From contig SLBZ01000061.1 of assembly GCA_007126095.1 (NCBI GenBank), positions 45,111 through 109,110 of the forward strand: a DNA stretch of 64,000 nucleotides, written 5' to 3'. The DNA comes from Aquisalimonas sp. (GTDB taxonomy: Bacteria > Pseudomonadota > Gammaproteobacteria > Nitrococcales > Aquisalimonadaceae). Below, piece after piece: positions 1 through 64,000 of the stretch. A program made the position numbers and the translations under genes. Numbering within the stretch: the first letter of the stretch is position 1; each line of letters begins with the position of its first letter. The notes under the pieces were generated by a model. It saw only the letters and a program-made list of their open reading frames with translations, ran no database searches and was not told the origin of the DNA.

Positions 1-164
1 TATGTGACCTTGCGCTGAACCATGGACCCACTCTACTTCGAGCACCTGTGAGTGCAAATAATGGCGCTGCGCGCCAGGCGCCGCTTCACCACCCCCTAAG
101 CCGCTGCGTGGCTATAGGCGGAGCACTGCGGCGCGGATTGGTAGAACCCATATTCGCGTCTTGC

Positions 165-193
165 ATGACATGTGTCACGTGACGCGCTACAAT
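165..193 (+). promoter_or_regulatory. candidate higBA promoter with internal palindrome
   Basis: A -35-like ATGACA (165-170) sits 17 bp before a -10-like TACAAT (188-193). Between them is a perfect 10-bp palindrome GTCACGTGAC (174-183), a plausible site for HigA autorepression. The expected transcription start is near 200, which is also the first base of the best higB start codon, so the message could be leaderless. This is inferred from sequence only. Confidence 0.45.
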
Positions 194-199
194 CTGCAT

Positions 200-481
200 A
201 TGATCAAGTCCTTCGCCGACAAACGAACTCAGGAGCTGTACTCCGAAGGCAAGTCAAAGAAGTTTCCCGCGGATGTTGCACCAAGAGCCGCCAGAAAACT
301 TGAGTACGTGAATCTGGCCGAACAGCTGGAGGACTTGAAAGTGCCGCCCGGCAATCGCCTTCACGCACTTTCTGGAGGCAGGCAGGGGCAGCACGCGATT
401 TCAATCAATGATCAGTGGCGTATCTGTTTTCGGTTTGAAGATGGCGATGCGTATGAAGTCGAAGTGTGCGACTACCACTGA
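200..481 (+). CDS. higB: HigB-type toxin, RelE superfamily mRNA interferase
   Basis: This 93-residue protein begins MIKSFADKRTQ and ends with the strand-rich block QWRICFRF...YEVEVCDYH, typical of HigB/PF05015 toxins that cleave mRNA on the ribosome. The frame is open from 161, but the start at 200 matches the family N-terminus and follows a TACAAT box. It is the first gene of a toxin-first module, the usual higBA order, and overlaps the possible upstream starts of the antitoxin. Family identity is firm; activity is inferred. Confidence 0.85.
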   Translation: MIKSFADKRTQELYSEGKSKKFPADVAPRAARKLEYVNLAEQLEDLKVPPGNRLHALSGGRQGQHAISINDQWRICFRFEDGDAYEVEVCDYH

Positions 482-495
482 GCGAGGTGATGACT

Positions 496-810
496 ATGGC
501 TATCCCTAATATTGCTGGCATGCAGCGCAAGCCGACCCATCCGGGGGAGATGCTGAGAGAGGATTTCCTGCCGGATTATGAGCTGACCGTTGCGGGGCTG
601 GCTCAGTCTCTAGGCGTTTCTCGCCAGTCAGTTAATGAACTGTTGCGCGAGCGCCGTGCTGTCAGTCCGGAAATGGCGCTTCGGCTCGCCCGTTTGTTTG
701 GTAACTCTGCGGAGTTCTGGCTGAATGCGCAGCGGTCTATCGATCTGTGGGCAGCAGCGCAGTCGGCCGAGAAAGAGCTTGCTCGGATCAAGCCGTTAGA
801 TGCTGCTTGA
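496..810 (+). CDS. higA: HigA-type antitoxin, HTH-XRE DNA-binding protein
   Basis: This roughly 104-residue protein carries the HigA signature HPGEMLREDFL followed by a helix-turn-helix (AQSLGVSRQSVNELLRERR) and the conserved FGNSAEFWLN segment. It should bind HigB and repress its own promoter, probably at the palindrome upstream of higB. The start at 496 is preferred because GAGGTG lies six bases upstream; 490 and 466 are alternatives. The last codons abut an IS3 orfA relic, so the C-terminal tail after about residue 95 may have been altered by that insertion. Confidence 0.85.
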   Translation: MAIPNIAGMQRKPTHPGEMLREDFLPDYELTVAGLAQSLGVSRQSVNELLRERRAVSPEMALRLARLFGNSAEFWLNAQRSIDLWAAAQSAEKELARIKPLDAA

Positions 811-1003
811 GCCGACGTACCTCCGCCGCGCCCATACCGGCAAACTTCCGTGACCGGCGTGCCGGTGTCGTTCTGCTTGATCGCAAAGGCGATCCGCTCA
901 TCGGTAAACTTCGATTTCGTCATGGCGCGTTCCCCTCCAAGAACGGCTGCTCGCGCCGAATTTCTCTACCTCAGCGTGGGTCAGTTTTGCGGGGAAGGGT
1001 CAC
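805..1003 (-). pseudogene. IS3-family orfA transposase relic with internal deletion
   Basis: Reading leftward from 923, the frame begins MTKSKFTDERIAFAIKQ and continues TGTPVTEVCR, the N-terminus of IS3-family OrfA. The helix-turn-helix second half is missing. The text resumes one frame over as YG then MGAAEVRRLKQ, the start of the OrfA leucine-zipper region, so about 15 codons were lost with a frameshift. The sequence from 924 to about 1003 resembles an IS3 left-end leader, and a plausible terminal TGTGACCC lies near 1003. No OrfB is present. This is a dead fragment at the 3' end of higA. Confidence 0.7.
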
Positions 1004-1070
1004 ACACGGATAAGTTACTCGCTGCGCTCCTGATTTACCGGTGAGCCAAGCGTTATGATAGGCGTTCGTC

Positions 1071-1098
1071 TTGACGTACGTACCGGAAGGCGTACATT
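1071..1098 (+). promoter_or_regulatory. candidate promoter of the YefM/YoeB module
   Basis: TTGACG (1071-1076) and TACATT (1093-1098) are separated by 16 bp. The spacer contains repeated GTAC units, a layout consistent with binding by a Phd/YefM-type antitoxin. Assignment is by pattern only. Confidence 0.5.
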
Positions 1099-1129
1099 GG
1101 TGGGAAGCTGAACACGCAAGAGGTGTGTC

Positions 1130-1372
1130 ATGACCGGAATCACCGCAACTGAGGCGCGCAGTAACCTCTATCGGTTGATCGACGAAACTGCCGAATCCCA
1201 CCAGCCGATCTTTATCATGGGCAAGCGGAACAAGGCGGTATTGGTATCTGAAGAAGACTGGTCGGCCATTCAGGAAACACTGTACCTGCTGTCGGTGCCA
1301 GGCATGCGGGAGTCTATCCGAGAGGGGATGGAGACCCCGGTGGATGAATGCAATGAGGAGCTGGACTGGTGA
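1130..1372 (+). CDS. Phd/YefM-family antitoxin
   Basis: This 80-residue protein starts MTGITATEARSNLYRLID, the canonical beta-alpha DNA-binding start of YefM/Phd antitoxins, and has an acidic C-terminal tail (PVDECNEELDW) that would wrap the toxin. AGAGG lies upstream of the ATG. The stop codon overlaps the GTG start of the toxin gene, giving translational coupling. It should neutralise the next protein and repress the shared promoter. Confidence 0.88.
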   Translation: MTGITATEARSNLYRLIDETAESHQPIFIMGKRNKAVLVSEEDWSAIQETLYLLSVPGMRESIREGMETPVDECNEELDW

Positions 1373-1632
1373 CATGGAAGTTGGTTTACACCAAACAAGC
1401 CCAGAAGGACGCCAAGAAGCTGGCCTCCAGCGGCCTCAAACCAAAAGCTCAGGAACTGTTGGCACTGATTGCGGAAGACCCGTACCGCAGGCCGCCGCCG
1501 TTTGAGAAGCTCGTTGGTGATCTTGCGGGGGCCTGTTCACGCCGCATCAATATTCAGCATCGTCTGGTGTACCAGGTGCTTGAGGAGGAGGGAGTCGTAA
1601 AGGTCCTCCGGCTCTGGAGTCACTACGAATAA
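1369..1632 (+). CDS. YoeB/Txe-family ribosome-dependent mRNA endonuclease toxin
   Basis: This 87-residue protein starts at a GTG overlapping the antitoxin stop. It keeps the YoeB positions Glu46 and Arg65 and ends with the family's SHYE motif containing the catalytic His-Tyr pair, so the toxin looks intact. YoeB toxins cut mRNA in the ribosomal A site. It is a second, independent module within 1 kb of higBA, with the IS relic between them. Confidence 0.88.
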   Translation: MTWKLVYTKQAQKDAKKLASSGLKPKAQELLALIAEDPYRRPPPFEKLVGDLAGACSRRINIQHRLVYQVLEEEGVVKVLRLWSHYE

Positions 1633-1663
1633 AGGTGCCGCTGAGCTCCGTGATCCGTCGCCA

Positions 1664-1936
1664 TCAATTCTGCCCCAGCCCCAACAACTTCGGCCGCTCC
1701 CCCTGCGTCTGCCAGCGCCACAGCCACTCCAGCGGGCCCTGCCGGAATACGGCCAGCCACAGGGCGCTGAACAGCAGTTGGGCGAGGATGTTGCCGGTGT
1801 AGCGGATGGCAAGGCCGGCGACTGCGGTTGCGAGCAGCGGCCAGCGGTACGCGCCGATGGAGTCCACCAGCTGCATCCGCGCCGCGGCCGCGCCCAGCAG
1901 GAACCACGCCATCACCTTCATCCCTCGCAGCGACTC
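1664..1936 (-). pseudogene. DUF418 membrane protein fragment (YeiB-like)
   Basis: The frame encodes a piece resembling the middle of DUF418 proteins (LRGMKVMAWFLLGAAAAR) joined directly to the family's C-terminal signature (GPLEWLWRW). Full DUF418 proteins are about 350-400 residues with many membrane helices; only about 90 residues remain. The upstream end runs into the 5' region of the rightward lyase gene. I interpret it as an internally deleted remnant; a short genuine membrane protein is the less likely alternative. Confidence 0.5.
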
Positions 1937-2019
1937 CAGTCGTGCGAATCGGTGATACTGTGAGCCCTGACTAGCCGTTGGCTCGGCCAGCGGCGTTCGC
2001 ACGGTGGGAGGGCGGCGGG

Positions 2020-2913
2020 ATGTTCACGGGGCTGAGTGCGTTTCCATTGACGCCCATGGGCGAGCGGGGCGTGGATGAAGCCGCGTTCGTGCGCCTGATC
2101 GAGCGGCTCGCCGCCGCCGGGGTGGATTCCATTGGCGTGCTGGGCTCGACCGGCAGTTACGCCTACCTCACCCCCGGAGAGCGCGCGCGGGTGGTGCGGC
2201 TGGCGGTGGAGCACGCCGGCGGCATCCCGGTGATGGTTGGCATCGGTGCACTGCGCACCCGCGATGTGCTTGCCCTGGCCGACGATGCCCAGAGTGCCGG
2301 CGCGCGCGCAGTGCTGTTGCCGCCGGTGTCGTATCAGCCCCTTTCGGACGACGAAGTCTTCGGGCTGTTCGACACCGTGACGCGGGCGCTGTCCGTGCCG
2401 CTGTGCGTTTACGACAACCCCACGACGACCCATTTCGCGTTCAGCGATGCGCTGCACGGGCGGATCGCACAGTTGCCGAACGTGGCCTCCATCAAGATCC
2501 CCCCGGTGCCGTCCGGCATGGATGCCGCCAGGGCACGTGTTGAGGCGTTGCGGGCGAGTATGCCGGCACACGTCACGCTGGGCGTGAGCGGAGACCCGTC
2601 CGCCGCCCGGGGCCTGATCGCCGGCTGCGATGCCTGGTATTCCGCCATCGGCGGGGTGTTCCCGGTAGCGGCCCTTGCCATCACGCGCGCGGCGCAGGCG
2701 GGTGATGCGCAGGAGGCCGAGCGGCTGTCCGATGCGCTGGAGCCCCTCTGGCGGTTGTTTCGGGCGTATGGCGGCAGCCTGCGGGTCGCGGCGACTGCCG
2801 CGGAGGTCCTGGGGCTGGTCGAGTATCCGAGCCTGCCGTTACCGGTACAATCACTGCGTGGCGAAGCCCGGCAGCAGGTGGCCGCGGTGATCCGGGACCT
2901 GGAACTGGCGTAA
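2020..2913 (+). CDS. DapA/NAL-family TIM-barrel lyase
   Basis: This 297-residue protein has the dihydrodipicolinate synthase/N-acetylneuraminate lyase fold. The Schiff-base lysine is Lys159 in SIKIPP, the catalytic tyrosine is Tyr131 in YDNP, and the substrate loop is GSTGS (42-46) instead of the GTTGE of true DapA. It therefore probably condenses or cleaves pyruvate-type keto acids other than the lysine-pathway substrate. The start at 2020 is set by the purine-rich GGGAGGGCGGCGGG upstream. A methyltransferase follows after 20 bp. Confidence 0.85.
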   Translation: MFTGLSAFPLTPMGERGVDEAAFVRLIERLAAAGVDSIGVLGSTGSYAYLTPGERARVVRLAVEHAGGIPVMVGIGALRTRDVLALADDAQSAGARAVLLPPVSYQPLSDDEVFGLFDTVTRALSVPLCVYDNPTTTHFAFSDALHGRIAQLPNVASIKIPPVPSGMDAARARVEALRASMPAHVTLGVSGDPSAARGLIAGCDAWYSAIGGVFPVAALAITRAAQAGDAQEAERLSDALEPLWRLFRAYGGSLRVAATAAEVLGLVEYPSLPLPVQSLRGEARQQVAAVIRDLELA

Positions 2914-2933
2914 GCACATGACCGGAGGTTTTC

Positions 2934-3569
2934 GTGGATACGAAGTCGCATTGGGAGTCCGTTTACCAGTCGAAGGCGCCGGAGACGGTGAGTTGGTATC
3001 AGCCGCACTCGGAGCGCTCGCTCGCGCTGGTCCGGCGCGTTGCGCCCGACCGCCAGGCAGCGATTCTTGATGTGGGCGGCGGCGCTTCCACGCTCGTGGA
3101 CGATCTGCTGTCCGACGGCTACACGGAGCTGGCCGTGCTGGATCTCTCCGGCGCGGCGCTTGATGTGGCAAGGGAGCGGCTCGGGTCTGGCGCGGACGGC
3201 GTGCGCTGGCTGGAAGCCAATGTGCTGGATGTCGACCTGCCGCAGGCAGGCCTGGATGTCTGGCACGATCGCGCGGTGTTTCACTTTCTCACCGCCGCCG
3301 AGGATCAGCAGCGCTACGTCGAGCAGGTTCGCCACGCGCTCAAGCCGGGTGGCCACGTCGTGATCGCGGCCTTCGCCGAGGACGGCCCGACGCGGTGCAG
3401 TGGCCTGGACGTGCAGCGGTATTCGCCGGAGGACTTCCAGGCGGTGTTCGGGGAGCGGTTCCAGCTTGAGGACAGCAGTCGCGAGGTGCATGTGACCCCG
3501 GCCGGCGGCGAGCAGGCATTTACCTATTGCGTGTTCCGTTTGAACGCCGCCGTCGCCGCCGGTGGGTGA
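2934..3569 (+). CDS. class I SAM-dependent methyltransferase
   Basis: This 211-residue protein opens with HWESVYQSKAPETVSWYQ, the signature of a small methyltransferase group often annotated as trans-aconitate methyltransferase-like. The SAM loop is ILDVGGGAS (about residues 44-52), and the post-motif acidic residue follows in AVLDLS. It starts with GTG, preceded by GGAGG. It is probably cotranscribed with the upstream lyase. The methyl acceptor cannot be predicted. Confidence 0.82.
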   Translation: MDTKSHWESVYQSKAPETVSWYQPHSERSLALVRRVAPDRQAAILDVGGGASTLVDDLLSDGYTELAVLDLSGAALDVARERLGSGADGVRWLEANVLDVDLPQAGLDVWHDRAVFHFLTAAEDQQRYVEQVRHALKPGGHVVIAAFAEDGPTRCSGLDVQRYSPEDFQAVFGERFQLEDSSREVHVTPAGGEQAFTYCVFRLNAAVAAGG

Positions 3570-4955
3570 TCAGCCTGCCTGCACGCGCTTTTCGTAGCGT
3601 GTCGCGTCCCGCGAGTACTGGCCGGAGAGTGCAAAGCCGGTGAGCCGGCCATTGGAGTGGTGCTCCATGACGGTTCCGTGCTCACCGGTCTCGACTTCGC
3701 GCCACTCCCCATGGGCCTCCGGTGGCCACACGGCCAGCGGCCAGCAGGGCGTCTTGATGACAATGGTGCCGGCCTCGGCCGTGTAGTCCGTGGTCTCACC
3801 GGCGATGTTGGCGGCGACCACGCGCGCCTGCTCCCGTAGCGGGCGCACGTAGGGCAGGAGCCTGCCGTCGTGTTCCGAGCAGTCGCCCAGGGCGTAGATG
3901 GCCGGGTCCGACGTCTGTAACTGGCCGTCGACCCGTATGCCGCTGCCCACTTCCAGCCCGGACTGCAGTGCCAGCTCCACGTTGGGCTTCAGCCCGAGGG
4001 CGCTCAGCGCCACGTCGGCTGTGGCCGTTTCGCCGTTGCCGAGGCGGGCGGTAAGGCGTCCGGTGCCGTTGTCGCGGTCGATGCGCTCCAGCGAGGTGCG
4101 CGGGATGAAGCGGATGCCACGTTGCCGGAGGGCGGCGTCCAGCTCGCCGCTGAGGCGTTCGGGCAACAGCCGGTGCAGGAGCCGGTCGGCCTGGTCCACC
4201 AGCGTGACGTTGTGCCCGGCTGCGGAGAGGTCGTCGGCGAACTCGCAGCCGATCAGGCCCGCCCCCAGGATCAGCACTCGGGAGGTGGCGCCGTCGCCAT
4301 CAATTCGCTCGCGCAGGCGCTGGTAGCTTTTCAGGTCGTTCACCTGCAGCACATCGCCGCTGGCCGATCCGGCCAGCTGGGGCTGCGGTTGTGATGCACC
4401 CGGGGCGAGAATCAGGTGCGCGTACGGTACGCCGCCGCGGGGCGTGATCACGCGCTGGCGCGCGCGGTCGATCTCCAGCACACGCGTGCGTGCCATGAGC
4501 GCGACGTTCCACTTGGCGGCGGCGTCGTCACCGGACTGGATCACCAGCGCGTCGGGGCGCTGGCCTTTCGCCGCCGCCGCGGACAGCTGCGGCTTCGGGT
4601 AGACGTCCGCATTGCAGCGCGAGACCATCGCAATCGGCCGGCTGGAGCCCGCGGCCCGGAGGGCCTCCACCACGGCCCAGGCCGCCATGCCGCCGCCGAT
4701 GATCACGATCTGGTCCGGGTGGCCGAAGTCGTGGTGGGCGGGTTGCCGGGCCGGGGCGGTGTCGGTCGCCTCGGCGCCGGTGTCATCAATGAGCTCGAAG
4801 TCGGCCTTGGTGACGCCGCAGTCCGGGCACTCCCAGTCGTCGGGGATGTCTTCGTAGCGGGTGCCGGGGGGCAGCCCGCCATCCGGGTCGCCTTCCGCCT
4901 CGTCGTAGATGAATCCACAAACCCGGCACAGGTAGCGTCGGTACGGAGTCGTCAT
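3570..4955 (-). CDS. rubredoxin fused to NAD(P)H:rubredoxin reductase
   Basis: Residues 1-55 form a complete rubredoxin with iron ligands Cys10, Cys13, Cys43 and Cys46. A linker leads to an FAD/NAD-dependent reductase with the FAD motif IIGGGMAA (about 85-92), the NAD motif LILGAGLIG (about 228-236) and the FAD-closing ALGDC (355-359). The 461-residue fusion would pass electrons from NAD(P)H through FAD to its own iron centre. It is the last gene of a leftward operon, 27 bp after the acyl-CoA-dehydrogenase-like gene, and is the likely electron source for that flavoprotein or for peroxide/oxygen reduction. Start by position in the operon. Confidence 0.9.
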
Positions 4956-4982
4956 GGCCTTTGGCTCTCCTGTTGATGGGTG

Positions 4983-6128
4983 TCAGTGGGCACCGAGTCG
5001 TTCCAGTTCCTTGCGCAGGTGCTTGATCGCCGGGGTGACGATCGCCACGAAGTAGGACTCCCGCAGCTTGCGTTGCCCGGGCGCGTTGGCCAGGTAGCCG
5101 CGGGCGCCGGCGTGCAGCATGGCGGCCTGGGATGCGCGCAGGGAAAGCTCGGATGCGGTGTGGCGCAGCTGCAGCACGTCGGCGAAGAGTTCATCGGACG
5201 GGTCACCGATCTCGCGGCCCAGGGCGCGCGTGGCGTTGCGCGCGTCGTCCAGCGCGTCGGTGAGTGCCGCGGGCTGATCGTCCAGGTAGCGGTTCACGTG
5301 GGCGTGCGTGGCGGCCATCTCCTGCATGATGTCGATGCAGCCCTGCACCACGCCGAGCCCCATGCCCATCTGCAGCAGAACGAACCCGGAGCGGATGCGG
5401 GGGATGAAGCCGCTGATGTCGTGGGTGATCACGTGGGCGTCCGGGATGAACGCATCGCGGAAGTGGCAGGCGTAGGTGCCGCTGCCTTCCAGGGCCGTGA
5501 ACTCGGCGCACTGCTGCAGGCTGAAGCCAGGCTGGTCACAGAACGTCACGGCCATGACCTTCCGGTCGCTGTCTTCGACCTGGAAGATCGCCGCAAAGGC
5601 GTGTTCGGCCGCCAGGTTGGAGACCCAGGGCAGGGTGCCGTTGGCGATGTAGCCACCCTCCACGGGGCGGACGCGGATCTTCAGCGCCTCGATGTCGGCC
5701 AGGTGTTTCATGCCGTTGGAGAGGCCGGTGCCACCAAGCAGCTCGCCGCTGGCGATGCGGGGCAGCAGGGTCTGTTTCGCCTCGGGGTTGTCGGCGTTCT
5801 CCAGATACCAGGCCAGGGCGTCCTGGCACCAGACGCAGAAGCCCGTGGACATGCACTCGCGGGAGACGGTTTCCATGAGCTGGATCGCCATGGGGAAGTC
5901 GTGCCCGGCGTTGTCGCGCCGCGACGGGATGTGCTGGCTGTAGCCGCCCAGCGCACCGAGTTCGTGCATGAACCCCGATGGATAGACACCTTGCCGGTCG
6001 ATCGCGACCGTTTGCGGTGCCAGTTGATCGCGGACGAGCCCGGCGACCCGGCTTTCAAGCGCGTGATCGGGTTCCAGGCCGGGCGCAAGCCCCGGCGTAT
6101 GGGGGAGTGTTTGTGCAGTAGCCGCCAT
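4983..6128 (-). CDS. acyl-CoA-dehydrogenase-fold flavoprotein, possible monooxygenase
   Basis: This 381-residue protein has the acyl-CoA dehydrogenase fold: an N-terminal helical domain, a central barrel with the flavin-binding stretch GGTGLSNGM, and a C-terminal four-helix domain. The usual C-terminal signature that follows the catalytic glutamate (IYEGTSEI) is not recognisable; the segment reads LRESYFVAIVTPAIKHL. This fits flavin monooxygenases or oxidases that adopted the fold (the DszC/SfnB kind) at least as well as a true dehydrogenase. It sits between the OsmC-like and rubredoxin-reductase genes under a sigma-54 promoter. Substrate unknown. Confidence 0.8.
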   Translation of the reverse strand: MAATAQTLPHTPGLAPGLEPDHALESRVAGLVRDQLAPQTVAIDRQGVYPSGFMHELGALGGYSQHIPSRRDNAGHDFPMAIQLMETVSRECMSTGFCVWCQDALAWYLENADNPEAKQTLLPRIASGELLGGTGLSNGMKHLADIEALKIRVRPVEGGYIANGTLPWVSNLAAEHAFAAIFQVEDSDRKVMAVTFCDQPGFSLQQCAEFTALEGSGTYACHFRDAFIPDAHVITHDISGFIPRIRSGFVLLQMGMGLGVVQGCIDIMQEMAATHAHVNRYLDDQPAALTDALDDARNATRALGREIGDPSDELFADVLQLRHTASELSLRASQAAMLHAGARGYLANAPGQRKLRESYFVAIVTPAIKHLRKELERLGAH

Positions 6129-6204
6129 GGGAGCCTCCGGCGTGACTTAAGGGGTGTGGTGAGCGCGGCGAAGCGGTGTGCATCGCCGCGCCGGATTGCC
6201 GGCC

Positions 6205-6741
6205 TCAGGCCAGGCTCATCGTGGTCGGGACCGGGTTGCGCATGGTGTTCGCCACGGGCGACCACTTGTCGGCCCAGGCGACCAGCTCCTCGAGTTCTTC
6301 ACGGGAGCAGTCGGCGTCGATGTCGAAGGTCGCGCGGATCTCCGTGAACCCCAGGCGTTTCTCGCTGGTGTCGCCGACGCCCCAGACGCTGGAGATGTTG
6401 ATGTCGCCTTCCAGGTCGCACTCGAGCTTGTAGACCTTGATGCCCTTGTAGGTGGCGTTGGCGTGGATGCCAACCAGCAGGCACGAGGCGAGGGCGGCCA
6501 GGGCGGCCTCCGACGGATTCGGTGCGTTGTTCTCGCCGAGCAGGGTCGGCGGCTCATCGATCAGGTGGCCGTCCAGATCCCGGCAATAGGTCATCATGCG
6601 GAAGATGCCTTCGCACTCCGTGTGGGACTTCAGCGTGTTGACCTTGGTGGGGTCCATCTTCGCCTTCGCTCCCAGCGCCTTGAGGCCCTCCAGATCGATC
6701 GGGCGTATCGGCTGTTTCGTTTGTGCTGCTGCGTCGCTCAT
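6205..6741 (-). CDS. OsmC/Ohr-superfamily protein lacking the second cysteine
   Basis: This 178-residue protein contains the OsmC core NPSEAALAALASCLL with Cys87 on the central helix. The second family cysteine, normally in a C-P-V context, is Ser161 in KWSPVANTM, so the classical two-cysteine peroxidase cycle is unlikely. A one-cysteine or thiol-carrier role is possible. The start at 6741 follows AGGAGG; upstream in-frame starts at 6768 and 6831 are less supported. It is the first gene of the operon, about 36 bases from the predicted sigma-54 transcription start. Confidence 0.85.
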   Translation of the reverse strand: MSDAAAQTKQPIRPIDLEGLKALGAKAKMDPTKVNTLKSHTECEGIFRMMTYCRDLDGHLIDEPPTLLGENNAPNPSEAALAALASCLLVGIHANATYKGIKVYKLECDLEGDINISSVWGVGDTSEKRLGFTEIRATFDIDADCSREELEELVAWADKWSPVANTMRNPVPTTMSLA

Positions 6742-6787
6742 CGCGTCCTCCTGAGGTGTTTGCGTCATGAGAGTTCGCCAGGCTCTC

Positions 6788-6803
6788 TGCAGCAGACGTG
6801 CCA
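6788..6803 (-). promoter_or_regulatory. sigma-54 promoter for the OsmC/flavoprotein/rubredoxin operon
   Basis: Read leftward, the sequence is TGGCACGTCTGCTGCA. It has the invariant GG-N10-GC spacing, a perfect TGGCACG -24 box and a CTGCA -12 box (one mismatch to TTGCA). The start point would fall near 6777, just upstream of the OsmC-like gene. A sigma-54 activator is encoded on the other arm of the divergon. Confidence 0.72.
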
Positions 6804-6912
6804 GGCGCGTCGATACGCGGTTTATGCCCAATAAAAAACCCTTAAAAACGGTTGATTACAGATTTTTGTTCAAGTTGTTTGGCGTCTCTACGGCGCTGTT
6901 CGGAAGGGGGGT

Positions 6913-6939
6913 GACAATGTGGTCAATGTCGACATTGTC
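6913..6939. promoter_or_regulatory. palindromic enhancer candidate between divergent sigma-54 promoters
   Basis: The 14-bp perfect palindrome CAATGTCGACATTG (6924-6937) is nested in a second inverted repeat GACAATGT-N11-ACATTGTC (6913-6939). It lies about 120 bp upstream of the rightward predicted start and about 150 bp upstream of the leftward one, the normal range for a sigma-54 upstream activator sequence. It is the likely binding site of the GAF-AAA-Fis regulator encoded at 8478. Confidence 0.6.
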
Positions 6940-7021
6940 GGCTTTGTCCGGCCGGGTGCGGTGGTGCTCGGCGCCACCGGAATGCGGCTCAGGCCCCGGT
7001 GTTCGTTGCAGTGCGGCAAAC

Positions 7022-7037
7022 TGGCACAGCGCTTGCT
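7022..7037 (+). promoter_or_regulatory. sigma-54 promoter for the binding protein/activator operon
   Basis: TGGCACAGCGCTTGCT matches the sigma-54 consensus with GG at 7023-7024 and GC at 7035-7036, exactly ten bases apart. The start point would be near 7048, leaving a leader of about 40 bases with GAGGAAG before the ATG at 7088. Confidence 0.75.
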
Positions 7038-7087
7038 CGGGTGGTTGGTGACAACCTGACCGTCCCGCCACCGCGAGGAAGTGACTG

Positions 7088-8461
7088 ATGAAAAGCCTTG
7101 GTGACCCGTATAGCCCCCACTCAGACCTGCGCCACGGGGCCGGCTGCTCCTGCGAGAGCTGCACGCCCGCCGGCACGGCGCATTCGGACACCGCACAGGC
7201 GTCCACGCGTGAGGACATCGTGGACCGCGCCGTGGAAAACACCCTGGTGCGCGCACTGTTTGGAGGCAACGACATCAGTCGTCGCCGCTTTATGGCCGCA
7301 GTCGGCCGTGGCACCGCCATGGCGGCGCTGGCGTCGGCGTTTCCCATGGGCGCGCTGAAGTCTGCACTGGCGGACGACCTGGGCCCGCTGGAGCAAACGG
7401 AGATGACCATCCCGTTTCTGCCCATCACCTGTGCCACCCCCATCATCATGGGGGATGCCATGGGCTTCTATGAGCGCTACGGGCTGAACGTGACCCTGGA
7501 GCGCGTGGCCGGCTGGCCCGTGGTGCGGGATCGCATGGACGCAGGCGAGTTCAATGCCGCGCACATGTTGGCGCCGATGCCGCTGTCCATCCGTATGGGC
7601 GTTGGCGCAAGCCGGCTGCCAGTGACCATGCCCGCGGTGGAGAACATCAACGGCAATGCCATCACCCTGGCCAACAAGCACAAGGACAAGATGGACCCGA
7701 AGGACTGGAAGGGCTTCACCTTCGCCATTCCGTTCGATTTCTCCATGCACAACTTCCTGCTCCGGTATCTGCTGGCCGAGCACGGGCTGGATCCGGATCG
7801 CGACGTGAGCCTGCGGGTGATGCCGCCGCCGGAGATGGTTGCCAACCTGCAGGCCGAGAACATCGACGGCTACATCGTGGCCGAGCCCTTCAACCAGCGC
7901 GCTGTTTGGGAGGGGGCCGGCTTTATCCATACGCAGACCAAGGACATCTGGAGCGGTCACCCGTGTTGCGCCTTCGTGGTCCGGGAGGACTGGGTCGACG
8001 AGCACCCAAATACCTTTGGCGCGCTGTTCCGCGCCATCGTGGATGCAACCCAGTTCAGCTCGGAGGCCGACAACCGCAAGGAGATCGCCGAGGCCATTTC
8101 GCCGCGGCAGTATCTCAACCAGCCGGTGCCGGTAATGGAGCAGATTCTGGTCGGGCGGTATGCGGACGGACTCGGCGAGGTCAAGGACATGCCCGACCGG
8201 ATCGACTTCGACCCGTTCCCCTGGCAGTCCATGGCGGTGTGGATGCTCACGCAGATGAAGCGCTGGGGGTATATTGATGGCGATGTGAACTACCACCAGA
8301 TCGCGGAAGAGGTGTTCCAGGCCACGGAGTGCCGGAAGGTCATGGAAGAGCTCGGTTACAACGCCCCCGAAGAGAACTACCGCATCCACGAGATCATGGG
8401 CAAGGAGTTCGACCCGCACGATCCGGAGGGCTATCTGGAGAGCTTCGAGGTGCGCGCTTGA
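7088..8461 (+). CDS. NrtA/CmpA-family periplasmic binding protein, Tat-exported
   Basis: This 457-residue protein belongs to the nitrate/bicarbonate-type (NMT1/NrtA) binding proteins. A long leader contains Cys20, Cys22 and Cys25, then the twin-arginine motif SRRRFMA (64-70) and a hydrophobic stretch ending near ALA. The mature part shows family segments such as PITCATPIIMGDAMGFYERYG, DFSMHNFLLRY and WSGHPCCAF. Relatives usually precede permease and ATPase genes; here the next gene is a sigma-54 activator, so the transporter is absent from this locus. It may scavenge a ligand for a distant transporter or act in sensing. Confidence 0.88.
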   Translation: MKSLGDPYSPHSDLRHGAGCSCESCTPAGTAHSDTAQASTREDIVDRAVENTLVRALFGGNDISRRRFMAAVGRGTAMAALASAFPMGALKSALADDLGPLEQTEMTIPFLPITCATPIIMGDAMGFYERYGLNVTLERVAGWPVVRDRMDAGEFNAAHMLAPMPLSIRMGVGASRLPVTMPAVENINGNAITLANKHKDKMDPKDWKGFTFAIPFDFSMHNFLLRYLLAEHGLDPDRDVSLRVMPPPEMVANLQAENIDGYIVAEPFNQRAVWEGAGFIHTQTKDIWSGHPCCAFVVREDWVDEHPNTFGALFRAIVDATQFSSEADNRKEIAEAISPRQYLNQPVPVMEQILVGRYADGLGEVKDMPDRIDFDPFPWQSMAVWMLTQMKRWGYIDGDVNYHQIAEEVFQATECRKVMEELGYNAPEENYRIHEIMGKEFDPHDPEGYLESFEVRA

Positions 8462-8477
8462 CCGACCGCATGTGCAC

Positions 8478-10073
8478 ATGACGACCGATAGCGAACTCCC
8501 CGGCGAGTCGCTGGTGCTGGTGGAAACGGCCCAGTTGCTGGGCCGTTCCCTGCGCCCGGAGGCCACTATCCCGGCCGTGCTGCGCCTGCTCTCGGAGCTG
8601 GTCGGCCTGAACCGGGGCCGCGTGGTGCTGCCGGACGACGATGGGCAACGCCTGCGTATCCGTTACTCGTACGGTCTGCGCCCCGAGGAACGTGACCGGG
8701 GCGTGTACCGCCTGGGCGAGGGAATCACCGGCGATGTGATGCGCACCGGCCGGGTCTGTGTGGTTCAGGACGTGGACGCGGAGCCCCAGCACCTGTTCCG
8801 GGCGGTCGACCGGGCAACGCTGCCGGCCGAGACGGTGTCGTTCATCGCCGTGCCGATTCTGATGGACGACACGCCCATCGGCGTATTGGGGTGTCATCGA
8901 CTGCGCGCGCGGTCGCGCGGGTTTCAGTCCGACATCCAGCTGCTGCGGATTGTTGCCGCGATGCTCGGGCAGACCCTGCGCATCCGGTCGTTGATGGATC
9001 AGCGCACGGCCTGGCTCGAGGATCAGAACGAGGCACTGCGCAAGGCGCTCGCGCGGCAACAGCAGCACCAGGGCATTCTGGGCGACAGCCCGCAGTTGCG
9101 TTCCACACTGGATGAAGCCGGCCGCGTGGCGTACAGCGATGCCACGGTCATGCTTCTCGGCGAGTCGGGCACGGGCAAGGAGCGGTTTGCCCGCTACATC
9201 CACGAGCAGGGCCCTCGGGCATCGGGGCCCTTCATCTGCATCAACTGCAGTGCGATTCCGGCGACCCTGCTGGAAGCCGAGATCTTCGGTCATGAACGCG
9301 GTGCGTTCACCGGGGCGGTGCGGAATCGGCCGGGCAAGGCCGAGCTGGCCGACGGCGGGACGCTGTTCCTGGACGAGATCGGTGACATGGATATCGAGCT
9401 GCAGGCCAAGCTGCTGCGCCTGATCCAGGAGCGCAAGGTGCAGCGGGTCGGGGGCGACCGCGACATTTCCGTGGATATCCGCATCATCACGGCCACCCAT
9501 CGCAATCTTCAGGAAGCGGTGAATCTCGGACAGTTCCGCCTGGACCTGTTCTATCGCCTCAACGTGGTACCGATTCGCCTGCCGCCGTTGCGAGAGCGCG
9601 CCGGGGATGTGGTGCAGCTCGCTAGGCATTTCCTCGATTGCTTCAACGCCAGGCACCACCGCGAGGTTGCCCTCGGGGCGGGGGTGCTGGCACGGCTGCA
9701 GAGCTATCCGTGGCCCGGGAACATCCGGCAGCTCGAGAATCTCATGGAACGCGCCGTCATCACCGCTCGCGGGGATACTATCGATGCGGCGGATATCGAA
9801 CACATCCTGAACGACGAGTCCGTGGTCAGTGGAGCGGTGCATGTTGTGCACGCGGAAGCGCCGGCTGATGAAGAGAGGGGCGTTACGGTGCATGCCGGCG
9901 AGTCCGAGCCCGCGATGTCGGGCCGACCGTACCAGCGGGTCGATCCCTCGGAGGCCGAACGACTCCGCTCCGCCCTCGCACAGAGCCGCGGCAACAAGAC
10001 CCGGGCCGCGCAGATGCTGGGGCTGAGCGTACGGCAGTTCCGCTACCGCCTGACGAAACTGGGCCTGGACTGA
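8478..10073 (+). CDS. sigma-54-dependent activator, GAF-AAA-Fis (NifA-like architecture)
   Basis: This protein of about 531 residues has an N-terminal GAF sensor (about 15-170) and a coiled linker. The AAA domain carries Walker A GESGTGKE (about 230-237), the sigma-54 contact loop GAFTGA (277-282) and Walker B LFLDEIGD. A C-terminal Fis helix-turn-helix (NKTRAAQMLGLSVRQFRYRL) follows. All catalytic elements are intact. NifA's inter-domain cysteines are not evident, so oxygen sensing through them is not supported. GTG 8472 is an alternative start; neither start has a strong ribosome binding site, suggesting coupling to the binding-protein gene 10 bp upstream. Its probable targets are the two flanking sigma-54 promoters. 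Confidence 0.92.
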   Translation: MTTDSELPGESLVLVETAQLLGRSLRPEATIPAVLRLLSELVGLNRGRVVLPDDDGQRLRIRYSYGLRPEERDRGVYRLGEGITGDVMRTGRVCVVQDVDAEPQHLFRAVDRATLPAETVSFIAVPILMDDTPIGVLGCHRLRARSRGFQSDIQLLRIVAAMLGQTLRIRSLMDQRTAWLEDQNEALRKALARQQQHQGILGDSPQLRSTLDEAGRVAYSDATVMLLGESGTGKERFARYIHEQGPRASGPFICINCSAIPATLLEAEIFGHERGAFTGAVRNRPGKAELADGGTLFLDEIGDMDIELQAKLLRLIQERKVQRVGGDRDISVDIRIITATHRNLQEAVNLGQFRLDLFYRLNVVPIRLPPLRERAGDVVQLARHFLDCFNARHHREVALGAGVLARLQSYPWPGNIRQLENLMERAVITARGDTIDAADIEHILNDESVVSGAVHVVHAEAPADEERGVTVHAGESEPAMSGRPYQRVDPSEAERLRSALAQSRGNKTRAAQMLGLSVRQFRYRLTKLGLD

Positions 10074-10225
10074 CCGGGCACCGCTTGGATGACTTCGAGC
10101 CTTCCGAGGGCGTGGAGCGATTCCGTAAACTGGGAGTGGGCGGGGAGTAACCCGAGTTGCCGCAGCCGCATATTTGGTCTACACCCTTGAGCCAGAGAAC
10201 CCGAAATCACAGGGAGACGGAGACC

Positions 10226-10666
10226 ATGGACCAACGGATGAGCGTGATCACGCTGGGAGTCAGTGATCTGGCGCGGGCCCAGGCGTTCTACGAGACCGGC
10301 GTCGGCTGGACGCTGGGAGCGGCGGAAGAGGATATCCGGTTCTTTCAGCTCAACGGCCTGATTCTCGCGCTTTACCCGCGCGAGGCGCTTGCTGCCGATG
10401 CCGGCGTGCCCGCGGAGGGCTCCGGGTTCTCCGGAGTCGCGCTGGCCTACAACGCCCGCAGCCGCGACGAGGTGGATCGGGTGCTTGCCCTGGCGGAAGG
10501 CGCCGGCGGCCGGCTGGTCAAGGCCGCGCAGGAGGTGTTCTGGGGCGGCTATTCAGGCTACATGGCCGACCCCGACGGCCACCTCTGGGAGGTGGCACAC
10601 AATCCGTTCTGGTCCCTCGATGAACAGGGGAACGTGTCGCTGACGCCGCCAGCGAGTGAATCATGA
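10226..10666 (+). CDS. VOC (glyoxalase/bleomycin resistance/dioxygenase) family protein
   Basis: This 146-residue single-domain protein shows the VOC pattern: SVITLGVSDLARAQAFYE at the start and GGYSGYMADPDGHLWEVAHN at the end, where His and Glu are metal-ligand candidates. A ribosome binding site GGGAGACGGAGA fixes the start at 10226. It follows the sigma-54 activator after 150 bp and may or may not belong to that transcription unit. Function could be isomerisation, dioxygenation or drug binding. Confidence 0.82.
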   Translation: MDQRMSVITLGVSDLARAQAFYETGVGWTLGAAEEDIRFFQLNGLILALYPREALAADAGVPAEGSGFSGVALAYNARSRDEVDRVLALAEGAGGRLVKAAQEVFWGGYSGYMADPDGHLWEVAHNPFWSLDEQGNVSLTPPASES

Positions 10667-10675
10667 GTAGTGTGC

Positions 10676-11320
10676 TTACCTGAGTTGAGCTGACGCTGCT
10701 ACGTTGATGACCGTTTCCTGATCCAGGCCCGAGGCCAGAATCTCCAGCGCGGTGTCTGGCGCCTCGTCGTGGACGATGATCGTTCGCGTGTCGAAGCGAC
10801 TGAGGTTGATCACCGCGCTGTACGCTCTGAAGTCCTCTCCATCAATGATTACGGCCTGCGTGGCCTCGGGAAACTGGAGGCGCTTGGTGTCCATGGCGAA
10901 CTGCCACAATCTGCGCTCTGGCCCGTGTGCGGGCGGCGTGTCCTCGGCCGTGTTTTCGAACACGATATTGTAATAGTCCCGCATCGAGGCATCGGCTTGC
11001 TCGAAGGTTTCCGGGTCAATCTCGAGGTCGCCGGCCACGAGCCGGGTGATGCCCAGGCGTGCGTCGTCCTCGTAGGAGATTGCCAGCCCGTTGTAAGGCG
11101 CGGAGTGAACGCGCTTCCAATCGTTCGGCGGGGCCACGTGAAACTCTCCGATCACGAATTGATGTGTGCCATCAATCGCAGGAGCGTCGTGCGGGATCAC
11201 ATCGGCCGTAAAGGTGCAGGCAGGCGTGTTGCAGTCGGCTTCGGACGCGGTGGCGTCTGATGCCAGGAGCAGAACAACAAGCAGAACGGCAACAGCCGAG
11301 GCGTGTCGACTGGAAAGCAT
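10676..11320 (-). CDS. secreted protein of unknown function
   Basis: I do not recognise the family. The 214-residue product has an N-terminal signal peptide (LLVVLLLASDATASEA, cleavage after about residue 26) and a possible disulphide pair in the mature N-terminus (DCNTPAC). The mature part is acidic and beta-rich with no lipobox and no further membrane helices, so it is predicted to be periplasmic. GAGGG upstream supports the start at 11320. It is convergent with the VOC gene and 62 bp downstream of the tetR stop on the same strand. Confidence 0.6.
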   Translation of the reverse strand: MLSSRHASAVAVLLVVLLLASDATASEADCNTPACTFTADVIPHDAPAIDGTHQFVIGEFHVAPPNDWKRVHSAPYNGLAISYEDDARLGITRLVAGDLEIDPETFEQADASMRDYYNIVFENTAEDTPPAHGPERRLWQFAMDTKRLQFPEATQAVIIDGEDFRAYSAVINLSRFDTRTIIVHDEAPDTALEILASGLDQETVINVAASAQLR

Positions 11321-11382
11321 GGTAGTTCCCTCTACCGTCAATGATCTGGCGAAGGTTATCCAGTGGAGAGTGTGGTGTCAAT

Positions 11383-11967
11383 TTAGTGGTGTGGCGGGGT
11401 GAGCGCCTGACTCACCATCATCCCCATCTCGTCGCCGACCTCGCGAATGAGGCTGGCGTCGCGGCCGCCACGCGCCATGATCAGCGCACCCTCAAGGCTC
11501 GCCACGATGGTCAGGGCCAGCCGCTCGGCCCGGCCATGCTCAACACCCGCCGCGACCATCGCGTTGCGGTACATGGCCGTCCATTCATCCAGGGCGGCCC
11601 GGCACGCGGATGCCAGCTCTGAATCCATGCCGGGCGCGTCGAGGATGATCGGGGCGACCGGGCAGCCGAAGGCGTACTCGGTGTTCGCCATCTCCTCGGC
11701 GGCCGCGTCGAAGAAGGCGCGGACACCGGCGGCCGGGTCGGTGGCCTCGGTCAGGCACGCCTCGAGAATCTCGGTGGCTTCGTTGATGCCGGCCTGCATG
11801 GCGGCCAGGACAACGCTCTCCTTGCCCCCGGGAAAATGAAAGTACAGTGATCCCCGCGGCGCACCGCTCTCGCTGAGGATCTCGCTCAGGCTCACCCCGT
11901 GCAGACCCCGTAACTGGATCAGCCGGGCGGTGGCCTCGATCATTCGCTCTTTCGTGCCCTTTGCCAT
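11383..11967 (-). CDS. TetR/AcrR-family repressor, LmrA/YxaF-like
   Basis: This 194-residue protein has an N-terminal TetR helix-turn-helix (GVSLSEILSESGAPRGSLYF, about residues 25-44, with the FHFPGGKE continuation) and a C-terminal ligand domain containing FGCPVAPIILD, a motif of the LmrA/YxaF branch. It is divergent from a methyltransferase gene. The intergenic region holds two 16-bp direct repeats resembling LmrA/YxaF boxes that overlap the methyltransferase promoter, so it probably represses both genes and is released by a small hydrophobic effector. Confidence 0.88.
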   Translation of the reverse strand: MAKGTKERMIEATARLIQLRGLHGVSLSEILSESGAPRGSLYFHFPGGKESVVLAAMQAGINEATEILEACLTEATDPAAGVRAFFDAAAEEMANTEYAFGCPVAPIILDAPGMDSELASACRAALDEWTAMYRNAMVAAGVEHGRAERLALTIVASLEGALIMARGGRDASLIREVGDEMGMMVSQALTPPHH

Positions 11968-11985
11968 GGGATTCTTCTACCATCG

Positions 11986-12014
11986 TTGACGAAATATGAC
12001 GATCGGTCTATATA
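11986..12014 (+). promoter_or_regulatory. sigma-70 promoter of the methyltransferase gene
   Basis: TTGACG (11986-11991) and TATATA (12009-12014) are separated by exactly 17 bp and face rightward. The first operator repeat covers the spacer and the second lies just downstream of the -10, an arrangement expected for repression. Confidence 0.65.
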
Positions 12015-12031
12015 GTATGATGATCGGTCTA
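11995..12031. promoter_or_regulatory. TetR operator: two 16-bp direct repeats
   Basis: TATGACGATCGGTCTA (11995-12010) and TATGATGATCGGTCTA (12016-12031) differ at one base and are spaced 21 bp start to start, two helical turns. Read on the other strand they are TAGACCGATC-RTCATA, close to the known LmrA/YxaF box form TAGACC-N-TC. They lie between the divergent tetR and methyltransferase genes. Confidence 0.68.
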
Positions 12032-12104
12032 GCCGTCAATCGGCGATTGTTATCGCCTGGAGGTGATTATGCGGCACCAACACTCCACCAGGGGAGGGCA
12101 CGCA

Positions 12105-12908
12105 ATGGCAGTGAAGCCCCACCACGAGGGACCGGCACGGGTCTGGGGTCTGGCCGGGCGTGACTACGACAACATCAGCTTCGGTGTCGGCGATGCGCTG
12201 GGGCATGCGGTTCAGCGGCTGAATCCGGGTCCCGGGCAGGACGTACTGGATGTGGCTACCGGCACCGGCTGGACCGCCCGCAACGTCGCCCGCCTAGGGG
12301 CGCGCGTGACTGCGGTAGACATTGCGTCCGAGCTGCTTGACGCGGCCCGGGAGCTGTCCGGTCATGCGGAGCCGGCGATAACGTTCCGGCAGGCGGACGC
12401 CGAGGATCTGCCCTTTGCCGATGCCAGTTTCGACGGAATCATCTCGACCTTCGGGGTGATGTTTGCCGCCGACCAGAAGCAGGCGGCGCGGGAGCTGGGG
12501 CGGGTCTGTCACCCGGGTGGCCGGCTATCGCTCGTGGTCTGGGAGCCAGGAGGGTCCGTCCAGGACTTCTTCGGTGTGATCGGCGAGTTCGATGACGCCC
12601 CGCCACCGGATCCTTCGCCGCTCGCCTGGGGTGACCCGGCACATGTGCGCGATCTGCTCGGCGATGATTTCGATCTGTGGTTCGAGCCGGGGGTCAATCA
12701 TCACTATTTCGACAGCGTCGACGATGCCTGGAGCTGGTACGCCCGCGGGTTCGGCCCGATCAAGCAGGTGATCAGTCAGCTCTCTCCCGACCGGCAGAGC
12801 GCGTTCAAGGACGCCATGGACCGGTATCACGCCAAGTTCGACACCGATGCAGGCCTGCATATTCGTCGGGAGTACCTGGTGATCGTCGGTCGGCGCAAGG
12901 AGCATTGA
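12105..12908 (+). CDS. class I SAM-dependent methyltransferase (UbiE-like)
   Basis: This 267-residue protein has the SAM motif VLDVATGTGWTARN, an acidic post-I residue in VTAVDIAS, a motif II region with FDGIISTFGVMFA, and a motif III in HPGGRLSLVVW. GGGAGGG precedes the ATG at 12105; a second well-placed site (GGAGGTG) allows a start at 12069. It is under TetR control, suggesting detoxification or modification of a small molecule rather than housekeeping quinone synthesis. Confidence 0.85.
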   Translation: MAVKPHHEGPARVWGLAGRDYDNISFGVGDALGHAVQRLNPGPGQDVLDVATGTGWTARNVARLGARVTAVDIASELLDAARELSGHAEPAITFRQADAEDLPFADASFDGIISTFGVMFAADQKQAARELGRVCHPGGRLSLVVWEPGGSVQDFFGVIGEFDDAPPPDPSPLAWGDPAHVRDLLGDDFDLWFEPGVNHHYFDSVDDAWSWYARGFGPIKQVISQLSPDRQSAFKDAMDRYHAKFDTDAGLHIRREYLVIVGRRKEH

Positions 12909-12952
12909 ATACCGTGGCATCCGTGGTGTAGCGCATCACCTATACTGGCGGG

Positions 12953-13605
12953 CGAACGCTGACGCGCACCGGCGATTTCCCCACCGCGCAGCAGGTGAGG
13001 GCGTACCTGAACGCCTACGTCGACCACTTCGGGCTGCGACCATGCCTGCGACCGGCAACGGAGGTAGTCGCGGTCGCGCGGGAGGAAGCGGGCGAGGGCG
13101 ATGGCAGGGGCGGCTTTCAGGTTGCCGTACGCCCGGTCCGCGAGCGGGCCTCCGTGGAGAGGCACTCGTTCGATTTCGTCGTTGTCTGCAACGGCGTGCT
13201 GTCGGAGCCGCATGTGCCGGCATTTGACGGTGCGGACCGCTTCGCGGAGGATATCATTCACTCGAGCCAGACGCCGGGGGCATCGGCGCTCGCCGGAAAA
13301 CGCGTTGCGGTCATCTCACGAGACGCTGCGCCTGAGCACAGGGGAAGAGGTTGCCGCGGATGTGGTGATCTGCGGCACGGGGTGGCGCCAGCGGGTGGCG
13401 TTTCTCGATGATGATCTCAGGCGGGAGATCCTGCCGGACGGCCGCTTCCGGCTCTACCGCCACATCCTGCCACCGTGCCCACTACGTGGACTGGCTCATG
13501 CGTGACATGGGGCTGCCCACCCGGCGTGCCCCGGGCCTTGTTGCCGAATACCTGGGGCCGTTCTGGGCCGAGCGTTATCGCGACCTGTCCCGCAAGCGGA
13601 TGTAG
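12953..13605 (+). pseudogene. flavin-containing monooxygenase (FMO/BVMO type) pseudogene
   Basis: Three pieces in different frames together resemble an FMO. The first (about 12953-13312) has QVRAYLNAYVDHFGL and GVLSEPHVPAFDG. The second (about 13320-13480) has STGEEVAADVVICGTGW. The third (about 13483-13605) has HYVDWLMRDMG. The N-terminal FAD-binding glycine loop is absent, the NADPH loop is deleted right after GKRVAVIS, and frameshifts separate the parts. It cannot encode a working enzyme. Confidence 0.72.
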
Positions 13606-13623
13606 ACGACGTTCCGGGGAGCG

Positions 13624-14235
13624 CTAGCGAACGCTGTCCAGAATCGTGCCCAGATACGGCTTGTGTCGGTCGATGTCGTCCCGGCTCAGGCCGTTCATCT
13701 CGTAGGGGAACACCAGCCAGTCTTCCGACTGGTGCTGGCAGTAGTCCGGCGTGATGCCGGTCTGGTTAGCGCTGGGGCGCTGGTACAGGGTGGCGACGCG
13801 CGTATCCGTGGGCATGTTGCGCTTGAGCTGGTTGTTCAGCCGTCGCAGCACGGCGGCCACGCTGTGGCCGGTGCCGAAGACGTCGTCCACGATCAGCAGG
13901 CGGTCGTCCCGGTTGAGGTTGTCCAGCAGATAATGGGTGCCGTGCACGCGGATCTTCGCATCCGGAGAGGCCACCATGGCGTCGTAGTCGTGCATACCCT
14001 GGTAGGAGGTGCGCAGGGCGATGTGGTCCGTCTCCACCCCGAGTGTCTGCAGGCACTCCTGCACGTAGATCCCCACCGCGCTGCCGCCGCGCCACAGGCC
14101 GACGATGAAGTTCGGTCGGAAGCCGCTTTCGTAGACCTGTACGCCAAGCCGGAAGGCATCCTGAATGAGATCCGCCTCCTGCAGGAAGCGCCGGGGGCGG
14201 GCGGTTTCTTCGGGTTTCGTGGTTCGCTGTGTCAA
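13624..14235 (-). CDS. phosphoribosyltransferase-family protein A of a divergent pair
   Basis: This 203-residue protein has the type I PRTase PRPP loop LLIVDDVFGTGHS (113-125) and an upstream WRGG element (48-51) at the pyrophosphate-binding position. It aligns along its length with the neighbour encoded rightward from 14299, so the two are paralogues. The C-terminal hood differs and contains PDYCQHQSEDWLVFP. The substrate is probably a purine or related base (hypoxanthine/xanthine PRTase-like), but the hood gives no firm prediction. Start at 14235 leaves 63 bp to the divergent start. Confidence 0.85.
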   Translation of the reverse strand: MTQRTTKPEETARPRRFLQEADLIQDAFRLGVQVYESGFRPNFIVGLWRGGSAVGIYVQECLQTLGVETDHIALRTSYQGMHDYDAMVASPDAKIRVHGTHYLLDNLNRDDRLLIVDDVFGTGHSVAAVLRRLNNQLKRNMPTDTRVATLYQRPSANQTGITPDYCQHQSEDWLVFPYEMNGLSRDDIDRHKPYLGTILDSVR

Positions 14236-14298
14236 TGGTTTGCCAGAGTGCGTCGTTTGGTGGGATTATGCCCGGCCTTCGTGACCATCAGTGGTGCC

Positions 14299-14862
14299 AT
14301 GGCTGAGAAACACTACATCACCGCGCAGAGCCTGCTGGAGGACTCCTTCCGGCTCGGTGCGCAGATCCTGAACTCCGGTTTCCGGCCCACCTTCATGATT
14401 GCCGTGTGGCGCGGCGGCGCACCCATCGGTATCGCCGTTCAGGAGTTTCTGGATTACCACGGCGTGCACACGGATCACATCGCCGTCCGGACGTCATCCT
14501 ATCACGGCATCGACCAGCAGAGCCGCAGCGTGCGGGTGCACGGGCTCAATTATCTGGTCAAGCACGTCACCCACGACGACGATCTGCTGATCGTCGACGA
14601 CGTCTTCGATACCGGCCGCTCCGTGGTGGCCATCATCGAGGAGCTGCGTCAGCGGGCGCGGCTGAACACTCCCCACGATATCCGTGTGGCCGTGCCGTAC
14701 TACAAACCGGCCCGCAACGAGGTGGGCTGGGCTCCCGAGTATTACCTGCATGAAACCGACGCCTGGCTGAAGTACCCGCACTCGCTGGAAGGGCTGACGC
14801 CGGAGGAGATCGCCAGCAACCGCCCGGAGCTGCACGCGATTCTGGCGCCGCACCTGAAATAG
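14299..14862 (+). CDS. phosphoribosyltransferase-family protein B of a divergent pair
   Basis: This 187-residue protein has the PRPP loop LLIVDDVFDTGRS (96-108) and WRGG (37-40). Shared blocks with the leftward neighbour include SGFRP near residue 27, the WRGG loop and TDHIA. The hood contains APEYYLHETDAWLKYP. The loop residue after DDVF is Asp here and Gly in the partner, so the two may differ in substrate or activity. The start at 14299 is chosen because the family N-terminus begins there; ribosome binding is weak. Confidence 0.85.
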   Translation: MAEKHYITAQSLLEDSFRLGAQILNSGFRPTFMIAVWRGGAPIGIAVQEFLDYHGVHTDHIAVRTSSYHGIDQQSRSVRVHGLNYLVKHVTHDDDLLIVDDVFDTGRSVVAIIEELRQRARLNTPHDIRVAVPYYKPARNEVGWAPEYYLHETDAWLKYPHSLEGLTPEEIASNRPELHAILAPHLK

Positions 14863-14883
14863 GTCGCCCCGCGTCAGTACCGC

Positions 14884-15387
14884 TCAGGGGCGGCGCGCCA
14901 TCCAGTACGCGGACGTCCAGTAAGGAGCGTCCAGGCGGGAGAACGTGACGCCCTGGCTTGTGGAGGCGTGCAGGAACCGTCCTTTCTCCACGTAGATCCC
15001 CACATGGCGGGTCTTCTTGCCGGTGCGAAAGAACAGGAGATCGCCCGTCTCGATCTCCCCGAGGTTGACCGGAGTGCCGACGCTCGCCTGTGCCTGGGTG
15101 GTGCGCGGCAGCGACTGGTCAAGCACGGTTTCGAAGGTGGTCTGCACGAACCCGGAGCAGTCAATGCCCGAGCGGTCCTGGCCGCCCAGCCGATAGGGCG
15201 TGCCGGCCCAGGCGTCGTGCTGCGCGTGGAGAGCCTGTGCGAGCCCGGTGGGCGCAGCATCGTCGGCGCCGCTTTCCGGCTCCGGGTGCGGCGCGTGCTG
15301 CGACGGGGTTGTACACCCGGTGACTGTCAGTAGCACGGCCAGTGACAGCAGGCCAAGTAGCGGTTGCTTGCGGGTGTACTCCACCAA
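14884..15387 (-). CDS. NlpC/P60 peptidoglycan endopeptidase lipoprotein
   Basis: This protein of about 167 residues has a lipoprotein signal with lipobox LTVTGC (acylated Cys25) and an NlpC/P60 domain with nucleophile Cys77 in DCSGF, His128 in HVGIYV and His140 in FLHAS. It should cleave stem peptides in the periplasm, like E. coli Spr/MepS or NlpC. Start is TTG 15387 or GTG 15384; GAGGGA lies upstream. It is convergent with the phosphoribosyltransferase gene. Confidence 0.9.
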   Translation of the reverse strand: MVEYTRKQPLLGLLSLAVLLTVTGCTTPSQHAPHPEPESGADDAAPTGLAQALHAQHDAWAGTPYRLGGQDRSGIDCSGFVQTTFETVLDQSLPRTTQAQASVGTPVNLGEIETGDLLFFRTGKKTRHVGIYVEKGRFLHASTSQGVTFSRLDAPYWTSAYWMARRP

Positions 15388-15585
15388 TCGTCCCTCTCGC
15401 CTTATCCAGAAGCGGTTGTCTCATGGCGGAAGCCTGCGATGGCGGCGGGGTGTTGTCTACTGTCGTTGAACGGCGAAGGGAAAGCATCCGGCGCTTGCAT
15501 GACCGGGCTTGGGGCGGTCACGCCCTGGGGGCGCCGTCGTGTGTGTGGTTCCCCTTGCATAACCGCGAGTAGCACTCTCCCTGAC

Positions 15586-17211
15586 TCAGGTGCGGAACCG
15601 CTTGACCTGTTCGCGCAATTCTCCGGCGAGGCGGGCGATATCCTCGCTGGACTCCCGGTTGCTGCGAACGCTCTCGGTGTTCTGCTCAGCAACATAACGA
15701 ATGGACTCCACGTTCTGGTTGATCTCCGTGGCAGTGGAACTCTGTTGCTCGGCTGCACTGGCGATCTGGTGATTCATGTCGCGGATCCGCGCAACAGCCC
15801 CGGCGATCCCCTCGATGTTGCTGGCCGCCTGCTGGGTCCGCTCCACGACGGTGGACGTGCGGTTACGGGTTTCATCGATCATCCCGGCGGTCTCCGTGGT
15901 CCCGCTCTGGACCCGTTCGACCATGTCCTGGATCTCCCTGGTGGCGCCCTGGGTCCGTTGCGCCAGGCTGCGCACTTCGTCCGCCACCACGGCGAAACCG
16001 CGCCCCTGATCGCCGGCACGGGCCGCCTCGATCGCCGCGTTCAGCGCGAGTAGGTTGGTCTGTTCCGCGATGGATTCGATCACCGAGAGCACGGTGCCAA
16101 TGGATTCACTCTCCTGGTTCAGTGAACGCACAGCATTCACCGCCCCCTCCATTTCCGATTCCAGCGCATGGACGGCATTGGCGACACTCTCCACCGCCTC
16201 GCGACCGTCCCCGGACCGGGTGTCCGCGTCCTCCGCGGCGTGGGACGCGTCGGCGGAGTTTCGGGCGACTTCGTCCACGGTGGAGGCCATTTCGTTCATG
16301 GCCGATGCCAGGCTCTCCGTCTCCGACTTCTGATGCTCGGCCCGCTGGGCCGCCTCTTCGGAGGTGCTGGCCAGTTGCTGGGCGGAGTGGTCGAGCGTGT
16401 CCACCGCCTGGGCCGTGCCGCGGATCATGGTGCCAAGGCTGTCCTGGATGGTCCGCGCCGAGTGACCGATGCGCCCGATCTCGTCATCCCCGTAATCGGG
16501 AATGTCACTAGTGAAATCGCCCTCGGAAATGCGCTGCAGGGCATTCCTCATGGCGGTCGCCGGGTTGACGATCATGCGGTTCACCAGCAGCAGGAAGATG
16601 ACGAACGCCACGGCGACAGCGAGGGCAATCAGCAACACTGTCATGGTGACGGCGTTGCCGGCCTGGGCACTGACAGACTCCGTCTCACCCTCCAGTTGCT
16701 GGGCCATGGTCTGCCGCAGATCGGTCAGGGCCGCCTGGGCCGCTTCGCCGCTGCCGGTGGCCCAGGCGTCTGCCGAGACGATGTCGCCGGCCGTTTCCTG
16801 GAAGATCGCATACGCGTCGCTGTACTCGGCTTTCATGGCCTCGTGCTCGCTGATGAACTCCTCCAGCCGCGCCGTGAGTGTGGTGTCCGAGACACGCCCG
16901 TGCAGATCCTGTGCCTGCGCGTGCACCCGTTCATGCTGATCGACGAAGGCGGCCCAGTAACGCTCCCGGCGCTCCTCGTCCTCGAAGCCGCGCAGCAACA
17001 CGGTGCGCCATATTTCGATCTGCCGGTTGTAATCACTGGCGATGTTCTGGATGTCGCTCTCCTGTTGCTCCACCACCCCGAGTTCATCGTAGCCGGCCAT
17101 GCTTGCCATCATTTGCCAGAGGCCGAAGGCGACGGCGGCGAGGACAACGGCGGTGCCACCACCGGTGATCAGAAGAAGCTTGTTTCGGATGTTTGCCAGC
17201 AGGAATCGCAT
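15586..17211 (-). CDS. methyl-accepting chemotaxis protein
   Basis: This 541-residue chemoreceptor has TM1 at about 12-34, a helical periplasmic sensor of about 150 residues, TM2 at about 187-210, a HAMP domain and a signalling domain. The conserved hairpin includes [20 protein letters not shown]. The start at 17211 has GGAGG upstream. No C-terminal CheR-binding pentapeptide is seen (it ends QVKRFRT). The periplasmic helical bundle is of the four-helix type. It lies downstream of a small secreted protein and a periplasmic binding protein on the same strand, so it may report on a ligand presented by them. Confidence 0.92.
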
Positions 17212-17279
17212 GCTGCCTCCGGGAAATGTCTGGTGCGCCGATCGTGCGCGGGGCCAGGATGGGCTGCGCGGCCGTGGTC

Positions 17280-17858
17280 TCAGGACGCTGGTTCCGCCTC
17301 GATGAGGATGCGGGCCTCGCCCCAGTCGGGGAGTTCCAGGCGCGTGGTGTCGACGCCGGAGCTGTTGTGGTCGGTCGCGTGCGTCCACTGGCCGCGGAGG
17401 CGCTCCGTTATGTCGATTTCGCGCTTTGTGTCCGACTGATTGGTGACTACGATCTCGTAGCCGCCAGAGGCATGCTCCGAGTGATCGATGGTGACAGTCA
17501 CGTCACCAAGAGTGCTGCGAGGAACCATCATCATGGAATCCTCGCCCGCTCGCTTGGCGTCCTCACCGAACATGTCGACGTCGTCGCCGACATCCCGGAA
17601 CGCGCGCAGTCGGATCTCCATCTCGTCATCGTCTTCGGCCGTAAAGAAGCCGACGAAAAGCACATGCCGTTCAGAGTCCTCCGAGACCGGCTCTATCTCG
17701 AGGGAGAACTTGGCACGCTCTGAGGTGGGTGCGGCCACGCCCATGCGCTCAAGGGTGACCGCGTCGCTGCCAAACGCCGCAGATGCCGTAAGCATGAGGA
17801 TGAGGCCGAGGAGGCTGCTGGTAGCGTTGCCCCGGCTGGTGCGTTGCATGTTCATCAC
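17280..17858 (-). CDS. small secreted protein, unknown function
   Basis: I do not recognise it with confidence. The 192-residue product has a signal peptide ([16 protein letters not shown], cleavage near residue 31) and an acidic mature part. Its C-terminal half ([21 protein letters not shown]) is faintly like the beta-sandwich end of DUF4139 proteins, which are much longer. It lies 69 bp upstream of the chemoreceptor and 136 bp downstream of the binding-protein gene, all leftward, suggesting a shared transcript. Confidence 0.6.
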
Positions 17859-17994
17859 GATCGCTCCTCGAAATGCTCGGGCTTTGTCACCGGGTGTGGG
17901 TCCTCGCCGCTGTGCGACGATGGCGCCGGTGTGTCGGCCCGTTTTCCGTTTTGTGGTTCTCTGCCCTTGGTGTCGACAGCCCGTCGCTGGCCCC

Positions 17995-19200
17995 TTATTC
18001 GGTCTCGACCAGGTCGCATTTGCTCTGTGATAGAGGCTTGAATGCCTCGTCGCCCGCGACCGTGTCGATGATCTCCGCGACGTCCCACTCGTGTTCGGAG
18101 TCTGTGGGCGCTTTCATCTGCACGAGCTGGATGTCCTGCACCAGACGGCCGTCAGCGCGGAGTTCACCGCCACTGACAACGGGGTCGTTCACCGGGCGTG
18201 CCCGCATGACGTCGGCGACGGTCGGGCCATCGACGTTACCCGTCGCTTCAACGGCCTCGAAGTAGTGGATCAGCCCGGAATAGACGCCTGCCTGGGGCTC
18301 ACTTGGTTTGCGCCCGTGACGCTCGTAGAACCGCATGGAGAATTCGCGGCTTGCAGCGTCCTGGTCCCAGTAGAACGGCGTTGTCAGAATCATCCCCTGG
18401 GTGACGCCGAGCCCGGCCTCGCGGATGTTGGGAATGGTCGCGGCCACCGGTGTCACCAGCATGTCTCCGCGGCTCACGGAGTGGAGGTCGTAGGCTTGCT
18501 TGATCGCCGATTGCAGATCGTCGCCGGCGCTGGCAATGGCGAGCACGTCGGCTTCCGCCTGTTCCGCTTCAAGCATCTGGCGCAGCATGCGTCCGTCACC
18601 GAGTGCATGTGCAGAGGTCCCGATGATGCTTCCACCGTAGGCTTCCACAGAGCTACGGATTTGCGCCAGGAGGTCTTCTCCGTAGGCGTTGTCCATGTGC
18701 AGGACGTACCAGTCTCTGCGGTCACGGTCGGCGGCCAGTCGAGCCACTGCGCGGCTGAACATGTAGCTGTCGTACATCCAGTGAAAACTGGTGGGTGTGC
18801 ATGCCTCGTTGGTGACTTCGTTGCTCACCACGGCGTTGAGGACCAGCACGGCCTCATGCTGCTGGTTGATTTCCTGCACGGCGAGGGCAGTCGATGAGCC
18901 GACAACCTCGGCGATCATGTCGACGCGGTCGTTCTCAAGCCAGTCACGGGCGATGTCTCTGGCGCGCTCCACGCTGTTGTCGTGATCGGCGTAAACCACT
19001 TCCACCGGGCGGCCGTCCACACTTCCGCCAACGTCCTCAATGGCCATGTCCGCCGCATGCAGTGAGCCCTCCCCAGCGATCAAGGCGTATGGGCCTTCCA
19101 TGTCCAGCATCAGCCCCACCTTGATAGGCGCCACATCAGAAGTCGCGGCTGCGGTGGGCAGGCAGGCAAGACACAGGGCAGCAACGGCGTGGCGCATCAT
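17995..19200 (-). CDS. type I periplasmic binding protein (LivJ/urea/amide family)
   Basis: This 401-residue protein has a short signal peptide (cleavage near TAAATS) followed by the family start IKVGLMLDMEGPYALIAGEG and GGSVDGRPVEVVYADH. Segments such as LVLNAVVSNEVTNEAC and SYMFSRAVARLAADRD suggest the short-chain amide/branched-chain amino acid group of Peripla_BP_6. No permease or ATPase genes follow; instead a secreted protein and a chemoreceptor do. It may supply ligand for chemotaxis or for a transporter elsewhere. Confidence 0.88.
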   Translation of the reverse strand: MMRHAVAALCLACLPTAAATSDVAPIKVGLMLDMEGPYALIAGEGSLHAADMAIEDVGGSVDGRPVEVVYADHDNSVERARDIARDWLENDRVDMIAEVVGSSTALAVQEINQQHEAVLVLNAVVSNEVTNEACTPTSFHWMYDSYMFSRAVARLAADRDRRDWYVLHMDNAYGEDLLAQIRSSVEAYGGSIIGTSAHALGDGRMLRQMLEAEQAEADVLAIASAGDDLQSAIKQAYDLHSVSRGDMLVTPVAATIPNIREAGLGVTQGMILTTPFYWDQDAASREFSMRFYERHGRKPSEPQAGVYSGLIHYFEAVEATGNVDGPTVADVMRARPVNDPVVSGGELRADGRLVQDIQLVQMKAPTDSEHEWDVAEIIDTVAGDEAFKPLSQSKCDLVETE

Positions 19201-19428
19201 GATCGGTCACTCGTTGTTGTTGTTGTTTGTCGGGACGCCACCGTACACGGTGATCGTGCCGCTGAGGGCAGGGCCGGGACTGCCGCACGGGGCTGAGATT
19301 ATCAGAAACATGACAGGTGAGTCATGGATTTTTTTCTGTCCTTCCAATAAGGTGCGGAGGCGATGCTGCAGCCAGGCGGCGATGGACTCGCGTAGACCGG
19401 TTGCGAACAAAACAATAATTCAAGGCAT

Positions 19429-19445
19429 TCGTAACGCTGTTACGA
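19429..19445. promoter_or_regulatory. inverted repeat upstream of the GGDEF-EAL gene
   Basis: TCGTAAC-GCT-GTTACGA is a perfect 7-bp inverted repeat with a 3-base centre, ending 21 bases before the start codon at 19467. It could be an operator or a hairpin in the leader. No regulator is assigned. Confidence 0.4.
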
Positions 19446-19466
19446 GTGTCTGTGTGAAGGTGCACC

Positions 19467-21941
19467 ATGCGAGTTCCGAAAGAAACCAGAACAACGAGCC
19501 GCCGCCGAGGCGCCAACCGCTTGCTGGCGTTTCTGGTGGGCATAGTGGTGGCCAGTCTCGGGCTCATGATGGTCTTCTGGCGTTATGAGGTGTTGCAGGT
19601 CGAGTTTCTCGACCTCAACTTCGACAGCGTTCACTCCACGCGAACGCTTCTTAAAACTGCCATCCTGATGACCGAAGTGGACACTGAGCTGCGGCAGCTC
19701 GAGGGAGATTTCAGCGGCGAAACTCTCAACGAGTCCCGCGCCATCGTAGACATGGCCGTGGCCTACGAGGCGAGTGGCCAGTACTACCAGCCCCAACAGC
19801 AGGAGGAGGTCCGCGAGCGCCTGCAAGGCCTGCAGGCGGACATGGCTGGCGTGCAGCGGGCATACGAACAGGAGGGGGCGAGACCCAGCCCGGAGCAGAT
19901 GGAGGCGTTGCGCGGCGATGTCCGGCGGATTTCCCACCAACTCGAGAACATGGAGCGAAATCGCTGGGGCATGTTGTCGGCCATGAACCAGGAGCTGCGT
20001 GACCGCATGGAGCACAATGCCAGCCTGGCCGTGGCGGCCGCGGTGTTGTTACTTCTGATCCTGGCATCGTTGGTCTGGTCGGTGACCAACCAGATGCGCA
20101 TGGAGCGGCTGCTGGTTCGGGAGAAGAAGACGCTGGAGCGGGAGGTGGAGCAGCGGCGCAATACCGAGGAGGCGTTGCGGGAGAGTAATGAGCGCTTTCG
20201 GGAACTCGCCGACCTGTCGTTTGACCAGAAGGAGCGCGCTCAGGTGACTCTGGCCTCCATCGTCGACGCCGTGATTACCACCGATGGTGACGGGATTGTG
20301 GACTACCTCAACCCGGCCGCCGAGTCCGTTATCGGATGGCAGCATGGCGGTGCGGCGGGGCGCCATGTGGGCAGCATTATGCAAACCACCGATGAGCGCA
20401 CTGGCCGGATGCTGCCCGATCCGGTGACCGAGCTGCTGCACGGCAACAGTGGTGAGGACATCAGCACGGGTGTCCGGCTGCTGCATCTCGACTCCGGCGA
20501 TACCATTGTCATCGAGTCGTCAGCGGCCGCAATCCGCAATCAGGCGGGTCGCGCCGTGGGTGCGGTTCTGGTGTTCCGGGATGTCAGCGAGGCGCGCAAG
20601 CTTGAACACGAGCTGACCCACCAGGCGACCCACGATTCCCTGACGGATCTAGTAAACCGCCGTGAGTTCGAACGGCGACTGCAGTTGGCGCTGGAGAGTG
20701 CGCGCACGAACCAGGCGACTCACACCTTGCTGTATCTGGACCTCGATCAGTTCAAGGTGGTGAACGACACCTTCGGCCATGTCGCCGGTGACGAGCTTCT
20801 GCGGCAACTCAGCAAGGTCCTGCAGCGCCCGCTGCGGGCCCGGGATACGCTGGCCCGATTGGGCGGTGACGAATTCGGCGTGTTGCTGGAAGGATGCGAC
20901 TCGGAGCCCGGCCAACGCATCGCCGAGCGCCTGCGGGAGTCGGTGGCAGGCTTTGATTTCCACTGGGATGGTCGGCACTTGGGCGTTGGCGTCAGCATCG
21001 GCGTGGTCAGCTTCGATGGCCGCACCATGTCCCTGGCGGATCTGCTGGCGTACGCCGACGCCGGCTGTTACATCGCCAAGGACCGTGGGCGCAACGCCGT
21101 CCACGTCTATCATCCGGGTGATGCTGACATAGCGCGCCGCCACGGCGAGATGCAGTGGCTGCTGCACATTCAGCAGGCGCTCCAGGAGGAGCGTCTGTGC
21201 CTGTTCGCCCAGAATATCGTCGGCCTCAAGCCGGACACCCGGGATCACTCAATCGAACTGCTGGTGCGGATGGTTGATCGACGCGGGCAGGTGGTGCCCC
21301 CGGAGCACTTCATTCCTGCCGCGGAGCGCTACGACCTTATGCCCGCGATGGACCGTTGGGTCTTCCGCACGGCGCTATCGCGTCTGGCCGAGCTGCGCGA
21401 GCAGGATCCAGACATTGCGCTTACCTGCTGTATCAACGTCTCCGGCGGCTCTCTCGGGGATGAGTCCTTCCGTGGGTTCGTACAGCAGGAGATCGAGGCC
21501 TTCGGTGTGCCGTGGTGGATGATCTGCTTCGAGATCACCGAGACCGCGGCCATCGAGAACCTTGGCGAGGTGACGCGTTTCATTCGAGAGCAGCGCGAAC
21601 GGGGTTGCCGTTTCGCCCTGGACGACTTCGGCAGCGGCATGTCGTCGTTTGCCTACCTCAAGCAGCTTCCCGTGGACTTCCTGAAGATCGACGGCAGCCT
21701 CGTGCGCGATATGGCCACCGAATCGGTGGACCACGCGATGGTTGAGGCGATCATCAGCATCGCTCGTGCCACCGGCATTCGGACCATCGCGGAGTTCGTG
21801 GAAGACGATGCCACGCGCGCTTGCCTGCAGCGCATCGGGGTGGATTACGTGCAAGGCTTCGGCGTCCACGAGCCGGAGTACTGGGCCGGCAGGGAGCCCG
21901 TCGTGCCCAGGTTCGCCATTGGAGGTGGCGAGCCGGGCTGA
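19467..21941 (+). CDS. membrane PAS-GGDEF-EAL cyclic-di-GMP enzyme
   Basis: This 824-residue protein has TM1 (about 19-37), a periplasmic helical sensor (about 40-185), TM2 (about 186-206), a coiled coil, and a PAS domain (about 260-375). The GGDEF domain has intact GGDEF (466-470) and an I-site RARD (457-460) exactly five residues ahead. The EAL domain reads ELL at 597-599 but keeps EITET, DDFGSG, LKIDG and EFVED, so both synthesis and hydrolysis look possible, with product feedback. It is divergent from the binding-protein/chemoreceptor set. ATG start at 19467 is preceded by GTGAAGG. Confidence 0.92.
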   Translation: MRVPKETRTTSRRRGANRLLAFLVGIVVASLGLMMVFWRYEVLQVEFLDLNFDSVHSTRTLLKTAILMTEVDTELRQLEGDFSGETLNESRAIVDMAVAYEASGQYYQPQQQEEVRERLQGLQADMAGVQRAYEQEGARPSPEQMEALRGDVRRISHQLENMERNRWGMLSAMNQELRDRMEHNASLAVAAAVLLLLILASLVWSVTNQMRMERLLVREKKTLEREVEQRRNTEEALRESNERFRELADLSFDQKERAQVTLASIVDAVITTDGDGIVDYLNPAAESVIGWQHGGAAGRHVGSIMQTTDERTGRMLPDPVTELLHGNSGEDISTGVRLLHLDSGDTIVIESSAAAIRNQAGRAVGAVLVFRDVSEARKLEHELTHQATHDSLTDLVNRREFERRLQLALESARTNQATHTLLYLDLDQFKVVNDTFGHVAGDELLRQLSKVLQRPLRARDTLARLGGDEFGVLLEGCDSEPGQRIAERLRESVAGFDFHWDGRHLGVGVSIGVVSFDGRTMSLADLLAYADAGCYIAKDRGRNAVHVYHPGDADIARRHGEMQWLLHIQQALQEERLCLFAQNIVGLKPDTRDHSIELLVRMVDRRGQVVPPEHFIPAAERYDLMPAMDRWVFRTALSRLAELREQDPDIALTCCINVSGGSLGDESFRGFVQQEIEAFGVPWWMICFEITETAAIENLGEVTRFIREQRERGCRFALDDFGSGMSSFAYLKQLPVDFLKIDGSLVRDMATESVDHAMVEAIISIARATGIRTIAEFVEDDATRACLQRIGVDYVQGFGVHEPEYWAGREPVVPRFAIGGGEPG

Positions 21942-21964
21942 CAGGGTCCCGCTGAGCGGTGGGC

Positions 21965-24529
21965 TCATGATCGCGGCCGTTCGTTGTCCGGGTCGTACAG
22001 GGCCCGGTAGCCCACCGCCTCGATACGGACCGGGTAGTGCTCGTGGAAATACTCCAGCAGCAGTTCACCACCTTCCTCCGCGTACTGCCGGGGCAGGTAG
22101 CCCAGGGCGATGGTTTTCCCCACCGAGGGGCCGTAGGCCACGCTAGTGGTGTAGGAGCGCCGGCCCAGATCATCCACCAGCACCCGGCCGGTTGCCGGGT
22201 CGAGAAGCGGGCAGTGGCCGACGGGGTAACGGGGGACGCCGGCGCTGTCGACGTTATCCACCAGCGTCAGCGTGCACAGATAGGCCGGCTGGGTCTCCCG
22301 CTCGCGTTGCCGCAGATAGGCGGACTTGCCGTGGAAGTCGACGGCTTTCACCTTGGGCCGTGCCAGCCCCGCTTCGTAGAGGTTGTACTCCGTGAGCAGA
22401 TCGGCGTTCTGCAACCGCAGGCTCTTCTCCAGCCGCCGGCTGTTGGCGTAGGTCTCGATGCCTACGGGGGTGACGCCCTGGTCGTAGAGCAGGTCCCAGA
22501 GCGACAGGCCGTAGCTGAACGGCACGTGCAGTTCCCAGCCCTGTTCGCCCACGTAGGAGATACGGAATGCGTAGACCGGCATGCCCTTGATGGTGATCTG
22601 CTTTGCCGTCGCAAAGGGGAAGCGCTCGTCCGTGAGGCACTCCGGATGGTCGGCCACCGCCTGCAGGGTGGTGCGGGCGTTGGGGCCCCACAGCCCCAGG
22701 CATGCCAGGTGGTCGGTGCGGTCGTCGATGTAGGCATGCACGCCCATGCGTGCGGCCATGCGCTTCATCCAGACGTAGTCCCGGTGCCCGGTGTCGCCGC
22801 CGCACATGACCCGCCACCGGTCGGCGGCAAGGCGGATGATGGTGAGGTCCGCCTTGACGCCGCCCTGGTCGTCCAGGAAGTGGGTGTAGACGCCCTTGTC
22901 GATCGGCGTGTCGCCGCCGACCCGTGCCACGGACACGTATTCCATCAGTGCCTCGGCACCGGGGCCGGAGACGTCGAATACCGCGAAGTGGGACAGATTG
23001 ATCATGCCTACGTTGTCGGACAGCGCCAGGTGCTCGGCGTTTGAGACCTCCCAGAAGTGGCGGCCGTCCCAGTCGTTCTGCCGCTCGGGGATGCGGTCGC
23101 GGTAATTCTCGATCAGTGCCGCGTTGGCGGCGTAACCGTGGGCCCGCTCCCAGCCGGCGGCTTCCATGAAGTGACCGCCAAGCTGCTCTTCGCGGGGCCA
23201 GAACGGGCTGCGGCGCAGGTTGCGCCCCAGGCTGTAGGGCTCACGGGGATGCACCGGCGGGTTGTAGATCTTGAATGCGGTTTCGTAGCAGCGGTCGTGG
23301 ATGTAGCAGGGCGTGTTCTGCAGCGGATAGAAGCGCGCCACGTCGACGCCGTGGTGGTCGATCTCCGTGCGGCCGTCGGTCATCCAGTCCGCCAGCACCT
23401 TGCCGGCGCCGGGGCCATCCTTCACCCAGATGGCCTCACAGAACCACAGCCCTTCGGTCACCGCGGACTCGCCGATCAGCGAGCCGCCGTCGGCGGTGAC
23501 GGAGAGCAGCCCGTTGAAGGAGCGCTTTTCGTCCAGGCCCAGCTCCCCGAGGATGGGCGTGAGCTCCATGGCCCGCTCCAGGGGCTCCATGATCTGCTCC
23601 ACCTCCAGATCGTGCTGGGACGGGGACAGCCGCGCCTCTTCCTTCTCCAGGATGTTGCGCGGATGCACCAGACGCGGCGCCTTCTCCTCGTAATAGCCCC
23701 ACTCGATGTAACCGCCTTCGCTGGTGGTGGGGTCGCCGGTGTCGCGCAGGTAGGCGGAGTTGCCCTGGTCGCGCAGCAGCGGATAGCCGATCTCGTGGCC
23801 CGTGCCGGCGAACTCTTCATAGGGTCCGAACCACAGCAGGGGATGTTCCACCGGCATCATGGGCAGGTCTTCCAGCGCCATCTCGGCGATGAGCCGCCCC
23901 CACAGGCCGCAGCACACCACGACGCGATCGGCCTTGATGTAGCCGCGCGGGGTCTCCACGCCGCAGATGCGGCCGTTCTGGATGTCGATATCGGTGGCGG
24001 GCGTGTTGGCGAAGGCCTGCAGCCGCCCGGAGGCCTTCGCCTCTTCAACCAGTTCCCCTGCCACCTGCTGGGAGCGGGGGATCACCAGCCCCGCGTCCGG
24101 ATCCCACAGCGCGGCCTGTACCATCTCCTCATTGAGCAAAGGCATGCGCTCCTTTGCTTCGCTGGCGCTGATGAGGTGGGCGTTGGTGCCGAACGCCTTG
24201 GCCGACCCGACCTTGCGCTTGAGTTCCTCCAGCCGCTCGTCGTCGCCGACCCGGGCGACCTCCAGCCCGCCGATGCGCATGTAATGCCCGCGCTTCTCGT
24301 AGAAGTCGGCGCTGTACATGGTGGTGTAGCACGTCATATGGTCGTGCGACGTCATGTAGCAGAAGTCGGAGGCGTGGGACGTGGAGCCGATGTCGGTGGG
24401 GATCATGGACTTGTCGATACCGACAATGTTCTCCCAGCCGCGCTCGATGAGGTGGTGGGCCACGGAGGCCCCGACGATGCCGCCCTGACCGATGATCACG
24501 ACGTCTGCGCTCTTGGGGAAGTTCGCCAT
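21965..24529 (-). CDS. GcvT-domain FAD-dependent dehydrogenase (dimethylglycine/sarcosine dehydrogenase family)
   Basis: This 854-residue protein begins with an FAD Rossmann domain (VVIIGQGGIVGASVAHHL, about 9-26). A FAO middle domain follows, then an aminomethyltransferase GcvT region (about residues 440-740) and a GcvT C-terminal barrel. Such enzymes oxidatively demethylate methylamines and hand the one-carbon unit to tetrahydrofolate. The substrate could be dimethylglycine, sarcosine or another methylated amine; glycine-betaine breakdown would suit a halophile. The start at 24529 follows GGCAGAGG. It stands alone, divergent from nfo, with no glycine-betaine genes nearby. Confidence 0.88.
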   Translation of the reverse strand: MANFPKSADVVIIGQGGIVGASVAHHLIERGWENIVGIDKSMIPTDIGSTSHASDFCYMTSHDHMTCYTTMYSADFYEKRGHYMRIGGLEVARVGDDERLEELKRKVGSAKAFGTNAHLISASEAKERMPLLNEEMVQAALWDPDAGLVIPRSQQVAGELVEEAKASGRLQAFANTPATDIDIQNGRICGVETPRGYIKADRVVVCCGLWGRLIAEMALEDLPMMPVEHPLLWFGPYEEFAGTGHEIGYPLLRDQGNSAYLRDTGDPTTSEGGYIEWGYYEEKAPRLVHPRNILEKEEARLSPSQHDLEVEQIMEPLERAMELTPILGELGLDEKRSFNGLLSVTADGGSLIGESAVTEGLWFCEAIWVKDGPGAGKVLADWMTDGRTEIDHHGVDVARFYPLQNTPCYIHDRCYETAFKIYNPPVHPREPYSLGRNLRRSPFWPREEQLGGHFMEAAGWERAHGYAANAALIENYRDRIPERQNDWDGRHFWEVSNAEHLALSDNVGMINLSHFAVFDVSGPGAEALMEYVSVARVGGDTPIDKGVYTHFLDDQGGVKADLTIIRLAADRWRVMCGGDTGHRDYVWMKRMAARMGVHAYIDDRTDHLACLGLWGPNARTTLQAVADHPECLTDERFPFATAKQITIKGMPVYAFRISYVGEQGWELHVPFSYGLSLWDLLYDQGVTPVGIETYANSRRLEKSLRLQNADLLTEYNLYEAGLARPKVKAVDFHGKSAYLRQRERETQPAYLCTLTLVDNVDSAGVPRYPVGHCPLLDPATGRVLVDDLGRRSYTTSVAYGPSVGKTIALGYLPRQYAEEGGELLLEYFHEHYPVRIEAVGYRALYDPDNERPRS

Positions 24530-24668
24530 TGCCTCTGCCTCGCCCGTTATCAGCTTGCCTGAATGGGATTGTTGCCAGTGGCGACGGGGTCGACTGTTCT
24601 GGAAGCGCAGGCGACTTTTCAATCGCTGACACGGCCTCGATGGTCGTTCACCTGGAGGGACTCGTTTC

Positions 24669-25559
24669 ATGCAATTCGGCGCGCACGTCTCCGCCGCTGG
24701 CGGCCCGCAGAACGCCCCGGAGCGCGGGCGGGAGATCGGCTGTGACTGCATCCAGATCTTCACCCGCAACCAGCGGCAGTGGCAGGTCAAACCGATCTCG
24801 GACGAGGAAGCGGCAGCGTTCCGCGCCAACCGCAACGAGCAGGGCATCGGTGCGGTCATGAGCCACGCCTCCTACCTGATCAACCTGGGCACCACCGACG
24901 GCGACAAGTTCGCCCGCTCGTACGCCGCCTTTGAACAGGAGCTGATCCGCTGCCACACGCTGGGTGTGGAACTGCTGAATTTTCATCCCGGTGCGCATGT
25001 GGGCGAAGGGGAGGCCGTGGGCATCCGCCAGATCGCCCACGCCCTGAATGCCGTGGTGCGGGCCCATCCCGACAAGGCCGACGTGCTGCTGGTGCTGGAG
25101 AACGTGGCCGGGCAGGGCACGACTCTGGGGCGGTCGTTCGAGCAGCTCGCCGCGATCATGGACCAGCTGGAGCAGCCGGAGCGTTTCGGCGTCTGCATCG
25201 ACACGGCGCACGCCTTCGCCGCGGGGTACGCCATTCACACACAGGAGGGCTGGGACGCCACCTGGGAGGCCTTCGACGCCGCGCTCGGCCTGGACCGGCT
25301 CGCGGGCATCCACCTCAACGACTCCAAGGTGCCGTTCGACTCCCGCAAGGACCGGCACGCCCTGCTCGGCCGCGGGGAGATCGGCCGGGGCGCATTCGAG
25401 CGCATGGTGACCGATCCGCGCACGCGCGACGTACCCATGTTCCTGGAGACGCCGGCCGGCCCCGCCGGCTGGGCGCAGGAGATCCAGTGGCTGCGCGCCG
25501 TGGCCGCGGGTGAGGATGCGCCGCTGCCCGAGATCGAGGACGCCGGCATCAATCTGTGA
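24669..25559 (+). CDS. nfo: endonuclease IV (AP endonuclease)
   Basis: This 296-residue TIM-barrel protein carries the AP endonuclease 2 zinc-ligand blocks: GAHVSAAGG, LNFHPGAHVGEG, VLENVAGQG, CIDTAHAFAAG, HLNDSK and RHALLGRGEIG. It incises DNA 5' to abasic sites in base excision repair. Length and all three zinc-site signatures match active enzymes. GGAGGGAC lies 8 bases before the ATG. It is monocistronic, divergent from the FAD dehydrogenase. Confidence 0.95.
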   Translation: MQFGAHVSAAGGPQNAPERGREIGCDCIQIFTRNQRQWQVKPISDEEAAAFRANRNEQGIGAVMSHASYLINLGTTDGDKFARSYAAFEQELIRCHTLGVELLNFHPGAHVGEGEAVGIRQIAHALNAVVRAHPDKADVLLVLENVAGQGTTLGRSFEQLAAIMDQLEQPERFGVCIDTAHAFAAGYAIHTQEGWDATWEAFDAALGLDRLAGIHLNDSKVPFDSRKDRHALLGRGEIGRGAFERMVTDPRTRDVPMFLETPAGPAGWAQEIQWLRAVAAGEDAPLPEIEDAGINL

Positions 25560-25653
25560 ATGCCCGGGCCGTCATGCCGTGCATCCCCCTGTCCCGGTGC
25601 GCGAATTTCGGTATCGTTCGGGGTTTGAGGCCCGTCAACGGAGGAGTCAGGCC

Positions 25654-26817
25654 ATGAACAGTCCTTCGGTCCCGGAAACAATGGCGGCAATGGTGCTCAC
25701 CGGGCACGGGGGCATCGACCGGCTGGAGTACCGGCAGGACTGGCCGGTGCCGAAACCCGCGGCGGGCGAGGTGCTGGTCAAGGTCACCGCCACCGCCAAG
25801 AACAACACCGACCGCAAGGCGCGGGAGGGGCTGTATCCGGTCAAGGACAAGGGCGATACCGTCTCGTTCCAGGTGGGCGGTGCGCCCACGTTCACCTTTC
25901 CGCGCATCCAGGGCGCCGACGTGGCCGGCCGCGTGGTCGCGGTAGGCGAGGGCGTGGATGCCGGCCGCATCGCGGAGCGCGGCCTGCTGGACTTCAACCT
26001 GTACGCCGACCAGCGCCGGGACATCAACCTCACCCCCGACTACTACGGCCACGGCGCCGATGGTGGGTTTGCCGAGTACATTACCGTGCCGTCGGATCAG
26101 TTTCACGCCGTGGCGAACCCGGAGCTCGCGGATGCCGAGCTGGCCGCCATGGGGATGTGCTCGTACCAGACCGGGCTGCACATGCTGAACGCGGCCGGTG
26201 TGACGGCCGGGGAGCGGGTGCTGATCACCGGCGCCTCCGGTGGCGTGGGCACGGCCATGATCCAGCTCTGCCGCATCATGGGCGCGATTCCCTATGCCCT
26301 GAGCCAGCCGGACAAGGCCGATGCGTTGCTGGCTCTGGGGGCCGAGGACGTGCTCGATCGCTCCGAGATGGCCGACTTCGAGCAGCGGGTGCGCGCGGTC
26401 ACCGGAGGCCGGCCCATCGACGCCGTGATGGATCTGGCCGGCGGCGACATGACCGACCGCTTCATCGACACCATGATCTTCGACATGGGCGCCCGCAGTA
26501 CCTACCCCCGGCTCAGCATCGCCGGGGCGAGCGCCGGCAACGTCAGCGAGATCATGTGGACACGGATCTACCTGTATCAGGTGCAGATCTTCGGTGTCTC
26601 CCACGGCACGCGGGACGAGGCCGAGCAGCTGGTGGCGTGGATCTGCTCCGGACAGCTGCGGCCGGTGCTGCACGCGGCCTTTCCGCTGTCGCAGCTGCAC
26701 GAGGCCGAGACCTATTTCACCCGCCGTGGCAGCAACTACCTGGGCAAGATCGTGATCGTGCCCGATTCCGAGTGGCAGGAGCACGGCGCGCCCTACGCGC
26801 TGAAGGGGACCGAATGA
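25654..26817 (+). CDS. MDR-superfamily NAD(P)-dependent oxidoreductase
   Basis: This 387-residue medium-chain dehydrogenase/reductase has a GroES-like N-terminal domain and a Rossmann domain with the nucleotide loop VLITGASGGVGTAMIQL (about 190-206). The catalytic zinc Cys/His pattern is not evident, which points toward the quinone oxidoreductase/crotonyl reductase side of the family. GGAGGAG upstream sets the start at 25654. The stop overlaps the next ATG (ATGA), so it is translationally coupled to a proline-racemase-family enzyme and they probably act on the same pathway. Confidence 0.86.
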   Translation: MNSPSVPETMAAMVLTGHGGIDRLEYRQDWPVPKPAAGEVLVKVTATAKNNTDRKAREGLYPVKDKGDTVSFQVGGAPTFTFPRIQGADVAGRVVAVGEGVDAGRIAERGLLDFNLYADQRRDINLTPDYYGHGADGGFAEYITVPSDQFHAVANPELADAELAAMGMCSYQTGLHMLNAAGVTAGERVLITGASGGVGTAMIQLCRIMGAIPYALSQPDKADALLALGAEDVLDRSEMADFEQRVRAVTGGRPIDAVMDLAGGDMTDRFIDTMIFDMGARSTYPRLSIAGASAGNVSEIMWTRIYLYQVQIFGVSHGTRDEAEQLVAWICSGQLRPVLHAAFPLSQLHEAETYFTRRGSNYLGKIVIVPDSEWQEHGAPYALKGTE

Positions 26818-27851
26818 CCGACGAACTGACCATCCAGCTCATGGACACCCACGCCGGCGGCGATGTCAGCCGCATCGTCACCGGCGGCATCGAGCCGTTG
26901 CCGGGCGCCACGGTGCGCGAGCAGATGGAGTACCTGTGCGATGACGCCGACGGCCTGCGCCGCCTGTTGCTGGAGGAGCCCTACGGCATCCCGGAAATGT
27001 CGGTGGATCTCATCGTGCCGGCCACGGACCCCCGGGCCAGTGCCGGCTACATCATCATGGAAGTCATGGGCTATCCCATTTACTCCGGCTCGAACACGAT
27101 CTGCACAGCGACCGCGCTGCTGGAAAGCGGCGTCGTACCTAAACAGGAGGGGCACCAGCAGTTCACGCTGGAGGCCCCCGCCGGGCTGGTGAAGGTCGAC
27201 GCCCGGGTGGAGAACGGCGTGGTCGAGGCCATCACCTGCGAAGGGCTGCCGAGCTATATCGACACCTACCGCGACACCATTGACGTGCCCGGACTCGGTG
27301 ACGTCACCTACAGCGTGGCGTACAGCGGTGGCTTCTACGCGCTGGTGGATGCCACTGAACTGGGTTTCGACCTGACCCTGGACGAAGAGTCGCGTCTGTC
27401 CGCCTGCGCCCATGCGATCGTGGAAGCCATCCAGGCGCAGCGCGGGTTCCATCACTACACCCTGGGTGATGTGGGTCCGCTGCCGTTCCTGCACTTCATG
27501 GGGCCCGTGGAGGCGGTGACCGGTGGGTTCTACCGCTCCCGGTCGGCCACCTACGTACATCCCGGCGTGATCTGCCGCAGCACCACCGGTACCGGCACCT
27601 CGGCGCGGCTGGCCCTGATGCACCACGAAGGCCGCATCCGGCCCGGCGACCGGCTGGAGACGGTGTCGCTGCGCGAGACAGGCTTCATCGGCGAGTTCAC
27701 GGGCACCCGCCAGGAGGGGGAGCAGTCGGTGGTGGAGAACCGGATCACCGGCAAGGGTTACGTGCTGACCCGCTCGGACGTGGTGGTGAACTGCGCTGAC
27801 CCCATGGTGGATTGCGCCAGCCTCCGGCACATTCTCAGCAGCGCCCGTTGA
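26814..27851 (+). CDS. proline racemase/hydroxyproline dehydratase family protein, Ser/Thr type
   Basis: This 345-residue protein has the two-domain proline racemase fold. The first catalytic site, normally MCGHGT, reads YSGSNTI, so the cysteine is replaced by Ser and the histidine by Ser. The second, normally SPCGTGT, reads STTGTGTSAR, giving Thr. Both racemisation cysteines are therefore missing and simple proline racemase activity is unlikely. A dehydratase or other lyase reaction on a hydroxyproline-like substrate is possible (Thr at the second site is known in trans-3-hydroxyproline dehydratases). The start overlaps the upstream oxidoreductase stop. Confidence 0.85.
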   Translation: MTDELTIQLMDTHAGGDVSRIVTGGIEPLPGATVREQMEYLCDDADGLRRLLLEEPYGIPEMSVDLIVPATDPRASAGYIIMEVMGYPIYSGSNTICTATALLESGVVPKQEGHQQFTLEAPAGLVKVDARVENGVVEAITCEGLPSYIDTYRDTIDVPGLGDVTYSVAYSGGFYALVDATELGFDLTLDEESRLSACAHAIVEAIQAQRGFHHYTLGDVGPLPFLHFMGPVEAVTGGFYRSRSATYVHPGVICRSTTGTGTSARLALMHHEGRIRPGDRLETVSLRETGFIGEFTGTRQEGEQSVVENRITGKGYVLTRSDVVVNCADPMVDCASLRHILSSAR

Positions 27852-27887
27852 ACATGCCGGCCCGGCGTCGGCCCAGCGCTGCTTTCC

Positions 27888-29012
27888 ATGGCCGGCCCTG
27901 TCCGGCGATACTGGCGGGATGATCCCCTGACTGGCGAACCCACATTGAAGACGAAGCGCTGGCGTTGGCGTCGATTCTGGCTCTACCTGCTCGTGCCGGT
28001 GGTGGTCGTTGCGCTGATCGTCACTGCCTGGACCTGGTGGGCGGAGGAAAACCCCCAGAAGGAGCGCGAGCTGCGGGTGCAGTTGCACGAGGAGCTCCAG
28101 CAGCGATTCCCGGAGCACATGACGCTGCCCGAGAGCCGGCGCGGGTTCGTTCCGCGTACGGGGGACAGGGATGCGGACCGTCCGCCGGACGTGATTCTGA
28201 TTCACGGGCTCGATGAACCGGGCGATATCTGGGACGACCTGGTGCCGGTGCTGGATGCCGCCGGCATCCATGCCTGGGAATTCCGTTACCCCAACGATCA
28301 GGCGGTGGACCGCAGCACTGATCTGCTTGCGGATTACTGGCGGGAGTTGCCGGCCGACCATGATGTGGTGCTGATTGGCCACAGCATGGGCGGGCTGGTC
28401 ATTCGCGACTTCGTCTCGCGCTGGCGCCATCCCGCGGATGGCGATCCCGCCGTGGACGGTGCCCGCGTCCACGGCACGGTGCTGGTGGGAACACCGAACC
28501 ACGGCTCCGAGTGGGCGCGGCTGAGGGTCTGGCTGGGGCTGCGGGAGTTTTTTGCCTCCATCCCTGATGACGACTTCTCGCTCTTTGCCAGCCTGCAGGA
28601 AGGCACGGGCGCTGCGAAAATCGATCTCCGGCCGGGCAGTGAATTCCTCACCGATCTCAATGCGCGCCCGTGGCCGGAGGAGGTGCCGGTGCGCATCATC
28701 GGCGGCGTCCTTGGCGGGCCGGATCCCGATGTCATCGGCGGCATCAGCAGCATTGCCGCGGAGCTGGATGCCGAGGATTGGCCACGGGATTTCGAGTCAT
28801 GGTGGTTCGGCCTGGGCGAAGAGCTTGGCGACGGCGTCGTGCCCGTGGATTCCCTGTCGCTGGCGGGCGCGCCGCCGCCGGCCATGGTGTCCGCCTCGCA
28901 CCGTGGCCTGCTCTCGCGCACCCTGATCTCCGATGAGGAGCCGCCCGCGATCCCCCTGATCATGGACCTGCTGGCCGAATGGCAGGTGGTGGAGGAGGAG
29001 GCGGACGGGTAA
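27888..29012 (+). CDS. membrane-anchored alpha/beta hydrolase (lipase-like)
   Basis: This 374-residue protein has an Arg/Trp-rich N-terminus and one membrane helix (about 30-50), then an alpha/beta hydrolase domain facing the periplasm. The oxyanion region is ILIHGLDEPGDIWDDL, the nucleophile elbow is GHSMGG, and a late Asp (LGDGVVPVDS) and His (SASHRGLL) complete a triad. It resembles PGAP1/lipase-type hydrolases acting on lipid esters. The ATG at 27888 lacks a clear ribosome binding site; a TTG near 27944 would give a shorter cytoplasmic tail. Confidence 0.8.
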   Translation: MAGPVRRYWRDDPLTGEPTLKTKRWRWRRFWLYLLVPVVVVALIVTAWTWWAEENPQKERELRVQLHEELQQRFPEHMTLPESRRGFVPRTGDRDADRPPDVILIHGLDEPGDIWDDLVPVLDAAGIHAWEFRYPNDQAVDRSTDLLADYWRELPADHDVVLIGHSMGGLVIRDFVSRWRHPADGDPAVDGARVHGTVLVGTPNHGSEWARLRVWLGLREFFASIPDDDFSLFASLQEGTGAAKIDLRPGSEFLTDLNARPWPEEVPVRIIGGVLGGPDPDVIGGISSIAAELDAEDWPRDFESWWFGLGEELGDGVVPVDSLSLAGAPPPAMVSASHRGLLSRTLISDEEPPAIPLIMDLLAEWQVVEEEADG

Positions 29013-29027
29013 CCGGTTGCGTCGACC

Positions 29028-29606
29028 TTACGGAGCCTCGCGGCCGAGCGAGTAGAACTCCGGGTTCGGCCGCATGGAGGCCATGTTGGCCAGTCGGTTG
29101 CTCATGGCGAAGAAGGCCGCCACTGCGCCGATATCCCAGATGTCGTCCTGGCTGAAGCCGTGCTCTTCCAGGCGCGCCCGGTCGCTGTCGTCGATTTCGC
29201 CGGAGCGCAGCGCAACCTTCATGGCGTAGTCGAGCATGGCGCGCTGGCGGGGAGAGATGTCCGCCTTGCGGTAGTTGATGGCCACCTGATCCGCCAGCAG
29301 TGGGTCCTTCGCCCGGATGCGGAGGATTGCGCCGTGAGCCACAACGCAGTATTGGCAGCTGTTGGCGCCGGAGGTGGCCACGACGATCATTTCGCGCTCC
29401 GCCTTGCTCAGACCGCTGTCCGACTCCATGAGCGCGTCGTGATAGGCGAAGAACGCCCGGAACTCGTCGGGCCGGTGTGCCAGGGCGAGAAACACGTTCG
29501 GCACGAACCCCGATTTCTCCTGGACCGCGAGTATGCGCTCGCGGATGTCCTCGGGCAGAGTGTTGATATCCGGTACCGGAAAACGGCTGACGGGCTGTTC
29601 GCTCAT
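29028..29606 (-). CDS. AhpD-like carboxymuconolactone decarboxylase family, peroxidase-related
   Basis: This 192-residue protein has the AhpD-type redox motif SCQYCVVAHG (CxxC with downstream His) within the helical CMD fold, and a start (PVPDINTLPEDIRERI) typical of the peroxidase-related subfamily. It probably reduces peroxides with a thiol cofactor. GGAG upstream supports the start at 29606. Convergent with the hydrolase gene. Confidence 0.86.
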   Translation of the reverse strand: MSEQPVSRFPVPDINTLPEDIRERILAVQEKSGFVPNVFLALAHRPDEFRAFFAYHDALMESDSGLSKAEREMIVVATSGANSCQYCVVAHGAILRIRAKDPLLADQVAINYRKADISPRQRAMLDYAMKVALRSGEIDDSDRARLEEHGFSQDDIWDIGAVAAFFAMSNRLANMASMRPNPEFYSLGREAP

Positions 29607-29706
29607 GTTGGGCTCCTGGTTGTCGATGGACCGCGGACGACCCATCATAGAACAACCATCTCATCAGCGCCGCCCTGGTGGCGGCATCAGCAAGCAGGAG
29701 CGGCTC

Positions 29707-30306
29707 ATGCACGATGCGAACAGGGTGCTGGATTACTGGTTCGGCAATGAACCGGACGACGGGCGGCTTGCCGACCAGCGCGCGCCACTGTGGTGGTCCA
29801 AGAACGTGGACACGGATGCGGAGATCCGCGATCGGTTCGAGCCGCTGGTGCTTGCGGCGGAGCGTGGCGAGCTGGCCGACTGGGAAGCCACTCCGGAGGG
29901 TCGGCTGGCGTTGGTCATTCTCACCGACCAGTTCCCGCGCAACATCTACCGCGACACGGCGGACGCATTCCGCTTTGACAGTCTCGCCCGCCAGCACTGC
30001 CTCGACGGCATGCGCCTTGGGCAGGACCGGGGGCTGCGCCCGGTACAGCGGGTGTTCTGGTACATGCCGCTGGAGCACTCCGAGGCGCTGGACCACCAGG
30101 AGCAGAGCGTGGCGCTGTTCCGGGAACTGGCGCAGGAGGTGCATGCTCCGCTCACGTCGACTTTCGAGTATTTCCTGGATTTCGCCATCCGTCACCAGGA
30201 GATCATCCAGCGGTTCGGGCGCTTTCCCCACCGCAACTCTATCCTCGGACGACCCTCCACCGACGACGAACTGGCGTTTCTGCAACAGCCAGGATCGTCT
30301 TTCTGA
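29707..30306 (+). CDS. DUF924 family protein
   Basis: This 199-residue protein matches the DUF924 pattern throughout: VLDYWFG, WW-K-VDTDAEIRDRF, LALVILTDQFPRNIYR, FWYMPLEHSE and RFGRFPHRNSILGR. The fold is TPR-like and helical; the biochemical role is not established. AGGAGCGG precedes the ATG. Its start region is divergent from the AhpD-like gene with 100 bp between them. Confidence 0.88.
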   Translation: MHDANRVLDYWFGNEPDDGRLADQRAPLWWSKNVDTDAEIRDRFEPLVLAAERGELADWEATPEGRLALVILTDQFPRNIYRDTADAFRFDSLARQHCLDGMRLGQDRGLRPVQRVFWYMPLEHSEALDHQEQSVALFRELAQEVHAPLTSTFEYFLDFAIRHQEIIQRFGRFPHRNSILGRPSTDDELAFLQQPGSSF

Positions 30307-30544
30307 ACACGTCGTGTTTCATCCGTGCGACACATCGCGCCGACCCGGCTGCGGGGCTGCCCATCCGCGTCAGCCGGGTGACGCGCCGTGTCTGCTGCGA
30401 GCGTGTGAAAGTGGGTTCTGGCGGTGGTGTCCCGCGCCTGAAGCCGCGGTGTGATGCGGTTTTCCGGTGTGAATGCGAGTCTGGCGCAAGTCTTGCTGTA
30501 GCAAACAGGACGGCAGCAGGTGCCTGGCGACGGAGGTGCGGTCC

Positions 30545-30916
30545 ATGAAGCGCAATCCCATGGACAGGTATGGCGACCCCGGTGGGTGGGGCGGCGGTGC
30601 AACGCCGGTGACCCCCGAGACGATTGTCCAGGACCGGTTTCGCTATCGTGAGACGGGCGGCGAGAGTTCCGTTTGCGCGCGGGAGGGGTTCGTGCCGGCG
30701 TTCCGGGACGAGGAAACCGGGGCAGTCTACCGCGCGTGTTTCCGCGACGGCCGGCCGGCGCCCATGCACCTGCTCGACGGGCTGCCCGACGATGTGGTTC
30801 TGAGCCGTGATGACCAGGGGCGGGCCATCGCGGTCAAGCCGTCGCTCACGTCCGGTTTTCTGCTGAGCGGCTGCTTCTACAGTCGCGCAGAGGCAGCCGC
30901 GGCCGTCATCACCTAG
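30545..30916 (+). CDS. hypothetical protein
   Basis: I do not recognise this 123-residue protein. It is soluble, starts MKRNPMDRYGDPGGWGGG, and contains two cysteines (AREGF context and SGCFYS near the end). GGAGGTG lies at ideal spacing upstream of the ATG, which supports translation. The 238 bases between it and the DUF924 gene contain no recognisable feature. It is convergent with a small periplasmic protein gene. Confidence 0.55.
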   Translation: MKRNPMDRYGDPGGWGGGATPVTPETIVQDRFRYRETGGESSVCAREGFVPAFRDEETGAVYRACFRDGRPAPMHLLDGLPDDVVLSRDDQGRAIAVKPSLTSGFLLSGCFYSRAEAAAAVIT

Positions 30917-30932
30917 TTGGATGCCGTGAGCC

Positions 30933-31184
30933 TTAGATGCCGAGTTCCTTCTTGGCCTCTTCGAGCTTTTCCATGGCGCGATCGTGATCGCCTTCCTCGT
31001 GGTACTGCTCGCCTTCATCACGGAGCGCCTGCGCGCGTTCCAGAACGTCGGCCTCAATGTGGCTGTCCACGTCGTCCCCCTTCAGCACTTCGTCGACCTC
31101 CTCGATGAGGCCGGGGCAACCGTGGGCCATGACTGTGCCTGAGAACAGCGCGGCGAATGCTGCGGCAAGGGTGGCACGAAACAT
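30933..31184 (-). CDS. small periplasmic helical protein
   Basis: This 83-residue product has a signal peptide ending near VMAHG and an acidic, strongly helical mature part (ERAQALRDEGEQYHEEGD then KLEEAKKELGI) resembling a single TPR-like or coiled helical hairpin. GAGGAGACGCCC lies before the ATG. Family unnamed; a structural or binding role in the periplasm is inferred from composition only. Confidence 0.65.
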   Translation of the reverse strand: MFRATLAAAFAALFSGTVMAHGCPGLIEEVDEVLKGDDVDSHIEADVLERAQALRDEGEQYHEEGDHDRAMEKLEEAKKELGI

Positions 31185-31349
31185 GGGCGTCTCCTCATCA
31201 TGTCGTTGTCACGTCCTTTCAAGCTAGCATGTAACAGCGGTTTTGAAACCCTGGCACAGGCGCTGGAACGAACTGTCACGGAAATCGGGAGCCGTGATGC
31301 GCTAGCGTGGCAGGATGTTGGCCCGCTGGTGAGACAGGAGCGCCGGATC

Positions 31350-31835
31350 ATGCCCATCGAGAACGAAATGCAGCATCTGCACCGTTGCGTTGAACTGGCC
31401 GCCGAGGCCCTGGATGCGGGGGATGAGCCGTTCGGCTCTGTGCTCGTGGACGCCGACGGTCGGGTGTTGATGGAGGATCGCAACCGCATCGCCGGTGGTG
31501 ACAGCACCCGACACCCCGAGTTTGCCCTGGCGCGGTGGGCGGCCGAGAACCTGTCACCGGAGGAACGGGCGGCCGCCACGGTGTTCACTTCCGGCGAACA
31601 CTGCCCAATGTGTGCCGCGGCGCACGCCTGGGTCGGGCTCGGGCGGATCGTCTACGTGAGCTCCTCCGCGCAATTGATGGAGTGGCTGTCCGAGCTGGGG
31701 GTGCCGGCGCCGCCGGTGCGGCCGTTGCCCGTCCAGTCGGTGGCGCCGGAGGTGATCGTCGAAGGGCCTGTCGCCGGATTGGCGGATGCGGTGCGGGACC
31801 TGCAGCGCCGCTATCACGGTGCGCATCAGACGTGA
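31350..31835 (+). CDS. cytidine/deoxycytidylate deaminase-fold nucleoside deaminase
   Basis: This 161-residue protein has the zinc deaminase motifs HPE (His55, Glu57) and HCPMC (Cys85, Cys88), and the substrate element GDEPFGSVLVD. It belongs to the guanine deaminase/TadA-like branch; presence of the HPEF variant and a divergent C-terminus argues against TadA itself. The start at 31350 is preceded by GGAGCG; an upstream in-frame ATG at 31200 overlaps the divergent gene's promoter region and is less likely. Confidence 0.85.
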   Translation: MPIENEMQHLHRCVELAAEALDAGDEPFGSVLVDADGRVLMEDRNRIAGGDSTRHPEFALARWAAENLSPEERAAATVFTSGEHCPMCAAAHAWVGLGRIVYVSSSAQLMEWLSELGVPAPPVRPLPVQSVAPEVIVEGPVAGLADAVRDLQRRYHGAHQT

Positions 31836-31904
31836 ATCTGCCCCCTGCCGGACAGCCGGGATTTCCGGTAAACTGATGACCTTGAAATCAATTCAGCGAC
31901 GATC

Positions 31905-31997
31905 ATGATCACCGCGACCCGCAAACTTCTCTGCCATAACGCCTGTCTGTGGCATTACCAGTACCCCGAAGACATCAAGCCCATCCCCGGGCTTTAG
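31905..31997 (+). CDS. candidate 30-residue peptide
   Basis: An ATG at 31905 opens a 30-codon frame with a mid-section CHNACLWHYQYPEDIKPI and ending IPGL. The composition (Cys, His, Trp, Tyr clusters) is unlike random GC-rich translation. No good Shine-Dalgarno is visible, so it could be leaderless or a regulatory leader for the CDF transporter starting 87 bp downstream. Treat as a candidate; the metal-binding look of CHNAC and HYQY is inference. Confidence 0.4.
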   Translation: MITATRKLLCHNACLWHYQYPEDIKPIPGL

Positions 31998-32083
31998 GTT
32001 CCCGCACGCCTGAGTTTTTATCCGTCGATTCAGCGGCGCGCCTTCATGGCTGCGCCCCCTGTTGATGTGCGTGTGGAGGACAC

Positions 32084-32980
32084 ATGTGGACCCTGTATCG
32101 CGTCGAGCGGCGTCTGCTCGGCTGTTCCATGGCGGCGAGTTTCGGCCTCGCCGTGCTCGGTTTCGTCATTGCGGGCCTGTCCGGTTCGCAGGCGGTCTTT
32201 TTCGATGCCCTGTATTCCATTGCCGGCCTGGTGACCACCTGGGTGGGTCTGCTTGTTGTCGGGCGTGTTGGTCGCCACTCCGCGGCCTATCCCTTCGGGC
32301 AGTACGGTTTCGAGCCCCTGTATAACGTGGTCCAGGGACTGGTGCTGGCTGCCGTTTGCGCCATCGCCGCCTGGCAGGGGGTGGTGGCCCTGCTGTCGGG
32401 TGGTCGTGACGTGGAGCTTGGCCTGGCTCTCGTCTATTCCCTGGTCGCCATGGTGCTGGCGGTGTGGCTTGGCCGACTGCTTGCCCGTGCAAGCCGGCGG
32501 ATCAACTCGCCCGTCATCCAGCTGGAAGCGGTGGCGTTCCGGCTCGACGCCTGGATGAGCGGCACGGTTGCGGTCGGTTTGCTGGGCGGCGTAGCGCTCA
32601 AGGCGGCAGGATATGAATCGCTTGCCGGTTACGTGGATCCGCTGCTGGTGCTGATCATCATGCTACTGGTGGTGTGGACGCCATTGCGGCTGGTGTACGA
32701 CAACCTCCAGGAACTGCTCTCCCGGGCGCCGGAGCACGCGGTGGTGGAGGCGGTACAGCACCGTGTGGCCACGGCTGTCGGTTACGGCCCGTGGCGCCTG
32801 TCCGATACGCGGGTGACCAAGTACGGCCGTACCCTGTTCGTGACCGTCAGCGTCACGGTCCCGCGCAGTGTCGACGCGGTCTCGGTATCAGGCCTGGCGG
32901 AGCTGCGCCGGCGGATCCACCGCGGCGTGCGCGCCTACTGGCCCGGGGCGGAAGTGGAGATCGATCTGGGGGTGAGTTGA
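32084..32980 (+). CDS. cation diffusion facilitator-family transporter with atypical metal site
   Basis: This 298-residue protein has six predicted membrane helices and a C-terminal cytoplasmic ferredoxin-like domain, the CDF layout. The TM2 site reads FFDALYSI (Asp then Ser where a second Asp is usual) and the TM5 site reads AFRLDAWMSG (Ala where His is usual, Asp kept). Half of the four transport-site ligands of YiiP-type transporters are thus missing, suggesting a different ion or altered function. Ribosome binding: GAGGACAC before the ATG. Confidence 0.82.
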   Translation: MWTLYRVERRLLGCSMAASFGLAVLGFVIAGLSGSQAVFFDALYSIAGLVTTWVGLLVVGRVGRHSAAYPFGQYGFEPLYNVVQGLVLAAVCAIAAWQGVVALLSGGRDVELGLALVYSLVAMVLAVWLGRLLARASRRINSPVIQLEAVAFRLDAWMSGTVAVGLLGGVALKAAGYESLAGYVDPLLVLIIMLLVVWTPLRLVYDNLQELLSRAPEHAVVEAVQHRVATAVGYGPWRLSDTRVTKYGRTLFVTVSVTVPRSVDAVSVSGLAELRRRIHRGVRAYWPGAEVEIDLGVS

Positions 32981-32982
32981 GT

Positions 32983-35900
32983 TCAGCCGTTGTCGTCCAG
33001 ACGCTCCAGCATGTCATCCACGGCCCGGTCGAGCTGACGGTCACGGTCGGTGACCTCGTCGTCCGGGGTCTGCTGGACGACGATATCGGGCATGGCGCCG
33101 TTGTGCTCCATGTCCGTGCCGTCGGGCAGGTACCAGCCACGGTAGGGGCGGCGCACCGTGGCGCCGTCGATCAGCGCATGACGGCCCGTCGAGATGACGC
33201 CGCCGTAGGTCTGCTGGCCCACCAGAGTGCCCCGGTCCAGGGTTGAGAAAGCGTGGGCCAGGATTTCCGCGTTGGAGTAGCTTTTCTCGTTCGCCAGCAT
33301 ATTCACGGGCAGGGTATAGCGTGGCGCGTCCAGGCGGTCCTGGGGGTAGTGGCCCGTGGCCTGGTTGTCGGCGCCGGCCGGGACGGTGTAGGCATGCTCC
33401 TGGGTCATGATCGACGTGAGAATGCGGTCCGTGGTATGGCCGCCGCCGTTGTTGCGGACGTCGATGATCAGCCCTTCGCGGTCGTAGGCGGCGGCGTAGA
33501 GGTCGCCCTGAAACTCCTCCAGGGAGGTCTGGTTCATGGACTGGATGTGGATGTATCCCAGCCGCCCGTCGGACCGCTCTTCGACCCGCTCACGGCTGCG
33601 CTCGCGGAACGCGTCGTAGCGCAGAGTGGCCAGGTCGCTGTAGTCCACCGGCGTGACGAGCGTGCGGGCCGGGGAAGGGCGACGGCCGGAGGCCCGCTCG
33701 AAGGTGACGATCACTTCCTCGTCGATCCGGCCCCGTAGCCGGTAGAGCATGGTGTCGCGCCCGTGAAACGGCTCCAGGTCGATCTCGGTGATGATGTCAC
33801 CCGGCTCCATGCGGACCGGGCCGCGGTCCGCCGGGCCCTCGGGGATGATGGAGAGCACGCGGTACCCGCGGCGTCCGTCGTCCAGCTCCACGGGCTCGTA
33901 GTCGATCCCCAGGCGCCCGGAAGGCTGTCGGCGGGCCGCGCCGGGGCCCGGGTTCGACAGCCCCATGTGGGATGCGGCCAGTTCGCCGAGCATGCGGTTG
34001 GTAATGTCGCTGAACTCGCTGGCGGTGCGTGTGCTGCGGATGAGCTGCTCGTAGTCGTCGACCACGGCGTCCCAGTCCAGACCCTTCATGTCCTGACGGT
34101 AGAAGTGTTCACCGATGACACGCGCGGTCTCGCGGAACTTCTGCAGTGCTTGCGCGCGCAGATCCACCCGGATGCGTGCGGAAATGTCGGGGCGGGTCAC
34201 GGAGCCTCCGGTTACTGGTACGACGCCCACGCGGCCATCCGCGATATAGATGACCCGGTCGCCCGTGACGTTGAGGTGCTGCACATCGGCGCGGGGAGCG
34301 AGGCGCTTGCGGTCGCTGCCGTCCCAGTTCATGGATACCAGGCCTTGGCCGCTCTGATTGAACACGAAGCGGTCGCCGCCCGGCGTCATCTCGTTGTCGA
34401 ACTGATGCCGGGGCAGGTCGGCCACCCGTTCGATGCGCCGCCACGCGCGGTCGAGATCCAGCGTGACCGGATCGACCTCGTCGGCCTCGTCGCGCTGGAC
34501 CGGCAGAGGGCGGAGTTTGGCGGCCTCGCTGCGGGCGTCGCGGTAGTAGGTTGCCTGCTCGCGCCGGGTCTGGTTCTCCAGGGCCTGATCCAGATAGACC
34601 CGGTACAGGTTGTAGTGCTCGCCGGAGCGGTTGGAGATGAAACTGAGCTTGCGCCCGTCGGCGGACCACCGCGGGTTGCGGTCGTTGCGCGGATGCCGGG
34701 TGATGTTGACCGGCGCTTCCGACCCGTCTCGCGGCACGATGAAGATGTTGGCGCTGAAGTCGAGGTTGTTCTGGGAGTAGGCGATATGCCGACTGTCCGG
34801 TGACCAGCGCCAGTGGATGTTGCTGTCCCAGCCTTCCACCAGGCGGTTCGCCTTGCCGGTATCCAGATCCAGTACCATCAGACCGCCTCGTCCGCGCCGG
34901 AAGGCAAGCGCATCTCCATCCGGTGACGGGGACGCTTCCCGGTCGTTGTGTTCCGTCTGGATCACCGGACGAATGTAGAACTGCACTCCATCGTGCCAAC
35001 GGGAGGGGTCCCGGTGGCGGGGGAGGTCGTCGGTGTCCTCGTCCGTGTCCAGTTCCGTCTCCGGAATGGCGTCGGAGTCTTCCGGGGCGGTATCTTCCGG
35101 CGGTTCAGGGAGCACTGCCGGGTCCGGTGGGTCGGTGGGTTCCGGCGGCAGACCGGGGTCCGCGGGCGCGAACGGGTCTTCCGGCTTCTCTGCGCGCTGC
35201 TCCTGGTCTGCGTCGTCATCGTCGCCCGGCCGGGCAGCGACCGCCATAATGCCGTTGTCCGGAGGCGTCGGTTCGGGATCGGCGTCCGGCGCATGTTCAT
35301 CGGGCGTGTCCTCTGCCACCACGTCGGATGGCTGCGACAGGCCGCTGCGGATCTCCTCCCGGGTGAGTGCGACCCGCGCCTGGTAGATGGACTCCGTGCC
35401 GTCACTATCGTTGGTGAAGTACAGTCGAAGACCGTCGGGCGACCAGCTCAGATCCTTGTGGCGCGCATGGGTGCCGCGGGTTACGGGCCGTGTGGGGCTG
35501 TGCTCGTCGATGTGCCGGACGTAGACGCGCCCGTAGGCGATATAGGCCATGGTCCGACCGTCGGGGCTCAGCGCGGCTTCCGTGATCTCGCGGTCAATGC
35601 GCTTGAGTTCAAAGCGGTCGTGGCCGTCTTCGCCCGCGCGCAGCTCGATCGGGCTGGGCCGTGCGTCGTCTGCTGCAAGGTCGAGCGTATAGAGCGTATC
35701 CCAGACCTGCAGAACGGCGGTGGATCCGTCGCGGGAGACGTCGAAGTGCTGGACGTCCTGCCCGTTGAAGTGAGTCAGACGTTCGATGCTGTCGTCATCC
35801 AGGCGGAGGCGGTAGAGGTTGACCGTGTCATCGTCGCGGTCGGACATGAATACCAGGGTGCGATCGTCCGCCCAGCGCGCGTTGCCGTCGTCACCGTCGC

Positions 35901-36561
35901 GCTCGGTGAGCGGGCGGAAACTACCGTCGTCGTGGTCATGCAGCCACAGGTCCATCGCTTCCGGGCCGCGGTAGTGACGCCGGTTCCAGCCGTGATAGAT
36001 CCCGCCGCGGGTGAATGCCGTGCGACGACCGTCCGGTGACAGGCGGGGTTCCGAGCCGAAGGCGTCGTGGAGTCGACGGTGATCGCCCCCTTCCGGTGAC
36101 ACCAGGTAGGGGCGTTCATCACGGTAGACATCCGCTTCCAGCAGCCCGGAGAACGTAATCACGGGGTTGCCATCGGCATCGCGGCCATAGCCCGGGTTGC
36201 GGAGGTGGCGATCACTGTGGGTGAGTTGCGATACCCGTGTTCCGTCACGGTGAACCCGCCAGAGATTCAGGTATCCGTCCCGAACCGATGTGAACGTGAG
36301 CCACTGGCCGTCCGGACCCCAGCTGGAGTGAAGGTCGTCCTGTTCGTGGCGTGTCAGGCGCCGGGCTTCACCCCCCGAAGCCGGTGCGCGCCACAGATCA
36401 CCGCCCCAGGAGAAGGCGATGTGTCGTCCATCCGGGCTGATGGACGGAAACCGCGGAAGGTTCACGCCATCGTCCCCCGCCATGGTCGCGGGCGGCAGCA
36501 GCAGGCAACAGCTCAGCGTGGCAAACGCTAGATGGCGGAGGAAACGGTTCACGCAAGGCAC
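32983..36561 (-). CDS. tricorn-like S41 protease, secreted
   Basis: This 1192-residue protein has a signal peptide (cleavage near TMAGD) and two beta-propeller blocks with WD/TolB-like repeats (PSISPDGRHIAFSWGG and similar). A highly acidic Pro-rich linker at about 405-520 lies between the propellers. A tricorn core domain, a PDZ domain (about 870-970) and an S41 peptidase domain follow. The candidate nucleophile is Ser1096 in EKSYSNAE, after the conserved DVRNNGGGHT loop. It would degrade peptides in the periplasm. Start is GTG 36561; a second GTG four codons in is an alternative. It is convergent with the CDF gene, with only two bases between them. Confidence 0.88.
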   Translation of the reverse strand: MPCVNRFLRHLAFATLSCCLLLPPATMAGDDGVNLPRFPSISPDGRHIAFSWGGDLWRAPASGGEARRLTRHEQDDLHSSWGPDGQWLTFTSVRDGYLNLWRVHRDGTRVSQLTHSDRHLRNPGYGRDADGNPVITFSGLLEADVYRDERPYLVSPEGGDHRRLHDAFGSEPRLSPDGRRTAFTRGGIYHGWNRRHYRGPEAMDLWLHDHDDGSFRPLTERDGDDGNARWADDRTLVFMSDRDDDTVNLYRLRLDDDSIERLTHFNGQDVQHFDVSRDGSTAVLQVWDTLYTLDLAADDARPSPIELRAGEDGHDRFELKRIDREITEAALSPDGRTMAYIAYGRVYVRHIDEHSPTRPVTRGTHARHKDLSWSPDGLRLYFTNDSDGTESIYQARVALTREEIRSGLSQPSDVVAEDTPDEHAPDADPEPTPPDNGIMAVAARPGDDDDADQEQRAEKPEDPFAPADPGLPPEPTDPPDPAVLPEPPEDTAPEDSDAIPETELDTDEDTDDLPRHRDPSRWHDGVQFYIRPVIQTEHNDREASPSPDGDALAFRRGRGGLMVLDLDTGKANRLVEGWDSNIHWRWSPDSRHIAYSQNNLDFSANIFIVPRDGSEAPVNITRHPRNDRNPRWSADGRKLSFISNRSGEHYNLYRVYLDQALENQTRREQATYYRDARSEAAKLRPLPVQRDEADEVDPVTLDLDRAWRRIERVADLPRHQFDNEMTPGGDRFVFNQSGQGLVSMNWDGSDRKRLAPRADVQHLNVTGDRVIYIADGRVGVVPVTGGSVTRPDISARIRVDLRAQALQKFRETARVIGEHFYRQDMKGLDWDAVVDDYEQLIRSTRTASEFSDITNRMLGELAASHMGLSNPGPGAARRQPSGRLGIDYEPVELDDGRRGYRVLSIIPEGPADRGPVRMEPGDIITEIDLEPFHGRDTMLYRLRGRIDEEVIVTFERASGRRPSPARTLVTPVDYSDLATLRYDAFRERSRERVEERSDGRLGYIHIQSMNQTSLEEFQGDLYAAAYDREGLIIDVRNNGGGHTTDRILTSIMTQEHAYTVPAGADNQATGHYPQDRLDAPRYTLPVNMLANEKSYSNAEILAHAFSTLDRGTLVGQQTYGGVISTGRHALIDGATVRRPYRGWYLPDGTDMEHNGAMPDIVVQQTPDDEVTDRDRQLDRAVDDMLERLDDNG

Positions 36562-36670
36562 CCGGATTGTTTATGCGTAACAACATAACAACCGCAAATT
36601 CAAAGACTCAACGACCGGCATCACAGTTTCGATATTCGGGGCCGGGACGGGGGACGACGACACTACCTTG

Positions 36671-36699
36671 TTGTATGTAACGTGTACTTAAGTTATACA
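36671..36699 (+). promoter_or_regulatory. candidate promoter of blc
   Basis: TTGTAT (36671-36676) and TATACA (36694-36699) are 17 bp apart and face the lipocalin gene, with the start codon about 47 bases downstream. The surrounding stretch is unusually AT-rich for this genome. Confidence 0.5.
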
Positions 36700-36745
36700 G
36701 AGTGCTTGGCTGTGCTCCTCATCAATCGTCGATGCGAGACCAACA

Positions 36746-37288
36746 ATGCCTGCTTTCCGCTCATTTGCCACCCTGCTTGCAGCCGCAACCCTCCTGTTGG
36801 GCTGTCAGTCGCGCCCGCCCATGGAAACTGTGGAGTACGTCGACCTGGAGCGGTACATGGGCGATTGGTACGTGATCGCGAACATTCCGACATTCCTCGA
36901 GCGCGGGGCGCACAACGCGGTGGAGCGCTATACCCTGAACGAGGATGGCACCATCGACACTGTGTTCACCTTCCGCGACGGCGGATTCGATGGCGACGAG
37001 AAGCGCTACAACCCGACCGGTTTTGTGCGCAGCGACGACAACGCCGAGTGGGGGATGCAGTTCATCTGGCCGATCAAGGCCGAGTTCCTGGTCATCTACC
37101 TGGACGACGACTACCAGCACACGGTGATCGGGCGGACGCGGCGTGACTACGTCTGGATCATGTCCCGCGAGCCGGAGATGCCGGAGGACGATCTCCAGCG
37201 CATCATCGCGTTCCTTGGTGAGCGCGGCTACGACACCGACGACATCCAGCGGGTCCCGCAGCGGTGGGGCGAGCCGTCGGAGGGATAA
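36746..37288 (+). CDS. blc: bacterial lipocalin, outer-membrane lipoprotein Blc
   Basis: This 180-residue protein has a lipoprotein signal with lipobox LLLGC (Cys20), the lipocalin signature YMGDWYVIANIP, and the late conserved block YVWIMSREPEMPEDDLQRI. Blc carries lysophospholipids or fatty acids and is linked to stress and stationary phase in relatives. Length is normal. Gln follows the lipobox Cys, so outer-membrane sorting is expected. Confidence 0.92.
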   Translation: MPAFRSFATLLAAATLLLGCQSRPPMETVEYVDLERYMGDWYVIANIPTFLERGAHNAVERYTLNEDGTIDTVFTFRDGGFDGDEKRYNPTGFVRSDDNAEWGMQFIWPIKAEFLVIYLDDDYQHTVIGRTRRDYVWIMSREPEMPEDDLQRIIAFLGERGYDTDDIQRVPQRWGEPSEG

Positions 37289-37310
37289 CGGCGCGTGGCC
37301 TGAAAGCCGT

Positions 37311-37316
37311 TATAAT
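37311..37316 (+). promoter_or_regulatory. -10 element TATAAT ahead of the DksA-like gene
   Basis: A perfect TATAAT lies 33 bases before the ATG at 37350, without a convincing -35. It overlaps the right arm of the inverted repeat ATAACGGC/GCCGTTAT (37285-37292 and 37306-37313), which may act as a terminator or attenuator for blc. Confidence 0.35.
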
Positions 37317-37349
37317 TGGGGCAGTTCAGGACGATTCAGGTGAGCTGCC

Positions 37350-37616
37350 ATGGCAGTCGGTTGGGCGAAAGACGGCGCGGTACAGGAGCAGATCGACAGC
37401 ACCGTGGAAGAGTCGGTGGAGCGTGCGCGGCGGCAGCTCCCCACTGGCGAAAGCCTCTCGCACTGCGAAGCGTGCGATGCGGAAATCCCCCAGGGGAGGC
37501 GGGACGCCATTCCGGGCGTGCGACTGTGTGTTGCATGTCAGGAGGAGCGCGACCGGGAACAGACGGGGCAGGGCCACTACAACCGGCGCGGTAGCAAGGA
37601 CAGCCAGCTGCGCTGA
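37350..37616 (+). CDS. DksA/TraR-type C4 zinc finger protein (YbiI-like)
   Basis: This 88-residue protein contains one zinc finger with Cys39, Cys42, Cys60 and Cys63 (HCEACDAEIPQGR then RLCVACQ), as in the short DksA/TraR relatives YbiI and TraR. It lacks the long coiled coil of DksA and may bind RNA polymerase's secondary channel. Start ATG at 37350, preceded by a weak GGTGAGC. Confidence 0.85.
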   Translation: MAVGWAKDGAVQEQIDSTVEESVERARRQLPTGESLSHCEACDAEIPQGRRDAIPGVRLCVACQEERDREQTGQGHYNRRGSKDSQLR

Positions 37617-37626
37617 CCCATCGGAC

Positions 37627-39606
37627 TCAATCCCCGTCTTCATCGTTGTCATCGTCGTGGCCGCTCAGGGCCTGCTCCAGATCGACCTGCACGTCCAGGT
37701 CCGTGAGAGGGCCGTGGAGCTGTAGCGGGATGGTGACGCCCCGAAGTACTTCCAGCAGTTCCTCGCTCTCGGTCTCGAAAGCATCGATGATGGTGAGGTC
37801 GATGCGGTAATCCAGCTCCAGCTGCGCCAGGTCCAGGTCCCCCGACCCTCCGACGCTGAAGTAATCCGAACCGGCGCGTGCATCGGGGTTGGTTAGCACT
37901 CCGTCCGCCACGGCCAGCTCACCGGAGATGCGGTCGAACGGCGTTGTGGCGTCCCGTGTGAACGGTGCCTGATCGATGCCGCCCAGGGCGACGGGGACCG
38001 CGTCCTCGATCAGTCGTGTGAGGCTGAATCGGTTGATGCGCCCTTCGCGCAGCGCCAGTGTGCCTTCGGCGTCCAGGGAGTCGCGGATGTCCGGCCAGTG
38101 CATGCCGGTGAATGACCCGCTCCAGTACGTGTCCGTCTCCGCCTCAATGACGGCCCAGTCGAACAGGGCGTTCAGGGGGGGCGCCAGGGCCATGCCCTCG
38201 ATACGCTGATCGAACCACACGGAATAGGGCTGTCCGTTCAGTGGTACGCTGAACGTGCCGTGATAGCTGCCCCCGTAGAGCGACGCTTCCAGTGGCTGGA
38301 CGATCAGCTCGTCTCCTCGGGAGCGGACCACGCCCTCGATGGCGTCGAATTCGAGCCCGTTCGCCTTCAGGGTGTCCACCGTAACCGTTCCGTCCAGCCC
38401 CACCCCGGTGACCGCGTCGAGGATGAAGCGGCTGACGGCGCGTACCGTGTCCGGGTCGAAGCCTCTCGGCGTGTAGCGCTCGACATCGATGGTATCCAGG
38501 CCGGCTTCGAACTCCCAGAACGGCTCCGTACCGAGCCGCGCGTCCACAGTGGCGTCCAGTATGGAGTCATCGAGCTCCACGCGAAGGGCGTCCAGATTCA
38601 GGCGCTGCCGCTGCCACTGGAAGGCGCCCTCGGCGCTCAGTCGCTGCAGGGCACTGGGGTCCTCGGCGTCGGGGTCGTCGCCGATCAGCGTGTGCAGCCG
38701 GTCCCGAAGGGCTACGTCTAGAATGGTGAATGTCCCGAATGCCGTGAACCCGGCATCGCCCCAGGCGCCATCCATCCGTAACCCGGCCTCGAGGGCATCG
38801 GCGGTCAGCGTCAGGTCGGCAAGGGAGACGGCGTGGTCGTCAGGCGAGAACTCGATGTGGGCGGAGAGGTCGGCCGCCAGCGAGTCCGGACGCTCGGGGT
38901 CGGGCGTCCAGTCGAGCCGGAGGCCGGTGATCTCGACGGTCCGCGGGATGAGCGCATCGTCCAGGACCAGTCGCATGGCCAGGTCGCCGTCGATACGGTT
39001 GAATGGCGTCCCCTCGGCCTGCCATGTGGCATTGACGGACGTCTCGCTGCCGGCACCGAGCCGATCCACGTCGGTGTCGTGGAGGGTGAGCCGTTGCCGG
39101 ATGTCTCCCTGATGGTCGGCGTAGTCCACCGTCACCGTACCGATCCGGGTGTCACCGATACCGTCGAAGGCCAGCGGCGGATCCTCGTCCTGTTCGACCA
39201 TGGCCTCGATGATCGGTGGCCAGTTCGCTTCGCCTTCGGGGTTGCGCTCCGGCCGAACCGTGATGCCATCGACGTGGATGACGCTCAGTGCGAGGTCACC
39301 GGCCAGGAGGGGTAACGGCCGGATGGCCGCGTGCAGCCCTGAGGCTTCGGCGAAGGGGGCGTCGGCGTATCCCTCCACGTTCGCGATGACGACGGAATCG
39401 ACGGTGATGGTCGGGAGCGGTAGCAAGTCCACACGGATATTGCCTTGCAAGGCCACCGGGTGGCCGAGCGCTTCACTGGCGTGCCGGCTGATGGCGTCGC
39501 GGTGGTCGTTCGGGTCGACGAACCACCACGCAGCAATGATGACAAGGCCCACCAGAACCAGGAACGTCAGCAGAGACAGGGCGATTCTGCGCAGCATGGC
39601 GGGCAT
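37627..39606 (-). CDS. AsmA-family protein
   Basis: This 659-residue protein has one N-terminal membrane helix (about 8-29) followed by the AsmA signature WWFVDPNDHRDAISRHASEALGHPV. A C-terminal AsmA_2 domain (SRLIEDAVP-like segment through LRGVTIPLQLHG) ends in an acidic tail. AsmA-like proteins bridge the inner and outer membranes and act in phospholipid transport. It is convergent with the zinc finger gene. Confidence 0.88.
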   Translation of the reverse strand: MPAMLRRIALSLLTFLVLVGLVIIAAWWFVDPNDHRDAISRHASEALGHPVALQGNIRVDLLPLPTITVDSVVIANVEGYADAPFAEASGLHAAIRPLPLLAGDLALSVIHVDGITVRPERNPEGEANWPPIIEAMVEQDEDPPLAFDGIGDTRIGTVTVDYADHQGDIRQRLTLHDTDVDRLGAGSETSVNATWQAEGTPFNRIDGDLAMRLVLDDALIPRTVEITGLRLDWTPDPERPDSLAADLSAHIEFSPDDHAVSLADLTLTADALEAGLRMDGAWGDAGFTAFGTFTILDVALRDRLHTLIGDDPDAEDPSALQRLSAEGAFQWQRQRLNLDALRVELDDSILDATVDARLGTEPFWEFEAGLDTIDVERYTPRGFDPDTVRAVSRFILDAVTGVGLDGTVTVDTLKANGLEFDAIEGVVRSRGDELIVQPLEASLYGGSYHGTFSVPLNGQPYSVWFDQRIEGMALAPPLNALFDWAVIEAETDTYWSGSFTGMHWPDIRDSLDAEGTLALREGRINRFSLTRLIEDAVPVALGGIDQAPFTRDATTPFDRISGELAVADGVLTNPDARAGSDYFSVGGSGDLDLAQLELDYRIDLTIIDAFETESEELLEVLRGVTIPLQLHGPLTDLDVQVDLEQALSGHDDDNDEDGD

Positions 39607-39665
39607 GATCGGGGTACCAGACCGGAGCGGGCGATCATGGTACCCGCTTTCGGGGATGGCGACGA

Positions 39666-39684
39666 ACCCGCCTACAGGGCGGGT
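39666..39684 (-). terminator. hairpin at the end of the diguanylate cyclase gene
   Basis: ACCCGCC-TACAG-GGCGGGT forms a 7-bp GC-rich stem overlapping the cyclase stop codon. Read leftward it is followed by TCGTCG rather than a long T run, so termination would be weak. Confidence 0.4.
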
Positions 39685-40883
39685 CGGTGGGGCATCTTCT
39701 GCCGGTACATGGCACGATCCGCCGTGTGGATGAGATCGTCGGCGCTGCTGGCGTCGCGGGGGTAGTAGGCAATACCAATGGAGGCCGTGACCGACAGGGT
39801 GAGGCCGCCGATCCGGACCGGCCTGGACACCACGCGCTGGACGTCCCGCTTCATGCGCATCGTGTCCCGCTCGTCCTCGATCCCTTCAAGGACGACCACG
39901 AACTCGTCGCCCCCGAGGCGGCCCACCGTCTCGTAATGACGAACGCAGCTTGCAATGCGCCGGGCGATGACCGCCAGAAGCTCGTCGCCGACCCGGTGAC
40001 CGTGGCCGTCGTTCACGTTCTTGAAGTGGTTGAGGTCGATGAACAGCGCGGCGACCTTCTGCTGCTCCGGCGCGGCCCGGCGGATGGCCGCATCAAGGTG
40101 GTCGGCGAGCGCCGTGCGGTTCGGGAGGCCGGTCAGGGCGTCACGCTCGCGAACAACGGCAGGAGCATGCCGCTCCGGCGCCGGGGAGAGGAACAGCATG
40201 GCAGCCTGATTGCCTCTGGCGAAGGTACAACCACCGGAGATGACCGTCCGGTAGCGCTGGCCCTCATGATCAAGGATGTGGGTCTCGAAGTCCGCGACCT
40301 GTTGGTCAATAACCAGGTTTTCCAGAAGGCGGTCGGGGTCGCCGGGGCGTTCAAAGAAGGGGGCCAGGCTCTGACCCTCAAGACGACCGTCGGGCACGCC
40401 AAATAATGCGGCCGCGGCAGTGTTGCCGTAAAGACATCTCCAGTCGGCCACGCGGACCACCACAACCGGCATGGGGACCACGTCCACCATCCGTTGGTTG
40501 ACCGCATCCTCGTGCATGTCCCGGGGCTCCGGCACTTGCTGCACCTTGACCGCAATGCCCGGGGAATTGCCTTCCAGTGCGGTGGGCATGAACTGGCAGG
40601 CGTAGGTGAGGGTGCGGCTTGCACCGACCATGTCCCGAATCAGAACGCGCACGATCTTCCCCGTGGTCAGAACCTGCTGGATACAACTCTCCATCTGCGG
40701 GGCCAGTGATGCGGGCAGACCGTGGGTGCTCCATGTCTCGCCGCCCAGTTTGGTGAGCCTCTGTCCCTCCAACTCCCTGGCGGGTGTGCCGCGAAGGCAG
40801 GTTCCCTCGCTGTCACAAATGTAGAGGTGTGCCTGCGGTTCGGGGCCACTGGTCGTCGGGGTGACGGCGTTCGTCAAAGTCAT
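39672..40883 (-). CDS. PAS-GGDEF diguanylate cyclase
   Basis: This 403-residue soluble protein has two PAS-like regions (about 15-115 and 125-235) and a GGDEF domain with an intact RLGGDEF motif (324-328) and metal-site FIDLNHFK. The inhibitory site is RHYE rather than RxxD, so product feedback is probably absent. GGAGAA lies upstream of the ATG at 40883; 40931 is an upstream alternative. It makes cyclic di-GMP. Confidence 0.88.
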   Translation of the reverse strand: MTLTNAVTPTTSGPEPQAHLYICDSEGTCLRGTPARELEGQRLTKLGGETWSTHGLPASLAPQMESCIQQVLTTGKIVRVLIRDMVGASRTLTYACQFMPTALEGNSPGIAVKVQQVPEPRDMHEDAVNQRMVDVVPMPVVVVRVADWRCLYGNTAAAALFGVPDGRLEGQSLAPFFERPGDPDRLLENLVIDQQVADFETHILDHEGQRYRTVISGGCTFARGNQAAMLFLSPAPERHAPAVVRERDALTGLPNRTALADHLDAAIRRAAPEQQKVAALFIDLNHFKNVNDGHGHRVGDELLAVIARRIASCVRHYETVGRLGGDEFVVVLEGIEDERDTMRMKRDVQRVVSRPVRIGGLTLSVTASIGIAYYPRDASSADDLIHTADRAMYRQKMPHRPAL

Positions 40884-41249
40884 CAAGCGCGTTCTCCAGG
40901 CCCGGCCGGCACCTCGCTTGCCTTTGGGCAAGACCTGTCCTTGCGGCGGACGGACGTTGTTTTGTCACACGCCTCCCTGTGTGCTGTTGCCGGCGTTAAT
41001 CCGGCTTTTGTCTCGATAAGTACGCCCCTCGTGGACAATCAGTTCCAAAATTCACCGAAACGCATCGAAACGCGGGTATTTCGTTTTTCCGGGGAACTGA
41101 TTTGCTCGTCAGGGCGTAATTGCAGGTGAAAGGACGCAGGTGAGGATCAGCTGCGTTCTTGCCGTCGCGACGTCAGGGATGCCGTCGAGGGAGAACGCAA
41201 TGGATCTGCCCACTCTGTGTTTTCGTCTTGAAGGTAAAGGAGAGCCCTG
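40884..41249. other. intergenic region, 366 bases
   Basis: Apart from the candidate 16-codon leader at 41200, I see no gene or RNA here. The left part contains T-rich stretches that may hold the leftward cyclase promoter, but no consensus pair stands out. Confidence 0.5.
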
Positions 41250-41250
41250 A
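41200..41250 (+). CDS. candidate 16-residue leader peptide upstream of the PRC-barrel gene
   Basis: ATG at 41200 follows GAGGGAGAACGCA, a good ribosome binding site. It encodes MDLPTLCFRLEGKGEP, and its TGA overlaps the ATG of the next gene by one base (TGATG). The internal GGTAAAGGAGAG also provides the downstream gene's own ribosome binding site. The arrangement suggests translational coupling; no attenuator was identified. Confidence 0.35.
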   Translation: MDLPTLCFRLEGKGEP

Positions 41251-41669
41251 TGAAACCAGCAAAAGCAGTCGCCTTGAGTGCAGTCGTCAGTTCCGTAATG
41301 GTGCTGGGGCTGGGTGGTGTTGTCGCCGATGACGGTGGACCGGCCAATGGCTTCGACACCCACCTGTCCGAGAAGCCGGCTGACGGCTATCATGCCAACG
41401 ACCTGATCGGGAATGCCGTGATGAGCACCACCGAGGACGAGGAGATCGGATCCATCAGCGATCTCATCATTGACCAGGATGGCAGCATCGTGGCCGTGGT
41501 CGTCGGTGTCGGCGGCTTCCTTGGCATTGGTGAGAAGGATGTCGCCCTGTCCTGGGACAGTGTGGAACTGGCACGGGATGCCGATGACGATGAGACGGTT
41601 TTCCGCGTTGACGCGGATGAGGACACTCTGGACAACGCCCCCGAGTACGAAGACGCGGGCACGTTCTGA
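41250..41669 (+). CDS. exported PRC-barrel domain protein
   Basis: This 139-residue protein has a signal peptide (AVSSVMVLGLGGVVADDGG, cleavage near residue 26) and a PRC-barrel domain (NDLIGNAVMSTTEDEEIGS, then IVAVVVGVGGFLGIGEKDV). The mature protein is very acidic. Such proteins are often induced by osmotic or envelope stress. A strong ribosome binding site AAAGGAGAG precedes the ATG and a good terminator follows. Confidence 0.87.
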   Translation: MKPAKAVALSAVVSSVMVLGLGGVVADDGGPANGFDTHLSEKPADGYHANDLIGNAVMSTTEDEEIGSISDLIIDQDGSIVAVVVGVGGFLGIGEKDVALSWDSVELARDADDDETVFRVDADEDTLDNAPEYEDAGTF

Positions 41670-41727
41670 GCATCACCGGGTAACGGCGTCGACGGATAAA
41701 CGCCGCTGGTGAGAGATGGACCTCGGG

Positions 41728-41757
41728 CAGCGGGGGCGTACACGCCTCCGCTGTTTT
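41728..41757 (+). terminator. rho-independent terminator after the PRC-barrel gene
   Basis: CAGCGGGGGCGT and ACGCCTCCGCTG form a 12-bp stem with one G-U pair, followed immediately by TTTT (41754-41757). It lies between the convergent PRC-barrel and DUF3185 genes. Confidence 0.75.
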
Positions 41758-41761
41758 CCGC

Positions 41762-41962
41762 TTATTTCTTGATGAGAAGCAGCAGCCCGCCGACGGAAGC
41801 CGCAGCGCCGCCGACGAGGTACCACATGGTGCTGTCCGTGAACCGCCCCGTGAACGTCTCGTGGACCTGTTCTCCAAGGGACTCGCTGGCCTGCCATCCG
41901 GTGAACAGCAGAATCACGCCTGCAACCAGCAGTACGACCCCGAGAATCTGGTTCGTTTTCAT
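41762..41962 (-). CDS. DUF3185 family small membrane protein
   Basis: This 66-residue protein has two membrane helices (QILGVVLLVAGVILLFTGW and WYLVGGAAASVGGLLLLI) with the DUF3185 loop ASESLGEQVHETFTGRFTDST between them. GGAG lies 9 bases before the ATG at 41962; an in-frame ATG at 41977 is an alternative. Function unknown; often near stress or PRC-barrel genes. Confidence 0.85.
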   Translation of the reverse strand: MKTNQILGVVLLVAGVILLFTGWQASESLGEQVHETFTGRFTDSTMWYLVGGAAASVGGLLLLIKK

Positions 41963-42139
41963 TATCTTGCTCTCCATTGCCGAATTCGTGGTGATGCGCG
42001 TATCCGCCCGTCATGGAACTCATAGCCGACGCGGGGCGTAATTTCTACTTTACTGGGTGTATCGGGAACGCCGATACGGGCTCTTGTTTCGTGAGCGCCG
42101 TTTCATCGTTTTCTGCGGGAAGCAGGAGGAAGAACCATC

Positions 42140-42286
42140 ATGAAACGCTACATTATCGTTGCAGATGCTGCGCGCGCGCGGGTGCTCGTGCGGGATGGTC
42201 TGGATCCGGTTCGCGAAGTGGAGGAGCTGCGCCATCCCGAAGGCCGCATGCACCTCGGCGCCCTGGAAGACCGCGGCAAGGGCTAG
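42140..42286 (+). pseudogene. truncated host-attachment/baeRF-family ORF
   Basis: The frame opens MKRYIIVADAARARVLV and continues through REVEELRHPEGRMHLG, matching the N-terminus of the host-attachment protein family (PF10116, eRF1-like fold), but a TAG stops it after 48 codons; family members run to about 140 residues. After the stop the frame reads THDRP and then loses similarity before the next gene. A strong ribosome binding site (AGGAGGAAG) remains, so the stub may still be translated. Confidence 0.65.
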
Positions 42287-42370
42287 ACCCACGATCGGCC
42301 GCAAGCTGGCGATGTAGTGACGGCCCGGGGGAGAGCCCGGGATAAATCACGGACTGACCAAGGCTGCGGA

Positions 42371-42814
42371 ATGCTCTGGGTTCTTGTGTTGCACATCGTT
42401 GCGCTGCTGTTCTGGTCAGCCGCGCTGCTCTATCTGCCTGCGCTGGTTGCCGCGGTGGACACCGGACATGCCGAAATCAGCGAATCGCCGCCGGACCACG
42501 CCTCGCTGGCGCGGTTCGTTCACACCCACGTGGCGACGCCGGCCGCACTCGTGGCGATCATGTCCGGGACACTGGTCTTCCTGCTCGATCAGACGGTGGA
42601 GGTCTGGCTCATGGCCAAGCTGACGCTGGTGACGGGCATGGTGATCTGTCACGCCTTTACCGGGTTGCTCATCCTCCGCGCCGAGCGGGGTGCAGTCGCG
42701 CGCACCGGCCTGTGGGCGTGGCTTCTGGCAGTCACGTTGTGTCTGCTGATGGCGGGAATCGTGTGGCTGGTGCTGGCGAAGCCCACGCTGGAGGGCACTC
42801 CTTGGGCGCTGTGA
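42371..42814 (+). CDS. CopD/HemJ-like four-helix membrane protein
   Basis: This 147-residue protein has four membrane helices. LHIVALLFWSAALLYLPALV and AKLTLVTGMVICHAFTG resemble the CopD and HemJ families, in which a His on each helix can bind heme or copper. It lies on the oxidase side of the locus and may help heme or copper supply to the terminal oxidase. Start at 42371 chosen where the hydrophobic segment begins; an upstream in-frame ATG exists at 42317. Confidence 0.68.
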   Translation: MLWVLVLHIVALLFWSAALLYLPALVAAVDTGHAEISESPPDHASLARFVHTHVATPAALVAIMSGTLVFLLDQTVEVWLMAKLTLVTGMVICHAFTGLLILRAERGAVARTGLWAWLLAVTLCLLMAGIVWLVLAKPTLEGTPWAL

Positions 42815-42837
42815 GAAGCCAGGCCGGGAGAGGAGCG

Positions 42838-43326
42838 TCAGGCCCTGGCCTGCGCGTGCTTCTCTGCCGCTTCGTCCACGTCGACGCCAACCGCGTACTC
42901 GTACACGAGTTGTCCGCCAAGAAATCCGGCCGCACTGACCAGCGCGGCCGTGAGCAGGGACAGGTACGCCCCCCACGGCAGGATGTACGCGGCCGGGTCG
43001 CCGAAACGAAGCAGCCAGTTGAGCGACGCCAGCGAGAGCAGCATCACGGCGATCACGGCGTGAGACCAGGCCGTGATCAAGCGGCGTATGCGCGCCACGG
43101 TGACCAGATCCACCAGGCCGGCCAACCCGGAAATCCAGCCCCCCAGCGCGCCGACTCCGGCCAGCCACAGGCCCGCTCGCGCCCAGAAGAAGTCGCCTGT
43201 CAGAAAGTAGGCGAAGTCGGTGCCCACCAGCATGAGCAGCGCGGCCACCGGGAAGTGAATCAGCACCGGATGCAGGGGGTGCCCACGGAAAGACATGCGA
43301 CTGATGATCGGTCCCTGGCTCATCAA
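42838..43326 (-). CDS. DUF2231 membrane protein
   Basis: This 162-residue protein has four membrane helices and the DUF2231 signature FRGHPLHPVLIHFPVAALLM, whose His residues could bind metal or heme. Its start lies about 27 bp from the subunit II start on the opposite strand, so the oxidase operon promoter probably lies within this gene or in that short gap. Convergent with the CopD-like gene. Confidence 0.86.
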   Translation of the reverse strand: MMSQGPIISRMSFRGHPLHPVLIHFPVAALLMLVGTDFAYFLTGDFFWARAGLWLAGVGALGGWISGLAGLVDLVTVARIRRLITAWSHAVIAVMLLSLASLNWLLRFGDPAAYILPWGAYLSLLTAALVSAAGFLGGQLVYEYAVGVDVDEAAEKHAQARA

Positions 43327-43353
43327 TTCACTCCGGCACGGTCGGCGAGCGCG

Positions 43354-44073
43354 GTGGATGGGCGCGTACTGGCAGGAAGGGTAGCCCTATTTGGCCTGAT
43401 GTTCATCCCCATGCTGCTTTCCGGATGCGGCGGACCGCTGTCCACGCTGGATCCGGCCGGCCCGGCCGCTGCGTCTGCCGCCTGGCTGTGGTGGGCGATG
43501 TTCGCCTTCGCGACCGTGGTGCTGATCGTTGTCGTGGCGCTGTGGCTCTATGCCATGCGCCGGGATCCGGGTGATGTGACCGACGAGAGCGCGCAGCGGG
43601 TGCAGAACCGCTGGATCGTCGGCGGAGGCTTCGTGCTGCCGTTGGTGAGTATCACCGCGCTGCTCGCGTTCGGCATCCCGGCGGGTCACAACATGATGCC
43701 CCTGGCCTCGGACGAGGACGTGCTCCGTATCGACGTCACCGCACACCGCTGGTGGTGGGAAGTCAGCTATCCCGAGGAGGGCATCGCGCTCAACAATGAG
43801 TTGCACATTCCGGTCGGCGTTCCGGTGCACGTCCACGTCACCAGCGAGGACGTGATCCACTCGTTCTGGGTGCCGCGGCTTGCCGGCAAGCTCGACGCGA
43901 TCCCCGGGCGCACCAACGTGCTCCGTCTCCAGGCTGATGAGACGGGCATCTTCCAGGGCAAGTGCGCGGAGTTCTGTGGTGCCGGACACGCCCACATGGA
44001 TTTCACCGTGGAAGCCCATCCGCAGGACGACTTCGACGACTGGCTGGAGGAGGCATTGCAGAGCAATGACTGA
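43354..44073 (+). CDS. ctaC: cytochrome c oxidase subunit II (CuA subunit), lipoprotein
   Basis: The protein has an N-terminal lipoprotein-type signal (MFIPMLLSGC), two membrane helices, and a periplasmic cupredoxin domain. CuA ligands are complete: His in VIHSFWVP, then CAEFCGAGHAHM supplying two Cys, His and Met. The electron-entry aromatic patch is HRWWWE. There is no C-terminal cytochrome c domain. I chose GTG 43354 so that the signal has a basic n-region; ATG 43399 would start directly in the hydrophobic part. Coupled to the next gene. Confidence 0.88.
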   Translation: MDGRVLAGRVALFGLMFIPMLLSGCGGPLSTLDPAGPAAASAAWLWWAMFAFATVVLIVVVALWLYAMRRDPGDVTDESAQRVQNRWIVGGGFVLPLVSITALLAFGIPAGHNMMPLASDEDVLRIDVTAHRWWWEVSYPEEGIALNNELHIPVGVPVHVHVTSEDVIHSFWVPRLAGKLDAIPGRTNVLRLQADETGIFQGKCAEFCGAGHAHMDFTVEAHPQDDFDDWLEEALQSND

Positions 44074-46585
44074 GGCCGGCACGGAGGAACGGCAGGCACT
44101 GCATCAGCGCCTTGAACGGGTCTGGGCGAACCCCCCGGGCTGGCGTTCCCTGGCGGCGGTCAACCACACCACCATCGGTCTGCGATTCATGGCGACTGGT
44201 GTTGTCTTCTTTCTCATTGCTGGCGTCATGGCGATGCTGGTGCGCACCCAGCTCGCCCTGCCGGCGCAGGACATCATCAGCCCGGACGTGTACAACCAGC
44301 TGTTCACCATGCACGGCACGGTGATGATGTTCCTGTTCGCCATTCCCGTGCTCGAGGGCATGGCGCTGTACATGATCCCCAAGCTCATCGGCGCCAGGGA
44401 CCTCGTGTTCCCGCGCATCAGCTCGCTGGGCTATTACTGCTACCTGTTCGGCGGGTTGATCATCCTCTCCAGCATGGTGCTGGGCATGGCGCCGGATTCC
44501 GGGTGGTTCATGTACACGCCACTGAGCAGCGCCGAGTACGCCCCCGGTCCGGGCTCGGATTTCTGGCTGCTGGGCATCACCTTTGTCGAGATCTCCGCCA
44601 TGGCCGCAGGTATCGAGCTGACGGTCTCCATTCTGCGCAGCCGCGCCAACGGGATGTCGCTGCGCCGCATGCCGATCTTCTGCTGGTACATCCTCGCCAT
44701 GGCGCTGATGATCGTGTTCGGGTTCCCGCCGCTGATTCTTGCCAGCGTGCTGCTGGAGCTGGAGCGTGCCGTCGGCATGCCGTTCTTCGAGGTCGCCGGG
44801 GGCGGAGACCCGATCCTGTGGCAGCATCTGTTCTGGCTCTTCGGTCACCCGGAGGTCTACATCATCTTTCTGCCTGCCGCGGGCATCGTCTCCACGCTGA
44901 TCCCGGTTTTCGCGCAGCGACCGATCGTCGGGTACCGATGGCTTGTGCTCGCCATCATTCTCACCGGTTTCATCAGCTTCGGGCTGTGGGTGCATCACAT
45001 GTTCACCATCGGCATCCCGAAGCTGGCGCAGGCGTTCTTCTCCGTGGCGAGCATGCTCGTGGCCGTGCCCACGGCGATCCAGGTGTTCGCCTGGCTGGCC
45101 ACGTTGTGGACGGGACGGGTGGTGTACAGCCTGCCCATGCTCTGGATCATCGGCTTTCTGGTGGTGTTCGTGTGCGGCGGGCTGACCGGCGTCATGCTGG
45201 CGCTCGTGCCGTTCAACTGGCAGGTGCACGACACCCACTTCGTGGTCGCCCATCTGCACTACGTGCTCGTGGGCGGCATGCTGTTCCCGCTGATTGCCGG
45301 GTTCTACTACTGGCTGCCGCACCTCTCCGGGCGCATGCCGACGCGGGTGCTTGGCAACTGGGGGTTCTGGCTCACGTTCATCGGCTTCAACGTCACCTTC
45401 CTGCTCATGCACCTCACCGGCCTGCTCGGCATGCCACGGCGGGTGTACACCTACGAGCCCGGTCTGGGCTGGGACTGGCTCAACCTGCTGTCGTCCGTGG
45501 GCGGGTTCATCATGGCGGCGGGGATCGCCATGATCATTCTGGACATCGCCCTGCATTTCCGTTTCGGGCGCCCGGCGCCCCGGAACCCGTGGGGCGCAGA
45601 TACGCTGGAGTGGGCGACGGGGACGCCGCCAGTGTCGTACAACTTCGCAAGCCTCCCGGATCTGCGCACCCGGCATCCGCTATGGGAATCGCCGGAACTG
45701 CCCGACACCATTGCGTCCGGGGAGCACGGGCTCACTGACGTTTCGCACGGCAGGCGTGAGATCTACGGCTCCGACGCCATTACCGGCAAGGTCAGGCACG
45801 TGATACACCTGCCTGGGAACTCCTGGTGGCCGCTTTTCGCTGCCATGGGCCTGGCCCTGGTGTGCGTCAGTCTGCTGGTCCGCGTGTACCCGCTGGCACT
45901 GGTGGGTGTTGTCTCGGCGCTGGTCTTTCTGCTGCGCTGGAGCTGGGAGAACGGTGCCCACCCCAGCGCCGCCCTGCTGGTTCATGGCGAGTCTCACGAC
46001 CCGCCCCTACACTCGCGCACTACCGATGGCCCCGGGTTGTGGGGGATGGTGGTGACGCTGATGGCCAACGGCACGTTCTACCTGTCCCTGATCTTCGGCT
46101 GGCTGTATCTCTGGACGGCCTCGCCAGGATGGTCGGTCCCCGAGGGCGAACAGATCGCGCTGTGGCTGGTGATTGCCAGTGGGCTGGCGCTTACGGCCGC
46201 CTGGATGGATTTCGAGGGTGCTGTCAGAGCGCTGCGGCGTGGTGTCGATCAGGGCCTGCAGCGCCGGTTCTGGCGGGCGGGCCTTCTGGGGGGCGGGCAT
46301 GTGGCGCTGCTGTTGTGGGCGCTCCGGGATGCGTCGCTGGCGCCCACGGCGCTGGCCCATGACGCCGTGCTTCTGGTCATGCTGGTCTACGTGCTCGGTC
46401 ACGGTGGTCTTGCCGCATTGTTGACGGTGTTGCAGGCGGTCCGGGTCGGCAAAGGCTACGTGGGGCGCCATGTCCCGTACGAGCCCGTGGTGGTGCGGCC
46501 GTTCTGGGTCTACACCGTCGGGATATTCTGGCTCAGCGTGGCGGTGTTTCTGCTACTGCCCATGGCGTGGGGGACTCCGGCATGA
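44066..46585 (+). CDS. ctaD: cytochrome c oxidase subunits I and III fused (aa3/caa3 type)
   Basis: This 839-residue protein contains subunit I in residues 1 to about 600. Heme a ligands are His83 and His398, the a3 ligand is His396, CuB ligands are His261 and His310-311, and the HPEVY motif (261-265) supplies the cross-linked Tyr and the D-channel Glu, marking an A1-type proton pump. Residues from about 640 form a subunit III with five or so helices (ANGTFYLSLIFGWLYLWT). It overlaps the subunit II stop at its ATG and ends in ATGA with the next gene. Confidence 0.93.
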   Translation: MTEAGTEERQALHQRLERVWANPPGWRSLAAVNHTTIGLRFMATGVVFFLIAGVMAMLVRTQLALPAQDIISPDVYNQLFTMHGTVMMFLFAIPVLEGMALYMIPKLIGARDLVFPRISSLGYYCYLFGGLIILSSMVLGMAPDSGWFMYTPLSSAEYAPGPGSDFWLLGITFVEISAMAAGIELTVSILRSRANGMSLRRMPIFCWYILAMALMIVFGFPPLILASVLLELERAVGMPFFEVAGGGDPILWQHLFWLFGHPEVYIIFLPAAGIVSTLIPVFAQRPIVGYRWLVLAIILTGFISFGLWVHHMFTIGIPKLAQAFFSVASMLVAVPTAIQVFAWLATLWTGRVVYSLPMLWIIGFLVVFVCGGLTGVMLALVPFNWQVHDTHFVVAHLHYVLVGGMLFPLIAGFYYWLPHLSGRMPTRVLGNWGFWLTFIGFNVTFLLMHLTGLLGMPRRVYTYEPGLGWDWLNLLSSVGGFIMAAGIAMIILDIALHFRFGRPAPRNPWGADTLEWATGTPPVSYNFASLPDLRTRHPLWESPELPDTIASGEHGLTDVSHGRREIYGSDAITGKVRHVIHLPGNSWWPLFAAMGLALVCVSLLVRVYPLALVGVVSALVFLLRWSWENGAHPSAALLVHGESHDPPLHSRTTDGPGLWGMVVTLMANGTFYLSLIFGWLYLWTASPGWSVPEGEQIALWLVIASGLALTAAWMDFEGAVRALRRGVDQGLQRRFWRAGLLGGGHVALLLWALRDASLAPTALAHDAVLLVMLVYVLGHGGLAALLTVLQAVRVGKGYVGRHVPYEPVVVRPFWVYTVGIFWLSVAVFLLLPMAWGTPA

Positions 46586-46920
46586 TCCCCGGCTGGACGC
46601 ATCCCGTGCATCTGTTCGCTGGCCTGGTGATCTGGAGCCTCTGGTTCGTTGCCCTTTACGGCGGTTTGTCGGTGGGCTGTGCCGTGGCTCCGCCGGCGGC
46701 CGAGCAGGGCGCACTGACGTGGCTCAATGGCGGGCTCCTGATGCTGACGCTCGTGGTGACGGCGCTGCTCGCTTACGCGGCATGGCGTTGCTGGCGACTC
46801 GCCCCGGCGGGTGATGCGCAGCGTTTCGTGCTACGGGTTGCCGTGGGCGTCTATTTGGTTTCTGCGGGCTCGACCCTGGCCGTGGGCCTGCCGGTCATCG
46901 TCTATCCGCCATGCGTGTAG
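46582..46920 (+). CDS. small membrane protein of the oxidase operon
   Basis: This 112-residue protein has three predicted membrane helices (LFAGLVIWSLWFVALYGGL, LMLTLVVTALLAYAAW, and a third near the C-terminus). It overlaps the oxidase stop codon (ATGA) and the ctaG start by 10 bases, so it is tightly coupled. Position suggests a subunit IV-like or assembly role. No named family recognised. Confidence 0.7.
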   Translation: MIPGWTHPVHLFAGLVIWSLWFVALYGGLSVGCAVAPPAAEQGALTWLNGGLLMLTLVVTALLAYAAWRCWRLAPAGDAQRFVLRVAVGVYLVSAGSTLAVGLPVIVYPPCV

Positions 46921-47723
46921 CCTCTGTCGGTATCGGTTGTGGCTTGCTGTTATGGAGTGCCGGCGTGCTGGCACACAATCCGGTAACAAGCACCGGTCAT
47001 GAGCAGATGGCGGGGTTGCTTGGCGTCGCACTGTTGGCGCTCTTCTGGGGGGCTTACCTGTTCGGTTCGCTGCGGCGCCGGCCGGGAGGTGTTCACGGCG
47101 CTCTGTTTCACGCCACCGCGCTTGTCTGCGCACTGGCCCTGTTCGGGCCGCTGGACGACTGGGCGAAGACGAGCACGGCCGCGCACATGGTCCAGCACAT
47201 GCTGTTGATGGTGGTCGTTGCACCGCTATGGGTCCTGAGCCGGCCGCTGCAGCAGCTTGCAGCGGGGGCGGGCAGGCTGTTCACGGTTCCATGGAACATC
47301 ACGCTCCCCCTGGTGCAGCGGCCCATGACGGCGGCCTACCTTCACGCCGCCGCGATCTGGTTCTGGCATACCCCGCACTTCTACATGGTGGCGGTGGAGA
47401 ACCCGTGGTGGCATGCGCTGGAACATGCGTGCTTTCTGGTGACTGCGGGGCTGTTCTGGTGGGCAGTGCTCAAGAGCAGCGCGGTGCGGGCGCCATTGGC
47501 GTTGCTGGCGGTGTTGTTCACGCTGATGCATACCGGCTTCCTGGGGGCCATCCTCACCTTTGCCGATGCCCCCATGTACGGCGAGGCCCGGGGAATGGCC
47601 GATCAACAGCTGGCGGGGCTGATCATGTGGGTGCTGGGCGGCGTGCCGTATCTCCTTGCTTCGGGCTGGATCGCGCATCGCTGGTATCGTCAGCTGCAGC
47701 GCCGGATGGACCTGCAAGGGTAG
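46911..47723 (+). CDS. ctaG: cytochrome c oxidase assembly factor CtaG (caa3 type)
   Basis: This 270-residue membrane protein has about seven helices and the caa3_CtaG signatures AAHMVQHMLLMVVVAPLWVL and HTPHFYMVAVENPWWHALEH, with several conserved histidines suited to copper delivery. It is unrelated to the Cox11-type CtaG. It closes the oxidase operon; its last 100 bases are antisense to the following leftward gene. Confidence 0.9.
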   Translation: MRVASVGIGCGLLLWSAGVLAHNPVTSTGHEQMAGLLGVALLALFWGAYLFGSLRRRPGGVHGALFHATALVCALALFGPLDDWAKTSTAAHMVQHMLLMVVVAPLWVLSRPLQQLAAGAGRLFTVPWNITLPLVQRPMTAAYLHAAAIWFWHTPHFYMVAVENPWWHALEHACFLVTAGLFWWAVLKSSAVRAPLALLAVLFTLMHTGFLGAILTFADAPMYGEARGMADQQLAGLIMWVLGGVPYLLASGWIAHRWYRQLQRRMDLQG

Positions 47724-47985
47724 TGGCCAGCGCGGCGATCAGTTTGACGATGGCGTCCAGCTTGCCAAGCTCGTTCGTCAGGCGCCCCAACGGCTCGGTG
47801 ATTCTGGGTAGTGCACGCAGTGCAGGCATTCCCCGGGCGACGAGCATGCCGCCGAGAAAGGCGGGGATCAGGACGGCCGGGTGGCGTAGCGCAGCGTGAG
47901 CCCGCGCCTTATGGGTGCGGATGGCCGGCGCCCGTGCCATGACGGCGTCCCGTTGCTCTGCGACCCTGTGCTCCAGCGAGGACAC
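47623..47985 (-). CDS. YqjK-like protein
   Basis: This 120-residue protein starts at a GTG preceded by AGGAG and follows a YqjE-like gene after 4 bp. It has one weak membrane segment (HPAVLIPAFLGGMLVARG) and a helical remainder, matching the third gene of yqjDEK-type operons. Its 3' 100 bases overlap ctaG on the other strand; the overlapping C-terminus (SSPKQGDTARRPAPT) is low-complexity, so the true functional end may be earlier. Confidence 0.62.
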   Translation of the reverse strand: MSSLEHRVAEQRDAVMARAPAIRTHKARAHAALRHPAVLIPAFLGGMLVARGMPALRALPRITEPLGRLTNELGKLDAIVKLIAALATTLAGPSGAAADDTSDARSSPKQGDTARRPAPT

Positions 47986-47989
47986 GGCG

Positions 47990-48457
47990 CTACTCCTGTT
48001 GACCCATGGTGCGGGAGGCGTCGTCAAGCAGGGTGCGCACCGCAAGCCGCGTCTCCGGAAATGCCAGCCGGCGGGCCAGCCGTTTCAGCACCAGGAGCAG
48101 TGCTCCGGCGCACAGGAGGTTGATCAGCGATGCGGCGGCAACGCTCAGCGTCACCCCGAGGCGGGTGTATTCGTAAAGGCCTGCGGCAACAACAAGCGTC
48201 ACCGAAAGCCACACACCCACCAGCACCAGCGCGAGCACGACCCCGAGCACGACCATCATCACGACGGTCTTGACCACCAGGCGCGTTTCCAGGCCGAGTA
48301 GCCGGGCGGTGTCCCGAACGGAGGCGCCGATCAGGGCAAACAGGGTCGCCATGTCGGCGAAGCCGCCACTCTCCGTGCCTGGATCGCTGAAGGACTGTTC
48401 CGGTTCGTCCTCCTGCCGGTTGCTCCGGGTCGCGTCACCCGTTTCGGCGTCCTGCAT
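47990..48457 (-). CDS. YqjE/phage-holin-superfamily membrane protein
   Basis: This 155-residue protein has an acidic N-terminal 35 residues and two long membrane helices (VVKTVVMMVVLGVVLALVLV and a second near residues 95-125), the Phage_holin_3_6/YqjE layout. In Proteobacteria this family sits in the yqjDEK operon and is not a phage lysis gene. It lies 8 bp downstream of the YqjD-like gene. Confidence 0.8.
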   Translation of the reverse strand: MQDAETGDATRSNRQEDEPEQSFSDPGTESGGFADMATLFALIGASVRDTARLLGLETRLVVKTVVMMVVLGVVLALVLVGVWLSVTLVVAAGLYEYTRLGVTLSVAAASLINLLCAGALLLVLKRLARRLAFPETRLAVRTLLDDASRTMGQQE

Positions 48458-48465
48458 GCCGCGCG

Positions 48466-48750
48466 TTACCGGCGACGCGTCAGCGACGAGTACAGGGCGC
48501 CCGCCACAAAGGCGATGCCGATGGACATCAACGGGTTCTCGCGAACGTAGGTATTCACGCGGTCGAGCACATCATCGGCGCGCTGCCGGCCGTGTGCCGC
48601 GGCCTCACGAACCCGCTCATCGGCGTGCGATGCGTGCTCCCGGGCGTATTCTTCCGCCCTGGCTGCAGACTCGGCGGCCTTGTCCACCGCTTCATGGGCC
48701 TTGCCTGCCACTTGATCGGTCGTCTGGTGTCCGCTCTCTTTCGTCGCCAT
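48466..48750 (-). CDS. ElaB/YqjD/DUF883 family protein
   Basis: This 94-residue protein has a long Ala/Glu/Arg-rich amphipathic helix and ends in the family C-terminal membrane anchor RENPLMSIGIAFVAGAL followed by YSSLTRRR. Relatives tether ribosomes to the membrane in stationary phase. First gene of the three-gene operon, preceded by GGAGGAG. Confidence 0.87.
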   Translation of the reverse strand: MATKESGHQTTDQVAGKAHEAVDKAAESAARAEEYAREHASHADERVREAAAHGRQRADDVLDRVNTYVRENPLMSIGIAFVAGALYSSLTRRR

Positions 48751-48794
48751 GGTCGTCTCCTCCGTGTCACTTCAGGGACGGGTTTCGGATCCCG

Positions 48795-49958
48795 TCAGGT
48801 GTGATGGCGCTCGTCGCCAATGGTTTCGCTGAGTATCTCCCGGTCGACATCGTCGGGTCGTATGGTGGTGTAGAGCCTGCTCTTGACGTGTTTGCCGAGG
48901 GTAACGAGAAATGCGGTCAGCGGGACAGCGAGAATCATGCCGACCACGCCGCCCAGGGCGGTTCCCCAGAACAGGATCGAGATCACCACCAGCGCGGGGT
49001 GCAGGCCCGAGCGGTCGGCCATGATCTTGGGCGTGAGCAGGATACTCTCCACCAGCTGGGTGAACGCGATGACCGCCAGCACCAGCATGACGAGCTGGGC
49101 TCCGCCGTCCGGCTGGAAATAGGCGACGGGCAGCACCGTCACTACACCGACGATGAAACCCAGGTAAGGCACGATGTTCAGCAGGCCCAGCGCGAGGCCG
49201 AAGTAGATCGCTGCCTCCAGGCCCACGAACGTGAAGCCGATCGCCATCATTACGCCCATGATCAGCGCGATGGTGAGCTGTCCGCGGAAGAAGGCGGTGA
49301 TGTAGTCGATGAACAGCTGCCCCAGGTAGAGCACCTCGTTCTGGGTCTTCTGCGTGAACAGGAACAGCATGCTCTTGGCGTAATCCTTGATGCGACTGCC
49401 GGAGAGCAGCGCAAAGAACAGATACAGGGGGACGAAACCGAGCCCCACCAGGAAGCCGATGTACGCCATGGTGCGATCTGCGGCTTCTTCCGCATTCGGC
49501 AGAATCGACTGGATCTCCATCTCGGTGATGGCGTCCTCCAGCATCGGCAGCGCCTTCGGGAACCGAGCCGACAGGCTGTCATGGCCGCGCTCGGCCATCT
49601 CCGGCACTGACTGGAAGAACTGGCTGCCCTGATTCACGGCGGCCGGCAGAACCAGAACCATCACCGTGATAAACAGCCCGAACAGAAGCAGGAACAGCGA
49701 GACGACCGCACTCAGGCGGTTCATGCGAAACAGGCGCTCGAACAGCTCCACGATCGGGAAAAGGACCAGTGCGAGCACGCCGGCGATCGCGAGGGGGAAA
49801 ACCAGCGCATGCAGGGCGCCGATGATCTGGCCGAGCACCCAGATGACGAACACGATCGTGCAGATCAGGGTGACGGCGCTCAGGGCGACGATGGTATAGC
49901 GGAGTAGCCGTTGCTCCCCGGGTGCGAAGTCGATGTACGTGCTCTTCTCCGAGCTCAT
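48795..49958 (-). CDS. AI-2E family transporter
   Basis: This 387-residue protein has about eight membrane helices with the family segments FVPLYLFFALLSGSRIK, GLALGLLNIVPYLGFIVG and LHPALVVISILFWGTALGG. Members export small molecules or act as Na+/H+ antiporters in halophiles; the substrate is undetermined. GGGAA precedes the ATG at 49958; 50006 is an upstream alternative. Confidence 0.87.
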   Translation of the reverse strand: MSSEKSTYIDFAPGEQRLLRYTIVALSAVTLICTIVFVIWVLGQIIGALHALVFPLAIAGVLALVLFPIVELFERLFRMNRLSAVVSLFLLLFGLFITVMVLVLPAAVNQGSQFFQSVPEMAERGHDSLSARFPKALPMLEDAITEMEIQSILPNAEEAADRTMAYIGFLVGLGFVPLYLFFALLSGSRIKDYAKSMLFLFTQKTQNEVLYLGQLFIDYITAFFRGQLTIALIMGVMMAIGFTFVGLEAAIYFGLALGLLNIVPYLGFIVGVVTVLPVAYFQPDGGAQLVMLVLAVIAFTQLVESILLTPKIMADRSGLHPALVVISILFWGTALGGVVGMILAVPLTAFLVTLGKHVKSRLYTTIRPDDVDREILSETIGDERHHT

Positions 49959-50024
49959 GGGATTCCCTTTACCCTTGCCATGCATGACATACGCTCGCCG
50001 CGGCACTTCTGATCCATCGGAAGT

Positions 50025-50135
50025 TCATTCATTCGAGGATCGCGGGGGACGCGGGCCTCCGGGATCGGACGGCTCGGTTCCGTCGCGCGCCGCCGTCGTC
50101 AGAAAGTGTACATGGTGGCGCAGGGTTTCGCTCAT
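50025..50135 (-). CDS. candidate 36-residue ORF coupled to azlD
   Basis: An ATG overlaps the azlD stop (TGATG) and opens 36 codons starting MSETLRHHVHFLTTAARDG, with a Pro/Gly-rich end. The overlap suggests coupling but the tail has no distinctive features. It could equally be chance. Confidence 0.25.
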   Translation of the reverse strand: MSETLRHHVHFLTTAARDGTEPSDPGGPRPPRSSNE

Positions 50136-50470
50136 CAGGGCAGGTTTCCGGCGAACCACTCCAGCGCCCAGAGGCTGGCCATGCCGATACCGAGGGTTGC
50201 CAGCACGCTGCGGGTGCTCCAGGCGACCGCCGCGGCGATCAGTCCGGCTAGCAATCGGGTGTTGTCCAGGCTGAACCCGGGTGCCGGGCCGCCGTGGACG
50301 ATGGCAGGTACGACAATGGCGGCGATGACCGCAGCGGGCACGTAGCGCAACGTGCGTGCCAGCCAGTCAGGCATGCTGCCCTGGCCCAGGAGCTGCAGGC
50401 CGGAGAAACGGAGCAGGAACGTGCCCAGGCCGATGATGACGATCATGCTCCAGATGGCGAAGGCGCTCAT
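50135..50470 (-). CDS. azlD: AzlD-family branched-chain amino acid exporter subunit
   Basis: This 111-residue protein has four membrane helices with the AzlD pattern (GLGTFLLRFSGL near the N-terminus, LRYVPAAVIAAIVVPAI in the middle). It overlaps the azlC stop by four bases. With AzlC it forms a BrnFE-type exporter of branched-chain amino acids or analogues. Confidence 0.88.
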   Translation of the reverse strand: MSAFAIWSMIVIIGLGTFLLRFSGLQLLGQGSMPDWLARTLRYVPAAVIAAIVVPAIVHGGPAPGFSLDNTRLLAGLIAAAVAWSTRSVLATLGIGMASLWALEWFAGNLP

Positions 50471-51180
50471 GGCGAACTCCTGCGTCGGTGGAGCGCGAGT
50501 TCGGCGCTGACCCCCGTGGCGACACCGGCAATGGCCCCGATGGTCAGGCCGAGATGGTAGGGCGCGTCGTGGGCCGCAAGGGCGACGCCACCGCCCGTGA
50601 GCGCCGCTGCGGCGCTGGGGCGGTCACGGATGACCGGCACCAGTAGCACCAGGAAGACCAGGGGCAGCGCGAACCCGATCTGCCACCCTGGCGGCACGGC
50701 AGCCCCGAGCCAGATCCCGGCCGCCGTTGCCAGCAGCCACAGTACCCACAGCGGAAATGCCGTGCCCATGTAGAACCACTGGCGATGCTGACCCACGCCT
50801 GCGTGCATGAAGTGGGTAATGGATACGGCATAGGCCTGGTCTGTGAGCAGATAGGCTATGGCCGCCTTCCAGCGCGTGGACAGATGGCCGAGATACGGGG
50901 CGAGCGATGCGCTGTACATGACCATGCGCAGATTGATAATCAGGCCCGTGAGCACGATGATCAGCGGCAGCGCACCATCGCCGATCAGTTGCGCGATCAC
51001 GAGCTGGGCCGCGCCGGCGAAGATGATGAGCGACATGCCCATGCTCATGAGGGGGGCCAGGCCCGCCTCGGTCGCGGCGATCCCGGTGGTCATGCCGAAC
51101 GGCACCACGCCCGGGAGCATCGGCGCGATCGCTCTCAGACCATTCTTGAATACCTGCTGCGCCGCCTGCTCGTTTGCCAT
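50467..51180 (-). CDS. azlC: AzlC-family branched-chain amino acid exporter
   Basis: This 237-residue membrane protein has the AzlC signatures GLRAIAPMLPGVVPFGMTTG, LIFAGAAQLV and INLRMVMYSASLAPYL. The start at 51180 matches the family N-terminus; the ribosome binding site is weak. Partner of azlD directly downstream. Confidence 0.9.
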   Translation of the reverse strand: MANEQAAQQVFKNGLRAIAPMLPGVVPFGMTTGIAATEAGLAPLMSMGMSLIIFAGAAQLVIAQLIGDGALPLIIVLTGLIINLRMVMYSASLAPYLGHLSTRWKAAIAYLLTDQAYAVSITHFMHAGVGQHRQWFYMGTAFPLWVLWLLATAAGIWLGAAVPPGWQIGFALPLVFLVLLVPVIRDRPSAAAALTGGGVALAAHDAPYHLGLTIGAIAGVATGVSAELALHRRRSSP

Positions 51181-51359
51181 GACTTGCCGGGATGTTGATT
51201 TATCGTGATTGGTAGCGAAGCGCGGGAGTATAACAATCGTCGGTACACCGTGCCCGTGGACGCGGCACGCGGGATGTGAACGGGTTGGAAGGAAGCCCGC
51301 CATGGGGGTGGTAGCCTACTCAGCTGACTGTTGACCCCCATCCCCTGGAGCACCGACCG

Positions 51360-52589
51360 TTGCACACCGTTATAGGCACTGCGCGCCTGCTGTCCGTCCC
51401 GTTGATGATTCTCATCGGCGCGCATGTGGCCCTGCCTCATGCTCAGGAGGCGCCCGAGGCCTTCCGGCTGTTGCTGCATCTCCTCCCCTATGCCGCCTGT
51501 GCGATCGCCGCCGGGCTTGGTGTCATGTTCGGTCAGGGCCGGGTTGTGGGCATGGCGTTATTGCTGGCGGTGGCGTACTGGAGTGTCACGGAGGTCAACG
51601 CGCTGTTGCCTGACAACCGGTTTGAAGCCGGAGTCCTGTTCACCGCGGCCACTACGCTTGTGCCCCTGAATCTGCTGCTCTTCACGCTGTTGCCCGAGCG
51701 AGGCGTGTTCACCCGCCATGCTTTGCTCCGGTTCCTGATCGTCGGGGTTCAGGCCGGATTCGTGATCTGGGTGATTGCCGCCGAGCGCAATGACGTGCTG
51801 CAGGCGCTGGCTTTCAATGCCCTGAATGCGGCCGTGCCCTGGTTGCATCTGTCGGATACCGCCGTGGCAGCGTTGGTCATTGGTGTCGCTGCAGTGCTGT
51901 GGGTGACGCATCGGCGGGGAACCCCCCTGGAGGCCGGCGCGGTGGTGATGATCGGCGCGCTTGCGTTGCTGTTCGGCCGGGCGGGGGTGACCGACGCACC
52001 GGAGGCGTATGCGGCGGCGGCGGCGGTGATTCTCCTGGCCAGTCTGGTGTTCAACACGCACTACATCGCCTACCGGGATGATCTCACCGGATTGCCCGCG
52101 CGCCGGGCCCTGAATCAGCGGTTGGCGGCCCTCGGGCGGAACTACGCCATCGCCATGCTCGATGTGGATCACTTCAAGAAGTTCAACGACACCCATGGCC
52201 ACGACGTGGGCGATCAGGTGCTGAAGCTGGTGGCGGCCCGGATTCGTGCAGTCGGGGGCAGGGGCAAGGCGTATCGCTATGGCGGCGAAGAGTTCACCAT
52301 CGTTTTTCCCGGCAAGACCGCAAAACAGGCCAAACCCTATCTGGAAGAGGTGCGTGAGACAATCGCCGCCTACAGGATGGTGCTGCGTGGGAGCGACCGA
52401 CCTGATCAGAAGTCGGGCGAAAAGAAACGGGGCAGCGGCGGTTCGGCCCGCAAGGCCGTGCACGTGACTATCAGCATCGGCGTCGCCGAGCGCACCCGGG
52501 ACACGCCCTCGGCCGAAGACGTGATCAAGGCGGCCGACGAGGCGCTCTACCGGGCGAAGAAAAAGGGCCGCAACCGGGTGGCCGCGTAA
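51360..52589 (+). CDS. membrane GGDEF diguanylate cyclase
   Basis: This 409-residue protein has six or seven membrane helices (about 10-232) and a GGDEF domain with an active GGEEF motif (308-312) and metal-site MLDVDHFK. The inhibitory position reads GGRG, so no I-site. The start is a TTG with GGAG 8 bases upstream. It resembles cyclases with multi-helix membrane sensors of the PleD-like/DgcP kind. Confidence 0.87.
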   Translation: MHTVIGTARLLSVPLMILIGAHVALPHAQEAPEAFRLLLHLLPYAACAIAAGLGVMFGQGRVVGMALLLAVAYWSVTEVNALLPDNRFEAGVLFTAATTLVPLNLLLFTLLPERGVFTRHALLRFLIVGVQAGFVIWVIAAERNDVLQALAFNALNAAVPWLHLSDTAVAALVIGVAAVLWVTHRRGTPLEAGAVVMIGALALLFGRAGVTDAPEAYAAAAAVILLASLVFNTHYIAYRDDLTGLPARRALNQRLAALGRNYAIAMLDVDHFKKFNDTHGHDVGDQVLKLVAARIRAVGGRGKAYRYGGEEFTIVFPGKTAKQAKPYLEEVRETIAAYRMVLRGSDRPDQKSGEKKRGSGGSARKAVHVTISIGVAERTRDTPSAEDVIKAADEALYRAKKKGRNRVAA

Positions 52590-52597
52590 CCACGGCG

Positions 52598-54061
52598 TCA
52601 GGCTCCGGCGAACCACATGATGCCGACGAGGATCACGGCTGCGGTCCCCAGTACGCCGTAGACGAGGCGCCGGGCGCTGCTGCGCCGGCCGCCCAGTGTG
52701 TAGCGGAACCGCTCGGCGATGACCTGGCTGGCCGGAACGCCGAAATCCGACAGCAGTGTCTCCTCCAGCGCATCAGTCATGGCCGGTGGGCCACAGAGGT
52801 AATAGACCGCTCCTGTACGTCGCTCTGCGGGAAGCACCGTCTCCAGCAGTGCCCGGTCGGGAACGCCGCGGTGGCCGGTCCACCCGTCGGGCGGCTCCGC
52901 GAGGACGTGGTGGACGGTCAGGGGGAGTGTCCCGGCCATGGCATCCAGCTCGTCGGCGTAGAGGATCTGACCTGCCGTGCGATTGCCCTGGATGACCGTG
53001 ATCGGGCGGTCGGCGCCGTCATGCTGCAGCTGTCGCAACAGCGCCATGATGGGTGCCATGCCGACGCCACCGGCGACGAATACCAGCGCGCGGCCATCTT
53101 CCGGTTCAAGGGTGAAATGCCCGTAAGGCCCGTCCAGATAGGCGGGTGTGCCCGGGGGCACTTCGGCGATGCGGCCGGTGAAGTCTCCCGCTTCCTTGAT
53201 GGTGAAAGCGACGCGCGGCCAGTCGGCGGGCGCCGAGCTGATGGAGAAAGGGTGCTCGGTCATGCGGAACAGCGGGCGTTCCAGCTTCAGCCAGGCGAAC
53301 TGTCCTGCCCGGAAGGGCAGGGGCGTGCCGGGATGGCCACTCTTGCGGTCCGGTTCCAGCTCGATGGTCCAGGTCCGCTCGGCTTCCGGCCGCACGGCGG
53401 TGACCCGGTAGGGGTGGCGGCGCTGGCGCAGCGGGATGATCAGGTGTACGTGTACCAGCGAGGCGATGGCAACCAGTGCCGCGAGTATCCAGAAGCCGGC
53501 GAGCAGCCCGTCCTGGCTGTAACGGCCGGCTTCCAGGGTATGGTGCAGGCCGAACAGCGCGATCACCACGGCGCCGATCCCGTGACTCAGCCGCCAGGTC
53601 TCGTAACGCATGGGCAGGCCGTCCCGGGCGATGGCCATGAATACAAGCAGACCCAGTGCAATCCAGGCCAGCAGGCCGCTGAGACCCGGCAGTAGCGGCA
53701 GACTCAGCCAGGTGTGGGCGTCACGGTCCAGTGGCGCAGGCGCGCCCATGGGGAGTGTGTAGAGGAAGGGGTGCAGCAGTAAGAACGCGACCAGCACGTA
53801 GGCCATGATCTGGTGGAACTGCATGACCCGGTCCATGCCCATGCGCGCGGACAGGCCCTTGAAGCGCCCCGACAGGAGAAATTCCATCAGCAGCATGGCG
53901 AAACCCGACATGCCGAGGCCGGTGGCCAGATCGTCGCGCCAGGGGCGGGGTGTCAGCCCCTGGGCTGCGCCCAGGGCCATGGGCAGGAGGGCGAGTGCTG
54001 CATATCCGCCAAGCAGAGCCGCTGGCAAAAGCCACAGGGGTCGGACAGATGATCGGGGCAT
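52598..54061 (-). CDS. ferric-reductase-like membrane oxidoreductase (FRE/FNR fusion)
   Basis: This 487-residue protein has about six membrane helices with heme-ligand histidines (FHQIMAYVLVAFLLLHPFLY and RLSHGIGAVVIALFGLHHTL). A cytoplasmic FAD domain (EHPFSISSAP) and an NAD(P) domain (VFVAGGVGMAPIMALL and YYLCGPPAMTD) follow, and a final membrane helix (VLGTAAVILVGIMWFAG) is unusual. It should move electrons from NAD(P)H across the membrane. GGGAGA upstream supports the start at 54061. Confidence 0.87.
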   Translation of the reverse strand: MPRSSVRPLWLLPAALLGGYAALALLPMALGAAQGLTPRPWRDDLATGLGMSGFAMLLMEFLLSGRFKGLSARMGMDRVMQFHQIMAYVLVAFLLLHPFLYTLPMGAPAPLDRDAHTWLSLPLLPGLSGLLAWIALGLLVFMAIARDGLPMRYETWRLSHGIGAVVIALFGLHHTLEAGRYSQDGLLAGFWILAALVAIASLVHVHLIIPLRQRRHPYRVTAVRPEAERTWTIELEPDRKSGHPGTPLPFRAGQFAWLKLERPLFRMTEHPFSISSAPADWPRVAFTIKEAGDFTGRIAEVPPGTPAYLDGPYGHFTLEPEDGRALVFVAGGVGMAPIMALLRQLQHDGADRPITVIQGNRTAGQILYADELDAMAGTLPLTVHHVLAEPPDGWTGHRGVPDRALLETVLPAERRTGAVYYLCGPPAMTDALEETLLSDFGVPASQVIAERFRYTLGGRRSSARRLVYGVLGTAAVILVGIMWFAGA

Positions 54062-54171
54062 GACGACGGTCTCCCTCGAAAGCAGTACTGGACGAAAACC
54101 AGTATCATTCGGGGATTGTGGCAAGGGTTTGACGCAGGTCATGCCCGGCGTCGATGGAGAGGCTGCGCGAT

Positions 54172-54624
54172 ATGAAAATCTGGGTGGACGCGGACGCCTG
54201 TCCGGTGGTGGTGCGGGAGATTCTGTTCAAGGCGGCCGAGCGCACCGGGGTGCAGTTGACCCTGGTCGCCAATCAGCCGATACGGATACCCCGCTCGCCG
54301 GTGATCCATTTCCTGCAGGTGGCCGCGGGGTTCGACGTGGCGGATCACGAAATCGTGCGCCGGGTGGAGCCTGATGATCTCGTGGTGACGGGCGACATTC
54401 CATTGGCTGCGGAAGTCATCGAAGCAGGCGGTCATGCGCTGAGCCCGCGGGGCGAGTTGCATACGCGGGAGAACATCCGCTCGCGCCTGAATATGCGCGA
54501 TTTCATGGACACCCTGCGCGCCAGCGGTGTGGATACCGGTGGTGCGCCGGCCATGAATCAGAAGGATCGGCAGGCGTTCGCGAACAACCTGGATCGGCTA
54601 CTGACGCGGTATGCCCGCGGTTAA
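54172..54624 (+). CDS. YaiI/YqxD family protein (UPF0178)
   Basis: This 150-residue protein starts [19 protein letters not shown] and has [30 protein letters not shown] and the C-terminal [13 protein letters not shown], covering the whole UPF0178 (DUF188) family. The conserved Asp cluster suggests a PIN-like nuclease fold, but the activity is unproven. GGAGAGGC upstream. Confidence 0.92.
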
Positions 54625-54930
54625 CGGGTTCAGTTGCGGAACTCGTTGAAGAACGCGCGAGTCACCCGGCGGATGCAGGATGCCCTTGGTACCGGGCATG
54701 ATCAGCGCGTGCGCCTGAATTGATCGCAGGGCGTCCTCGTAGTCTCCTCCCATGCCGGCAGTTCGCCGTGGGTGACATAGGTCAGGAACGCGTCCTCGAT
54801 CACTTCGCCGTTCTCGATTTCGAAGTCGCCAAGCTCGAAGCGTTCCGTGTCGGCTCAGGCTGTGCCGGCGAGCAGGAGTACGGACACGGCGACCGCCGCT
54901 GGGCGTAAGGAGAGGCACTGCCGCCGGCTT
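54625..54930 (-). pseudogene. alpha/beta hydrolase pseudogene (homoserine acetyltransferase-like)
   Basis: Leftward from about 54908 the text reads a signal peptide (AVSVLLLAGTA), a stop codon, then ADTERFELGDFEIENGEVIE and AFLTYVTHGEL, the N-terminus of MetX-like alpha/beta hydrolases. The catalytic middle is missing. In another frame the end reads ALRSIQAHALIMPGTKGILH then PPGDSRVLQ, the family's C-terminal part. A stop, a large deletion and a frameshift make it non-functional. Confidence 0.65.
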
Positions 54931-54944
54931 CTGGCCGGCGGCAG
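54918..54944 (-). terminator. terminator-like hairpin downstream of rhlE
   Basis: CTGCCGCCGGC-TTCTG-GCCGGCGGCAG forms a perfect 11-bp stem 11 bases past the helicase stop. Read leftward it is followed by a pyrimidine-rich stretch (TGCCTCTCCTTA) with few consecutive Ts. Confidence 0.6.
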
Positions 54945-54954
54945 CAGACGCGAG

Positions 54955-56205
<1,251 letters not shown>

Positions 56206-56431
56206 GATAGTTCCTGTTTTTGAACAGCCAGGGCTGGCGTTCCGGATGTATTCCGGATTGTGTGCTTATCGAGGAAAGACCCTGGCAGTAAAACAGTCCG
56301 CGATGAGCTGCGGGGACCGGCCACCTGGGGAACCGGCGCACGAGAGGTGCGGGAACAAGAGGGCGGGTACAACGCAGACGGAACCCTAACACGGATGTTG
56401 GGCCTGCGCCAGTGCTGCGGTGCAGTAAACG

Positions 56432-57025
56432 TCAGGCCTGGCGACGGGGTTCCAGCAGACGCTCTTCCGTGGCGATGATGTCCACGGGGCGGTCGTGGGG
56501 TTCCAGCGGGAGTTCCGGCACGATCTGGCACTCGAACGCAAGCGCGATTGTCGTATACACCGTATTGGCCGCAAGCCAGCGATCGTAGTAGCCGCGGCCG
56601 TGACCGATGCGCCCGCCCTGCTCCGTGAAGCCGACGCCCGGGATGATGGCGACGTCGAACGGCCCGGTGGCCGACGTGTCGTCGCGCGGCGAGAGGATGC
56701 CCCAGCGGCCGGTCTCCAGATCACCCCAGCCGGTCATGGGCACGGCGCGGATTGTGTGGGCATCCATGATGCGGGGGATGGCGATGCTCCGGTCGTCCGC
56801 AAGCAGTGCGTCGATAATGCCGTGGGTATCCACCTCGGTGTCGAATGAGACGAAGGTGAATAACCGCCGGGCGGCCGCAACCGCCGGATGGGCCAGGAGC
56901 CGCTGGCGGATGCGTCGGCTGCGTTCCTCGCGTTGCGCCGGGGACAGCGCCGCTCGGCGCGCGAGCGCTGCCTCCCGCACGGCACGTTTGCAGTCGTTGA
57001 CGGGATCGGATGCCTGCTCAGTCAT
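56432..57025 (-). CDS. 5-formyltetrahydrofolate cyclo-ligase
   Basis: This 197-residue protein has the family ATP-binding motif GRIGHGRGYYDRWLA and the start CKRAVREAALARRAALSP. It converts 5-formyl-THF to 5,10-methenyl-THF using ATP. Normal length. It lies 47 bp downstream of the ferredoxin stop on the same strand and may share its transcript. Confidence 0.9.
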   Translation of the reverse strand: MTEQASDPVNDCKRAVREAALARRAALSPAQREERSRRIRQRLLAHPAVAAARRLFTFVSFDTEVDTHGIIDALLADDRSIAIPRIMDAHTIRAVPMTGWGDLETGRWGILSPRDDTSATGPFDVAIIPGVGFTEQGGRIGHGRGYYDRWLAANTVYTTIALAFECQIVPELPLEPHDRPVDIIATEERLLEPRRQA

Positions 57026-57072
57026 GCCGCTGTTCTATCCGATCGGCCGGTGCCTTGCAAATCGACCCGTGC

Positions 57073-57396
57073 TCACCGCTCAAGGTACGGCAGTTTATTG
57101 GGTTTGCCGTCCCACTCTTCGGCGTCTTCGGGCGGGTCTTTCTGCTCGGTGATCACGGGCCACTGCTGGGCGAGCTCGGCGTTGAGTTCGAGGAAGTGAC
57201 TCATCTCGTCGGGCAGATCATCCTCGGAGTAGATGGCCTCGGCGGGGCATTCAGGCTCGCACAGGGTGCAGTCGATGCACTCGTCCGGGTCGATGGCCAG
57301 AAAGTTCGGCCCCTCGTGGAAGCAATCCACCGGGCAGACTTCCACGCAATCGGTGTACTTGCACTTAATGCAGTTATCCGTGACGACAAAGGTCAT
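57073..57396 (-). CDS. fdxA: 7Fe ferredoxin FdxA
   Basis: This 107-residue protein has eight N-terminal cysteines (Cys9, 12, 17, 21, 25, 40, 43, 46 with Cys50) arranged as in FdxA with one 3Fe-4S and one 4Fe-4S cluster, then the FdxA-specific tail ([17 protein letters not shown]). Start at 57396 follows CTGGAG. It serves as an electron carrier; in relatives it is sometimes induced by iron limitation or nitrosative stress. Confidence 0.92.
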
Positions 57397-57557
57397 GGTG
57401 CGCTCCAGGGGGTGTTGGTCGGGCGGTTCGTCCAGCGTAGACTGTTCAATGATGGATATCATATACATTTAACAAGCGCCAACCAAAGACCGGCATCGCA
57501 TAAGCGTATGCTGCTGGTGCTCCGGCAGGCCCGCCGGTACCATTCGCGGAGTTTTTC

Positions 57558-57851
57558 GTGAAGGCTGGCACAGACATGGTGAATGAATCGCAGCGTCCGG
57601 CAGCCCACCGTCAGTACAGCGCGGTGCTTGATCTGCGCGTCCACGATCCTCGGGAGCGCCTCCCGCTGCTCGAGATGACGCTTTCGGTACTGCAGCCGGG
57701 GGAGGATGTCTTACTGATCGCGGGCACGGAGCCACAGCGGCTGCTGGATCACCTGCAGAGCCATTACAGTGAACGGTTCGATTGGGAGGCCGTCCAGTGG
57801 GGGCCGGAGCTGTGGCAGCTGCGGCTTGTCCGCGGCCCGTCGGGCGCGTGA
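57558..57851 (+). CDS. DUF2249 domain protein
   Basis: This 97-residue protein carries the DUF2249 core VLDLRVHDPRERLPLLEM and LQPGEDVLLIAGTEPQRLL. The GTG start at 57558 has GGAG at good spacing; ATG 57576 is an alternative. DUF2249 proteins are common beside NO-response genes, and an NsrR gene follows 38 bp downstream, so a role in nitrosative stress or denitrification is likely by association. Confidence 0.82.
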   Translation: MKAGTDMVNESQRPAAHRQYSAVLDLRVHDPRERLPLLEMTLSVLQPGEDVLLIAGTEPQRLLDHLQSHYSERFDWEAVQWGPELWQLRLVRGPSGA

Positions 57852-57889
57852 GTATTCAGAGACGGGTTGAGGTTGGGGTATCCTGAGGC

Positions 57890-58324
57890 ATGGAACTGAC
57901 TTATCACACGGATTACGGCCTGCGCGTGCTGATGTATGCCGGTGCGCACCGCGATCGGCGCGTGACCATGCGCGAGATTGCGCAGTCTTACGATATCTCC
58001 CTGGAACACCTCCGCAAGGTGGTCCATCGGCTGGCCCAGCACGGGTACCTCATTACCACCAAAGGGCGGGCAGGGGGGCTGACGCTGGGCGCACCGCCGG
58101 AGACCATGCGCATCGGGGATATCGTGCTCGCCATGGAGGAGTCCATGGCCATCATGGACTGCAACCGCCAGCCCTGTCCGCTGTGCGGGGGCTGCTCCCT
58201 GAAGGCCGTCCTGGAGAGTGCGCGCACCGCCTTCATTGACCAGCTCAATACGTTCACGCTGCAGGACGTGCTCGGGGACACCACGACGTTTGGTCAGCTC
58301 CAGCGGCTGACACAGTCCGCCTGA
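57890..58324 (+). CDS. nsrR: NsrR-type Rrf2 family regulator
   Basis: This 144-residue protein has the Rrf2 winged helix (LTYHTDYGLRVLMYAGAH and SLEHLRKVVHRL) and cysteines at 91, 96 and 102, the exact iron-sulphur ligand positions of NsrR, plus an extra Cys99. It should hold a NO-sensitive cluster and repress nitrosative-stress genes. Its stop abuts the convergent exonuclease gene with no gap. Confidence 0.85.
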   Translation: MELTYHTDYGLRVLMYAGAHRDRRVTMREIAQSYDISLEHLRKVVHRLAQHGYLITTKGRAGGLTLGAPPETMRIGDIVLAMEESMAIMDCNRQPCPLCGGCSLKAVLESARTAFIDQLNTFTLQDVLGDTTTFGQLQRLTQSA

Positions 58325-60439
58325 TTACATGTGGCGTGATGTGGAGACCATGGCCGAGCGGTGACGGATCTGCGCGGCCATGTTCGAGGCTTTCATGACC
58401 TCGCCAAAGGTATCCAGCCCCTTCGCCTCCAGCCGGTCGATCAGCCGCACCAGCAGTTCCGCCGTGCCCAGGGTGTCGCCCAGCGCCGTATGGCGGCCAC
58501 TGATGGTGATCCCGTAGCGGTCACACAGCGCGTCCAGGGAGTGATCCTCCTCCTCGCCGTCGAGCATGGATGACAGCAGCAGGGTATCGAGCAGCGGGTT
58601 GTCGAACTCCACGCCCGCTTCGCCCTGTCGCAGGCTGATGAACTTCATGTCGAACGCGGCGTTGTGGGCGACCATGACGGCGTCCCCCACGAACGCCTTG
58701 AACTGGGGCAGCACCACCTGGATCTCGGGTTTGTCCTCCACGTCGGCATCCGTGATGCCATGGAACCGTGTCGAGGCCTGCGGAATCGTCCGGCCGGGAT
58801 TGACCAGCCGCTCGAAGGTCTCGCCGGTAAGCACGCGGTGCTTGACGACCCGGACTCCGGCGATGGAGATGATCTCGTCGCCCCCGGTCGGGTCGAGGCC
58901 GGTCATCTCGCAGTCGAACACCACGAACGACAGATCCCGCAGCGGTGTGGCGGCAAGCTCCTCGTCGCCGGCGTGCCTACGCATGAGTCCGAAATCGTAG
59001 AACTCGGGGCGGGCGGGCAGGCGGCGCGGCTCCGGGAGAAACTGTGGCCGGTTCGGTGCCGGCAGCGGCAGCCGCACGATCGCCTGGTGCTCCTGGCGCC
59101 CGCCCTGGCTCCACGGTTCGCAGTCGTGTCGCTCCAGTACCTCACGCATGCGCGGCCCGCTGGTGTCGTCATCACAGGGTGTATCCAGCCAGCGCTCCAG
59201 CACTTCGGCCGACAGCGGCTTGCCACGCCAGCGGACATCCAGGTACACGGCCTGGTCGGCGAGCAGGGACTCGATGTCGAACTCGGTGGCACCGGTCTCG
59301 GTATGGACGGCGCGGATGAGGCATTCCAGGGCCTGCATGAGCGACAGGCTGTCGCCGTGCAGCCACAGGGGCATGCCGACCAGGTTGATCTTCGCCGCGG
59401 CGAGGTCCGTGAGACGCTCCTGAACACAGCTCACGAGATCACTGGTGTAGATGTCCGCCATGGGCCAGCGGCCGAGTAGCTGGCCACGGATCTCTTGTCC
59501 GAGCTCCTCGACCCGGCTGCTCAGTGACTCGCTCTCCCGGAGGATGACGTCATCGAAGGAGCGGCGTTCGTCCGGATCCATGTCGGGGTAGCTGGTGATG
59601 GTTTCCGCTGCGGCGCGCACGTTGCCCACGATGCCGCGCAGGTCGCGGGTCAGGGCCAGGCGGATGGCGTCCCCGCGGGCGAGCAGGGCGACGTCGTCCG
59701 AGATGTCCACCAGCGTGATCAGGTGGCCGGTGATGGCATCCTGGTTGTCCAGGATCAATGCCATGCGGGCGTGCAGCATCTGCCGGGAGTCGGCGCTGCT
59801 GCACACGAACGGTGCCGTGAGCTCGGAGCCTGACGCCGCGCCGGCGGCGTGGTGCCGCTCCAGGCGCTCCAGGGTGTGCTGGACGGGAGCCCGGGAGAGG
59901 ATGTTGAAAAGGGGTCGCCCGAGGCCGATGGTCTCCGGCAGGTCGAGAATGGAGACCGCGGCGTTGTTGTAGAGCAGGATCTGATTCTGCCGGTTGCACA
60001 CCAGCACACCCTCGCTGAGACTCTGCAGGATGACTTCCAGCCAGGTCTTTTGCTCCTCCACCCGCTCAGTGGCATCGTTCATGGCCTTGCGGATCTCGCC
60101 CCGCGACTGTTTCAGCGCCTCCGCCAGCTCGGCGGTGACGTCGGGCAGGCTGCCCAGGGCGTGATGGCGGGGCAGGGGCAGCCCCTGCTCCGGGGAGCGG
60201 GATTCCAGCAGCGCGCGGATACCACGGATAAGTTTGCGCGACGGGCGCATGATCAGGCGGTCCAGGACAAACCACGCCACCATGATCAGCGCCGCGGCTC
60301 CGGCGCCTCCCGCCAGCGCCGCGACGGTGGCGATGTCACTTCCGGCGGGTGCAACCAGATGAACGGTGACGGCGACCAGCGTGGCCGATGCCAGTGCCAG
60401 GGCGGCGAAAATCAGGGCCAGCAGGTGCCGCGGATGCAT
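58325..60439 (-). CDS. membrane PAS-pseudokinase-DEDDh exonuclease fusion
   Basis: This 704-residue protein has two membrane helices (about 7-30 and 38-59), a HAMP-like linker and a PAS domain (about 133-245). A DHp-like helix follows in which the phospho-acceptor His is replaced by Arg265 (LTRDLRG), then a degenerate kinase-like region. A C-terminal DnaQ-type exonuclease has all acidic residues: Asp509 and Glu511 in FDCEMTG, Asp597 in HNAAFDMKF, His650 and Asp655 in HTALGD. It should act on DNA or RNA ends or nucleotides at the membrane under a PAS signal. A receiver-only regulator is encoded immediately upstream on the same strand. Confidence 0.87.
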   Translation of the reverse strand: MHPRHLLALIFAALALASATLVAVTVHLVAPAGSDIATVAALAGGAGAAALIMVAWFVLDRLIMRPSRKLIRGIRALLESRSPEQGLPLPRHHALGSLPDVTAELAEALKQSRGEIRKAMNDATERVEEQKTWLEVILQSLSEGVLVCNRQNQILLYNNAAVSILDLPETIGLGRPLFNILSRAPVQHTLERLERHHAAGAASGSELTAPFVCSSADSRQMLHARMALILDNQDAITGHLITLVDISDDVALLARGDAIRLALTRDLRGIVGNVRAAAETITSYPDMDPDERRSFDDVILRESESLSSRVEELGQEIRGQLLGRWPMADIYTSDLVSCVQERLTDLAAAKINLVGMPLWLHGDSLSLMQALECLIRAVHTETGATEFDIESLLADQAVYLDVRWRGKPLSAEVLERWLDTPCDDDTSGPRMREVLERHDCEPWSQGGRQEHQAIVRLPLPAPNRPQFLPEPRRLPARPEFYDFGLMRRHAGDEELAATPLRDLSFVVFDCEMTGLDPTGGDEIISIAGVRVVKHRVLTGETFERLVNPGRTIPQASTRFHGITDADVEDKPEIQVVLPQFKAFVGDAVMVAHNAAFDMKFISLRQGEAGVEFDNPLLDTLLLSSMLDGEEEDHSLDALCDRYGITISGRHTALGDTLGTAELLVRLIDRLEAKGLDTFGEVMKASNMAAQIRHRSAMVSTSRHM

Positions 60440-60449
60440 CGTTGCCTCG

Positions 60450-60827
60450 TCATGCTGCGGCGACGGGCAGAAGATCCCTCGCCCGTTGCAGCAGGTCCCG
60501 GGTCGAGAACGGTTTGCTGATGTAGTCGTCGGCGCCCGTGGCGAAGCCCTTCTCGGCGTCGATGGAGCGTCCGCGGGCCGTCAGCATGATGATGCGCGTA
60601 TCGGCGCAGGCGGGCATGCCGCGCAGCTCCTCGCAGATCTGGTAGCCGTTGCGGCCCGGCAGCATGACGTCCAGGAGAATGAGGTCCGGGGCTTCCTGCT
60701 GCACGGCGGCAATGGCTTCGCTGCCATCCTGCGCGACCCGGACGCGGTACCCTTCGGCTTTCATGAGAAAGCGCAGCGACAGAATGATATTCGGCTCATC
60801 GTCCACGATGAGGACGGACTGGTCCAT
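60450..60827 (-). CDS. single-domain response regulator
   Basis: This 125-residue protein is a receiver domain alone with acidic pocket Asp9-Asp10, phospho-acceptor Asp53 (LILLDVMLPG), Thr83 and Lys105 (SKPFS). No output domain. GGAGGAG fixes the start at 60827. It lies 10 bp upstream of the exonuclease fusion. As that neighbour cannot self-phosphorylate, its kinase must be elsewhere, or the receiver binds the pseudokinase directly. Confidence 0.9.
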   Translation of the reverse strand: MDQSVLIVDDEPNIILSLRFLMKAEGYRVRVAQDGSEAIAAVQQEAPDLILLDVMLPGRNGYQICEELRGMPACADTRIIMLTARGRSIDAEKGFATGADDYISKPFSTRDLLQRARDLLPVAAA

Positions 60828-61073
60828 AGGGTTTCTCCTCCTCTGGGCCGGATGCGACGTGGGCTCCGGCTCTTGTTCAGACGGAAAAGTTACCATAACG
60901 ATCGATTTGTTTCATCGGTCACCGCGTCGGTGTCGGCGTTTGAATCCTGACGTGGAATGTCGACATGAACAGACCGGTTTCAGCGTAATGAAATGCCTGG
61001 CGAATCGTCTTGAAGAAGAAAGGGCCCATAATTAACATGAACCACCAATCCGCGAGCGGGAATGAGAAGCCTC

Positions 61074-61307
61074 ATGAGTGATGGAGTCGACGTCGGGAAG
61101 ATCTCCACGGATCCGTGGCTGCGTCTGATGATGAAAATCGGGATTCCGCTTGCGGTCATCAGCATCATCGCGCTCTGGAGCGGGCAGCTGATGGGCATTC
61201 CGGGCCTGTTCGTCCTGTTTGTGGTGACCGGCGGGCTGACGCTGGCCATCGGCCTCGCCTACAACATCCGCTTCGTGCTCCTGGCCTACCGCAAGGCCCG
61301 GGAGTAG
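61074..61307 (+). CDS. small two-helix membrane protein
   Basis: This 77-residue protein has two membrane helices (IGIPLAVISIIALWSGQL and FVLFVVTGGLTLAIGLAYNI) and a basic C-terminus. It is divergent from the receiver gene and convergent with the DUF294 gene, whose stop overlaps its stop codon region. No family recognised. Confidence 0.62.
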   Translation: MSDGVDVGKISTDPWLRLMMKIGIPLAVISIIALWSGQLMGIPGLFVLFVVTGGLTLAIGLAYNIRFVLLAYRKARE

Positions 61308-62789
61308 TTAGCCGGGCCCGGCGACGTCTGTCCCGACGAGATCCCGTGCCAGGCGTTTGACCATTCCCTGCACCGACTTCAGGCTCGTCACCAGCGTGTC
61401 CTGCTCAGACGATGTGAGTGAACCCGGCGTGATGTGCTTGCCGGGTGGCGCTTCCCGGGCCAGGTCGTCCAGTTGGCGTCGGAAGATCAGGCCGGCGATG
61501 AACTCGTGGGCGTTCTTCAGTGCCGTGACGTCGCCGCTCGATAGGACGTTTGCATCCGCCAGGGCGTCCAGCCGGTCACGGGTCGCGAAAGCGGTGATAC
61601 CGTGTGCCGTGGCGTAAAGCCGGGCGACCTCAACGATCGGCATCAGGCCGAGCCGCTTGAGGTCCAGTTCACCCGGATGGGCACTGTCCTCGGACTCCGT
61701 GATCAGCCGGTCGAACCAGCCGAGGCCGACGCCCCGCGTTGACTCGTTCAGCGTCAGCGCGCGCACGTAGCTCCGGGATGCGGCGAACTGTTGCACCAGG
61801 TATTCCCGGAGCGCCTCCGCAAGCTCCCGGTCACCGGCCACACAGCGGCAGTCGAGCAGGATGTTGCTCTGCAGAAAACCCGTTTCGGTGCGGCGGCGCA
61901 GCCAGCCGCGGATCTGCGCCTGCCACTGCGGCAGGGTCTTGCGCCAGAGCGGGTTCGTGGCCATGACGTGGCCCTTGCACAACGGGACTCCGGCCGCGTC
62001 CAGGGATCGCGTGGTACGCCGTGCGAGCTCGATGAAGTAGCGGTCGACCTGGCCGTGGTCCTGGTCGGGATAGTCGGCGATGACAAAGCCGTTGTCCTGA
62101 TCGGGGTCAAGAAAGCTCTCGGTGCGCCCCGCAGAGCCCATGACGATCATGGAGAACGCCACCGGCGGACGGCCCCAGCCATCTTCTGCCATGGCGTCCA
62201 TGGCCATGTCCAGGGCACGGGCGTGGAGGTCGTCGTTGAGACTGGCAAGCATCTGCTGCATCGCGGCGGCCGATGCGCCTTCACCTGCCATTCCGCCAAT
62301 GATGTGCGCCTGACCGTCCCGGCAGCGGCGCAGCCCCTGGTTGGTCGGGGGGGCGGTCACGGCGGATAGCCTCTGCAGTGCGGCGGGGAGGCCGTGTGCC
62401 AGTGCGGCCTGGGCGTCGAACAGGCCCTGAAGTCGGTCGGATGCGTCGACTACGGGCGCCCATCGCTCTCGCTGCACCTGCAGTTCGGCCAGGGCGCGAT
62501 AGGCGGGCATGGCCGTGGTCGCGATCAGAGCCGGGCGACTCATGACGTCCTCCACGGCGGTATCGGCGGGAACCCGGCAGGCGACCCGGCGGATCACGTC
62601 AGCCCGGGTCAGCAGGCCCTGGATCCGCTGGTCGCGGTCGACGATGATGGCGCAGCCCTGGCCGGTGTCGGCAAGCTGCTGCACGGCGAAGCCACAGCGC
62701 GTGCCGCGCTGTAGCCGGCAGAGTGCCGGGCCCATTAGGTCACCCACCGAACTCTGGAAGACGCTGAGATAGGGCACGGAGAACGTCAT
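61308..62789 (-). CDS. CBS-DUF294 nucleotidyltransferase-like protein
   Basis: This 493-residue protein has two CBS domains (about 15-75 and 80-135), a helical linker, and a nucleotidyltransferase domain with the GlnD-like motif GSAGRTESFLDPDQDNG (218-234). A DUF294 C-terminal domain follows. Active-site residues are intact. Relatives occur next to acetate transporters and DEDDh exonucleases in Pseudomonas and marine bacteria. Starts 3 bp after the upstream DUF294 paralogue ends. Confidence 0.87.
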   Translation of the reverse strand: MTFSVPYLSVFQSSVGDLMGPALCRLQRGTRCGFAVQQLADTGQGCAIIVDRDQRIQGLLTRADVIRRVACRVPADTAVEDVMSRPALIATTAMPAYRALAELQVQRERWAPVVDASDRLQGLFDAQAALAHGLPAALQRLSAVTAPPTNQGLRRCRDGQAHIIGGMAGEGASAAAMQQMLASLNDDLHARALDMAMDAMAEDGWGRPPVAFSMIVMGSAGRTESFLDPDQDNGFVIADYPDQDHGQVDRYFIELARRTTRSLDAAGVPLCKGHVMATNPLWRKTLPQWQAQIRGWLRRRTETGFLQSNILLDCRCVAGDRELAEALREYLVQQFAASRSYVRALTLNESTRGVGLGWFDRLITESEDSAHPGELDLKRLGLMPIVEVARLYATAHGITAFATRDRLDALADANVLSSGDVTALKNAHEFIAGLIFRRQLDDLAREAPPGKHITPGSLTSSEQDTLVTSLKSVQGMVKRLARDLVGTDVAGPG

Positions 62790-62792
62790 GGG

Positions 62793-63812
62793 TCATACCC
62801 CCTGTGCGAGCGCGTGCTGGGCCTGGCGGATCACCGTGAGTGACGCGCGTAGATGGCGTCGTTCCAGCCCCCCCAGGCGCTTCGGCCGGATCTCGTTCGT
62901 GGGGGACGCGCCGGAGCGGAGCTGATCTGCGAGCAGGCGTGCACGCAGGTCCGACACCGAGGCGAATGCCGTGCCCAGGTCGCTGGCGCTGGCGGCGGAG
63001 ATGACTCCGGCGTCGCGGGCGGCATGGATGCGATCCGCAGTGGACAGGGCCGTCGTGCCCGCCTCCAGGGCATGGGACAGCGCCAGTTGCGAGATGGGCA
63101 GCAGGGCCTGGTGCTTGAGGCTCAGGGTGCCACGGAGTGCCCCGCGCTGCTGAAGGCGGAAACGGCCGAAGGTGCCGACGCCGGAACGGCTGCGCAGGGC
63201 GTTCTGTTTGACGCGTGCCAGGAATAGCCGGTTGGCGCGCGCTTCGGCCAGAGCGTCCTGGCGCACCTCCTCAAGCAGCCGCGCGTCGCCGTGCACGCAG
63301 CGCAGATCGAAGTAGTGCGATGCCAGCATTACCGAGCGCGTGTCCGGCCGGCGGATGATGGCGGCGAAGGCGTCGCGCCAGCCAGAGGCCGTGCGGCGCC
63401 ATTCCGCATTGTGCGGGCCCACGCCACCGGAGCAGTGGCTGATGCCGCATGCGGAGAGTCCGTCGGTCACCATGGTGCCCAGGCGGGCGAACCAGTCGTC
63501 GGCGCCATCGGGCACGCCGTCCGCGATGATCAGGGCATTGTCCTGATCGGTGTGGACCGTCTGTTCCTGGCGCCCCTGGGAGCCGCACGCCAGCCATGCG
63601 TACGGGCCCGGCGGACTACCGAGTTCCGTTTCGGCGAGCGCGATCAACCGGCAGGTGAGGGCATCAATCAACCACGTCATGAGCCGGCCCTGCTGCACGC
63701 CTGCGAGACCGGCATCCACCAGGCGGCACTGGATCTGTGGCAGCCTGCCTGCGGTTGCCGCAATGGCACTCATGCTGCCGGCTGCGTCTACATCCGCCAG
63801 GAATCTTCGCAT
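62793..63812 (-). CDS. DUF294 nucleotidyltransferase-like protein without CBS domains
   Basis: This protein of about 339 residues has the linker helix (IAATAGRLPQIQCRLVDAG), the nucleotidyltransferase motif GSQGRQEQTVHTDQDN (77-92, with Asp89 and Asp91), and a DUF294 C-terminal domain. It is a paralogue of the next gene but lacks the N-terminal CBS pair. The start at 63812 lies just inside a repeat-rich region, so the gene may have been shortened at its 5' end; the frame is open further upstream through the repeats. Confidence 0.8.
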   Translation of the reverse strand: MRRFLADVDAAGSMSAIAATAGRLPQIQCRLVDAGLAGVQQGRLMTWLIDALTCRLIALAETELGSPPGPYAWLACGSQGRQEQTVHTDQDNALIIADGVPDGADDWFARLGTMVTDGLSACGISHCSGGVGPHNAEWRRTASGWRDAFAAIIRRPDTRSVMLASHYFDLRCVHGDARLLEEVRQDALAEARANRLFLARVKQNALRSRSGVGTFGRFRLQQRGALRGTLSLKHQALLPISQLALSHALEAGTTALSTADRIHAARDAGVISAASASDLGTAFASVSDLRARLLADQLRSGASPTNEIRPKRLGGLERRHLRASLTVIRQAQHALAQGV

Positions 63813-63862
63813 GCCCGTCCTCGTGACAGAGCCTTTAAAGGCAACTGGTTGCCGAAGTCCAT

Positions 63863-63882
63863 GGTGGACCTGAAGGTCCACC
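63863..63882. repeat. REP-like palindrome, copy 1
   Basis: GGTGGACCT-GA-AGGTCCACC is a perfect 9-bp inverted repeat followed by CTACGCC. It matches copy 2 at 63980 in inverted orientation. Confidence 0.7.
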
Positions 63883-63920
63883 CTACGCCGGTTACGTCGC
63901 CGTTCCCCGTTCCCCGGTGT

Positions 63921-63955
63921 CCCGGCACCCGGCACCCGGCACCCGGCACCCCGCA
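63921..63955. repeat. 7-bp tandem repeat, unit CCCGGCA
   Basis: Four perfect CCCGGCA units followed by one variant (CCCCGCA) lie between the two REP-like palindromes. Confidence 0.8.
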
Positions 63956-63979
63956 CCCGGTATGCAGTGTCGGGCGTAG

Positions 63980-63999
63980 GTTGGACCTTCAGGTCCAAC
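63980..63999. repeat. REP-like palindrome, copy 2
   Basis: GTTGGACCT-TC-AGGTCCAAC is a perfect 9-bp inverted repeat preceded by GGGCGTAG. Its reverse complement matches copy 1 including the CTACGCC flank, so the pair is arranged head to head around the tandem repeat. The window ends here. Confidence 0.7.
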
Positions 64000-64000
64000 A

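Follow-up and report, generated by a model that had tools for sequence, protein, structure and literature searches.

Cyanate assimilation in Pseudomonas pseudoalcaligenes CECT5344 depends on cynFABDS, in which a Fis-type sigma-54 activator, CynF, is encoded divergently from an NrtA-like ABC transporter and cyanase, a sigma-54 promoter precedes cynA, and CynF is needed for cynABDS expression (accessible text of PMC6627978). Thiocyanate is converted to cyanate and reduced sulfur in the TcDH 'cyanate pathway' of Thioalkalivibrio and Guyparkeria by a copper enzyme that passes electrons to cytochrome c for energy (accessible text of PMC5328954, PMC6504805 and PMC5744179). In NO detoxification by NorR/NorVW, a GAF-type sigma-54 activator controls a rubredoxin reductase.

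The divergon described here recalls each of these systems. With cynFABDS it shares a Fis-type sigma-54 activator and an NrtA-like binding protein, but the activator's divergon holds osmC, flavoprotein and reductase genes together with only an orphan binding protein; none of the first three belongs to the published cynFABDS or its named neighbours, as far as the accessible text of PMC6627978 goes. With the TcDH pathway it shares the conversion proposed below and some host genera, whereas here a flavoprotein and a rubredoxin reductase are encoded next to an importer; the terms OsmC, rubredoxin and acyl-CoA do not occur in the main texts of PMC5328954, PMC6504805 and PMC5744179. As with NorR, a GAF-type activator would control a rubredoxin reductase, but the divergon genes, unlike the NorVW system, include no flavodiiron protein. 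We found no description of the module in the literature searched.

The window analysed is a 64-kb stretch of an Aquisalimonas sp. genome. Gene calls and profile matches agreed with the earlier note on the left arm (minus strand), which encodes an OsmC-like protein of 178 aa (6205..6741; PF02566, E 7.3e-20), a flavoprotein of 381 aa with the acyl-CoA dehydrogenase fold (4983..6128), the proposed oxidising enzyme, and a rubredoxin fused to an NADH:rubredoxin reductase, 461 aa in all (3570..4955). For osmC the ATG at 6741 was preferred as the start since the promoter sits downstream of the other possible start, the TTG at 6831. The right arm (plus strand) encodes an NrtA/CynA-like substrate-binding protein of 457 aa (7088..8461; PF13379, E 3.1e-83, 279.9 bits) and a GAF-AAA+-Fis sigma-54 activator of the NifA/CynF type, 533 aa long (8472..10073; PF01590, PF00158, PF02954). 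A genome profile search upheld the claim that the latter is the sole PF00158 protein within the window, the genome giving 13 strong and 4 weak matches, one of which lies there.

Two sigma-54 promoters face away from a shared palindrome, and this architecture is conserved in relatives. Both divergent GG-N10-GC promoters proposed earlier are present, TGGCACGTCTGCTGCA before the left (osmC) operon (6788..6803, minus strand) and TGGCACAGCGCTTGCT before the right operon (7022..7037, plus strand); they are also the only two matches in the 64 kb to the strict pattern TGGCAYRNNNNYTGCW, which in shuffled sequence averaged 0.14 matches and reached two in 2 of 100 shuffles. Between them stands the expected 14-bp perfect palindrome CAATGTCGACATTG, its inner 12 bases at 6925-6936, as the core of an inverted repeat of 18+18 nt with 78% complementarity (6913..6948), a candidate operator or enhancer centred some 128 bp from the left and 91 bp from the right -24 element. 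The element TGTCGACA alone occurs three times in the window against a shuffled mean of 1.15; by itself it is not rare, so that what gives it weight is conservation. Aligned with two genomes of the same genus, the region shows conserved blocks at the left promoter, at the operator core and at the right promoter. Among relatives, a sigma-54 site lies upstream of osmC in 74 of 89 cases and upstream of nrtA/cynA-like genes in 40 of 49; operator-type elements stand upstream of these sites, TGTCGACA/GACANTGTC elements are far more frequent than in shuffled sequence, and the operator was found, by the test used, in 52 of 75 osmC promoter regions.

The earlier note would have fallen had the gene set been confined to this strain with no palindrome shared by relatives; instead the set, the sigma-54 sites and the palindromic elements all recur. 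Its suggestion of a single regulon is likely to be right, since osmC, transporter, cynS and some cynA genes share the same element type in front of them across genomes. All three exact operator elements were absent from the cynA regions of the Guyparkeria/Halothiobacillus group (11 of 11). Three copies of TTGTYRACAA, 30 bp apart, occur at an unrelated place in the window's genome (L047, 14995-15064), flanked by ORFs resembling a GntR-type regulator and a thiolase, so the element in this form does not belong to the divergon activator alone.

The activator itself matched PF00158 and PF02954, and GAFTGA is visible in its translation. It is 48% identical to the cynF-like gene of another genome (L224), which lies divergent from cynABDS, the layout described for CynF of CECT5344 in the accessible literature; the likeness to CynF is one of layout. 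No operator element was seen by eye beside the L224 gene. Assignment to NifA was rejected at 471.8 bits against the TIGR01817 equivalog cut-off of 528.85, as were NorR (342.7 against 476) for the activator and NorW (282.2 against 392) for the reductase, both below curated cut-offs.

Among the left-arm proteins, the fused reductase carries rubredoxin, FAD/NAD and rubredoxin-binding C-terminal domains above cut-off (PF00301, E 4.3e-22; PF07992, E 3.3e-51; PF18113, E 2.1e-11). The flavoprotein belongs to the acyl-CoA dehydrogenase fold, and acyl-CoA dehydrogenases, not known flavin monooxygenases, are its nearest sequence relatives; DszC (19.3 against 850) and SfnB (22.9 against 430.9) fell below their NCBIfam cut-offs. 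Its residue at the catalytic glutamate position of SCAD/MCAD is Thr365, conserved in 99% of 84 alignment rows. This placement follows from an SCAD alignment whose last stretch is ungapped to Ile363 (SCAD Ile362), the glutamate position lying two residues further on in what we take to be the SCAD tail sequence. In the OsmC-like protein Cys87 is present in 81 of 81 rows. The two catalytic cysteines of an OsmC/Ohr peroxidase were not found at their usual positions; where the second would be expected, judging by what is presumably the usual Cys-Pro motif, the protein has an invariant Ser161-Pro162. As 61 of 81 rows also have Cys43, a second redox cysteine may lie elsewhere in the protein.

The right-arm binding protein (NMT1_2 domain) has NrtC, CmpC and NrtA as its nearest solved structures (E 6e-59 to NrtC and 2.7e-50 to NrtA), and by eye its N-terminus shows a Cys-containing stretch followed by a Tat-type signal. 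Permease and ATPase genes are not encoded beside it. A second homologue, 64% identical, forms part of cynABDS on another contig of the genome (C146), with a NasT-like ANTAR gene upstream; the activator is not adjacent to that operon. PF02560 matches the genome once, at the cynS of this operon, so the divergon cluster contains no cyanase gene. The cyanate context, namely cyanase, a cyanate-type transporter and rhodanese, lies outside the window.

The genome search that the earlier note had called for established that the gene set is not strain-specific; it is present across alpha-, beta- and gammaproteobacteria. Among the best 80 of 475 homologous loci, OsmC is found in 75, the rubredoxin part in 76, the reductase part in 66, the sigma-54 activator in 66, an NrtA/CynA-type binding protein, as in the window, in 42, DUF302 in 36 and rhodanese in 29, and 39 record titles bear sulfur-oxidising genus or family names. 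The reductase part is absent in the other 14 of these 80, some cut by contig ends, and is also missing in several further loci and some plasmid loci. cynS accompanies 57 of the same best 80 of 475 (median distance 3.9 kb, maximum 9.3 kb), along with nitrate/cyanate-type transporters. Where at least 8 kb was available on both sides (50 loci), cynS was present in 41, a binding protein in 47 and the activator in 44; nine genomes lie behind the remaining well-covered loci, seven of them with cynS elsewhere, and cynS was not found in two Halomonas genomes carrying the module. Within the window's family, 4 of 14 genomes have the activator and 8 of 14 cynS; three of those four also have the flavoprotein, and in the fourth the contig ends inside osmC.

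A presumed sister operon bears on the substrate. In loci L186-L190, presumably of a Pseudomonas, the gene order is CMD-ACAD-ATPase-SBP-permease, the order annotated for PA2331-PA2327 of Pseudomonas aeruginosa (PA2331 being, we assume, the CMD); the match is by gene order only. Like the module, PA2327-PA2331 combines an acyl-CoA-dehydrogenase-type protein with a NitT/TauT ABC transporter, but the small partner differs, CMD standing first in L186-L190. Rubredoxin reductase and cyanase were not found in L186-L190 with the queries used. The sister flavoprotein (L186/L190), 26-28% identical to that of the window, may act on another substrate. In the accessible texts, PA2328-PA2331 are listed as genes that endogenous HCN induces (PMC10687435), and PA2328-PA2330 are decreased in a mutant whose 42 altered genes include 30 linked to sulfur (PMC8466066).

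Taken together, the induction by cyanide, the link to sulfur regulation, and the rhodanese and cyanase genes point to thiocyanate. We propose, with a probability of about 0.45, that the divergon is a sigma-54-controlled pseudohalide oxidation module tied to cyanate metabolism, most likely converting thiocyanate to cyanate and feeding cyanase. We infer that the CynF/NifA-type activator, through a ligand of its GAF domain, would bind the TGTCGACA-type operator and switch on both arms. The substrate, most likely thiocyanate, would enter through an importer of the anion type (NrtA/CynA); electrons would pass from NADH through the fused rubredoxin/rubredoxin reductase to the flavoprotein, which in its reduced form would oxidise thiocyanate to cyanate, while the invariant Cys87 of the OsmC protein might handle the sulfur. 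In many relatives the sulfur could then pass to a rhodanese or DUF302 protein, and cyanase, here encoded on the other contig, would split cyanate into ammonium and CO2. Tentatively, this would constitute a third thiocyanate route apart from thiocyanate hydrolase and copper thiocyanate dehydrogenase, with an NADH/rubredoxin-fed flavoenzyme of the ACAD fold making cyanate under a cyanate- or thiocyanate-sensing sigma-54 activator.

It is unlikely that cyanide itself is the substrate, with flavoprotein and rubredoxin reductase forming a cyanide monooxygenase (CN- + O2 + NADH -> OCN-) ahead of cyanase and the transporter serving cyanate, although the cyanase and rhodanese neighbours and the reported cyanide induction of the presumed sister operon (PMC10687435) agree with it, and such an enzyme, its existence not shown, has been proposed in the accessible text of PMC11049912. 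Were this so, the module would supply the cyanide monooxygenase that has long been proposed but never demonstrated. HCN, however, can pass through membranes without an ABC importer, and yet a binding protein of the anion type is encoded in 47 of the 50 well-covered loci; the sulfur-oxidising hosts, rhodanese, DUF302 and the conserved OsmC cysteine point to sulfur.

It is doubtful, too, that the substrate is some other small C-N-S or C-S compound (isothiocyanate, organic thiocyanate or a short sulfonate) that gives off cyanate or calls for cyanase to detoxify it. A second type of binding protein, whose best NCBIfam match is the SsuA family, below cut-off, a GST gene in 11 of 83 loci compared, and CMD or DUF4242 in the OsmC place of sister operons would suit such a compound, but the NrtA/CynA type, characterised members of which bind small inorganic anions, is that of the window and of 42 of the best 80 of 475 loci.

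OsmC-family proteins are often stress proteins. That property and the reactivity of cyanate with proteins (accessible text of PMC6627978) would fit a cyanate-stress response, in which OsmC, flavoprotein and reductase repaired damage such as carbamoylation or oxidant stress and made no cyanate, but this is the least probable reading, given the serine at the second OsmC cysteine position, a gene set that travels on plasmids with a transporter and often a sulfurtransferase as a catabolic-looking unit, and cynS regions of family f162 that lack the flavoprotein in 18 of 20 cases, the other two adjoining flavoprotein loci.

If the proposed oxidation of thiocyanate is correct, it could explain the use of thiocyanate nitrogen and sulfur by bacteria without known thiocyanate enzymes, provide a candidate enzyme making cyanate from thiocyanate or cyanide, and hint at what the cyanide-induced operon PA2327-PA2331 does. 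Because mining and coking release thiocyanate and cyanide as pollutants, the enzymes might also find practical use. The genes form compact runs on plasmids, in Marinobacter as transporter, regulator, OsmC, flavoprotein, reductase and cynS, and in Acetobacter as OsmC, flavoprotein, rubredoxin, transporter and cynS. Annotations of the six plasmid regions of this family examined call the flavoprotein an acyl-CoA dehydrogenase, a label that hides it.

The left promoter TGGCACGTCTGCTGCA (6803-6788, - strand) and the right promoter TGGCACAGCGCTTGCT (7022-7037, + strand) both matched the strict sigma-54 pattern and are its only two matches in the 64-kb window (shuffled mean 0.14, with 2 of 100 shuffles reaching two). 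The two divergent sigma-54 promoters claimed in the earlier note are thus real, and form the sole strict pair of the window. The palindrome that it placed between them is also present, the 14-bp CAATGTCGACATTG being the core of a candidate operator, an 18+18-nt inverted repeat at 6913-6948. The 8-mer TGTCGACA occurs 3 times in the window against 1.15 expected, so that by itself it is not unusual and draws its weight from conservation. In an alignment with two genomes of the same genus, both promoters and the operator core were conserved blocks, the rest of the intergenic region having diverged. The gene calls of the left arm, an OsmC-like protein (6205..6741, - strand), an acyl-CoA-dehydrogenase-fold flavoprotein (4983..6128, - strand) and a rubredoxin/reductase, and of the right arm, an NrtA/CynA-like binding protein (7088..8461, + strand) and a GAF-AAA+-Fis activator (8472..10073, + strand), were right. 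The latter was confirmed as the sole sigma-54 activator of the window, the genome as a whole giving 13 strong PF00158 matches. The gene set is likely to be one regulon.

Sigma-54 sites in relatives were scored with GG and GC obligatory, a minimum of 10 matches to the 12 consensus letters, and a position within 400 bp upstream, using base shuffles as controls. Such a site preceded osmC in 74 of 89 cases (shuffles 2.2), nrtA/cynA-like genes in 40/49 (0.4) and the activator gene in 56/84 (2.6). These counts span 94 loci including duplicates, as two genome sources were used and some contigs are the same (L028/L073 and L033/L092, for example, have identical activators); in one upstream-region comparison, redundancy removal took 236 regions to 219 distinct ones. 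For operator elements, dinucleotide shuffles served as controls. When the 220 bp preceding each osmC site were searched, with the window's own among the 75 regions, 31 had exact GACANTGTC (shuffles 0.2), 23 had TGTCGACA (0.2) and 20 had TTGTYRACAA (0.0); 52 of the 75 contained either an exact GACANTGTC or TTGTYRACAA allowing one mismatch. The gene set is not specific to the strain, and the shared palindrome elements recur in relatives, far above shuffles upstream of osmC. GACANTGTC also occurred before transporter ATPase genes (11/23) and before cynS (7/15), and in only 5 of 41 nrtA/cynA regions (shuffles 0.4); all three elements were absent from 11/11 nrtA/cynA regions of the Guyparkeria/Halothiobacillus group. 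Some arms in some genomes thus do without the operator. Three copies of TTGTYRACAA, 30 bp apart, lie elsewhere in the window's genome (L047, 14995-15064), between GntR-type-regulator-like and thiolase-like ORFs, and this form of the element is neither specific to nor confined to the activator of the module.

A flavoprotein match at E <= 1e-20 was obtained in 15 of 274 class genomes sampled, the window's own included; the other 14 comprise 11 clear orthologues (46-61% identity in best segments) and three weak matches (24-27%). Most orthologue neighbourhoods in this sample held OsmC, rubredoxin reductase and activator genes, with ABC transporters, cyanase (PF02560), rhodanese and DUF302 as further neighbours. 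Scanning a single genome for each species gave 475 relatives, and the best 80, ranked by similarity to the window, were analysed. OsmC was found in 75 of these 80 loci, the activator in 66, cyanase in 57, the permease in 64, DUF302 in 36 and rhodanese in 29; rubredoxin hits numbered 76, the reductase part of the fusion being present in 66, and the 65 transporter ATPases, taken at a score cut of 100 alone, may include unrelated ABC ATPases. Of the 75 loci with OsmC, 66 have it no more than 400 bp from the flavoprotein. L128 has no flavoprotein entry of its own in these counts, an overlapping ORF having been taken instead. By record title, 39 of the 80 belonged to sulfur-oxidising genera or families (Thioalkalivibrio, Guyparkeria, Halothiobacillus, Thiohalocapsa, Acidithiobacillus, Thiobacillus, Sulfuriferula, Thiomicrorhabdus, Sulfurisoma and Parasulfuritortus).

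Fifty loci (25 taxon groups) extend 8 kb or more to either side; cyanase was present in 41 of them, while 47 had a binding protein and 44 the activator. Nine genomes had no cyanase near the module; seven of these carried one elsewhere, and none was found genome-wide in the other two, both Halomonas. The order OsmC-flavoprotein-rhodanese, together with the activator and cynABDS, recurs in four genomes of the phylum (L158, L159, L161 and L163), in which the reductase gave no match. The Marinobacter plasmid pMAD49a holds transporter, sigma-54 regulator, OsmC, flavoprotein, reductase and cynS in a single run, and compact plasmid versions were also found in Acetobacter and, with a sulfurtransferase, in roseobacters. 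The promoter and operator sequences, the gene set and the linkage to cyanate genes are solid.

Two further features of the relatives were observed. A glutathione S-transferase gene (L096, 13672-14319) was common to 11 of 83 loci compared, including Guyparkeria, Halothiobacillaceae and Acidithiobacillus cluster versions. Two Neisseria gonorrhoeae records of ~2.17 Mb, filed as plasmids and chromosome-sized, hold a flavoprotein homologue (43%), with no annotated feature given under the match.

In L224 an activator gene stands divergent from cynABDS, and its product shares 48% identity with the window's activator. This layout is that of CynF of P. pseudoalcaligenes CECT5344; PMC6627978 describes CynF as a sigma-54 regulator of Fis-like type that cynABDS expression requires. 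No module-type operator was seen by eye beside the cynF-like gene of L224, and repeated ACGATATTTCGT-type palindromes were noted there (11160-11230), which suggests that this lineage uses a different operator. In an activator tree built by a quick method, and with long branches, the window copy grouped with same-genus, Ectothiorhodospiraceae and Halomonadaceae copies. Of 14 genomes of the window's family, four carried the activator, three of these the flavoprotein (in the fourth the contig ends inside osmC) and eight a cyanase; the activator therefore tracks the flavoprotein module and not cyanase.

In the window's own genome, the binding protein is 64% identical to a second copy, which heads a cynABDS operon on contig C146 (L047, 7858-12342) containing the only cyanase match of the genome. 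Upstream of that operon lies a NasT-like gene of the response-regulator/ANTAR type. A sigma-54-like site is present, and the leader after it contains a GC-rich stretch and a run of T; the module-type operator was absent from the stretch read. The leader suggests antitermination control, an Rfam scan of it giving sub-threshold matches only. The same divergon in another genus of the family (L171) has a whole transporter, of which the window keeps the binding protein only, and this protein may be served by the permease of C146.

A sister flavoprotein subfamily, 26-28% identical to the window flavoprotein, was found in 7 of 25 genomes (5.5-7.2 Mb) of one genus, and in the five loci read (L186-L190) the order was CMD (a carboxymuconolactone-decarboxylase-type protein)-flavoprotein-ATPase-binding protein-permease. 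PA2327 is annotated as a permease, PA2328 as a binding protein, PA2329 as an ATPase and PA2330 as an acyl-CoA dehydrogenase (PMC8274868 and PMC8466066), which fits this order, and we assume from gene order that the genus is Pseudomonas and the operon PA2331-PA2327. A Variovorax record also lists the flavoprotein beside a CMD gene. The Moraxella osloensis plasmid pNP7-5 (L177, 7199-14239) bridges the two forms with a hybrid operon, which has CMD where OsmC would stand and after it a flavoprotein belonging to the family of the window's own (39.5%), the rubredoxin reductase and an NrtA-type transporter. A distant version on Synechococcus elongatus pANL (L191, 7313-11778), DUF4242-flavoprotein-ATPase-binding protein-permease, lies downstream of cysteine synthase, gamma-glutamyltransferase and chromate transporter genes.

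Frangipani et al. (2014), as cited in PMC10687435, reported 12 genes induced by endogenous HCN, and a table of the latter marks PA2328-PA2331 as up. PA2328-PA2330 fall in a mutant with 30 of 42 changed genes related to sulfur (PMC8466066), and PA2328-PA2331 fall together with hcnABC under a drug mixture (PMC7775676). Thiocyanate is the one compound that links cyanide induction and sulfur regulation with a rhodanese, an anion importer and a cyanase, and we infer, at a probability of about 0.45, that the module converts thiocyanate into cyanate. The main rival, in which cyanide itself is converted into cyanate, is considered unlikely; a cyanide monooxygenase is described in PMC11049912 and PMC5778177 as proposed, its existence not demonstrated. 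Flavoprotein matches to the SfnB/DszC monooxygenases were weak only, and this assignment was rejected; the absence of monooxygenases among its VIA-align rows excludes nothing. Beta-oxidation was rejected as the flavoprotein is without the catalytic glutamate and is surrounded in relatives by genes of cyanate and sulfur metabolism. Nitric oxide (NorR/NorVW; profiles below cut-off, no flavodiiron protein in the divergon) and nitrogen fixation (activator score below the NifA cut-off) were dismissed.

No description of an OsmC, rubredoxin, acyl-CoA dehydrogenase and cyanase cluster was found in searches of the PMC literature, judged from result lists, abstract openings and selected passages; PMC5596200 mentions components separately. 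Weak thiocyanate growth of one Hydrogenovibrio strain is reported along with a cyanate transporter in PMC5733100. Elsewhere in the window, two small-gene pairs (161-810 and 1130-1632) resemble, from their translations, HigBA-like and RelE/YefM-like toxin-antitoxin modules. Two divergent, mutually similar ORFs at 13624-14862, with phosphoribosyltransferase-like translations, are a possible duplicated pair.
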